A stretch of DNA of 40,281 nt. Origin: Bacteroidota bacterium. Its GTDB lineage: Bacteria; Bacteroidota; Ignavibacteria; UBA10030; BY39. The notes beneath the pieces are model-generated. The model did no database searches. It saw only the letters and a program-made list of their open reading frames with translations, and had not been told where the DNA came from. Position 1 is the stretch's first letter, and each line of letters begins with the position of its first letter. Below are positions 1 through 40,281 of this stretch, in pieces. A program made the translations under genes and the position numbers. The DNA lies in the NCBI GenBank assembly GCA_030017895.1, contig JASEGV010000022.1:1-40281 (forward strand), given 5' to 3'.

Positions 1-29
1 TTTTATGGCAAAGATAATAAATATTTACG

Positions 30-125
30 TCATTTCATACTTAACTTAACACTAGATGATTTTTTCAAAATAAAACTTAATATTCCAAAAAACAATATTA
101 AACTAAATATTAAAATAGTTTCCAT
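30..125 (-). CDS. Candidate 31-residue single-pass membrane protein
   Basis: A short ORF reads ATG at 125 to TGA at 30. The predicted peptide starts METILIFSLILFFGILSF and ends in a basic, serine-rich tail (KKSSS...), which gives one hydrophobic helix of about 18 residues followed by positive charges, an N-out/C-in topology by the positive-inside rule. A purine-rich GAGGAT sits about 5 nt upstream of the ATG and would serve as a ribosome binding site. It lies 81 nt downstream of the double-GAF kinase on the same strand, so it may be the last gene of that transcript or the first gene of an operon continuing off the left edge. I recognise no family. Tiny subunits such as KdpF have this general shape, but there is no specific match. 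The ORF could also be chance in AT-rich DNA. Confidence 0.35.
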   Translation of the reverse strand: METILIFSLILFFGILSFILKKSSSVKLSMK

Positions 126-206
126 ACTTATCCTCATTAATCAACATTTGTAATATCCTGATGAATAAATAATAATTCTTTAACTAGTGCATCCAACTGA
201 ATCGGA

Positions 207-1985
207 TTAACTATCAGATTTTTTGATAGTAAATTTAAAAATACTCCCCTTGCCGTATTCGCTTTCGATCCAAATTTTACCTTTGTGTGCTTCAATTATT
301 TCGCGACAAATCCACAAACCTAACCCTGTGCCTTTGATATGTTTAGAATCCGGTTCATCAACACGGGAAAACTTTTGAAATAATTTGTCCTGATACTCAG
401 GTTTAATTCCGATACCCTCATCGGAGATAATAAACAGAATTTCATCTCCATCCTGCTCAACCACGTTGATAGCTACCTTTCCACCTGCCGGTGAATATTT
501 TATAGCATTTGATAGAAGATTTTGAACAACCTGCCTGAGCTTCGGATGGTCTCCCTTAATAAACGACGCATTCGGATCGATATTGTAAGTGATAGTATGC
601 CTATTTGATGTTCGCACAGAAACCAATGCATCCTGAATAAGCCGTTCAACATTCACAACTTTGAAAGCAATACTCACTTGCCCCGATTCGATGCGGGTAA
701 TCGACAAAGTATCTTCGGCTAATTGGTTCAACCGGTTGGCTTGAGTTACGATGAGTTGCATATATTCCTTAAAGCGTGGATTATTCTGAATATCTTCGTT
801 TTTCAAGAGTGCTTTACCAGCGAGGATGATGCTTGATAATGGAGACCTGAAATCGTGCGAAACGATGCTTATAAATTCCGATTTCAAGGTATCTAATTCT
901 GTAAGTTTTTGATTGGCAAATTTTATCTCTTCGTAGAGTTTGGCATTCGCAATAGCACTGGCAATCTGGTCGCACAAAGTTTGTAAAACAAGCACGTCCA
1001 TTTCATCGAACGCGAACATTTTTTTGTCCTCGATATTCAACACCCCAACCAGCATTGCACCAACCTTGATAGGCAAAGCAAGTTCGGAACGCGTATTGTG
1101 GTTTTCAATTGATTTATATCGTGGGTCCTGCGCAACATCGTTTGCCAATATATATTCGCCATGCTTGGCTACCCATCCGATTATACCCTCACCGATATTT
1201 TGAGTGTAATCGCCCGGAAGCAGATCTAAATAATTACCTGAATGAGCTTTCAATATCAAATCGGAATTTTCTTCGGAAAGTAAAAACAGGGTTACGTCGA
1301 AGTAATTAAAATTTTGTTGTATTGCCTCAGCAGTCGAAACCAACAAATCATCAATATCGAGTGTCGAGTTCAATATTTTTGATATTTCGTTTGTCGATTC
1401 GATTTGAGTTATACGTTTTTTCGCATCTTCAACAAAATTTGCATTTTTAAGCGATACAGCTATTTGCAGACCATACAATTGTGCAATCACCAAATCGTCC
1501 TCGGTGTAATTATCTTCGTTCACCGAGCCAAATATTAAAGCGCCAACCTGATCTTGACCGCTTCTAATAGGAACCGCAAGAAAACTTTTTATACCGAACT
1601 CTTCAAACTTTCCCTCAAACGAATTACTATGTCCTACACATTTTTTAGCATTACAAATTACCGGCGATTGATTCCTTATTACCCAACCAGGTAAACCTTC
1701 TTCTACGCTAAAGTAAGTTTCATTTAATCCGGTTGCATCAGCAATTGGCGAAAGTGTTACAATACTATAAAACGTATGGACAGGACTTAAATATGCAAGT
1801 GATAATACATCGAATTCCATTAACCATTTAGATTCCTTCCGTAAGATATCATATATCTCGGCACGGTTGCCGACAGCATCTATTTGAAGAGTTATCTCGA
1901 TCAGTGTATTTAACCTTTGAGTTAAACCATATCCTTTGATAAGCTTATTATCTTCTAATACAGATTTTTTATTTTTTGTTTTCAT
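207..1985 (-). CDS. Double-GAF sensor histidine kinase (cytosolic)
   Basis: A 592-residue sensor kinase with no membrane segment or signal peptide, so it should act in the cytosol. Two GAF-type domains lie at about residues 40-185 and 205-352. A short coiled linker leads to a HisKA dimerisation domain with phospho-accepting His377 (SIVSHDFRSPL), then an HATPase domain with N box (NLLSNAIKYSP, about 490-499), G1 box DEGIGI (522-527) and G2 box GTGLGL (552-557). All catalytic boxes are intact, so it should autophosphorylate. The ligand of the GAF domains cannot be read from sequence. The start codon lies 1 nt after the purM stop, so the two genes are probably co-transcribed. No response regulator gene is adjacent, so its partner is unknown (an orphan kinase in this window). 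Confidence 0.9.
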   Translation of the reverse strand: MKTKNKKSVLEDNKLIKGYGLTQRLNTLIEITLQIDAVGNRAEIYDILRKESKWLMEFDVLSLAYLSPVHTFYSIVTLSPIADATGLNETYFSVEEGLPGWVIRNQSPVICNAKKCVGHSNSFEGKFEEFGIKSFLAVPIRSGQDQVGALIFGSVNEDNYTEDDLVIAQLYGLQIAVSLKNANFVEDAKKRITQIESTNEISKILNSTLDIDDLLVSTAEAIQQNFNYFDVTLFLLSEENSDLILKAHSGNYLDLLPGDYTQNIGEGIIGWVAKHGEYILANDVAQDPRYKSIENHNTRSELALPIKVGAMLVGVLNIEDKKMFAFDEMDVLVLQTLCDQIASAIANAKLYEEIKFANQKLTELDTLKSEFISIVSHDFRSPLSSIILAGKALLKNEDIQNNPRFKEYMQLIVTQANRLNQLAEDTLSITRIESGQVSIAFKVVNVERLIQDALVSVRTSNRHTITYNIDPNASFIKGDHPKLRQVVQNLLSNAIKYSPAGGKVAINVVEQDGDEILFIISDEGIGIKPEYQDKLFQKFSRVDEPDSKHIKGTGLGLWICREIIEAHKGKIWIESEYGKGSIFKFTIKKSDS

Positions 1986-1986
1986 A

Positions 1987-2991
1987 CTAATTACTGATTT
2001 TTACCTGTCCGATATTTATCGGTTGCTCATTGATATTAATTAATTTTTGTTGAATATTTTCTGCCCCTGTTTTTGATGCTACTATCACTAATCCAATTCC
2101 TAAATTAAATGTGCGACGCATTTCTTCCTCGGGAATCTCTCCGAGTCGCTGCATCAAATTAAAAATCGGATATCTATCCCACCCGAACCAATCAATCTCC
2201 AATTCCAATCCCTTCGGAATCAGACGCATAGTATTATTTTTTATTCCACCACCGGTTATATGGGCGATTGCGTGAACATCAGATAAATCTTTTATTTCTT
2301 TTATCGGATTTAAATACGAACGATGAGTTGTTAAAAGGCAATCACCTAATCGCATTCCTAAATCATCAATGAAATCGTCAATTTCATATTTTTCGAACAA
2401 GACCGAACGTGCAAGCGAGTAACCATTGGTATGCAAACCCGTTGAAGGGAGTCCAATCAGAACATCTCCGTCTTTTACTTTTTTACCGTTGATAATTTTT
2501 GCTTTTTCTACAATACCGAGAATTGTTCCTGCCAAGTCGTATTCATCTTCGTGATAGATGCCGGGCATCTCGGCAGTTTCGCCGCCAATCAAGGCACAGT
2601 TATTTTCGCGGCAGGCTTTAACCAAGCCATCCATAATTTGCTCGCCAACCTGTTGATTTAATTTTCCAGCAGCGTAATAATCAAGGAAGAATAAAGGTGT
2701 GGCCCCGCATACTGAAATATCGTTCACACAATGATTTACCAAATCTTGTCCGATTGTGTCATGCTTGTTCAACATAAAGGCAATTTTTAGCTTCGTCCCA
2801 ACACCATCGACACTTGAAACTAATACAGGATGTTTATAATTTTCAAACTTCGCATCATAGAAAGCGCCGAACAAGCCGATATCAGAAAGAACTAATTTTG
2901 AAAAGGTTGACCGGGCTTTGAGTTTGAGTTTATTTACAAACTCGTCGCCTGCATCAATGCTAACTCCGGCAGATTTATATGTTTTGGACAA
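1987..2991 (-). CDS. purM: Phosphoribosylformylglycinamidine cyclo-ligase (AIR synthetase)
   Basis: Catalyses ATP-dependent ring closure of FGAM to aminoimidazole ribonucleotide, the fifth step of purine synthesis, in the cytosol. At 334 residues it has the usual family length. The N-terminus carries the typical YKSAGVSIDAGDEFV opening. The conserved glycine/aspartate-rich ATP-binding segment GQDLVNHCVNDISVCGA lies at about residues 81-97, and GGETAEMPGIY follows near residue 137. The gene is transcribed away from the FAH-family gene across a 118-bp AT-rich gap that must hold both promoters. No other pur genes are nearby. Downstream, the double-GAF kinase follows after 1 nt. Confidence 0.96.
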   Translation of the reverse strand: MSKTYKSAGVSIDAGDEFVNKLKLKARSTFSKLVLSDIGLFGAFYDAKFENYKHPVLVSSVDGVGTKLKIAFMLNKHDTIGQDLVNHCVNDISVCGATPLFFLDYYAAGKLNQQVGEQIMDGLVKACRENNCALIGGETAEMPGIYHEDEYDLAGTILGIVEKAKIINGKKVKDGDVLIGLPSTGLHTNGYSLARSVLFEKYEIDDFIDDLGMRLGDCLLTTHRSYLNPIKEIKDLSDVHAIAHITGGGIKNNTMRLIPKGLELEIDWFGWDRYPIFNLMQRLGEIPEEEMRRTFNLGIGLVIVASKTGAENIQQKLININEQPINIGQVKISN

Positions 2992-3109
2992 TATTAAAAT
3001 GAATAATTATGAATTTTACTAAACTCAATTAAACATTATTTATGTAAAAATGCAAAATTGCACAATAACCAATTTGTGAGTATATTTTTAATAAATTTTA
3101 TTAAATACT
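2992..3109. promoter_or_regulatory. Divergent intergenic region between purM and the FAH operon
   Basis: This 118-bp AT-rich gap separates two divergent transcription units, so both promoters should lie here. No Shine-Dalgarno is visible before the plus-strand ATG at 3110. A TTTG near 3072 and a TAAATTTT further on loosely resemble Bacteroidota -33/-7 boxes, but the spacer is too short to call a promoter. I see no riboswitch-like fold. Confidence 0.4.
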
Positions 3110-3778
3110 ATGAAAACTGTAACTATACGCAAGACTAAAGAGCAAATTCCCGTCGGGACAATAATTTGCATCGGACGCAACTACATTGAACACGCAAAAG
3201 AGATGCAAGCTGACATACCCGATAAACCGGTTATTTTTCTAAAACCGCCATCTGCAATAATTTATAACGACGATAATATTATAATCCCAAATATATCCAA
3301 CGAAATGCATCACGAAGTCGAGTTGGTTGTTGTGATTGGTAAAGGCGGCAAAAGCATCCCTGCATCCGAGGCAAATTCACACATATTAGGTTATGCTGTT
3401 GGACTCGATATGACGCTTCGTGATGTTCAAGCAGAAGCCAAGAAAAAAGGATTACCCTGGACTGTTGCGAAAGGATTCGATACATCAGCGCCGATTTCAG
3501 AAGTTTTGTTAAAAGACGAAATTCCTGAACCACACAACCTGAATTTAGTTTGCCGTGTGAATGGCAACGTCCGGCAACAATCGAACACTGATAAAATGAT
3601 TTTCAGCGTTCATAAATTGATTGAATATATTTCTTCAATAATTACACTTGATCGGGGCGATCTCATCTACACAGGTACACCTGAAGGTGTGAGCCAGGTT
3701 AATAACGGCGATACAATCGAAGCCGAACTTGCAGGTTACATCAAAATCACTCACAATGTTAAATCAGAAACAAAGTAG
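3110..3778 (+). CDS. Fumarylacetoacetate hydrolase-family protein (acylpyruvase/decarboxylase-like)
   Basis: A 222-residue single-domain FAH-family enzyme. Known relatives hydrolyse acylpyruvates, decarboxylate oxaloacetate (FAHD1 type) or act on carboxymethyl-hydroxymuconate in aromatic degradation. The exact substrate cannot be told from sequence. Visible family marks are ICIGRNYIEHAKEM at about 19-32, KPPSAI at 45-50, the metal ligands Glu69 and Glu71 (HHEVELVVV) and Asp100 (GLDMTLRD), the catalytic-region lysine Lys121 (VAKGFDTSAP), and a C-terminal YTGTPEGV loop. It is the first gene of a plus-strand operon, with the M23 peptidase starting 5 nt after its stop. Nothing in the neighbourhood suggests a degradation pathway, so a housekeeping oxaloacetate/acylpyruvate role is more likely (inference). 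Confidence 0.9.
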   Translation: MKTVTIRKTKEQIPVGTIICIGRNYIEHAKEMQADIPDKPVIFLKPPSAIIYNDDNIIIPNISNEMHHEVELVVVIGKGGKSIPASEANSHILGYAVGLDMTLRDVQAEAKKKGLPWTVAKGFDTSAPISEVLLKDEIPEPHNLNLVCRVNGNVRQQSNTDKMIFSVHKLIEYISSIITLDRGDLIYTGTPEGVSQVNNGDTIEAELAGYIKITHNVKSETK

Positions 3779-3783
3779 TTTTA

Positions 3784-6072
3784 ATGATCAAAAATTTTTC
3801 TATCTATATATTTGTTCTCATATTTGCTTGTGCTCTTTTATTTTTTGGTTTCTTCTCTCCGTCAGAAAACAAAAACGAACCAGCGATTCCATCTTCTCCG
3901 AATGCAATAAATGAAATTTACGATAAGTTCGATTCGTTTACTTCCGATGCGGAAAAATATATTTGGCCCACAGATGCAAGCAACCGAGTTACATCCTCGT
4001 TCGCAGAATTCAGAAACAATCACTTTCACGGCGGTATCGATGTAAGCACGAATAAAAAAACCGGATTCAGGGTATTCGCATCGCGCGAAGGTTACGTTGC
4101 ACGAATCCGTATAATGCCCGATGGTTACGGGAAAATGCTTTATGTAAAACATCCCGACGGTTACTATACTACTTACGCTCACCTTAAAACCTTCAACAAC
4201 GAAATCAACGAGTTTGTGCAAGAAGCACAATACAAACTGCAATCGTTTTACATCGACATTATGCTTGACCCTGAAATAATGCCTGTCAGAAGTGGCGATG
4301 TTATTGCCTACACGGGTGACACAGGTGCAGGTCCCCCGCATTTACATTTTGAAATACGGGATGAAAATCTGAATCCCGTTAATCCGTTTTTATTTCAAAA
4401 CTTATACATTAGCGACAATCGTCCTCCTATAATTAAGAAAATTTTTGTAGCACCAGCTGGAATGAATTCGGAAGTTTTCGGAAAAATTACTCCTTACTTT
4501 TATAACAACCGAAACCGTGGTGGCATAAATTTAACAATCGCACAAACCATTCCGGTATCGGGCGATGTCCGCTTGGGAATCGAAGCGATTGATTTAGCTA
4601 ACGAAGCTTCGAACCGATCGGGAATTTACAGCATCGAATTAATGCTGAACGACAGCTTAATCTACAAGGTAAAATTCGACCGCTTCCCCGACGCAGAAGC
4701 AAAACAAATTTTGCTCCATTATGATTTGCAAATGTTATACGCGGGCGATGGACAATTTCAAAAACTTTATGTTGAAGAAGGAAACCTTCTCCCTATTTAC
4801 AATCGTATGCCTTACGGAAGCGGTATTATTAAAACTGAAACTATGCAGGAAGGGTTGTACACATTTAAGATTTCTGTAAAAGATTTCTCGGATAACGAAA
4901 CTACACTCGAAGGAAAAATTTTAATCAGCCGGAAACCTGATATCCAAATTCAAAATATTTTAGATGGTCAACTCACTTTAACAGGAAGTAATCTTAATTC
5001 CATCGAGCAGATTTTGGTTTTCGGTAAATCGTCAGGTCAGGCGAATTGGAAACGGCACACGATACATAACGGACTTTTAAAAAGGAACGGTCCAAATATT
5101 ATGTTACCTTTCGATGTAAATAAATATGCTATCTTGAAAATTGTTGCTGAAAACAAGTTCGGTATTGATTCGCCGCCTGTTTATCACTTCAACCGTAAAT
5201 TCGATGGGGGTAATTACAATAATATCAAAATCGTTCGCGAACACTTTCAGGATTTTATTAATCTAACAATTACAACTGCCGGCTATTTCACAGATGTTCC
5301 TGTAGTTCAAATTTTGGAAGGAACTAAATCTAATTCCATCCAACTAAAAGCAGTAGAATTGAATAAATACAGCGGTTCATTCATTCCCGATATTTCACAT
5401 TGGGGGGGGAAATTCATCAAAGTTAAAGCCGAAGTTAATGGTAAATTTGTAGAATTATCTGAAACCTTTTTTCTCTATCCGATTGCACCCAACAAATCGG
5501 ATGAGTTCTCAATTGCTAACGGTAATTTAAAAATCGCTTTCGATTCGGGAGCTGTGTTCAAACCACTTTTCGTTACACTCGATTCAGCATTTTCTGAAGG
5601 CAGAACAGTTTACTCACTCAACCCTCAGGATGTTCTATTGAATAAAGGAATCAGAGTTTCAATGAAATCGAACAATCCAAACGATGCGTTGTATATTGTC
5701 AGGAAAAGAGATTGGGTTTTTCAAAACAAATCGGCAAACAGTAATTTTCTTACAACTACACTCACTCGCACGCTAACGGATGTAGGTTTGTTTGAAGATG
5801 GCACCAAGCCATTCATCAGCAACTTAAAACTACGAACACGAAATCGAAGACCATCAATCGCATTTCGATTCGGCGATGTTATGTCGGGGATTGATTATAA
5901 GAATTTTAGAATGTATATAAATAACGATTTAATAATACCAGAAATCGAAGGTAGCCGACTATGGTATGATGCCAACAATCCTTTACCAAAGGGAAATCAT
6001 ACGCTACGAATCGACATATCCGACAAAGCAGGAAACCAAAACGAATTTGTAACTAATTTCAGAGTTAAATAA
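3784..6072 (+). CDS. Membrane-anchored M23 (LytM-type) peptidase with long C-terminal beta-rich region
   Basis: A 762-residue envelope protein. Residues about 5-24 form a hydrophobic anchor or signal segment, so the rest lies in the periplasm. The M23 domain spans about 60-200, with zinc ligands His82 and Asp86 (HGGID) and His186/His188 (PHLHFEIRD), as in peptidoglycan endopeptidases and lysostaphin. All four catalytic-motif residues are present, so it should be active. An unusual insert of about 25 residues rich in charged helix formers sits at 138-165, between the two halves of the domain. Residues about 205-762 look like successive beta-sandwich segments; the last (about 690-762, near ...GNHTLRIDISDKAGN) resembles an Ig-like domain. 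The stop codon shares one base with the valS start (TAATG), so translation is coupled. Confidence 0.88.
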   Translation: MIKNFSIYIFVLIFACALLFFGFFSPSENKNEPAIPSSPNAINEIYDKFDSFTSDAEKYIWPTDASNRVTSSFAEFRNNHFHGGIDVSTNKKTGFRVFASREGYVARIRIMPDGYGKMLYVKHPDGYYTTYAHLKTFNNEINEFVQEAQYKLQSFYIDIMLDPEIMPVRSGDVIAYTGDTGAGPPHLHFEIRDENLNPVNPFLFQNLYISDNRPPIIKKIFVAPAGMNSEVFGKITPYFYNNRNRGGINLTIAQTIPVSGDVRLGIEAIDLANEASNRSGIYSIELMLNDSLIYKVKFDRFPDAEAKQILLHYDLQMLYAGDGQFQKLYVEEGNLLPIYNRMPYGSGIIKTETMQEGLYTFKISVKDFSDNETTLEGKILISRKPDIQIQNILDGQLTLTGSNLNSIEQILVFGKSSGQANWKRHTIHNGLLKRNGPNIMLPFDVNKYAILKIVAENKFGIDSPPVYHFNRKFDGGNYNNIKIVREHFQDFINLTITTAGYFTDVPVVQILEGTKSNSIQLKAVELNKYSGSFIPDISHWGGKFIKVKAEVNGKFVELSETFFLYPIAPNKSDEFSIANGNLKIAFDSGAVFKPLFVTLDSAFSEGRTVYSLNPQDVLLNKGIRVSMKSNNPNDALYIVRKRDWVFQNKSANSNFLTTTLTRTLTDVGLFEDGTKPFISNLKLRTRNRRPSIAFRFGDVMSGIDYKNFRMYINNDLIIPEIEGSRLWYDANNPLPKGNHTLRIDISDKAGNQNEFVTNFRVK

Positions 6073-8801
6073 TGGCACAACTATCAAAAACATATTCTCC
6101 AAAAGAAGCCGAAGAAAAATGGTATCCTTACTGGGAAAAGCATAATTTATTTCACGCAAAAGCAAATCCTGATAAAAAGCCGTACACAATTGTAATCCCG
6201 CCACCGAACATCACTGGCATTTTAACTATGGGACACGTTTTGAATAACACAATTCAAGATGTGTTTGTACGTTGGAAACGAATGCAGGGTTACGAAACTC
6301 TGTGGATGCCGGGAACCGACCACGCAGGTATCGCAACACAAAACGTTGTAGAAAAATCTTTGTTGAAGGAAGGTAAAACCCGACACGATTTAGGGAGAGA
6401 TAAATTTGTAGAGCTTGTGTGGAAGTGGAAAGAACAATACGGCAGAACGATCATTAAACAGTTGAAAAAATTAGGCACTTCGTGCGATTGGGAACGTGAG
6501 CGCTTTACTATGGATGAAGGACTTTCCGAAGCTGTTCAGGAAGTTTTCATCCGGCTTTACAACAAAGGTTTAATCTACAGGGGAAAATACATAATCAACT
6601 GGTGCCCGAAAGACCACACAGCAATCAGCGACGACGAGGTAAACCACATCGAACAAAACGGACATTTGTGGTTTATAAAATATCCGATTGTTAATTCAAC
6701 TGATTTTGCAATTGTTGCAACAACACGTCCTGAAACTATGTTGGGCGATACCGCAGTTGCAGTAAATCCGAACGACGAGAGGTACAAACATTTAATTGGA
6801 AAAAATGTTTCGCTACCATTGACCGACAGAGTAATTCCGATAATTGCAGACGATTTTGTCGATCCGCAGTTTGGAACCGGAATGGTAAAAGTAACTCCCG
6901 CCCACGACCCCAACGATTATTGGATCGGTCAGCGGCACAATTTAGAGCAGATAAACATTTTCGATATCTCTGCAAACCTGAATGAGAATACACCGATTAA
7001 ATATCAGAAGAAAGATCGTTTTGATGTACGCCGTGAAGTCGTAAAAGATTTAGAATCGCTTGGACTCTTACTTAAGATTGAACCACATACAAATGCAGTC
7101 GGTAGATGTTACCGCTGCGACACAATCATTGAGCCATATCTTTCCGACCAGTGGTTTGTAAAAATGAAACCGCTTGCCGAACCGGCACTCAAGGTCGTTT
7201 TAGACGGAACTATTAAATTCCATCCCGACCGATGGGTAAAAGTTTACAAACACTGGATGATAAACATACGCGATTGGTGCATATCGCGCCAACTTTGGTG
7301 GGGACACCGTATTCCTGTTTGGTACTGCGTAGGCGATGTAGAATGTAAGCTCGAATGCAAACAACCAATTGCTTCGAAAACAAAACCTGAAAAGTGTCCG
7401 CATTGTGGTTCCACAAATCTTAAACAGGACGAGGATGTGCTTGACACTTGGGCTTCATCGTGGCTTTGGCCCCTCTCAACCTTGGGTTGGCCTAAAGATA
7501 ATGAAGACCTGCGATATTTTTATGCAACGGATACACTCGTTACCGGACCCGACATAATTTTCTTCTGGGTTGCTCGTATGATAATGGCAGGAATGGAATT
7601 TGCGAAAGACGTTCTGCTTCCAGACGGTTCACCGCGAAAAGAAGATAAATATATCGTTCCATTCCACGATGTTTATTTCACGAGTATAATACGCGATGCG
7701 CAAGGCAGAAAGATGAGCAAGTCGCTTGGCAACTCCCCCGACCCGCTTGATGTTATAGCTGAGTACGGAGCCGACGCACTGCGATTTACGGTTCTCTATC
7801 TCGCACCACTGGGACAGGATGTTTTATATTCAAATGAGAAATGCGAGCTTGGAAGAAACTTTGCCAACAAGATTTGGAATGCCGGACGGTTTCTGCAAAT
7901 GAACGCAAGCCAAATTTCGGATTTCGGATTTCGGATTTCGGATATTTTTGATAAAACTCAACTTGACCTTGCAGACAGATGGATACTATCTCGTTTGAAT
8001 TCGACTGTCCTCGAATTAAATAAAGATCTAGATAATTTTTACATTAACGATGCAACCAAGATTCTGTATGACTTCATCTGGCACGACTACTGCAACTGGT
8101 ACGTTGAGATGATTAAAACACGTTTGTATGGTACAGAACCTGATGATGTTAAGAAAGCAGTTCTTAGCCGTGCGATTTTCATTTATGAACAGGCATTGAA
8201 GCTTTTACATCCTTTTATGCCATTTCTTTCCGAAGAAATCTGGCAGAACCTCGCAGAACGAAAAGATGGTGAGAGCATAATGATATCACCATTCCCGACT
8301 GTCGATGAGAAATGGATTGACAAGGAAACAGAAGCTGACGGATTGTTTATGCAGAATGTCGTGAATGCAGTTCGTACAGTGCGCGGCGAACTTGACGTGC
8401 CACCATCGAAGGAAATAAATATTATAATGAATTTCCACGACACCGAGAAAGAAAAGCACTTGCAAAAATACGAAAGCTACCTGAAGCGATTAACAAGAAC
8501 AAAAGAAGTCTCACTTCTAAAAGACTCACAGAAACCAAAACACTCTGCCAGCGCTGTTGTTGATAATGTTGAAATTTTTATACCTTTAGAAGGATTGATT
8601 AACTTAGAAGCCGAATGTGAGCGGATACAGAGAGAAATAGACCGCGTTCGTGGACTTTATAATAGCACTGAAAATAAACTTGCCAACGAAAGCTTTGTGT
8701 CCAAAGCCCCCAAAGAAGTTGTCGAGCACGAGCGGAATAAATTAGAAAGCTTTAAGACTACGCTGCAAAAGCTTGAGAAGAATTTGGAGAGTATAAGCTG
8801 A
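6072..8801 (+). CDS. valS: Valyl-tRNA synthetase
   Basis: A class I synthetase (909 residues) that charges tRNA-Val and edits threonine. Seen: the nucleotide-binding signature PPPNITGILTMGH at 43-55, the editing domain around 190-350, a cysteine-rich insert (CKLECK...CPHCG) near 425-450, KMSKS at 547-551, the anticodon-binding domain after about 650, and a C-terminal coiled-coil arm from about 845. Length is normal for the long bacterial form. Two oddities: the first His of the HIGH motif is Thr52 (codon ACT), and four perfect ATTTCGG heptamers at 7914-7941 encode part of the variable linker before the anticodon-binding domain. It is the last gene of the FAH-M23-valS operon. Its final 27 bases are repeated at 9613-9639. 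Confidence 0.96.
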   Translation: MAQLSKTYSPKEAEEKWYPYWEKHNLFHAKANPDKKPYTIVIPPPNITGILTMGHVLNNTIQDVFVRWKRMQGYETLWMPGTDHAGIATQNVVEKSLLKEGKTRHDLGRDKFVELVWKWKEQYGRTIIKQLKKLGTSCDWERERFTMDEGLSEAVQEVFIRLYNKGLIYRGKYIINWCPKDHTAISDDEVNHIEQNGHLWFIKYPIVNSTDFAIVATTRPETMLGDTAVAVNPNDERYKHLIGKNVSLPLTDRVIPIIADDFVDPQFGTGMVKVTPAHDPNDYWIGQRHNLEQINIFDISANLNENTPIKYQKKDRFDVRREVVKDLESLGLLLKIEPHTNAVGRCYRCDTIIEPYLSDQWFVKMKPLAEPALKVVLDGTIKFHPDRWVKVYKHWMINIRDWCISRQLWWGHRIPVWYCVGDVECKLECKQPIASKTKPEKCPHCGSTNLKQDEDVLDTWASSWLWPLSTLGWPKDNEDLRYFYATDTLVTGPDIIFFWVARMIMAGMEFAKDVLLPDGSPRKEDKYIVPFHDVYFTSIIRDAQGRKMSKSLGNSPDPLDVIAEYGADALRFTVLYLAPLGQDVLYSNEKCELGRNFANKIWNAGRFLQMNASQISDFGFRISDIFDKTQLDLADRWILSRLNSTVLELNKDLDNFYINDATKILYDFIWHDYCNWYVEMIKTRLYGTEPDDVKKAVLSRAIFIYEQALKLLHPFMPFLSEEIWQNLAERKDGESIMISPFPTVDEKWIDKETEADGLFMQNVVNAVRTVRGELDVPPSKEINIIMNFHDTEKEKHLQKYESYLKRLTRTKEVSLLKDSQKPKHSASAVVDNVEIFIPLEGLINLEAECERIQREIDRVRGLYNSTENKLANESFVSKAPKEVVEHERNKLESFKTTLQKLEKNLESIS
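7914..7941 (+). repeat. Four perfect tandem ATTTCGG heptamers inside valS
   Basis: Four uninterrupted copies at 7914-7920, 7921-7927, 7928-7934 and 7935-7941 encode ISDFGFRISD within a linker that is variable among valyl-tRNA synthetases. Because the unit is 7 bp, gain or loss of one copy would shift the frame of an essential gene; only changes of three units keep it. Confidence 0.95.
8775..8801. repeat. 27-bp direct repeat, copy 1 (3' end of valS)
   Basis: The last 27 bases of valS, stop codon included, recur exactly at 9613-9639. The two copies bracket the toxin-antitoxin genes. This arrangement resembles an attachment-site duplication at the 3' end of a gene, but no integrase lies between the copies. 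Confidence 0.9.
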
Positions 8802-8813
8802 CATAATATTTTC

Positions 8814-8835
8814 TTGGACAGTTGATTCTGTCCAG
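8814..8835. terminator. Short hairpin after valS, possible terminator or operator
   Basis: GGACAG (8816-8821) pairs with CTGTCC (8828-8833) around the loop TTGATT, extended by a T-A pair and a T-G wobble. It lies 14 nt after the valS stop and about 42 nt before the antitoxin start. There is no T run behind it, so an intrinsic terminator is doubtful. As a palindrome upstream of a Phd-type antitoxin it could equally be the operator bound for autoregulation (inference). Confidence 0.4.
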
Positions 8836-8876
8836 AATTATATCTATATTCCTTTAAACAAGAAATGAGATAAACT

Positions 8877-9173
8877 ATGAGTACAATAACATTACCAGTA
8901 ACTGAAGCAAAACAACGATTTACCGAGCTTGTTAAAGGCGCCGAAGAATCGTTCGACCGTTATCTAGTTACGAAAAATGGCAAGGATGCCGCTGTGATAC
9001 TAAGTGCTGAAGAATATGAAAACTTGCTGGAGACGCTTGATATATTAGCTAATAAAAAAGAAGTTCGCGCTATCGCGGAAGGTTCAGCGCAAGTAAAGCG
9101 TGGAGAAACTTTGTCGCTAAGTAAATACTTGGCAAGTAAGAAAAAAACACATAAAGGGAACAACAAATTTTGA
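8877..9173 (+). CDS. Phd/YefM-family antitoxin
   Basis: The 98-residue N-terminal part follows the Phd/YefM pattern: a short first strand (TITLPVTEAKQRFTELVK), then VTKNGKDAAVILSAEEYENLLETLD. The N-terminal domain of this family dimerises and binds its own promoter, and the C-terminal tail wraps the toxin. Here the tail is lysine-rich and likely disordered until bound. The stop codon overlaps the downstream toxin start by 3 bases (TTGA), the usual tight coupling of these modules. Expected role: neutralise the adjacent RelE-type toxin and repress the operon. The hairpin at 8814-8835 is a candidate operator. Confidence 0.9.
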   Translation: MSTITLPVTEAKQRFTELVKGAEESFDRYLVTKNGKDAAVILSAEEYENLLETLDILANKKEVRAIAEGSAQVKRGETLSLSKYLASKKKTHKGNNKF

Positions 9174-9421
9174 ACATTGAGTTCACAAAAGAAGCCGTCA
9201 AAGGACTTGATGCTCTTGAGCGTTCACAACCGAAATATTTTAACCGTATAGTATCAAAGATTCAATCACTAGTGGATGACCCGCATTCAGGTAAGCGACT
9301 TGTTGGACCGTTAAAAGGAAAATCGTCCATGAGGGTTGGAGATTATCGTATAATTTATGAGATCGTAAAGACCACGATTTATATTTTGACGATAAATCAT
9401 AGGAGAGAGGTATATAAGTGA
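9170..9421 (+). CDS. RelE/ParE-superfamily toxin
   Basis: An 83-residue toxin starting at TTG (9170), whose last two bases are also the start of the antitoxin TGA. The sequence follows the RelE/ParE fold: an N-terminal strand (NIEFTKEAVKGL), two helices, then LKGKSSMRVGDYRIIYEI and the C-terminal ILTINHRREVYK. The basic residues in MRVGDYR and HRREVYK sit where RelE-type ribosome-dependent mRNA interferases keep their catalytic residues, which favours RelE over gyrase-targeting ParE (inference). The module is complete and the reading frame intact, so it should be functional. Confidence 0.88.
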   Translation: MNIEFTKEAVKGLDALERSQPKYFNRIVSKIQSLVDDPHSGKRLVGPLKGKSSMRVGDYRIIYEIVKTTIYILTINHRREVYK

Positions 9422-9445
9422 GAGAAATGAGAAGAAAAAACTTTA

Positions 9446-9588
9446 GGAAACTTCTAAAAACTCAAAAATTCATCTAACCGTAATGAACGTAAATTTACCG
9501 CAAAGTATTTATTTTATTGCACTTTGCGCACTTTGCGAAAAAACATTGCGTGCTTTGCGTTTTCAAAAAGTAGTTTTTAGAAGTGTTC
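9446..9588. repeat. Nested inverted-repeat (MITE- or REP-like) element
   Basis: Outer arms ACTTCTAAAAACT (9450-9462) and AGTTTTTAGAAGT (9572-9584) are perfect complements, with a few further imperfect pairs outward. Inside, CGCAAAGT (9499-9506) pairs with ACTTTGCG (9521-9528), and the ACTTTGCG word is repeated again at 9530-9537, with related TTTGCG words to 9559. No coding capacity. CTTTGCG-rich intergenic repeats of this kind are common in related environmental genomes (recollection, not checked). Confidence 0.65.
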
Positions 9589-9612
9589 TTTAATATTATT
9601 TTCTCAAACTTG

Positions 9613-9639
9613 GAGAAGAATTTGGAGAGTATAAGCTGA
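9613..9639. repeat. 27-bp direct repeat, copy 2 (orphan valS 3' end)
   Basis: Exact copy of the final 27 bases of valS (8775-8801). A few bases further upstream are also similar, while the sequences diverge immediately after the TGA. There is no synthetase reading frame here, so it is a non-coding remnant. Confidence 0.9.
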
Positions 9640-9647
9640 AGTTTATA

Positions 9648-9667
9648 GAACACGGATGAACACGGAT
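9648..9667. repeat. Tandem GAACACGGAT decamers
   Basis: Two perfect decamers at 9648-9657 and 9658-9667, followed by degenerate ACGGAT/ACTGAT words to about 9687. It looks like a short intergenic repeat with no coding sense. Confidence 0.7.
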
Positions 9668-9746
9668 ACGACGGATAAACACTGATAATAGTCCGTTGTG
9701 TTTTTCAATAGAATATTTGTAAATTTGAATTAAATAAAGGTGACAA

Positions 9747-10664
9747 ATGGCAAGAACAATAAAACAGCGAATTAACTTAACACATAACACAGTTCCTGAT
9801 ATAAAGATTAAAAAGAAAGTTAAATACAAACTACCTGAAAATATCTTCGATATTTTGAACGAACCTGCCACCACTTATAGAAAAGAATTTTTCAGGCATA
9901 AGAATATTATTTTGTTTCAAGGCGATGTTTTGAATGATAATTTATTTGATAAAGAATTTATTGATTTGATTGTCACTTCGCCACCTTATAATGTCGATAT
10001 AAAATACAATTCACACAAAGACGATTTAACTTACGAAGATTATTTGGAGTTTTCTAAACAGTGGATTTCTAACTGCTACAAATGGAGTAAACCACAAGCG
10101 AGATTTTTGTTAAATTGTCCGTTAGATAAAAATAAGGGTGGACAGCAAAGTGTTGGTGCAGACCTTACTGTCATTGCAAAAAATATTGGATGGAAATATC
10201 ACTCAACAATAATTTGGAATGAAGGAAATATTTCGAGACGAACTGCTTGGGGTTCTTGGCTTTCAGCGTCCGCACCTTATGTAATTGCACCAGTAGAATT
10301 AATTATTATTTTTTATAAAGACAGTTGGAAAAAAACTTCTGGCTCAAAGATATCCGATATTTCAAAAAAAGATTTTATGGACTGGACTAATGGTATTTGG
10401 ACTTTTAATGGAGAAAGTGGAAAAAGAATTGGACACCCTGCTCCATTCCCAAGAGAATTACCTCATCGTTGTATTAAATTGTTTAGTTTTGTAAAAGATG
10501 TTGTGTTTGACCCCTTTACTGGCAGTGGAACAACTTTGATTGAAGCTGAAACTAATAATAGAATTGGAATTGGATTAGAAATAGATAATAATTATTGTGA
10601 ATTAGCAAAAAATAGAATCGAAAATGAAGTTAATTCTTTAACTATAAAAGGAAAAACTAAATGA
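9747..10664 (+). CDS. Type II DNA methyltransferase, beta class (N4-cytosine or N6-adenine)
   Basis: A 305-residue S-adenosylmethionine-dependent DNA methyltransferase. Catalytic motif IV is TSPPY (77-81) and the cofactor motif I is DPFTGSGTT (255-263). Motif IV precedes motif I, which defines the beta class. SPPY is most often seen in N4-cytosine enzymes, but N6-adenine members share it, so the methylated base is not settled. The target-recognition region should lie at about 120-230. A strong ribosome binding site, AAAGGTGA, precedes the ATG. The stop overlaps the next start (ATGA), pairing it with a likely restriction enzyme. The gene is visibly more AT-rich than valS or dnaE, which fits acquisition by transfer. 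Confidence 0.9.
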   Translation: MARTIKQRINLTHNTVPDIKIKKKVKYKLPENIFDILNEPATTYRKEFFRHKNIILFQGDVLNDNLFDKEFIDLIVTSPPYNVDIKYNSHKDDLTYEDYLEFSKQWISNCYKWSKPQARFLLNCPLDKNKGGQQSVGADLTVIAKNIGWKYHSTIIWNEGNISRRTAWGSWLSASAPYVIAPVELIIIFYKDSWKKTSGSKISDISKKDFMDWTNGIWTFNGESGKRIGHPAPFPRELPHRCIKLFSFVKDVVFDPFTGSGTTLIEAETNNRIGIGLEIDNNYCELAKNRIENEVNSLTIKGKTK

Positions 10665-11383
10665 TTAAATCGTCTATGTTAGATGATAGTTCAGCTCAAA
10701 GTTTGCGCTCTACAGAAGGACAGAGATTAGAGAATATTGTAGAATACATCTTAAATGGTTTGTTAAACAAGCACGATATTTATCTTACGCACGGCACGAC
10801 TGACGGTTTAAAAAAATTGATTGATGATTCTAATGTTGTTAAGCAAATCATAGATTACAATAAACTGCCGGTGAAAAGACCTTGCGACCAAAAACAACTA
10901 GAAGATTATCCAGATACGGACTTATTTGTTCTAGTTAAACAAAATAACGAATGGAAAGTTTTAGGAATTATTAACTGCAAGCTCTCTTTTCATTCAAGAC
11001 ATACAATGGTTACATTTTGGGGATTAGCAATTAGAATAGGTTCAAACATTAAATATGTATGCGTTACAGAAGATAAAGACCAATATCATCCGATAAGACC
11101 ACGAAGCGAATTAGGTAAATCTTGCAAGAATTCTACATCAGCAAGACGACTCTTAGAAAGTTTTGTCGATAGGATTTACGTCATTAAACCGTATGAAGAT
11201 AAAAGTAAAGAATTATATTCAGACATTGAAAAATTTAAATCCCAAATTAGTAGACAAATTTGCTTTGACACTCCAAATTACAAATATCACACTGAATACT
11301 GTGCCAGTGTGCGTCCCTTTGATGATTTAGTACTTGACCTTTTGAGATGGAAAGAAGATAGAGAATTAAACCTTGTAAAATAA
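10661..11383 (+). CDS. Probable type II restriction endonuclease (PD-(D/E)XK type)
   Basis: A 240-residue protein whose start overlaps the methyltransferase stop by 4 bases, the classic layout of a restriction-modification pair. A PD...K nuclease core is visible: PDTD at 84-87 on one strand, then WKVLGIINCKLSFHSR with Lys107 on the next. The following R-rich segment (SFHSRHTMVTFW) and the N-terminal helix with RSTEGQRLENIVEYI could supply the displaced acidic residue, as in the CCGG-recognising group (Cfr10I/BsaWI-like enzymes). The nuclease call rests on this motif plus context. The recognition site and the exact family are inference. No frameshift or truncation is evident. Confidence 0.72.
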   Translation: MIKSSMLDDSSAQSLRSTEGQRLENIVEYILNGLLNKHDIYLTHGTTDGLKKLIDDSNVVKQIIDYNKLPVKRPCDQKQLEDYPDTDLFVLVKQNNEWKVLGIINCKLSFHSRHTMVTFWGLAIRIGSNIKYVCVTEDKDQYHPIRPRSELGKSCKNSTSARRLLESFVDRIYVIKPYEDKSKELYSDIEKFKSQISRQICFDTPNYKYHTEYCASVRPFDDLVLDLLRWKEDRELNLVK

Positions 11384-11429
11384 AATTTTGATATTTCCAA
11401 TAAAAATATTTTAAAGAAAAAAAATTAAA

Positions 11430-11663
11430 ATGATAGACCGAGAAGTTGTTAAAGAATTTTTGGAGAAAAAAGCTAGTGATTGGGCGATAGAAATTCCAAA
11501 TGACATTAATTTTGATGAACTTGTAGAAACATTTTGCTTGTACACTGAAGATGATTATTATGAGTGGTTAAAAGATAATGCAAAATCATTTTTTACTGTA
11601 GGGCAGGATGGAATTGATTGGGATACAGTAAAAAAAAGAATCAAAAGATATTTAGAAAAATAA
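11430..11663 (+). CDS. Small acidic protein of unknown function
   Basis: 77 residues, rich in Asp/Glu, Tyr and Trp, mostly helical by eye, with WAIEIPNDINFDELVETFC early and a basic C-terminus (VKKRIKRYLEK). I recognise no family. It begins 46 nt after the restriction gene on the same strand, after an A-rich leader with no clear Shine-Dalgarno, and shares that module's AT-rich composition. It could be an accessory of the restriction-modification cassette or a cargo gene. Its frame stays open for 42 more codons after the TAA at 11661, so it may be a truncated form of a longer protein. Confidence 0.5.
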   Translation: MIDREVVKEFLEKKASDWAIEIPNDINFDELVETFCLYTEDDYYEWLKDNAKSFFTVGQDGIDWDTVKKRIKRYLEK

Positions 11664-11792
11664 ATCGTTATTTGGGATTTATTGGAACGCTACACTAAAG
11701 AGAAAATAAAAAGATTCATCAAAGATAATGAGGCCCAACCTCGAACAAAAGGTGGTTTCTCTTATCGCCTCGTCCCGTTTACAAAAGATTAA
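11664..11792 (+). pseudogene. Possible in-frame continuation of the preceding small ORF
   Basis: Directly after the TAA at 11661-11663 the same frame reads 42 sense codons to a TAA at 11790-11792. The conceptual peptide (...LLERYTKEKIKRFIKDN, later GGFSYRLVPFTKD) is charged and protein-like. It may be a relic separated by one nonsense mutation, or a separate small ORF from a TTG at 11682. No ribosome binding site is evident for the latter. Confidence 0.3.
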
Positions 11793-11796
11793 GTTA

Positions 11797-11973
11797 TCAA
11801 CTTGCTAGTTTTTTAACTCGACCTCGAATCGATGGGCTCAAAATAATCCTTTGTAACTTCTCATCTTCGTAAACATTAAATTTAGATCCTGCCTTTATCC
11901 CAAGCTTCTTTCTAATCGAAACAGGTATTGTTATCCTTCCGCCTGTTGTCGCTTTTATTATTGAATTTTTCAT
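11797..11973 (-). CDS. AbrB/MazE/SpoVT-type DNA-binding protein
   Basis: A swapped-hairpin AbrB domain: SIIKATTGGRITIPVSIRKK followed by LGIKAGSKFNVYEDEKLQRIIL. These proteins dimerise and bind DNA, either as transition-state regulators or as the antitoxin half of MazEF/VapBC pairs. The frame is open back to an ATG at 11994, but I choose the internal ATG at 11973 (58 residues) because AGAGGT lies at the right distance before it. No toxin-like ORF follows on the minus strand, so it is either a free regulator or an orphan antitoxin. It marks the right border of the accessory island. Confidence 0.8.
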   Translation of the reverse strand: MKNSIIKATTGGRITIPVSIRKKLGIKAGSKFNVYEDEKLQRIILSPSIRGRVKKLAS

Positions 11974-12174
11974 TACGTTACCTCTTTTTTTCATAAATCT
12001 TTCAATTCAAAATACAAAACTACCGGAAATATATCAAGAAAATTTTACAAACTCTATCTTTTGGAATCCACACATATTTTTCGTATCTTTTAACAGAAAA
12101 ATCGAACATTAATCGAAATAACCATCGGAAACGCCTCAGGCCCTTTGTTCAGTTCGAGTCGTTTTTGTTTGTCG

Positions 12175-12495
12175 CTATAAATGCGTAGCGATTTTTTCTA
12201 CTAACTTTCCTTTCTGAACTGCACCCACCAATTGCTCGGCAACTTGTCCTCCTTTTATTATCAACAACGTGGGGATACTACGTATTCCGTATTGCATTGC
12301 TGTTTTAGGGTTTGAATCAACATCTAACTTGCATACTTTCAGCTTGCCGTCGTATTCTTTTGCAATCTCTTCGATAGTCGGTGCAATCATTTTGCACGGA
12401 CCACACCAAGCTGCCCAAAAATCTATCAATACAGGTTTATCTGAATTTAAAACTTCGGTTTGAAAATTTGAATCTGTAACTTCAATTGGTTTCAT
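12175..12495 (-). CDS. trxA: Thioredoxin
   Basis: A 106-residue classical thioredoxin that reduces protein disulfides in the cytosol using electrons from thioredoxin reductase. The active site WCGPCK has Cys31 and Cys34, the cis-proline is Pro75 (SIPT), and the buried Asp is Asp25 (LIDFWA). The fold is complete with no extensions. A good ribosome binding site (AAGAAGGAA) precedes the ATG. It lies 29 nt downstream of dnaE on the same strand and may be read from the same transcript. Confidence 0.96.
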   Translation of the reverse strand: MKPIEVTDSNFQTEVLNSDKPVLIDFWAAWCGPCKMIAPTIEEIAKEYDGKLKVCKLDVDSNPKTAMQYGIRSIPTLLIIKGGQVAEQLVGAVQKGKLVEKIATHL

Positions 12496-12524
12496 ATATA
12501 TTCCTTCTTTATTTTATTATTAAT

Positions 12525-15500
12525 CTATTGTAAACTTACACTTTCGTTACCAAGTAATTTTTTTAGTTTCTCAATTAATTGGTCGGATGGATTCACTCGA
12601 TATTTACCATCCAACTGAAACAGTTGTGTCTTATTTTCTTCGATGCCAATTACCTCAACAACCGGCAAGCATCTGCCTTTATTATTTTCTAAAATTTTTT
12701 TTAATTTACCGATTGTATCAACATCAGCTGCACTGCCGTCAATTTTGATAATTACTTTTTTAGCAAAACGGTCGCGAATTTGTTCAATCGGAATAAACTC
12801 GTCTGCAATGATTTTTAATTTTTCGCCCGCGGTATCCGATTTCCCGATAATCATGAGCATTGCATCTTGAGTAAGTACGTTGGAATATTTTTCATAAGTT
12901 CGTGCAAACACCACGACTTCACCTTTACCGGAAAAATCTTCTAAAGCAACAAAAGCCATCGTTTTCCCGTTTCGGTCGATTTTCTTTTTAATTTCTGTAA
13001 CGATACCGCACGCTTTTACAAGTGTTCCGTTTTTAATTCCCTCTTGCGAATTGAACCTCACGGTTGAAAACGCTTTGATATCCAACTCATATTTTTTCAG
13101 CGGATGTCCCGATATATAAAATCCTAAAACCTTTTTCTCGTTCGCCAGCAAGTCGTGCTGAGACCAAGGTTCAGTCGCTACCAATGGGGGATATTCTGAA
13201 GTTTCTTCTTTAACTTTCCCACCGCCAAACAAATTCGATTGACCGAGTGAATCCTCAGCGTTTTTTTTCTGTCCGAACTGAATAGCCCGTTCGATACTTG
13301 CAATAATTTCGGCTCGATGCCCGCCAACCGAATCTAACGCACCACCCATAGTTAAACCTTCGAGGGTTTTCTTGTTGAGCGATTTTAAATCAACACGGGC
13401 ACACAACTCGAACAAGCTAGAAAATTTCTTATCCTTCCGCGCTTTAATAATATTTTCTACAGCCGCAACTCCTACATTCTTTATCGCACTCAGACCGAAC
13501 CTGATTCCTTTTTTCGTGATCGAAAAATCGACTTCACTCTCGTTTACATCGGGGGGCAATACTTTCAGACCGAGCCGGTTCGCCTCATCGATTAGTTCCA
13601 CGAGATAATCTGTATTACCGATTTCAGCCGACATCGCCGAAGTCATAAATTCTGCCGGATAGTAAACTTTGAGATACGCGGTTTGATGAGCCAAAACCGC
13701 ATAAACAACGCTGTGCGACTTGTTGAAGCCGTACTTAGCAAACTTCTGAATCATATCGAATATTTCTTCAGCTAACTTTTTTTGGATACCACGCGATACG
13801 GCTCCACTTACAAACTCATCTTTCTGTTGCGCCATTAGGGCTTCATCTTTTTTTCCCATTGCGCGACGCATAATATCCGCCTTGGCAAGGGAGAATCCGG
13901 CAATCTCGCTCGTAATTCGCATAACTTGCTCCTGATAAACTATAACCCCGAAAGTTTCTTTCAACACAGGTTCTAATTTAGGATGCAAGTATTGAATCTT
14001 TTTAGTTCCTTTTTTACAACTGATAAATTCGTCAATCATTTCCATCGGACCCGGACGGTAGAGAGCATTCATCGCAACAAGTTCGTTGATTGTTGTGGGT
14101 TTGAGTTTAATGAGCGATTCCCGCATCCCCGAAGATTCAAATTGAAATATACCTGTCGTGTTACCTTTCTGAAATATCTCATAAACTTTTTGATCGTCTT
14201 CAGGAATTTTGTTGATGTTGATATCAACACCGTGATTTATTTTGATCAACTTTAATGCGTTTTCAATAACCTTCAGCGTCCGCAAACCTAAAAAATCCAT
14301 TTTTAACAACCCGACAGTTTCCAAATCGTTCATATAAAATTGAGTCATCGGTTTGGTTTGCGGTGTAGCATAAAGCGGAACGTAGTCGGTAATATCACCG
14401 GGTGCAATCACAACTCCCGATGCGTGCATTGAAGCGTTGCGGTTCATTCCTTCTAAAACGCGTGATATTTCTATCAGTTCTTTTATCTTTGGATCTTTAC
14501 TATCCCTCACCGATTTCAGTTCAGGAACTGTATTCAATGCTTTTTCTAACTCAAAAACTTTTCCCTGTTCAGAAGGAATTAATTTAGTTATCGAATCAAT
14601 TACGCTCAATTCAACTCCTAATACTCTGCCAACGTCTTTGAGAACTGCGCGCGATGAGAGAGTTCCGAATGTGATAATTTGAGCTACCGAGTTTTCGCCG
14701 TATTTATCACGAACGTATTGAATAACCAAATCGCGCTTGTCGTCATTAAAATCGATGTCAATATCAGGCATACTTACGCGGTCGGGATTTAAAAACCGCT
14801 CGAAGAGTAGATCGTATTTAAACGGATCGACATCAATAATGCCTAAAACATACGACACTACACTTCCCGCAGCGCTGCCTCTTCCCGGACCGACTGAAAT
14901 CCCCATCTCCTTTGCTGCATTAATAAAATCACGCACAACCAAAAAGTAATTCGAATACTTCATCTTTTTGATAACAGACAACTCGTGCTTTATGCGTGCT
15001 TCAATTTCGGGAGTTACAACAGGATAACAATCGTTTATTTTTTGCTGGACAATCTTTTCAAGATATTCATCATAATTATCCACGCCGGCTTCTTTAGGAA
15101 TCGGAAATTTTGGTAAATAGGGTTCGGCTGCACGAATATCGAAGTTTTCTATCTTTTCGTTTATTTCCAAAGTAGAATTGATTGCTTCAGGATAATCTTT
15201 GAAAAGTTCACACATTTCTTTCGCCGACTTAAAATAAAGTTGGTCGGTATTGTATTTTAATTTTGTGTAATCGCTACTGCTTCCCGATGATGCTTCGGGT
15301 ATCAGCAGAAGAACGTTGTGAGCGATCGCATGTTCAGGTTTAATGTAGTGGATATCGTTCGTTGCAACCAATTTTATGTTCAGCTCTTTTGCTAACTGCG
15401 GCATTTTTTGGAGAATCGGTTTCTCCTTTTCTAAACCGTGATCCTGAATTTCAAGATAAAAATCATCCCGAAAAATTTCTTTGTATATTAAGGCTGATTT

Positions 15501-15995
15501 TTTTGCCTCTTCATATTTTCCTTCAAGAATATCATCAGCCACAACACCGGCAGGGCAGGCAGAAAGAGCGATTAGCCCGCGCGAGTATTTTCTTAATAGG
15601 TCAAGGTCGATTCGTGGTTTGTAATAGAATCCCTCCAGGTGCCCATAGGAGGTGAGTTTCATCAGGTTGCGGTAACCTTCAATATTTTTTGCAAGAAGAA
15701 CAAGATGTTGATATATACCGCGCCCCTTACCCTGGTCTTTCTTTTTTTTATCGATTTCCTTTTCGAAGCGAGTCCCCTTTGGAACGATGTAGAACTCGCA
15801 ACCGAGTATCGGTTTGATTTCAGCCGTTCGTGCTTTAAGAAAAAACTCGACCGCCCCGAACATAACGCCGTGATCGGTTAGTGCAACCGCCGGCATTTTA
15901 TTTTTAACCGTCGCCTTGATAAGCGAATCGATTGTTGCTGCGCCATCCAGCAAACTGTAATGTGAATGATTATGAAGATGTATAAATTGACTCAT
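12525..15995 (-). CDS. dnaE: DNA polymerase III alpha subunit
   Basis: The replicative polymerase catalytic subunit, 1156 residues, normal for the DnaE1 type. The N-terminal PHP domain begins HLHNHSHYSLLDGA (7-20) with most metal-binding His/Asp residues kept. The palm carries GPGRGSAAGS (369-378) and the catalytic aspartates in PDIDIDF (410-416). The helix-hairpin-helix (about 800-870), OB-fold (about 980-1070) and C-terminal tau-binding region follow. The start is well supported by the PHP motif at residue 7 and a GGAAGG sequence upstream. It is separated from the aldehyde dehydrogenase upstream by 105 bp, which should hold its promoter, and trxA follows closely. Confidence 0.97.
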   Translation of the reverse strand: MSQFIHLHNHSHYSLLDGAATIDSLIKATVKNKMPAVALTDHGVMFGAVEFFLKARTAEIKPILGCEFYIVPKGTRFEKEIDKKKKDQGKGRGIYQHLVLLAKNIEGYRNLMKLTSYGHLEGFYYKPRIDLDLLRKYSRGLIALSACPAGVVADDILEGKYEEAKKSALIYKEIFRDDFYLEIQDHGLEKEKPILQKMPQLAKELNIKLVATNDIHYIKPEHAIAHNVLLLIPEASSGSSSDYTKLKYNTDQLYFKSAKEMCELFKDYPEAINSTLEINEKIENFDIRAAEPYLPKFPIPKEAGVDNYDEYLEKIVQQKINDCYPVVTPEIEARIKHELSVIKKMKYSNYFLVVRDFINAAKEMGISVGPGRGSAAGSVVSYVLGIIDVDPFKYDLLFERFLNPDRVSMPDIDIDFNDDKRDLVIQYVRDKYGENSVAQIITFGTLSSRAVLKDVGRVLGVELSVIDSITKLIPSEQGKVFELEKALNTVPELKSVRDSKDPKIKELIEISRVLEGMNRNASMHASGVVIAPGDITDYVPLYATPQTKPMTQFYMNDLETVGLLKMDFLGLRTLKVIENALKLIKINHGVDININKIPEDDQKVYEIFQKGNTTGIFQFESSGMRESLIKLKPTTINELVAMNALYRPGPMEMIDEFISCKKGTKKIQYLHPKLEPVLKETFGVIVYQEQVMRITSEIAGFSLAKADIMRRAMGKKDEALMAQQKDEFVSGAVSRGIQKKLAEEIFDMIQKFAKYGFNKSHSVVYAVLAHQTAYLKVYYPAEFMTSAMSAEIGNTDYLVELIDEANRLGLKVLPPDVNESEVDFSITKKGIRFGLSAIKNVGVAAVENIIKARKDKKFSSLFELCARVDLKSLNKKTLEGLTMGGALDSVGGHRAEIIASIERAIQFGQKKNAEDSLGQSNLFGGGKVKEETSEYPPLVATEPWSQHDLLANEKKVLGFYISGHPLKKYELDIKAFSTVRFNSQEGIKNGTLVKACGIVTEIKKKIDRNGKTMAFVALEDFSGKGEVVVFARTYEKYSNVLTQDAMLMIIGKSDTAGEKLKIIADEFIPIEQIRDRFAKKVIIKIDGSAADVDTIGKLKKILENNKGRCLPVVEVIGIEENKTQLFQLDGKYRVNPSDQLIEKLKKLLGNESVSLQ

Positions 15996-16100
15996 GTATT
16001 TTCGAAATTAACCTTCCAAAAAAATAGAAATTGATGGTTCAAAATTATCAAATTGCAAATTAAAAGCAATAAGAAATTACAATATTTTGGATTTTGTTTT

Positions 16101-17525
16101 TTAAGTGAGATTCAGGACTAAAAGCTTAGATTCAGTCATCTCTTCGATGGCATATTTCAGCCCTTCCCTGCCGATACCTGAACCTTTTACGCCGCCGTAG
16201 GGCATGTGGTCTATGCGATATGTCGGGAAGTCGTTTACTACAACCGCTCCAACTTCTAAATTTTCAAAAGCAAACATAATATTTTTAAAATCGTTTGAAA
16301 AAACACCGGCTTGCAAACCGTATTTTGAGTTGTTGATTTCAAAAACGGCGTCTTCAAATAATTTGAACGTATGAAGTGTTACAACCGGTCCGAATATTTC
16401 TTCACAAACTACTTTCATATCCGGTTTCACACCAACGATAACCGTCGGTTCGATAACTAATCCGTTCCGATTACCACCTGTTAGTATTTTTGCACCCGAT
16501 GCGACGGCTTCGTTAATCCAATCTTCAACTCTATTCGCAGCCGAATTATCAATCAAAGGTCCGGCAACAGTTTCAGGTTTTGTAGGATCTCCAAACCATG
16601 TTTCTTTTGTAGATAATAAAAATTTTTCTATAAACTCGTCTGCAATTTCTTCATTCACATAAATCCGCTGAACCTTTATACAACTTTGTCCTGCTTGTCC
16701 GAATGCACCTAAAGCAATCCGTTTAACGATTGATTGTATATTAGCCGATTTATCTACGATCACGCCGGCATTGCCGCCAAGTTCAAGAACAACTTTTTTC
16801 TTACCTGCGATAGATTTTAAAAACCAACCGACTTTGGCGCTGCCTGTAAAAGTAATTAACTTAAAGCGTTCGTCTCTAACCATTTTCTCGGCTAATTCAT
16901 TTGAACAAGGAAGGACGTTCAGCATTCCTGCAGGTGCGCCGGCTTCAAGCACAATTTCAGCGAGAATTATTGCGAGTAACGGTGCTTGGGGCGCCGGTTT
17001 TAAAACTATCGAGTTTCCGGCAGCAATTGCAGGAGCAACTTTGTGTGCAACTAAATTTAACGAAAAGTTGAATGGTGTTATCGCAAGTATCGGTCCGATC
17101 GGAAACCGCCGCACAATTCCAAATCGTTTTTCAGAATGAGCTGCAAGGTCGAGCGGAATTGATTCACCTGAAATTCTTTTTGCTTCTTCAGAGGCATACT
17201 TGAATGTAAAAACTGCGCGGTCAAGTTCAGCCAGCGAATATGTAATAGGTTTGCCGCTTTCAGCCGTCATCAAATTGGCTAATTCCGTTTTGCGGTTACT
17301 TAAAATCCTGGAAACGTTTTCTAAAATTTCAGCACGACGATATGCAGGCAATACTTTTGTAACTCGAAAAACCTGCTGAACAACCTGAATAGCTTCTTCA
17401 ACATCCACTTCTTCGGCATAATGAACTTTGGCAACAAGTTCGTTTGTGTACGGATTGATAATATCCTTTACAATTTTTGAAGTTCTTCTATCTGAACCAA
17501 TTATGAATGGATATTCTGCTGCCAT
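16101..17525 (-). CDS. NAD(P)-dependent aldehyde dehydrogenase
   Basis: A 474-residue member of the aldehyde dehydrogenase superfamily that oxidises an aldehyde to the acid. The cofactor-binding segment FTGSAKVGW (226-234), general base Glu248 (LELGG), catalytic Cys282 (GQAGQSC), oxyanion Asn152 (PFNF) and the EEIFGPVV motif near residue 380 are all present, so it should be active. The sequence around the active site resembles semialdehyde, lactaldehyde and non-phosphorylating glyceraldehyde-3-phosphate dehydrogenases. The substrate cannot be fixed. The start lies 2 nt after the proS stop, so it is probably co-transcribed with proS, an unusual pairing with no obvious metabolic link. Confidence 0.92.
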   Translation of the reverse strand: MAAEYPFIIGSDRRTSKIVKDIINPYTNELVAKVHYAEEVDVEEAIQVVQQVFRVTKVLPAYRRAEILENVSRILSNRKTELANLMTAESGKPITYSLAELDRAVFTFKYASEEAKRISGESIPLDLAAHSEKRFGIVRRFPIGPILAITPFNFSLNLVAHKVAPAIAAGNSIVLKPAPQAPLLAIILAEIVLEAGAPAGMLNVLPCSNELAEKMVRDERFKLITFTGSAKVGWFLKSIAGKKKVVLELGGNAGVIVDKSANIQSIVKRIALGAFGQAGQSCIKVQRIYVNEEIADEFIEKFLLSTKETWFGDPTKPETVAGPLIDNSAANRVEDWINEAVASGAKILTGGNRNGLVIEPTVIVGVKPDMKVVCEEIFGPVVTLHTFKLFEDAVFEINNSKYGLQAGVFSNDFKNIMFAFENLEVGAVVVNDFPTYRIDHMPYGGVKGSGIGREGLKYAIEEMTESKLLVLNLT

Positions 17526-17527
17526 AT

Positions 17528-19225
17528 TTAATTATTTTCGTAGAAGTTTTTGATGAAACTTATTAGCTGATTAATCTCGATGATATGCCGCTTTCCGTTT
17601 TTGCGTTCTTTGATTTCGATTTTATTGTTTACAACATTCTTTTCACCAACGATAACGTGAAGCGGCATTCCGAGCAAGTCGGCATCTTTGAACTTGAAAC
17701 CGGGACTTACATTCGAACGGTCGTCGTATAGAACCTCGTATTTGTATTGTAGAAGAGTTTCATATACACTTTCTGCGGTTCGAACTACATTCTCAACATT
17801 CGAATTAACCAATATCAAATGCACATCGTAAGGAGCAATCGATGTATTCCAGATAATACCATTAGCATCGTGATTTTGTTCGATGCCGCAGGCGATAATC
17901 CGTTCTATCCCAATTCCGTAACTACCCATAATAATTGGTTTCATTTCGCCGTGCTCGTCAAGAAATTTTGCATCAAGCGAGTCGGCATATTTTGTTCCGA
18001 GTTTAAATATGTGACCGAGTTCGATTGCATTCACGACACGAAGTTGCTCGTTGCATTGTGGACAAGGTTCCCCAGCACATACCGTTCGGAAATCGTAATA
18101 ACCATCGACCTGAACATCACGCTTCAGATCGATATTACCGATGTGGTAATCGTTCTTGTTCATACCGCTGACAAGTCCGTTTGCATTTTCGAGTCGTTTA
18201 TCAACGAGGATTTTAAATCCTTTCAAACCAATGGGCCCGATTGAGCCGGCATCTGCACCTGTTAGTTCGGCAAGTTCTTCGGGATGCGCCGTACGGGCAT
18301 TTGAACCAACCACTGACTGGAGTTTAGTTTCGTTTAGCTGATCGTTGCCTAACATCAATATCAGATGAGGTGTCCCATTTTGAATATATACCAAAGATTT
18401 GGCTAATATACTTTCATCGACTTTTAAATAGTCTCTCAGTTCATCGATGGTTTTTACATTCGGTGTGTGAATTTCTTTTAGTTGGAGATTGGCAGGAACG
18501 TGCACAGCTTTTTCCACATTTGAAGTTGCAACTTCGATGTTCGCGGCATAGCCACATTTTTCACAAACGGCACAGGTATCCTCTCCGGAAGGCGATTCGA
18601 CCATAAACTCCTGCGAACCGGTTCCCCCCATCGCCCCGCTCGATGCACCGACAATAAAATATTTCAAACCGGTACGGGTAAATATTTGTTTATAAGCTTC
18701 GGCGTGCAAATCGTAACTCTTATCGAGTCCTTCCCAAGTGGCATCCAAACTGTAAGAATCTTTCATCACAAACTGTCGACCTCGCAAAACACCGGATCGC
18801 GGACGTGGTTCGTTTCGAAATTTAGTTTGAATCTGATACCAAATCTGTGGTAAATCTTTGTACGATTCGATGTGGTTAGCCGCTACCCAACCGATGATTT
18901 CTTCGTGAGTAGGCGCCAACACCAAGGGACGATTTTTTATATGGAAGAGTATATCGCCGAATGCCTCCACCCTACCTGTCTTTTCCCAAATTTCGATTGG
19001 ACTGAGTGCGGGTAGATGAAATTCTTGTCCGCCAATTGCATCAATTTCTTCGCGGACTAAATTCATAACTTTTTTCATCACCTTGTAGCCGAGAGGTAGA
19101 AATGAAAATATTCCGGCAGCGAGCTGCCGCATCAATCCTGCACGAAGCATTAGTTGATGACTTGGGATTGTAGCATCCGAAGGGACTTCTTTTTGAGTTG
19201 GTATAAAACTTTTACTAAGACGCAT
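17528..19225 (-). CDS. proS: Prolyl-tRNA synthetase, bacterial type with editing insert
   Basis: A class II synthetase of 565 residues that charges tRNA-Pro. Motif 2 is around 136-160 (FRNEPRPRSGVLRGRQF), the proline-site loop TGSQEF is at 202-207, and motif 3 is GSYGIGIERI near residue 440. The YbaK-like insertion that clears mischarged Ala-tRNA-Pro spans about 230-390. This long form is the common bacterial ProS. On the same strand, tRNA-Arg(CCT) and a large hairpin lie just upstream, and three heptamer repeats sit immediately before the start. The aldehyde dehydrogenase follows after 2 nt. Confidence 0.96.
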   Translation of the reverse strand: MRLSKSFIPTQKEVPSDATIPSHQLMLRAGLMRQLAAGIFSFLPLGYKVMKKVMNLVREEIDAIGGQEFHLPALSPIEIWEKTGRVEAFGDILFHIKNRPLVLAPTHEEIIGWVAANHIESYKDLPQIWYQIQTKFRNEPRPRSGVLRGRQFVMKDSYSLDATWEGLDKSYDLHAEAYKQIFTRTGLKYFIVGASSGAMGGTGSQEFMVESPSGEDTCAVCEKCGYAANIEVATSNVEKAVHVPANLQLKEIHTPNVKTIDELRDYLKVDESILAKSLVYIQNGTPHLILMLGNDQLNETKLQSVVGSNARTAHPEELAELTGADAGSIGPIGLKGFKILVDKRLENANGLVSGMNKNDYHIGNIDLKRDVQVDGYYDFRTVCAGEPCPQCNEQLRVVNAIELGHIFKLGTKYADSLDAKFLDEHGEMKPIIMGSYGIGIERIIACGIEQNHDANGIIWNTSIAPYDVHLILVNSNVENVVRTAESVYETLLQYKYEVLYDDRSNVSPGFKFKDADLLGMPLHVIVGEKNVVNNKIEIKERKNGKRHIIEINQLISFIKNFYENN

Positions 19226-19230
19226 ATAGG

Positions 19231-19251
19231 ATTTATGATTTATGATTTATG
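19231..19251. repeat. Three tandem ATTTATG heptamers in the proS leader
   Basis: Perfect units at 19231-19237, 19238-19244 and 19245-19251, followed by a broken fourth. On the coding strand they read CATAAAT and end 5 nt before the proS start codon, where they take the place of a Shine-Dalgarno. Copy-number change would alter leader spacing but not the coding frame. Confidence 0.9.
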
Positions 19252-19303
19252 ATTTAATTTAGTATCCGTCTCATTGCAATCGACGGGATTCAGCGGAATT
19301 CTC

Positions 19304-19353
19304 AATTTGACAGATAACTTACCTGCACTACGTTTGGTAAGTTATGTCAAATT
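19304..19353. other. Long hairpin between tRNA-Arg(CCT) and proS
   Basis: AATTTGACA-GA-TAACTTACC (19304-19323) is complementary to GGTAAGTTATGTCAAATT (19336-19353). This gives an 18-bp stem with a 2-nt bulge and a 12-nt loop. On the minus strand it begins 5 nt after the tRNA 3' end. No T run follows, so it is not a standard intrinsic terminator. It may protect or guide processing of a tRNA-proS transcript, or be an inserted palindrome. Confidence 0.7.
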
Positions 19354-19358
19354 GGAAG

Positions 19359-19431
19359 TACCCCCGGGCAGAGTTGAACTGCCGGCCAACGGTTTAGGAA
19401 ACCGCTGCTCTATCCACTGAGCTACGGGGGC
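19359..19431 (-). tRNA. tRNA-Arg, anticodon CCT
   Basis: A 73-nt cloverleaf on the minus strand. The acceptor GCCCCCG pairs with CGGGGGT (one G-T pair at the end), the discriminator is A, and CCA is not encoded. The D arm is GCTC...GAGC. The anticodon stem GCGGT/ACCGT holds loop TTCCTAA with anticodon CCT (plus-strand 19396-19398). The T arm is GGCAG-TTCAACT-CTGCC. It reads AGG arginine codons. Confidence 0.96.
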
Positions 19432-19595
19432 TTGTTAACAGTCAACGACTAATGGTTAATATTTAACCCGACAAACGGTTTAGTTCAAAAATTACATAAG
19501 TTAGCGATTCCGCGTAGCGAAAGAAGCTAACCAATAAGAATAAATAATGCGTGAAAATATAAGAATTTTTTAAGCGACTCCCAAATATAAAAATA

Positions 19596-19620
19596 AACTC
19601 CGAGAATATTTCCCGGAGTT
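19596..19620 (-). terminator. Intrinsic terminator of the M14 peptidase operon
   Basis: On the minus strand AACTCCGGGAA pairs with TTCTCGGAGTT around an ATA loop: 11 pairs including one G-T wobble. A T-rich run (TATTTTTAT) follows immediately. It begins 28 nt after the stop of the M14 carboxypeptidase gene, as expected for a Rho-independent terminator. Confidence 0.85.
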
Positions 19621-19648
19621 ATATAAGTAATCTCGAATATGTTGAGTT

Positions 19649-22600
19649 TTAATTATTGATTCTCAATATCAATCTACCGTTCTGCTTAGCTTTTACCCAG
19701 TATCCTTTCCCCGGTAAGATTGTTTGGACAGTTCTATAACCTGAATCGTAACCATAAAATTCCGATTCAATAATATTTGCTGGCTCAGTTATTAGTGTGC
19801 TAATACCAACTGGTTGACTGATAGAACCGATTAAATTCCACCCTGCTTTTAAATCAATGGTATCTGTTTTTAACTCATCACCGGCAAACAAATATCCGCG
19901 GGCAGAGTTAAATTTTAACCAGTAACCTGCACCTCTCTTGAGTGTATCTTTAATTACATAACCATCTGAGAAAATATAGGCAGGAGAAATAGAACCGGGG
20001 AAAACATTATTCTTCGAAGAGTCTTCAAGCTCGATGGGCAATGAAACTAAATTCCACCCGCTATTTACATCAACAGTTAATACAGGAATTATTTCGTGAA
20101 CAATTACCAATGAATTCACCGATGGATTTATAATAACAAGTGAATCCTGCTTCTTCATATTTATAGATATGATATCTCCATTTGTTGCAGAATCTCGCAA
20201 ATGAAATTTTCCGAACGACAACTCAGACCGAATCCAACTTAATACGATTGTATCGTTTTCTGTTGGTAATTGGTATCTGCATGAATAAATATTCGATTTG
20301 TTTTCTTGTGAAATAGTATCTCGTATATCTGTTCGTGTTCCATTGGTGCCGGATATTTGCCATCTCAAATCAAATATTCCCGGAGTTGGCATCGATGGTA
20401 ATTCGATTTCACCGAAAGCCGAATCGATTCCATTCGTAGCCCCCGCAGCAGAACCGAATTCTATTCTCTCAGAGAAAGAGCCGGATCGAGCAGTAAAACC
20501 AAATAGGAAGCTTGTCGCTACTCCACTGACTCCATTGCCTTTTAACGGAATCAGCATCGGATTCCCGATTACATCACTATTATGAATGAACCGCAATGTA
20601 TCTTCAATCTCTCCGATAGATTTGGGATTAAAAGATAAATTCAGGTTGAGAGAACCTCCGATTGGAATACTTAACACACCACCATTTATTAATATGAAAT
20701 CAGTTGTATTCAATAGTTGGACAATCCCGCGCAAAGTATCAGTGGATGTCGATAAATTTCTGATAGTAATAATCGAATCTTTTATGTCAAATAAGCTAAT
20801 GTTTCCAAAATCTATTGAAGTTGGTTCAATAGCGAGATCGACGTATTTTGCAATATCAATTTTTGAAGTTAATAAAGTTATATCATCGACGTAAAAACCA
20901 TCGGCATTAATCGAACCATCGCTTCGAAGGCGAATACGAAATTTAAATAGCGTAGATGCAAATTGAGTTACATCAATCTCCTCGTCAACCCAAGTGTTTT
21001 GAGTTCCGTCGTAACCGAATGTTCCAGTAGTTTGCACACCTATTCCGCTAGCATTAACAGTATATTTTCCTTTTACTGTCGTCCACGATGAGCCACCGTT
21101 ACTTGAAACTTCGACTGTTACGAAATCATATTTTGCTTCAATCGCCCACCTTGCACGGAATTTTAATATAGCACGACTTACACCCGAAATATTTTGATTA
21201 GATATAAGTGTTAAACTATTATCTGTATTATTCAGGTAGTTACCTGTTGGACTATCGGAAAACGAGTTTGGCGGACTTGAGAACACTGATGATAGTCCCC
21301 AACTTACACCGGTAGTCCAATTCGAGAGTGATTCGTTGGCGCTGTCGGCAAAAACTAAATTCATCTTACCAATAAACAGAGTTAGCGTATCCATCACCTG
21401 CAATCCCGATTCGTCGGTTAAGCGTACATATATATTTGCATTTACACCTGTAGTTGCCCGCGTAGAAACTCCACAATTTATCGGAATTACTTGATTTGAA
21501 AAAGCAGGAATATTTCCGGCTGCGATATATGTTTTAGGTACTGTTAGGTCAGGAGTTGATGAGGTAAGTCGAACGCTTACACTTTGGCTTGCAGCCAGCC
21601 CTTTATTTCGAACAGATAAGTTGAGAATAAATTTTTCTCCTCTATCCAAAATACCATCGCCAGAACTATCTGATATAGTAAACTGCTGTGAACGCAGATA
21701 CGACCCCGCCACATACGCTGTATAAAGATTAGGAAATAAATTTTCCTGTGCAAGTGGCAAAATTCTACTTGAAGCGGGCCAAAAACCATCGCTCGCTGAA
21801 CCGACTTCAGGAGTAAACGAAAGGATTTTATTTTTTGTAGTTTGTTCGCCATGCATCCAATCGTCGGCATCACCATTTACTAAGTAGCCGACCGTCTGGT
21901 CGCCGGTTCCATATTTATACTTGTTAAATTGGGTCATATCCTTAGCATATTCGCGGTAAATAAGTGAATCGGGGGTTTCGGAACTTGGAATATAGCCCCA
22001 CGGATATATCAAGAGATTACTATAAGTATGATAATTCAAAACTAATTTAAATCCGTTCGATGCTGCGGCTCGGCTATTACATAAATCGCGCAATACCTGA
22101 GTTTCAGGTTCACTAAAAGCCGAGGTACCTCTGTAAGTTTGAGTGCTCGGAGTTGGACTTGAACCAGAATTATCGTAACCCCACATATATCCGAAGTTAC
22201 GGTTTAAATCGACCCCTTCGGCATCGTTATCGGTTATAACGTTCCTCATATTTTTCCGACGCATTCCTCCACCGTTAGGGGCTATTCTACGGTTTGCCTC
22301 GTAACCATCAGGATTCACAACAAGCACAAAGTACATTTGGCGGTTATCGATAAGATATGTAGCCTCAGGGTCGGTGGCATAATTTTGAAGTAAATGCCAC
22401 ATAAAATAAACTATCGACATCATACCGGCAGGTTCGCGGGCATGTGTAAGTGCGTTATAAAAAATTTCAGGTTTTGTTGATGGCAAGTCGGCATTCTTAG
22501 TTATTTTTACAGCCCAGATTGGGCGTCCTTGCAACGAGTTACCTATACTAAATTTAGCTGTAATCAAATTCGGATAATATAAACGCATTGTATCAAGTTG

Positions 22601-22954
22601 TCGAACAACCTCGTCGAGCGTGAAGTACCCCCCCATACTACCATAACCGAATCCAATGGCATCATAAGGTTGCTTTGAAAGTCGTGACGAATAGAATTGA
22701 GTTAAATCTTCTATCTCAACATTAACCTGAAATCCTTCATCTAACAACATCTTCATATCAAAATCAGATACCGTAAGGTGATACCAATCTCCTATTTTTC
22801 CGGAAGCACCCTCTAAATCGACACCGGTCGAAAGCAATTTTTTAAAAGCAATTTGGTCCGGGATAAATATTTTAATCAATTTGTAATTTTCGATTGCCGA
22901 TGTAGATAGAAAAATAATTAAGGAGAGAAAGAAAGTAAATACCAACTTACGCAT
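19649..22954 (-). CDS. Secreted M14-family zinc carboxypeptidase with C-terminal accessory modules
   Basis: A 1101-residue exported metallocarboxypeptidase. A signal peptide (MRKLVFTFFLSLIIFLSTSA) is followed by a short propeptide-like region. The M14 catalytic domain spans about 110-420, with zinc ligands His171 and Glu174 (THAREPAG), His309 (LNYHTYSN), the substrate-binding Asn250-Arg251 (VDLNRNFG) and catalytic Glu383 (SFTPEVG). Then come a CARDB-like sandwich (about 425-530), a MAM or jelly-roll domain (about 535-700), a HYDIN/ASPM-like domain (about 710-810), a FELP-type module (815-965) and a paired GWN...GYW module (966-1101), where the protein ends. No YPNPFNP sorting domain is present, although two neighbouring exported proteins have one. 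It lies 33 nt downstream of the repeat protein gene and before a clear terminator. Confidence 0.9.
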   Translation of the reverse strand: MRKLVFTFFLSLIIFLSTSAIENYKLIKIFIPDQIAFKKLLSTGVDLEGASGKIGDWYHLTVSDFDMKMLLDEGFQVNVEIEDLTQFYSSRLSKQPYDAIGFGYGSMGGYFTLDEVVRQLDTMRLYYPNLITAKFSIGNSLQGRPIWAVKITKNADLPSTKPEIFYNALTHAREPAGMMSIVYFMWHLLQNYATDPEATYLIDNRQMYFVLVVNPDGYEANRRIAPNGGGMRRKNMRNVITDNDAEGVDLNRNFGYMWGYDNSGSSPTPSTQTYRGTSAFSEPETQVLRDLCNSRAAASNGFKLVLNYHTYSNLLIYPWGYIPSSETPDSLIYREYAKDMTQFNKYKYGTGDQTVGYLVNGDADDWMHGEQTTKNKILSFTPEVGSASDGFWPASSRILPLAQENLFPNLYTAYVAGSYLRSQQFTISDSSGDGILDRGEKFILNLSVRNKGLAASQSVSVRLTSSTPDLTVPKTYIAAGNIPAFSNQVIPINCGVSTRATTGVNANIYVRLTDESGLQVMDTLTLFIGKMNLVFADSANESLSNWTTGVSWGLSSVFSSPPNSFSDSPTGNYLNNTDNSLTLISNQNISGVSRAILKFRARWAIEAKYDFVTVEVSSNGGSSWTTVKGKYTVNASGIGVQTTGTFGYDGTQNTWVDEEIDVTQFASTLFKFRIRLRSDGSINADGFYVDDITLLTSKIDIAKYVDLAIEPTSIDFGNISLFDIKDSIITIRNLSTSTDTLRGIVQLLNTTDFILINGGVLSIPIGGSLNLNLSFNPKSIGEIEDTLRFIHNSDVIGNPMLIPLKGNGVSGVATSFLFGFTARSGSFSERIEFGSAAGATNGIDSAFGEIELPSMPTPGIFDLRWQISGTNGTRTDIRDTISQENKSNIYSCRYQLPTENDTIVLSWIRSELSFGKFHLRDSATNGDIISINMKKQDSLVIINPSVNSLVIVHEIIPVLTVDVNSGWNLVSLPIELEDSSKNNVFPGSISPAYIFSDGYVIKDTLKRGAGYWLKFNSARGYLFAGDELKTDTIDLKAGWNLIGSISQPVGISTLITEPANIIESEFYGYDSGYRTVQTILPGKGYWVKAKQNGRLILRINN

Positions 22955-22987
22955 TGTTTAACCCTGATTTTTTTAAAAAGAAGTAGT

Positions 22988-25366
22988 TTAGCGAAGGAGA
23001 ACCATTTTTTTGATCTGATGTTGAGTCTGATTCACAATCAATTTATAGAAGTAAACTCCGCTCGACAAACCTTCAGCTTCAAACGTAATAACATTTTTGC
23101 CGGCTTCAATTTCTTCGTTATTCAATAAGCGTCCCACTTCTTGACCGAGTGTATTATAAATAATCAATGAAACCGCTGAGGCATCTACTAAATCAAATTC
23201 AATATTTGTGGTAGGATTAAAAGGATTAGGATAATTTTGATATAAGTGAAATTGCTCGGGAGTTTCAGATTCATCGTACTGAGCAGCCAACATCTGTAAA
23301 GGAGAACTCGTTTTTGCAATTCTGAGGAATGGCGAAGCATAAATTCCGCGGGAACTTTTAATTACTAACGGAGAAGTTGAAATTGTATCAATCGGGGCAG
23401 CAAAAGCTTTATTGATACGCGTTAGGACAGAATCAAGGAGCGTATAGTCCATAAGTTTATAATATCGCCAATTTGTAAGAGCGCTATCGGCAAAAGAGGC
23501 AAGTTTACGTATAGTTTTACCGTTAAAGCCGTTTCCTTTTAGTGAATCATAGTAAATAATTTCGCCTAATCCGGTAGGAGTGATCTTGTTATCGCTCGCT
23601 GCAATATTTAGTTTCAGAGTTAGAAGCTCGCCAGCCAGATGATTATCATAACTACGAGGAGTTGGATTTCTTAATTCACGTATAAAATATTTTGTGCCGC
23701 GCATATCAAAAGGACGAGCAGTACCCGCTTGAACCAAAAATCTTTTTACATTCCACTGTCGTTGAATTCGTATCCATCCAAAAAGTGTGGCGCTATCGGG
23801 TTTTGCTACACCTAATACGATTCCTGTCGGAAAAATTCCCCGTTTAAACAATGTATCACGAACATTACCACCCGTCGGCATTGGCTTCGGTACGCCAATC
23901 GAGGTTTTGAGTCTGACTGCCTTTTGAATAAAATCATCCTGAGTAAACGACCTGAAACATCCACCGGCGTACTTACCGTTCGTTCCAATCCGATGGGCGG
24001 AAATATCAGAATAACCTGTTCCTTTATAGTCAGTCCACGAAATAATCGCACCACCATCGTTATCCAAAAGAATCCGAGGCTCAATTTGATCGTACGGTGC
24101 TAAATTTATTATTAATCCGTTGGTTGCCCAATTTATTATTCCGTACGCATCGACGCGTTGAGCATAGATATCGTAATCAGAACTACTTCTTCTATCCTGC
24201 CACGTAATAATGCTATTACCACTTTTATCAGTTACTATCTGCGGATAATATTGATGACCGGTCGCGCTACATATTGGTATTCCGTTTTTAGTCCATAACT
24301 CTTCGCCATACAACGATAAATTCTGAGCATAAATATTGTAATCAGTACCTGTTCGGTTATCTTGCCAGGTTACCACAGCACCTCCAGCATAATTGGATGC
24401 AAGTTGTGGGAAAGACTTGAAACCAGAACTAACAGCGATTGGTGAGCCATTCAATGTCCATAAAATTGTACCTGAAGGGCTGAGCCGTTGACCGTAGATA
24501 TCGTCTGCAGTGCTGGTACGGCGGTCCTGCCAAACAATGATAGCACCTTTGAAACCATCTGCAATCATTTGCAAATTAGTCTGATTGTGGTTAGCTGTTG
24601 TTACGGCTACACCATTCGCCTGCCACGACATTGAGCCATTCGATAGAACTCGTTGAGCATATATATCAATGTAACCAGTGCCAACGCGGTAATCGTGCCA
24701 GGCGACTATTGCACCATTAGTACCATCTGTTACAAGTTGAGGATTAAATTGATCGAAAGAAGCTGAGGTTACAACAATACCGTTGGCAGCCCATTGAGCT
24801 AGTCCGTTTGCATTTATCCTTTGTGCATAAATATTATTATCGGTCCCATTGCGTCGGTCCTGCCAAACAATTATCGCTCCGCCTAAATTATCGCTCACGA
24901 TTTTTGGATTTGATTGGTTGCCCGTTGCCGAACAAATAGTTATTCCATCCGCAGTCCAAAGAGGTTGACCGGAATAATTAAATTTCTGTGCGTAGATATT
25001 ATTATCATTAGTCGTACGGTTATCGTGCCAGACAACTATAATTCCAAGACTGTCGCTGATAACCGATGGACTTGCTTGATTCCCTGATGCATTGGAAACT
25101 TTCACTCCGCTTGTTTGCCATTCTTTTAACCCAGTGGTAGTTAAACGTTGCAAATAAATATTTTCAAACACACCTGAACGCCTGTCCTGCCAAAAAGATA
25201 TTATTCTACCTGAGTGATCTTCGATAAGCTGTGAATTCCACTGGTTGTTCGATTCACCAGAAATTGATACACACTCAGTCGGAGAGCAGGGCCATTGGGC
25301 CACAGTGGCAGCACTCAATAATAAAATCGATACGAGCAAAGCACAAAAATATTTGGGCAGCTTCAT
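22988..25366 (-). CDS. Secreted eight-repeat propeller-like protein with type IX secretion C-terminal domain
   Basis: The start is placed at the internal ATG (25366), giving 792 residues, because it opens directly into a signal peptide (MKLPKYFCALLVSILLLSA). The longer frame begins at a TTG (25390). Residues about 30-470 hold eight tandem units of roughly 50 residues, each containing a WQDRR/WHDNR turn, then D-IYAQR, G-W and NG. This pattern suggests a beta-propeller of about eight blades. A linker domain (about 475-700) is followed by the C-terminal sorting domain (YQNYPNPFNPTTNIEF to the final KKMVLLR), which directs type IX secretion and surface attachment. Its ligand or substrate is unknown. 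It precedes the M14 peptidase in an apparent two-gene operon. Confidence 0.85.
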   Translation of the reverse strand: MKLPKYFCALLVSILLLSAATVAQWPCSPTECVSISGESNNQWNSQLIEDHSGRIISFWQDRRSGVFENIYLQRLTTTGLKEWQTSGVKVSNASGNQASPSVISDSLGIIVVWHDNRTTNDNNIYAQKFNYSGQPLWTADGITICSATGNQSNPKIVSDNLGGAIIVWQDRRNGTDNNIYAQRINANGLAQWAANGIVVTSASFDQFNPQLVTDGTNGAIVAWHDYRVGTGYIDIYAQRVLSNGSMSWQANGVAVTTANHNQTNLQMIADGFKGAIIVWQDRRTSTADDIYGQRLSPSGTILWTLNGSPIAVSSGFKSFPQLASNYAGGAVVTWQDNRTGTDYNIYAQNLSLYGEELWTKNGIPICSATGHQYYPQIVTDKSGNSIITWQDRRSSSDYDIYAQRVDAYGIINWATNGLIINLAPYDQIEPRILLDNDGGAIISWTDYKGTGYSDISAHRIGTNGKYAGGCFRSFTQDDFIQKAVRLKTSIGVPKPMPTGGNVRDTLFKRGIFPTGIVLGVAKPDSATLFGWIRIQRQWNVKRFLVQAGTARPFDMRGTKYFIRELRNPTPRSYDNHLAGELLTLKLNIAASDNKITPTGLGEIIYYDSLKGNGFNGKTIRKLASFADSALTNWRYYKLMDYTLLDSVLTRINKAFAAPIDTISTSPLVIKSSRGIYASPFLRIAKTSSPLQMLAAQYDESETPEQFHLYQNYPNPFNPTTNIEFDLVDASAVSLIIYNTLGQEVGRLLNNEEIEAGKNVITFEAEGLSSGVYFYKLIVNQTQHQIKKMVLLR

Positions 25367-25448
25367 AATTATTAATTTCGAATTTAACAATTTGTTCTAC
25401 TATAGTTTGCTAACCCATTACAATAATATGAGTTTGTTACAATATAGG

Positions 25449-25462
25449 TTTTTTTTTTTTTT
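25449..25462. repeat. Homopolymer of 14 T
   Basis: Uninterrupted T run about 83 bp upstream of the repeat-protein start codon (poly-A on its coding strand). Such tracts are prone to slippage and to sequencing error. Confidence 0.9.
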
Positions 25463-25609
25463 GATGCAAGGGTTTTTATCTAAAAAAAAATTATATTCAA
25501 TAAATAAATACACGAATTTGGGTTACTTTAAAGGTTTTTTCATGAAATTAGTAATGTTTATGTGATTCTTGATACATTGAGAGGAATACACTCTACAAAT
25601 CACGCTATT

Positions 25610-25640
25610 CAAGGGGTAGAGTTTTCAAATCTACCCCTTG
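25610..25640 (-). terminator. Perfect 11-bp hairpin after the mosaic surface-protein gene
   Basis: CAAGGGGTAGA (25610-25620) pairs perfectly with TCTACCCCTTG (25630-25640) around a 9-nt loop. It starts 16 nt after the stop of the 1543-residue protein gene. No T run follows on the minus strand, so it may stabilise the 3' end or act with another factor. A second, weaker stem with a nested GAGAG/CTCT pairing lies just beyond. Confidence 0.6.
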
Positions 25641-25656
25641 GATAATAAGGATTATA

Positions 25657-28600
25657 CTACTTTAGAATTGTGGCTTTCCTCACAAAACTTACAATTTTAT
25701 TTTCCTGAGATTTAGCTGTCATCTTGATGAAATATATTCCACTTGGAACTGTATAACCTGCATCTGCCTGCCCATTCCATTCGAGCAAATGATTTCCGGC
25801 GGTTAAATTACCCGAGACGATGCTCGCTAATTTACGACCGAGTATATCATACACATCCACATTCACCTCAGCATTTTGTGGTAATGCTACGTTAAATCGT
25901 GTTGATGGATTGAATGGGTTAGGATAATTTTGTCCGAGTGAAAATTCCTGAGGTAATAATTCTTTATTTCCTACGCTTATCTGTATCGACTTTACATTTT
26001 CATCAGATATTTTTACGCTTCCTGAACCAGAAAGGGTTACTCCATTCTTGCTGCCAACAATTTCTGATAATTTGTAAACTGCCGAGTTTGCATTTTTCAT
26101 ATTCCAACTTATAGTTATTGGATAAACCGCCGAAGAAATTGTAACAGGGTACGACTCAGTTTTTTCGATGACTGCCGGGTGAATTTCAACTGAACGTTGC
26201 GATTTGAAACGAACATCGAAAATACCCGATGGCGATTGCGGTGGTAGTTCAAAGTATTCAACCGGGAAATTAGCATCATTCTTTGAACCGAAGTATAAAG
26301 TTTGTAACGAACCAACAGCGTCGGTAATTGTAATCGAGTTCAACACGTCCAAATTATATGATGTTTCGCTTATTTCTTTTCCTAATGCAGGAGGTAGATT
26401 TAAGTAAAGTTTTCCGCCTGTAGTAACCTTTACCCAGTATGCTTTTCCAGGTTCTATCGTAGTAGCAATTTGATATCCATTGTTGTAACCATAGTACGGA
26501 GAATTTATCACAACACCTATACTCGGCGTAATCTTATTGGTAGCGAATGGTAACGTTAACGAACCAATCATATTCCAGCCAGCTAACACCGAGACACTGT
26601 CGATTGTGCGTGGACTACCTGACATAGGAACACGTTGTGCGGATGGAAATTTCAACCAATAACCAACTGCATTTTCTAAAATAATTTTATTTACATAACT
26701 TCCCTCGTAAGCGAAGGCACTCGATGTAGCCGTTGGGAATAAAACTGCTTTACTATAATCGGCGACTGTTAATGGTACCGAAACCATATTCCAACCGAAA
26801 GCAACATCAACTCCGAATGCGCCGCCAATGTTATTGCTCGCATCGGCTGCTGTCCAGCGTGATAAATCATTAACGCCAGCCAACGAAACTGTTCTGTTAG
26901 TTGTATTCACAACTCCACCTCTTTCAGCCCAACTTAAACCGGCATCATCCGACTTGAAGAGTTGCAATGTGTTCGCATCTTGACCTGATAATTCGGTGTT
27001 GTCATATTTGAATACGAAGGCTGCATTTAATCCTGTGTTCAACGTTGGAGTGATATTAAAATATCGTAGTATAGAATTTTTTCCGTTTCCCGTTTGAGCA
27101 ACACCTGTAACTCGTTCAACTACTGTTGAACCGGGCTCTGCACCAGCAGCATTAATCTCAATACCAATTCCACCAAAGTTGTTGTTTACTCCTTGCGCTA
27201 CCGTTCGAGTAGTGCGTACCAAACCAACTATTGCATTTCCAGCCGATTCATCTATCATATCCCAAACCGACATAGTATCAACGTTCATACTTCGTGTGAT
27301 GAGGAGTGTATCTAATTGAGTATCAGTTCTGCCAACAGTTATATTGGCAAAGATACCAGTCGCCGACCCAGCTACTGTTTGTTTTACAGCGGATGTATCG
27401 GCAGTTAAGCCGCCAAAAGCAACGTTGTATTTTCTTGAACCGTCCTGAGACTTTAAGTTAAGTGTTCCGTTGTTTGTTAATCCACCGCTCTTAATGTTTA
27501 TAAATGCACTTTGACCGGGAGTAGTCGCGTTGCCGATAGTTAAGCTAGCACCAGATTCAACAGTTACACCACCACTCAACATTGCAACACCAGTTTCAGT
27601 AAAGTTTCCAAATGTGTTAGTAATGTTAGATGCCGGATTGCCTAAAATCATTGAACTATTCGATTTTACTGTAATGCTACGAACTGCCACACGAGATGAT
27701 GTGCTGGGCACTGATACGAACGTCTTCGGATTTATACCATCGCCAATTATCAGATTCCCTAAACGCAATCCAGCTCCATTTTTCAATGAATCTGATGAGG
27801 CACCTAATAATTTCACGGTACCTTCGTTCATATTCAAACCTCCGTTTGCGTTGGTGGTAGTATTACTGGATGATGTAGAGACGTTCTTCATGAATACCAA
27901 TGTGGCATCAGGATTATTATTGGCATCTAACTTCGGACGTCCACCACGATCAGTTCCGCCTCCTCCACCAGAACCACCAGAGAGTGTAAAATTTCCATTA
28001 ACCGTTAGTTGTCGGACACCAGTCCCTTCGAATTGGAGCAGAGGACCAGAATTTATTGCACTCCCAGAACCCGTCATTGTTAAATTGTTGCAAGCTGCAT
28101 TCGGAATATCGATTGTAACTGTAACGTTTAATGTTGTCATTGTAACGTTATCGCTGGCTCCCGGCACTATTACTCCAGACCATGTAGCAGGATTACTCCA
28201 ATTACCCGATACTGCTGCCTCGAATGTAAGTGTAGTAACGTTTACTGTCGGCGACGATGCTATTGTAGTAAGCGTTCCACCTGAGGCGCGAGTTTTAGAC
28301 GTGAATGTTGTGAGACCGCTTGAAGCAGGTGTATTGAGGTTAAAGATTCTGATTGTACCTGTATTTATATTTGTTACCGCTGCACCTGTGATTGTAATGA
28401 TGTAAGGATTTTCCACCGAACCGTCGCCCGTTACTGCAGGAGTTGCCCCACTAAACCCGGTGCCCTCTAGTGCATACGAGCTTGTATTAGTCCACGTCCA
28501 TGTTGATGGTATCTGAAAGCTAACGCCTTCAAGTGTGTGTATTCCATTACCAGTTACTGTAAGAGTTTCGGCAACTGCGGTTAAATTAATCAAACGTGAA

Positions 28601-30288
28601 GTTGGTGTAATAGTAGCTGTACCAGAGCCATCAGCCCCCGACAAACCAAAATCTTCCGCACTTCGTGGTTTGATTTCCAAAAATGTGTTATAGTAAGCCA
28701 GCACACCAACGGCATCTATTGGTGTAGTTGGAATTGTTCTGCCCACTATAGTATTTGCAGTACCATTACTTTCGATATAGACAGATATCGTATCGTTATC
28801 AGCTTCACGATATATATATGTTTTGCCGGCTGCGAATGTTCCGGTTGAGTCGGTACTCATACCAATAACCTTCACAACTCTCCCCTCATTGGCGTTAGAT
28901 GCCGACTGCGTTAACGGAAGTGTTATTGTTGCCGGTGTAATTGTAGATGTACCGAGTGTTGTATCCACGAACGTGAAGTTTGGTGTTGTTAATTGAAAAG
29001 CGTTGAAACGCGCAGCTACGGTACCTTCGACTTTTGCATTCCTTCCAGCTTGTAGAGTAGAAGACATGCCAGTCATAAAAATTCGCATACCACCGGTTGC
29101 ATCCTGAATATAGCTCGAACCGTTCGAAAATATATTTGCTGCTATATTAAGCGTTCCGTTGATTCTTGCACCATAACCGGTAACAGATGTAAGTGTCTTC
29201 GATTTTATAGATGAAATCGGTGCATCGCCGATAAAATAACCTTGTAGTGAAGTTGCAGTAGAAGTATATGCCCCCGAATCGTCGATTGCAGTTACAAAAT
29301 ATTCAACTAAATCTCCTGTTACTACATGCTTACTCGCTGGTATAACTGCCTGATATGTTGAGCCGGAAAGGACTGACATTGTAAATGATGAATCGTAATT
29401 ACCGCCATTAACGCGGACAGCTAATTTTGCTGAAGTTATTACTCCGTCGTCACTGATAATAGCTTGAATGTTATTGGTTCCGCCAATTGCTGGTACAAAC
29501 GTAACACGGGATACACCCGTGATTGATGGTGGTTGATTTACTCCAGTAGCAGGAAATACTGTTGCCCATGATGGACCAACTCTTATGCCGTCAACTACTA
29601 TTCTTTGGTTCGCATCATATTGGCGCAAACAAATTCTTTCTATAGTTGCTTGTCCAGTACCAGAAGTTGTATGTTCTTGTGTACCTGCGTCTAATTCAGT
29701 TGCTGGAACTCCAGAAGCTTTTACCCAAAGACTTGCAGAACCAGTAGTTGATACATCATATTTTACTATAATAAGATAAGTTGTGGATGTATTGAAATCT
29801 GTAGGAGTTGCTGAATATGAAGCTGTACTAGTATTAGAAATTCCGAAATTTATTTTACCGCTAGTAACAGATGGTTTCACATAAATTCTTGCCGCAAAGC
29901 TGGTAGCGCTATTTCCAAGATGTAAAAAATAACCCGCTGTTCCGGTAGTTACATTAACAAGAAAAGAGTAATAAATTGTACCCGAAGATACAGTTGTAAA
30001 TAATTTTGAAACATCTTCACCGGTATTCACTAATCTGGCAGCACTACCCTCTACAGCACCTGTAACTCCAGTTAAACCTGAATAACCAGAATAAGTCAGA
30101 CCGTTTGAAGCTCCAACAGTAACTGGATTTGTACCGGAACCACTATGTGCTGTCCAACCATTATCGGTTAGTAGTGAATTGTCCGTATAATTAAAATTAT
30201 CGAATGTAATTAATTGTCCCCACGCTGTTGTGCTTAGTGCCAAGCCCACTGCGAGTAGGATTGTGAATAGTTTAAAAAAGTTTTTCAT
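25657..30288 (-). CDS. Large mosaic secreted surface protein with type IX secretion C-terminal domain
   Basis: A 1543-residue exported protein. A signal peptide (MKNFFKLFTILLAVGLALSTTAWG) is followed by a laminin-G-like jelly-roll segment (about 25-245), Ig-like and OB-like segments (about 255-545), a weakly conserved beta region, then a beta-helix-like stretch (about 700-1000) beginning WSNPATWSGVIVPGASDNV, with many short N/T/G-rich turns and a glycine run. A paired GWN...GYW module (about 1165-1297), a FELP module (about 1300-1440) and the sorting domain (YPNPFNPSTRF, from about 1448) complete it. No catalytic residues stand out; an adhesin or surface-layer role is inference. A strong ribosome binding site (AAAGGAGA) precedes the ATG, suggesting high expression. 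Confidence 0.85.
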   Translation of the reverse strand: MKNFFKLFTILLAVGLALSTTAWGQLITFDNFNYTDNSLLTDNGWTAHSGSGTNPVTVGASNGLTYSGYSGLTGVTGAVEGSAARLVNTGEDVSKLFTTVSSGTIYYSFLVNVTTGTAGYFLHLGNSATSFAARIYVKPSVTSGKINFGISNTSTASYSATPTDFNTSTTYLIIVKYDVSTTGSASLWVKASGVPATELDAGTQEHTTSGTGQATIERICLRQYDANQRIVVDGIRVGPSWATVFPATGVNQPPSITGVSRVTFVPAIGGTNNIQAIISDDGVITSAKLAVRVNGGNYDSSFTMSVLSGSTYQAVIPASKHVVTGDLVEYFVTAIDDSGAYTSTATSLQGYFIGDAPISSIKSKTLTSVTGYGARINGTLNIAANIFSNGSSYIQDATGGMRIFMTGMSSTLQAGRNAKVEGTVAARFNAFQLTTPNFTFVDTTLGTSTITPATITLPLTQSASNANEGRVVKVIGMSTDSTGTFAAGKTYIYREADNDTISVYIESNGTANTIVGRTIPTTPIDAVGVLAYYNTFLEIKPRSAEDFGLSGADGSGTATITPTSRLINLTAVAETLTVTGNGIHTLEGVSFQIPSTWTWTNTSSYALEGTGFSGATPAVTGDGSVENPYIITITGAAVTNINTGTIRIFNLNTPASSGLTTFTSKTRASGGTLTTIASSPTVNVTTLTFEAAVSGNWSNPATWSGVIVPGASDNVTMTTLNVTVTIDIPNAACNNLTMTGSGSAINSGPLLQFEGTGVRQLTVNGNFTLSGGSGGGGGTDRGGRPKLDANNNPDATLVFMKNVSTSSSNTTTNANGGLNMNEGTVKLLGASSDSLKNGAGLRLGNLIIGDGINPKTFVSVPSTSSRVAVRSITVKSNSSMILGNPASNITNTFGNFTETGVAMLSGGVTVESGASLTIGNATTPGQSAFINIKSGGLTNNGTLNLKSQDGSRKYNVAFGGLTADTSAVKQTVAGSATGIFANITVGRTDTQLDTLLITRSMNVDTMSVWDMIDESAGNAIVGLVRTTRTVAQGVNNNFGGIGIEINAAGAEPGSTVVERVTGVAQTGNGKNSILRYFNITPTLNTGLNAAFVFKYDNTELSGQDANTLQLFKSDDAGLSWAERGGVVNTTNRTVSLAGVNDLSRWTAADASNNIGGAFGVDVAFGWNMVSVPLTVADYSKAVLFPTATSSAFAYEGSYVNKIILENAVGYWLKFPSAQRVPMSGSPRTIDSVSVLAGWNMIGSLTLPFATNKITPSIGVVINSPYYGYNNGYQIATTIEPGKAYWVKVTTGGKLYLNLPPALGKEISETSYNLDVLNSITITDAVGSLQTLYFGSKNDANFPVEYFELPPQSPSGIFDVRFKSQRSVEIHPAVIEKTESYPVTISSAVYPITISWNMKNANSAVYKLSEIVGSKNGVTLSGSGSVKISDENVKSIQISVGNKELLPQEFSLGQNYPNPFNPSTRFNVALPQNAEVNVDVYDILGRKLASIVSGNLTAGNHLLEWNGQADAGYTVPSGIYFIKMTAKSQENKIVSFVRKATILK

Positions 30289-30372
30289 ATTTAAATCTCC
30301 TTTATTTAAAAATTATGTAAGTTATTTGCTTAAAGAAATTTTGTAGAACACTAATAAACGGGAGGCGACCAA

Positions 30373-30462
30373 ATGTTACTTAATCAAAACATAGGTTTTA
30401 AGAATCTAAAGATGCAATCATCGCCTGATGACAGTGGAAATATAAACAATAAATTTAATTAA
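30373..30462 (+). CDS. Candidate 29-residue peptide
   Basis: A plus-strand ATG (30373) to TAA (30460-30462) ORF of 29 codons, beginning MLLNQNIGFKNLKMQSS, is preceded by GGGAGG at a workable distance. It sits between two minus-strand genes and ends just before the tadA 3' end. No family is recognised. The ribosome binding site is the only support, so it may be chance. Confidence 0.2.
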   Translation: MLLNQNIGFKNLKMQSSPDDSGNINNKFN

Positions 30463-30463
30463 A

Positions 30464-30934
30464 TCAATTGTTTTTTCTAAGATTTTTTATAAAAAAATCT
30501 TTTAGTACAGCGCCACATTTTTCTTCTAAAATACCGCCTTTTGTGTGTGTTCGGTGGTTAAGGCGGGTATCGTTCGTAATAGTGTAAAGCGATGTGCAAG
30601 CCCCGGCTTTTGGGTCGTAAGCCCCAAAGACGAGCAAAGGCATTCGGGCTAACACTATAGCCCCAGCACACATTGCACACGGCTCAAGAGTTACAAACAT
30701 TTCACAACCCTCCAACCGCTGCGATTTTAAATAACCGGCTGCGGCTGTTATCGCAATCATCTCGGCGTGGGCTGTTGGGTCCTGTAATGTTTCGGTTTGG
30801 TTGTATCCCTTACCAATTATTTTTTCCTGGAAAACTACCACCGCACCGACGGGAATTTCATTCTTGTCGTAAGCTTTAACGGCTTCCTTCAAAGCAAATT
30901 CCATCCAGTGCTCGTATTTTTTATCAGCAATCAA
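30464..30934 (-). CDS. tadA: tRNA-specific adenosine deaminase
   Basis: Converts the wobble adenosine (A34) of tRNA-Arg(ACG) to inosine so that one tRNA reads CGU, CGC and CGA. The zinc site is intact: HAE (His56, with catalytic Glu58) and PCAMC (Cys86, Cys89). The frame is open upstream into the hybrid kinase gene, but the conserved domain begins at KKYEHWMEFALKEA. I therefore prefer a TTG start at 30934 (156 residues, 7 nt after the kinase stop). An ATG at 30904 would trim this conserved helix. It is the last gene of the eight-gene minus-strand operon that begins just after tRNA-Arg(ACG). Confidence 0.92.
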   Translation of the reverse strand: MIADKKYEHWMEFALKEAVKAYDKNEIPVGAVVVFQEKIIGKGYNQTETLQDPTAHAEMIAITAAAGYLKSQRLEGCEMFVTLEPCAMCAGAIVLARMPLLVFGAYDPKAGACTSLYTITNDTRLNHRTHTKGGILEEKCGAVLKDFFIKNLRKNN

Positions 30935-30941
30935 ATCTATT

Positions 30942-33900
30942 TCACACGTCTTTCGTGTCGAGCAACTGACGAACTTTTTTGATAATTTGGATCGGGTCGT
31001 AAGGTTTTTGAACAATTTCTTTAATACCGATTTTAAACATTTCCGACCATATCGGCGGGTCGAGATATCCGCTCGCAAAAATAATTTTAGTGTTAGGGGC
31101 GATATTCCTGATGTTGTTGTACATTTCCCAGCCGCTCATTTTAGGTAAACCGATATCAGAAAAGATGATAGCAATTTCGTTTTGATGTTTTTTGAAAATT
31201 TCTATGCCTGATTCGCCATCGAAGGCGGTCAATACTTTGTAGCCGCGCTCCTGCAGAATCTCTTTTACCAAATCGCTCAGCATCAGTTCATCCTCAACAA
31301 CTAATATAGTTTCAGTTCCTTGCAGCAAACATTCCTGTTCTTGAATTCCTGCATCATCGGGAATTGAGTTGATATTGTAAGCCGGCAAATAAATGTTAAA
31401 GATAGTGCCGCTGTCAATTTCACTTTCGACATCAATAAAACCGTGATGACTTTGAACGACACCATAAACTACAGCAAGCCCCAAGCCGGTACCTTTGCCA
31501 ATTTCTTTAGTTGTAAAGAATGGCTCAAATATCCGTAAACGCGTCTCCTCGTCCATTCCGTGCCCTGCATCGCTTACGCTGATACAAACGTACTTCTCTT
31601 TATTAACATTGGTAAATTTTTTAGAGAGAATTTCAGCCGTTACAAGAGAGGTTGAAATTTTCAAAACCCCGCCTTTATCCATTGCATCTTTAGCATTAAG
31701 CGAGAGGTTCAATAAAATCTGATGCACCTGATTGATATCAGCCCGGATTGCGGGAATACTTCTATCGAGGTCAATTTGAATTTCAATTGTTTTCGGGAAT
31801 GTTTCGTTCAATAGTTTTACAAATTCTTCTATCACACTGTTAAGAGAAATTACAGCAGTGAGCAAATCGGTTTTGCGTGAGAAGGTAAGTAATTGTTTTA
31901 CCATACCCGATCCACGCTGGACAGCTTCGGCAATTGCTTTTACATTTTTGAGGAAATTTTTCTTAACGTATTCATCCGACTCCATTTGCGAGGCATAACC
32001 CAACACAATGGCTAATATGTTATTGAAGTCGTGGGCAATGCCGCTGGCTAAAGTTCCTAAGCTTTCCATTTTCTGCGCTTGAAGCAATTGTCCTTCAAGG
32101 AGTTTCCGTTTTGTATCGTCGAAGATATACCCTTTAATGGTTAACAAATTGCCATTCGCATCGAAATCGCCTATCACATTTTGTACGGTATGCAGAATTC
32201 TACCATCAATCCGCCGCAGTTCCAGTTCCATATATTCAATTTTTTTAGAACTTTTTAGTCGAATTAAAAACTTTTGGAACTCTGATTCATTGTAAAATAA
32301 ATTTTGCAAACTGCTGCTCAAAACAGAATCAATCGAGACGAACCCGAATATCTTAACGAATGCAGCATTACAGGTAATAATGTTACCTTCGGAGTTGGAT
32401 ATAAAATCGCCGGTTAAATCTTCCTCGAAGAAATTTCGGTATCGTTCTTCGCTTTGTATTAATTCAGCTTCTGCTTTCCATTTTTCGGTAATATCACGCG
32501 ATATTGCAACAACGTGAGTAATGTTTCCGTTTGAATCTCTGTAAGGCGAGTGTGTAACATCAAAATACCGCAAACCGGTTTCGGGAAACTCGAACCAGGA
32601 TTTGTAGTTAACAATATTTCCGTTGAACGATGCATCGAAATTCTTTTTTATTATCGTATCGAATACTTCGTTACCCCAGATGTCCGAAACTTTTTTCCCC
32701 AATATTTCTTCACGGCTTTTTTTATGAGCAATACAGTAAGAGTTGTTTACAGCTACATATCTGTAACCTGTATCAACCAAAGTCATATAATCGGGAGAGG
32801 CATTCACAATAAATTCATACTTGTGGAAAAATTCTTCAACTTTTTTACGCTCTGATATATCGGTGAGAGAACCTACGATAGCTACTGTTTTCCCATTACG
32901 CACTACTGGCGCCTCGTTCACTTCGACCCAAATTTTTCTGCCTAATTTACCTACAAGTTCAAGCTGATACGACGGTTGGACTTTGCCGATATCAATCGCC
33001 CTTTGTGTAAGTTGAATCCCTTTTAAGTTTTCCGGATTGTCTGTTAAAAGTTTAGTCCAGTTAAACATCGCCTCTTCCGGTTCGTAATCAAAAAACGTTT
33101 TTGATTGGGGACTGATATAAGTTAACACATGGTCAACAGAATGCGAATAGAAAAGGTTCGTACTGTGTTCAATGATGTTTCTTAATTTTGTTTCGCTTTC
33201 ACGCAAAGCATCAGCGATGCGTTTCCGCTCGATAATTTCTAACTTCAATTCGTTTGTGCGTTGGTCAACTTTTGTTTCAAGGGATCGGTTTGCGTTTTCT
33301 ATTTCGTCAAGTGCCTCCGCTAATTTATCGACCATAATGTTAAACGATTTTGCAAGTTGTCCAACCTCGTCTTCCGAAACGATAGTCGCCCGGCTTCTCA
33401 AATTTCCCGACGAAATATCTTCTACCGTATTTACTATCGAACGGAGAGGTCGTGTTATAACAGAACTGATACCTATTACGATAAAAAGACTTCCAAAAAA
33501 AATCAGCAGAGCTACAAAAGTAATAGCGGCGCGGCTTTTTTGGACCTCAGATTCGAGAACAACGAGTGAAAACCCGATTGTTAAATTTCCAATTACTTTA
33601 TCCGTGTGATAAATAGGAACTGTTTTTTCGTAAATCATCCCGTCTCCCGTGATGCGGCTTCCGTTTACATTTTGTTTAAAAACATTTCTCTCGATATCCG
33701 CTAAGTTGTAAGCATAATACACTTTATTCGAGTCGTCACGCAAAACTATATACACAATATCTTTAGCCAGCCTTGCACTCTGAAAAGCTTCTTTAATTGT
33801 TTGCGTATCGTTAAAAAACAAAGCCGGACTTATACTGAAAGCAGTCATCGTTGCTATGCTATTCGCTTTGTCAACTATAGCTTTTGTAGCTTGCTCTTCA

Positions 33901-34025
33901 AATTCAGAAGGAAAATAGATGAATATAAAAACCGAAATTGCCGTTACTAAAAAAGAACTTGATATGATGAGTTTAGTGCGAAGTGAAAAATTTACAAATA
34001 TTTTTTGAATTTTGGAAAAGAACAT
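30942..34025 (-). CDS. Transmembrane hybrid histidine kinase: CHASE-like sensor, HAMP, three PAS, HisKA, HATPase, REC
   Basis: A 1027-residue inner-membrane sensor. TM1 is at about 18-38 and TM2 at about 166-190, enclosing a periplasmic domain. The segment [19 protein letters not shown] (66-84) resembles CHASE8, the sensor of YfiN-type proteins. HAMP follows (about 190-245), then PAS domains at about 275-395, 400-515 and 520-645. HisKA has His665 ([10 protein letters not shown]), the ATPase has DAGHGM (819-824) and GTGLGL (845-850), and the C-terminal receiver has Asp957 ([11 protein letters not shown]) and Lys1007. All key residues are present. The gene lies 15 nt after a YfiR-family gene, which itself follows a TonB-dependent receptor. 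A periplasmic YfiR-kinase interaction is therefore likely (inference from YfiR-YfiN). Confidence 0.9.
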
Positions 34026-34040
34026 GTTTATATATTAAAA

Positions 34041-34607
34041 TTATTTAATGACCTTTGCTAAATTTAATAGCTTCGAACTGAAATCTGCCCCCTCGGCTTT
34101 TATGGATTGTAAATTTATTATGATTTGCGGCTTTTCGGCTTTGATATCCAAACCGACAGAAATACCATTCTCAACATATTGTGGAACTCCGGTAATTGTT
34201 AAAATCTTGTGTGCTTGCGTAAGTTGAGTAACCATTTTAAAATCGATTGCACGCATCGGAGTGATATACAATATATCGATAGTATGTTTCAATAGATTGC
34301 TTTTGAGATTAGTTTCATCGGAATATTCTAAAGCAACAATATGCACAGTTAAACCGACGATAGAATCATGCGTCGGTGATGCTGTAGTAACGAATGCGTT
34401 CTTTACGTCTGAAGATAATTTAAAACCTTTTTGAAAGAGTATTCCGATACTTATCTCGTTGCCGGCACGGGTTTTTAGATTCCGGTCGAAAGTAAGTATT
34501 TTTTTGAACAAAGGGATTTGAATTTCGACAGGAACAGGCATTTCCTGTGTAAAAGAAAAACCGCGAGAGAGTAAAATTATTACTAGTATATAAAAAAAGT
34601 ATTTCAA
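34041..34607 (-). CDS. YfiR-family periplasmic protein (DUF4154-like)
   Basis: 188 residues with a signal peptide (MKYFFYILVIILLSRGFSFT). The C-terminal half follows the YfiR pattern: VENGISVGLDIKAEKPQIII, then NLQSIKAEGADFSSKLLNLA. In Pseudomonas, YfiR is a periplasmic repressor that holds the CHASE8-HAMP-GGDEF enzyme YfiN inactive. Here the neighbouring membrane protein has a similar sensor region but carries a kinase output. The cysteines typical of Pseudomonas YfiR are absent, so redox control by disulfide is unlikely. It starts 5 nt after the receptor gene and ends 15 nt before the kinase, so the three are surely co-transcribed. Confidence 0.75.
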   Translation of the reverse strand: MKYFFYILVIILLSRGFSFTQEMPVPVEIQIPLFKKILTFDRNLKTRAGNEISIGILFQKGFKLSSDVKNAFVTTASPTHDSIVGLTVHIVALEYSDETNLKSNLLKHTIDILYITPMRAIDFKMVTQLTQAHKILTITGVPQYVENGISVGLDIKAEKPQIIINLQSIKAEGADFSSKLLNLAKVIK

Positions 34608-34612
34608 GATTT

Positions 34613-36571
34613 TTAGAACTTATATTCTAACGAAGCGATATAATTACGTCCATTCTGTTTAATACCGGCTTGACGATGTTCGAATCCGCCTGGATATTTG
34701 TAATCGGCATCGAATAAATTTCTTACTAAAAACGAAACTGTGAGCCTGTTAAATAACGGTTTTGTTTTAATATTTAGGTTGGATAATAAAAAAGGTTCGG
34801 TTTTCGTGCTATAAACTGTCAGTCGTTCAGTTTCCCACTGGACTTCTGTACCTGCATAAAAATATTCAAAGAGCGGAAAATTTATACCAAACTTAATCAG
34901 ATGTTCAGGCGAATTTGTAAGTTTCTCATCGGTCTCTAATTTTTTTGTACTTTGTAGAGAATAATTGATATAGTAATTCAAATCTTGTTCTGTGCGCGTA
35001 TTGATTCCGACCTCTAAACCGATTGCTCTTATGTTATCGACATTTCCAAAATATTTGAAAGAATCGGTAGTGTCAATTTTGATATCGATTAAATTTTTCA
35101 TGTCGTAACGATATAAGGAAATTGTGCTGAATGTTTCATCGCTCATCCTTTGTTCCCATATTAACTCGCTGGTAGCAATCTTCTCGGATTTTAAATTATC
35201 GCTGCGTTTGAACTCGGAATAAGGATCGTGGTAATTTATTTCATAAACATTCGGAATCCGGAATGCTTCGCCATAAAGGAATTTAAGAGTGCTCGATTTT
35301 GCCGGCTGATAAATGATAGCGCCACGTGGCGATGTAAACATTTTAAAAATTGAGTACTTATCGAACCGTATTCCTAACGTAAGCGATAAATTATCAGTCG
35401 CTTGATGTTCGTTCTGTAAATAGAATGAAGTCAGAGATGAAGGAAAATTACCATCGAAGAAAATGGTATTTGGATTCCAATATTTAAAAATAGCGAGTGT
35501 ATAATTTTTATATTCAGAACCGGCAATGATTCGATTTGAGGTAGTTAAATCCCAACAAAACTGAACTTCGCCGCCAAACCAACTCCCCTTACTTTCATCA
35601 TAAGCAATCAAGTCATACTTGTATGTTCCTTTATAGGTATAGTTATCGTAGTATGCCCTGAGTAAAACAGTTTTATCAATATCAAACTCATTTTCGTATT
35701 TTAGTTCTATAAATTTGTATTCATCTAACGTATAAGCATCGGGATCATTAAATACTATATCATAAGCACCAGTCGGGATACCTTTTTTACGGGATGAGAA
35801 TTTTCCGAGAAGCGACAAGTTGTTGTAGCTCAGTGTCGAGGTAAAACTAGCGAATTTATCCCAGTCTAAATTGTTGGCAATTCCGTAATTATTTACCGGG
35901 CTATCGTATTCCGGATAAAATTGATCTTCACCTTTAATATCGCCAATAGTTCCCGAAAAAGAAAAATCTAAACCATTAGCGAACAATTTACCATAGCGGG
36001 AAGAAGCTTTGATGTTCCGATAACTTCCGATATCAGCGTCAACCTGCAAACCGTCAATCGCATTCCCATTTTTTGTAATTATATTGATTACAGCAAACAT
36101 TGCATTGCTTCCGAATAGGGCAGAACCGGGACCTCGTACAATTTCAATACGATCTACACTTTTTAAATTAATTCCTAATTCAGTTCCGATAGATGCCGAA
36201 CCGTAAATATTTTCGTTTATGCTATGCCCGTTCAACATAAGCAAAATACGGTTATTGTAATCGGTGGGTCGGCTGAAACCACGCACACCCAGGTAACTGT
36301 AATTACGATCGTAACTGATGTAAAATCCTCTAATACTCTGCAATACCTCGGACAAATTTTGGTATCCAAATTTGCTAATTTCATCCGAAGTAATTACCGT
36401 AACTGAAGCGGGAATGTCGCTGGTTTTTTGTAAATACTTTGAGGCCGCACTAATTTTGATATTAAGAAGCGAATCGAGTGAAATTGAGGAAGCTAACAAA
36501 TCGTCGCTTTGCCCAATAGCGTTTGGTATTAAGAGAAATGTTAGGAGTAAATATTTTACAATAATTTGCAT
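34613..36571 (-). CDS. TonB-dependent outer-membrane receptor
   Basis: 652 residues: a signal peptide (to about residue 20), a plug domain at about 45-165 (IPASVTVITSDEISKFGYQN, then VDRIEIVRGPGSALFGSNA and the closing VINIITKNG), and a 22-strand barrel ending in the aromatic-terminated strand ...ASLEYKF. The N-terminus is short and has no carboxypeptidase-like or STN signalling domain, so it cannot by itself use the classical FecA-FecR route. The ligand is unknown; no siderophore, cobalamin or SusD-type gene is near. Its operon position before YfiR and a sensor kinase suggests a sensory or scaffolding role in place of, or beyond, uptake (inference). Confidence 0.9.
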   Translation of the reverse strand: MQIIVKYLLLTFLLIPNAIGQSDDLLASSISLDSLLNIKISAASKYLQKTSDIPASVTVITSDEISKFGYQNLSEVLQSIRGFYISYDRNYSYLGVRGFSRPTDYNNRILLMLNGHSINENIYGSASIGTELGINLKSVDRIEIVRGPGSALFGSNAMFAVINIITKNGNAIDGLQVDADIGSYRNIKASSRYGKLFANGLDFSFSGTIGDIKGEDQFYPEYDSPVNNYGIANNLDWDKFASFTSTLSYNNLSLLGKFSSRKKGIPTGAYDIVFNDPDAYTLDEYKFIELKYENEFDIDKTVLLRAYYDNYTYKGTYKYDLIAYDESKGSWFGGEVQFCWDLTTSNRIIAGSEYKNYTLAIFKYWNPNTIFFDGNFPSSLTSFYLQNEHQATDNLSLTLGIRFDKYSIFKMFTSPRGAIIYQPAKSSTLKFLYGEAFRIPNVYEINYHDPYSEFKRSDNLKSEKIATSELIWEQRMSDETFSTISLYRYDMKNLIDIKIDTTDSFKYFGNVDNIRAIGLEVGINTRTEQDLNYYINYSLQSTKKLETDEKLTNSPEHLIKFGINFPLFEYFYAGTEVQWETERLTVYSTKTEPFLLSNLNIKTKPLFNRLTVSFLVRNLFDADYKYPGGFEHRQAGIKQNGRNYIASLEYKF

Positions 36572-36573
36572 AT

Positions 36574-38265
36574 TTATCCAAGAACTCTGAATACTTCTGA
36601 AGAGGTAGTAATACCTGACAATACTTTTCGAATTGCTGAGTATCGGATTGTTCTGAAACCATTAAGATGAGCAGCTTCTTTTAACTTCATTAGTGGTGCG
36701 TTCTGGTAGATTAAATCTTTTAATCGGTCATCTACGGTAAGCAACTCGTGGACTGCGGTAAGCCCTGAGTATCCGCTGCCGCTACAAGACTTACAACCTT
36801 GTCCTTTATAAAATATTAATTCAGATTTATAACCGCAGATACCCAAGCGATTTAATTCTTCATCGGAAGGTTTATAGGATTGCTTGCAATCGGGACAGAT
36901 AGTTCTTATTAACTGCTGATAGATAACTCCGGACAGAGTCGGTGCCAGCCAAAAGGGCGGGATACCGAGTTGGAGCAAGCGTGGAATAGTCCCGATAGCA
37001 TTGCTGGACAACATTGTACTTAGAACTAAATTCCCATTTAGGGCAGCCTCTGCGGCTACAATTCCAGTTTCTACGTCTCGGATTTCACCTATTAAAATAA
37101 CATTTGGTCGCTGCCGCAAAATTGATTTTAAAGCATCTGCAAAACCGAACGATTTATCAACTCCTGCATGTACCTGTGTAGCAAAATCGAGCTTAAATTC
37201 GATCGGGTCTTCAACTGTTAAAATATTTTTTTCAGCAACATTGAGTTGGTTAACTGCAGAATATAGGGTAGTACTTTTACCGCTTCCTGCAGGTCCAGTA
37301 ATTAAAATCAATCCACTCGGTTTACTTATTAAATAGAGAAGTTTTTCCAGATTTCTGCTAGATAAACCGATATTTTCTATATGCCGGATCGAGGTAGTTT
37401 TAATAAATAGCCGAAGAGCGATCCTCTCACCATAAACTGAAGGTAAAAAATTGACCCTGACATCGATTTGTTGAGTTCCGATATTAGTAGTAAAGCCACC
37501 TTCTTGAGGTTTGCGTTTTTCAAAAGCATTTAAATCGGCTCGGGTTTTAAAAATGTTAGCAAAATTCTCGCTGAATTCCCGCGGAAGCGATATGAGTCTT
37601 TCCAACACACCAAACTTGTCGGTTCGCACTCGCAGCTCATTCTCCATCGGTTCAAAATGTATATCGTGCGCATCATTTTTTAGAGCTTTAATAATAATTT
37701 CTTCTGTTAAAACATCGAATGGCGGTAGCTTTCCGTTCCTTTGTGCTTCAATAATTCTATCTCTGCCAATCAACTTCATATCAAATTGTTCGAGACTAAA
37801 TCTGCTTGTGAGCGTCTTGATTTCGTCAACCTTGACTCCTTTACTTTTAACAAGATTTCGGTAATTGGCTAACGTAATTCCAATAGGTATGATAACTCGC
37901 TTAGATTCTTGTTTTAATAAATCAATCAGTGGTTTATACGGCGGGTCAACGAATGCAACGGTCAACTCCATTCCTGTCAGGGTGAGCGGAATAATACGAT
38001 ACTTCAAGCAGGTAGAGTGGGACAACAACGGCTCCTTCAAAGTAATATGCCCTTCGTTGATCACGATTTCAGGTATGTCAAAAGTGGTTGCAATGCTTTG
38101 CTGAACAATCTCATCGGCAACTCCGATTTCATCGACTAAAACTTCAGCACAACCTTGAGTATGGCTTTCTTTTAGAAGCTTTAAAAATTTTTCGTATTTG
38201 AGTTTATCGATTATATTTAAAGCGAACAAATTTTTAGCTAACGTTACATCTTCATCATACAGCAT
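36574..38265 (-). CDS. GspE/PilB-family secretion or type IV pilus ATPase with degenerate His box
   Basis: A 563-residue hexameric motor ATPase that in relatives drives pilus or pseudopilus assembly at the inner membrane. An N-terminal MshEN/T2SSE-like region (about 1-145) is followed by the core: DIHFEP (201-206), Walker A GPAGSGKS (324-331), Asp box near 347-356 (ILTVEDPIEF), Walker B VILIGEIRD (389-397), and the tetracysteine zinc motif Cys457/460/491/494. The His box, usually GHLVLSTLHTNDA, reads GNLVLSTMLSSNA, so both histidines are lost. Catalytic Glu and Walker motifs are kept, so ATP hydrolysis may persist but be altered. No pilin, PilC or PilQ genes are in the window. It sits between a CheY/zinc-ribbon pair and a receptor. 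Confidence 0.9.
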   Translation of the reverse strand: MLYDEDVTLAKNLFALNIIDKLKYEKFLKLLKESHTQGCAEVLVDEIGVADEIVQQSIATTFDIPEIVINEGHITLKEPLLSHSTCLKYRIIPLTLTGMELTVAFVDPPYKPLIDLLKQESKRVIIPIGITLANYRNLVKSKGVKVDEIKTLTSRFSLEQFDMKLIGRDRIIEAQRNGKLPPFDVLTEEIIIKALKNDAHDIHFEPMENELRVRTDKFGVLERLISLPREFSENFANIFKTRADLNAFEKRKPQEGGFTTNIGTQQIDVRVNFLPSVYGERIALRLFIKTTSIRHIENIGLSSRNLEKLLYLISKPSGLILITGPAGSGKSTTLYSAVNQLNVAEKNILTVEDPIEFKLDFATQVHAGVDKSFGFADALKSILRQRPNVILIGEIRDVETGIVAAEAALNGNLVLSTMLSSNAIGTIPRLLQLGIPPFWLAPTLSGVIYQQLIRTICPDCKQSYKPSDEELNRLGICGYKSELIFYKGQGCKSCSGSGYSGLTAVHELLTVDDRLKDLIYQNAPLMKLKEAAHLNGFRTIRYSAIRKVLSGITTSSEVFRVLG

Positions 38266-38282
38266 GAACGAGCCCTTTCAAG

Positions 38283-38612
38283 TTATGATTTTTTGAACAT
38301 TGAATCGATTTCAGTCTGTGAAAGTGTATATTTTTTTTCTTTCGTTTGAAAGTTGTCTTCTTCTAAAATTGCCTTGATATCTTCCTCTGAAAAATTTTCA
38401 CCGACGAACAAACCTTGTCTGGTTTGTTTATGATTTAAATTTTGAATACCCTCCGGGCTCACTTTTGTAAGCATTCCGCAACCTCCACAGTAGATATCTT
38501 TTTCGCTATTAATAAAACCGCACGAATGCCTTTGAGTTGGTAGTGTTTTACCACAATGTAGGCAAAATAGCCGGTTGATGTTATTTTCGGTATTGCACGC
38601 TTCACATATCAT
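38283..38612 (-). CDS. Zinc-ribbon protein with two FliM-like CheY-docking peptides
   Basis: 109 residues. Two zinc ribbons occupy the N-terminal half: Cys3/6/17/20, and Cys31/42/45 with His29 as possible fourth ligand. After a flexible linker the C-terminal third has two short acidic helices, FSEEDIKAIL (74-83) and LSQTEIDSMF (97-106). Both resemble the N-terminal LSQ-EID-LL peptide of FliM that binds phosphorylated CheY. The upstream gene, 1 nt away, encodes a CheY-like receiver, and the downstream gene is a GspE-type ATPase 17 nt away. The ribbons may bind the ATPase or its zinc motif while the peptides bind the receiver. The zinc ribbons are seen; the CheY link is inference. Confidence 0.7.
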   Translation of the reverse strand: MICEACNTENNINRLFCLHCGKTLPTQRHSCGFINSEKDIYCGGCGMLTKVSPEGIQNLNHKQTRQGLFVGENFSEEDIKAILEEDNFQTKEKKYTLSQTEIDSMFKKS

Positions 38613-38613
38613 A

Positions 38614-39006
38614 TTAGTTCTCTCCTCTATTGCTTAAAATCTCTTTTACAATATTTAAAAAGAATTGATTATCGTATGGTTTTACAAAATAATAGAGCGC
38701 TCCTGCTTTTTTTGCGGCGCCTACATTTTCGGGGTTAGCAAGGGATGAAATCATAACTACACGCGCCTTCGGATTTATTTTCATAATATCCTCTAAAACA
38801 TCCATCCCGTTTTTCTTTGGAAGCATTATATCCAAAACTACGAGATCGGGATTCAATTGTTTGAATTTTTCAACTGCCGATAATCCATCGGCTGCCGTAA
38901 ATATTTTGGTCAGCCCCTCTTTCTTAAATAACGTTGTCATAATAGTTCGTATATAATCTGAATCATCGACTATTAAAATTGTAGAAGATAAATATTGCTC
39001 TGACAT
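38614..39006 (-). CDS. CheY-like single-domain response regulator
   Basis: A stand-alone receiver of 130 residues with every catalytic residue: acidic pair Asp14/Asp15 (LIVDDSDYIR), phospho-acceptor Asp59 (VVLDIMLP), switch Ser87 (MISS) and Lys109 (FVKPYD), with aromatic Tyr106 in the switch position as in CheY-type output by docking. With no output domain it must act by binding a partner. The adjacent zinc-ribbon protein with FliM-like peptides is the obvious candidate. Phosphate could come from the hybrid kinase at the end of the operon (inference). Confidence 0.93.
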   Translation of the reverse strand: MSEQYLSSTILIVDDSDYIRTIMTTLFKKEGLTKIFTAADGLSAVEKFKQLNPDLVVLDIMLPKKNGMDVLEDIMKINPKARVVMISSLANPENVGAAKKAGALYYFVKPYDNQFFLNIVKEILSNRGEN

Positions 39007-39028
39007 TTTTAGATTGCTCCTAAATAAA

Positions 39029-40132
39029 TTAAAGTAAAATTGGGAGAGTGAATATATAGTAATTTCCTATACCTTCACTATTTTCAGCCCAGAATTTTCC
39101 ACCGTGGGCTTCGATAATCATTTTACAGATTGTAAGCGACAAATTTTTGTTCAACACTATTTTATTTAATCTTGCCTGCTCAAAGCGATCGACTATCAAA
39201 TTAAGTTCTTCCGGATCTATATGGTCTCCTGAATCTTTGACCGAACATTTTATGTACGTCAGGTTCGAATCCTTATGCAGTTCGGCAAACACTCCAACGT
39301 CGCCGCCTATAGGGGTTTGCGAAATAGCATGTCCGATTAATAATTGCAAAGCATGCATCAGTTGATAAGAATCGAACTCGAATTGTATATCTTCCTTGCA
39401 GAAAAATCTGTTTAAATTTATCTTCTGTTTCCTGATAACTGTATCGAGATGAGAAATACTTTGATTAATCGTCTCAATAATATTATGTCTCTCGCGTTTC
39501 AAGGTAATACTTTGAGGGTCGAATTTGGCAACGACTGCCGATTCCTGTAGAAGTCCGATATGTTCATCGAGTGCACTTATGGCTAATTGGATTATCTCCT
39601 TTTGATGTTCATTCAGAGTACCCGTTGATTCATCCGTCAGCATCAACAGCGGAAGTTTTACCGAGGTCGAATAATTTAAAAAGTCCTGCACTAACAGATA
39701 TTGAAAATTCCGGTATAAATTTTCAGCTTCCCTTTCTGCATGGTACATCCTTAACAATGCCCTGATTCTTATTAAAAGTTCGTCGGTGTTGATAGGTTTA
39801 TTGAGGAATTCATCCCCCCCCGATTCGAATCCTTTTTGAAGGGCTTCATGTGTATTTGCTCCCGTAAGAAATACGATCGGAGTTTTCAAGAATGCTTTGA
39901 TTTTCCTGATTTCTACAGCAGTTCTGAAGCCGTCTAATATGGGCATGTGAACATCGAGGATTATCAGATTGGGGTTGAACGAATTGATTATTTTCAAACA
40001 TTCAAGTCCGTTGGGGGCTTCGGCTGTTACGAACCCGGCATCAGTAAGACAACTTGCTAATAACATCCGCAGGGCTTCTTCGTCATCAACAACCAGTATC
40101 TTATCTTTGTTTTTCTCTTTTTTTGCTACCAT
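39029..40132 (-). CDS. Receiver fused to a degenerate histidine kinase (REC-pseudokinase)
   Basis: 367 residues. The N-terminal receiver (12-125) is intact: Asp16/Asp17, Asp60 (LIILDVHMP), Thr90 and Lys112. It is followed by a HisKA-like helical region where the phospho-accepting histidine is replaced by Gln148 or a neighbour (LLVQDFLNYS), and an HATPase-like fold whose boxes are eroded: the N-box asparagine is His267 (LLIGHAISQTP), the G1 box reads DSGDHI (300-305), and the G2 glycines are missing (NKNLSLTICK). It probably neither binds ATP well nor transfers phosphate. A role as a phospho-regulated scaffold or partner-binding module is likely (inference). It is the first gene of the operon, with ATG only 10 nt after the 3' end of tRNA-Arg(ACG). 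Confidence 0.85.
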   Translation of the reverse strand: MVAKKEKNKDKILVVDDEEALRMLLASCLTDAGFVTAEAPNGLECLKIINSFNPNLIILDVHMPILDGFRTAVEIRKIKAFLKTPIVFLTGANTHEALQKGFESGGDEFLNKPINTDELLIRIRALLRMYHAEREAENLYRNFQYLLVQDFLNYSTSVKLPLLMLTDESTGTLNEHQKEIIQLAISALDEHIGLLQESAVVAKFDPQSITLKRERHNIIETINQSISHLDTVIRKQKINLNRFFCKEDIQFEFDSYQLMHALQLLIGHAISQTPIGGDVGVFAELHKDSNLTYIKCSVKDSGDHIDPEELNLIVDRFEQARLNKIVLNKNLSLTICKMIIEAHGGKFWAENSEGIGNYYIFTLPILL

Positions 40133-40142
40133 AAAACCTTTG

Positions 40143-40216
40143 TGCGCCAGAAGGGAGTCGAACCCCTAACCCTCAGCTTCGTAGGCTGATGCTCTATCCA
40201 GTTGAGCTACTGGCGC
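40143..40216 (-). tRNA. tRNA-Arg, anticodon ACG
   Basis: A 74-nt cloverleaf on the minus strand. The acceptor GCGCCAG pairs perfectly with CTGGCGC, the discriminator is A, and CCA is not encoded. Anticodon stem TCAGC/GCTGA holds loop CTACGAA with anticodon ACG (plus-strand 40180-40182). The T arm is AGGGG-TTCGACT-CCCTT. A34 is the substrate of TadA, encoded at the other end of the same gene run. The 10 nt between its 3' end and the next ATG contain AAAGG, a ribosome binding site. Confidence 0.97.
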
Positions 40217-40255
40217 GAATTAATTGTTAACTGAAGTTACGCAGAATTGACTTTT

Positions 40256-40281
40256 TGTCATGTTGAGCGAAGCGAAACATC
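40256..40281. repeat. Intergenic palindromic repeat, cut by the window edge
   Basis: TGTCATGTTGAGCGAAGCG plus AAACATC has ATGTT/AACAT-type symmetry around GAGCGAAGCGA. Repeats of the style GTCAT..TGAGCGAAGCGAA..ATC are frequent in intergenic DNA of many bacteria (recollection). Only the left part is visible. Confidence 0.55.

Follow-up and report, generated by a model that had tools for sequence, protein, structure and literature searches.

A putative receiver adaptor with FliM- and CheZ-like peptides, encoded between a CheY-like receiver and a PilB/GspE-type ATPase in Bacteroidota

The flagellar switch captures phosphorylated CheY (CheY-P) with a short tethered peptide, which is a textbook mechanism. 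In the window analysed here, the whole stretch of 40,281 nucleotides from a Bacteroidota contig, two peptides of this type occur on a small zinc-ribbon protein that is encoded between a single-domain CheY-like receiver and a PilB/GspE-type ATPase. What would such peptides bind outside a flagellar system, and which machine would they serve?

Gene layout and the zinc-ribbon protein

The response regulator (RR), the zinc-ribbon protein (ZR) and the ATPase are encoded consecutively on the minus strand (Table 1). A single base (38613) separates the stop codon of RR from the start of ZR, and 17 bases lie between ZR and the ATPase gene. The first-pass annotation had described both peptides on the zinc-ribbon protein, the receiver gene (38614-39006) 1 nt upstream and a GspE/PilB-like ATPase following, and all of this was confirmed by the open reading frames and Pfam searches. 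A scan for promoters and terminators found sites no more frequently than in shuffled sequences. On the 3′ side of the ATPase, 2 bases away, the minus strand (30942-36571) encodes a TonB-dependent receptor, a YfiR/DUF4154 protein and a hybrid PAS histidine kinase. In the closest relatives (G002-G004), a cytidine-deaminase-like gene adjoins the ATPase instead.

Table 1 Features of the receiver, zinc-ribbon and ATPase locus (positions in the window)
Feature	Position	Strand	Support or remark
Receiver with degenerate histidine-kinase-like domain	39029..40132	-	Directly upstream of RR
RR, CheY-like single-domain response regulator, 130 aa	38614..39006	-	Pfam Response_reg 8e-26
YFVKPY, beta5 segment of RR with Tyr106 and Lys109 equivalents, in CheY part of the FliM/CheZ-binding face	38674..38691	-	Contact list of PMC8225110
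ZR, putative double-zinc-ribbon adaptor, 109 aa	38283..38612	-	Pfam DZR 1e-5; 43 homologues in the order
Folded double zinc ribbon of ZR, residues 1-47	38472..38612	-	AlphaFold2 pLDDT 84-89 in blocks 1-50; invariant Cys
First FliM-like peptide of ZR, FSEEDIKAIL, residues 74-83	38364..38393	-	Predicted helix 76-88
Second and strongest FliM/CheZ-like peptide of ZR, LSQTEIDSMF, residues 97-106	38295..38324	-	Predicted helix 99-107
Full-length PilB/GspE-type ATPase, 563 aa	36574..38265	-	Pfam T2SSE 4.5e-95
Degenerate His box of the ATPase, STMLSSNA	36997..37020	-	The genome's own PilB and A-clade paralogues have STLHTND

The Pfam DZR match of ZR is slightly below the curated cut-off of that family. 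An AlphaFold2 model, built on a 10-row alignment, predicted a confident ribbon followed by a disordered linker and by two helices located at the two motifs. LSQTEIDSMF stops three residues short of the C-terminus of the protein. Scored against the FliM N-terminal peptides of the window's order, LSQTEIDSMF obtained 31.0 and exceeded all of the 130,915 ten-residue background windows taken from other open reading frames, the best of which reached 28.25. FSEEDIKAIL is weaker, with a score of 18.8 (2e-4 per window). At its position, almost every ZR homologue has a weaker FliM-like window, which is usually the second-best window of the protein. Searched genome-wide as a plain DNA pattern, the motif is no more frequent than its reversed control. 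Therefore, the case for the peptides rests on their position, conservation and context.

FliM- and CheZ-like peptides and their conservation

The FliM proteins of the same order have the N-terminal sequence LSQQEIDSLL. The tail of ZR thus has the LSQxEIDxLL-type docking peptide of FliM, located at the C-terminus rather than at the N-terminus. FliM and ZR have in common the LSQxEID core, a flexible linker to a folded domain, and a CheY-like receiver as partner, which is putative in the case of ZR. However, ZR differs from FliM in the C-terminal location of the peptide, in its final Phe and in the presence of a second, weaker copy. Its carrier is a zinc ribbon and not a switch protein, and the host organism has no flagellum. 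The middle domain of FliM (PF02154) was not matched in a Pfam search of ZR.

CheZ, the other classical ligand of CheY-P, is similar to the same extent. The CheZ homologue of genome G021 (L123, C54; Pfam CheZ 7.5e-12) ends with SSQADIDALFASTK (SSQADIDALF), which is nearly identical to the ZR tail. By sequence match, ZR thus has a putative CheZ-type C-terminal CheY-P-binding peptide. The sequence of the ZR tail therefore resembles both classical ligands, and its C-terminal place and final Phe are closer to CheZ. The first-pass annotation had suggested a CheY-to-motor link moved from the flagellar switch. The FliM-like nature of the peptide was borne out, but the CheZ tail is equally alike, and over ten residues common descent and convergence are inseparable.

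The likeness to CheZ raises the possibility that ZR is a CheZ-like phosphatase or sink, which captures phosphorylated RR and ends the signal, while RR acts directly on the ATPase. The ZR peptide agrees with the CheZ tail from this order in its C-terminal position and terminal Phe, and a CheY-like PATAN regulator has been reported to bind PilB1 (PMC7690835), as RR would have to do. However, ZR showed no match to the Pfam CheZ domain, nothing resembling the Q-D-x-x-x-Q stretch visible in the CheZ of G021 is seen in its sequence, and its folded part is a zinc ribbon. ZR also differs from CheZ in having a pilus-type ATPase as neighbour. We consider the phosphatase or sink role quite unlikely.

To examine conservation, the gene context of 43 ZR copies was inspected in the window's order, across 30 genomes. 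RR is directly upstream of ZR in 42 copies (the remaining one starts at a contig edge), a T2SSE ATPase is directly downstream in all 43, and the C-terminal peptide [LIV]-[ST]-Q-x-[DE]-[IVL]-[DE]-x-[LMI]-F is conserved in 42, one as the near match LNQDEIDKFF; these counts are drawn from related sequences and genomes and do not represent independent events. The first-pass annotation had named homologues with non-conserved motifs as an outcome that would speak against its reading, and the homologues turned out to retain the C-terminal peptide beside RR and the PilB-like ATPase. When 22 homologues were aligned, only two columns were invariant apart from the zinc Cys/Gly columns, namely Q99 and F106, both in the C-terminal peptide. 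The ZR copy of G052 (L194, 672 onward) has lost half of the zinc ribbon and retains both peptides. The one copy that does not count as keeping the peptide, in G050 (L195), has an in-frame TAG, which is either a recent lesion or an assembly error, and both peptides are still encoded 3′ of it.

Within the window's order, 31 of 98 genomes encode full-length ZR. Among 395 sampled genomes of the phylum, the matches to ZR from outside the order were all generic zinc ribbons. When the closer ZR homologues were aligned and searched against GTDB contigs, matches were obtained in Ignavibacteriae bacterium BY39 and in several Bacteroidetes/Bacteroidota metagenome-assembled genomes, and a genome-wide search with ZR alone as query returned no named relative. 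The RR-ZR-ATPase unit is repeated in tandem in some genomes, with two units in several and three in one. The latter is G468 (L181 8572-13804), where the third ZR ends with LNQDEIDKFF.

The receiver, its docking face and its possible kinase

Neither FliM nor CheW is encoded in the window's genome, the assembly of which has a completeness of 100%, and both are also absent from the four other sampled members of the family. Because of this absence, RR and ZR are not part of a flagellar or ordinary chemotaxis system in this genome. As CheW is missing, RR does not qualify as a member of a CheA/CheW chemosensory system, and the kinase that charges it is not a CheA-CheW array. Alternatively, ZR could be a leftover or accessory of a flagellar/chemotaxis system and bind the flagellar CheY, given that FliM was found in 10 and CheW in 13 of the 31 ZR-bearing genomes. 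However, the distributions of FliM and ZR are independent of each other (10 joint occurrences among the 98 genomes against 9.8 expected), the neighbours were never recognisably flagellar in the loci that were read, and the whole sampled family of the window lacks both FliM and CheW. A flagellar accessory is thus very improbable. For the window's genome it was rejected, based on the distribution of FliM and CheW and on the completeness of the assembly.

Two genes of the window were considered in relation to the phosphorylation of RR. The protein encoded at 39029-40132 has no acceptor His, no N-box Asn and no G2 glycines, and the same holds for its counterparts in three relatives that share the gene order. 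Judging from these residues, it looks like a conserved pseudokinase. The hybrid kinase farther downstream (30942-34025) is, by its position only, a possible candidate phosphodonor for RR.

The solved structures closest to RR are those of the chemotaxis CheY proteins of Pyrococcus and Thermotoga. With residues numbered by their E. coli CheY equivalents, the ZR-adjacent receivers are competent for phosphorylation: Asp12, Asp57, Thr/Ser87, Tyr106 and Lys109 have equivalents in all 42, and Asp13 in 41 of them. The contacts of E. coli CheY on FliM are Ala90, Lys92, Ile95, Ala99, Tyr106, Val108, Lys119 and Lys122 (PMC8225110). We compared 40 ZR-adjacent receivers with 43 other receivers from the same stretches of DNA. 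Position 95 was Val or Ile in 39/40 ZR-adjacent receivers (11/43 in the others), position 99 was Lys or Arg in 40/40 (6/43), position 106 was Tyr in 40/40 (18/43), and position 108 was hydrophobic in 40/40, whereas it was mostly Thr, Pro or Ser in the other receivers. Overall, positions 95, 99, 106, 108 and 111 are near-uniform and mostly CheY-like beside ZR, which is not the case in the comparison set. Positions 90, 95, 106 and 108 are the CheY-like ones among the FliM contacts. The Lys/Arg at position 99 departs from the Ala of E. coli, and CheY1 of A. fabrum likewise has Arg. Position 119 is Val or Ile in the ZR-adjacent receivers and not Lys as in CheY. It is known that Lys119 of CheY forms a salt bridge to Asp12 of FliM (PMC7012829); this bridge therefore cannot form in the same way between RR and ZR. 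Taken together, the residues point to a specialised, CheY-like alpha4-beta5-alpha5 face in the ZR-adjacent receivers.

Position 122 is basic in most copies of RR and acidic in the window's family. Basic ZR tails are paired with Glu, Asp or Gln at this position in 6/6 cases, and all other tails with Lys or Arg or, once, Asn; the charge swap occurred in two separate lineages and thus counts as only two events. It is the trace that a contact between the ZR tail and helix alpha5 of the receiver would be expected to leave. Alternatively, the ATPase or a pilus protein, and not the receiver, could be the docking partner of the ZR helices, with their likeness to FliM being a coincidence of short amphipathic helices. 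Chance matches to such short helices are easily obtained, and the ATPase is the most constant neighbour of ZR, adjoining it in every copy. However, the full ten-residue pattern is matched, at a score above that of every background window, and the adjacent receivers are specialised exactly at the face that binds FliM, with a charge that covaries with the ZR tail. Docking on the ATPase or a pilus protein therefore appears unlikely, and docking of RR on ZR is, from the sequences, an inference that we regard as well supported.

The ATPase and a proposed relay

The ATPase of the window has intact Walker A and B motifs and the zinc CxxC motif. It matched the PilB model TIGR02538 (3e-120) over residues 9-561, with scores below both equivalog cut-offs (402.5 against 675.65 for PilB and 398.1 against 630.25 for GspE). 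The His box is important for catalysis in PilT/PilB ATPases. In the window's ATPase, the HTND of STLHTND is not retained and the sequence reads MLSSNA. A tree of 39 triad ATPases separated a group with STLHTND from a clade of 18 rows (100/100 support), which includes the window's ATPase and has sequences like STMLSSNA. The His box was lost once, at the base of this clade, the only other row of the tree without the motif being masked at that site. In tandem units, as noted in L035, L036, L037, L039 and L040, one ATPase has the His box and the other does not. This loss suggests that the window's ATPase may be a regulatory paralogue or a modified motor subunit, and it is probably not a plain extension motor. 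Therefore, the first-pass annotation was right about the PilB/GspE type of the protein, while its description as a motor has to be qualified, since a member of a His-box-less paralogue clade may be a regulatory subunit.

No platform protein is encoded beside the ATPase at the locus. Besides this ATPase, the window's genome encodes three T2SSE proteins. Its only PilC gene is on a different contig, clustered with genes for a secretin, PilB and a PilT-like ATPase. It is probably the machine of this cluster that the window's ATPase serves or regulates. Compared with the PilB/GspE family, the protein has the full-length architecture, Walker A/B motifs and zinc motif in common, but it is an orphan without a platform protein, it belongs to a clade that has lost the HTN of the His box, and it scores below both equivalog cut-offs.

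We propose that RR, ZR and the ATPase probably constitute a signalling relay, in which phosphorylated RR docks on the peptides of ZR and ZR passes the signal to the PilB-like ATPase. The kinase acting on RR would lie outside the classical chemotaxis pathway, and RR would expose its CheY-like alpha4-beta5-alpha5 face. The short amphipathic helices of ZR, carried on the flexible linker, would dock there, above all LSQTEIDSMF and probably FSEEDIKAIL as well. Either the zinc ribbon or the captured receiver would next contact the PilB/GspE-type ATPase encoded with them and alter how active a type IV pilus or type II-like machine is, or where it is placed. That ZR acts on the ATPase, and in which direction the control runs, are steps that we infer only from gene order.

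Two known systems resemble parts of this relay. In Synechocystis, the CheY-like regulator PixE (PATAN-CheY) reportedly binds PilB1 via its fused PATAN domain (PMC7690835). A CheY-type receiver controlling a PilB-type ATPase is common to PixE-PilB1 and to the triad as proposed here. However, the PixE receiver protein itself carries the PATAN effector and binds PilB1, whereas the triad would employ a bare receiver and a separate adaptor. In agreement with this difference, the receiver was the only real domain found by Pfam in the 130-aa RR, and no PATAN domain is fused to it. In archaea, CheF bridges CheY and the archaellum (PMC6718144). It shares with the proposed role of ZR that a dedicated adaptor connects CheY to a machine of the type-IV-filament type. 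However, CheF occurs only in Euryarchaea and operates together with che genes, and neither CheF nor PixE is a zinc-ribbon protein carrying peptides of the FliM type. The first-pass annotation had stated that the link was not known to be described, and in the open-access literature we likewise found no such system, nor any report of a FliM-like peptide associated with zinc ribbons or with a pilus ATPase system. The docking principle itself is already known, and we rate the carrier, the target and the biological setting as the new elements.

More generally, ZR may represent a new class of phospho-receiver adaptor, a zinc ribbon with two FliM/CheZ-type peptides, which runs type-IV-filament ATPases without flagella or chemotaxis; in some lineages, it would act on a pair of ATPases, one canonical and one His-box-less, each with its own receiver-adaptor set. 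We offer this wider reading tentatively and give it somewhat less than even weight. If true, the CheY-P docking module would be portable between unrelated motors, including in bacteria without a flagellum and without CheW. The triad suggests that the signal-catching device of the flagellum has been reused for the control of pilus- or secretion-type motors. In most systems it is an open question by what means a bare receiver might control a PilB-type ATPase, and the proposed relay gives a concrete and testable answer. The tandem units with one His-box-less ATPase provide a natural test of the regulation of such motors.

RR and ZR share a reading frame in L042, L044, L102 and L106, where nothing but a stop codon and one further codon lies between them. 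Elsewhere, the two might exist as natural RR-ZR fusions.
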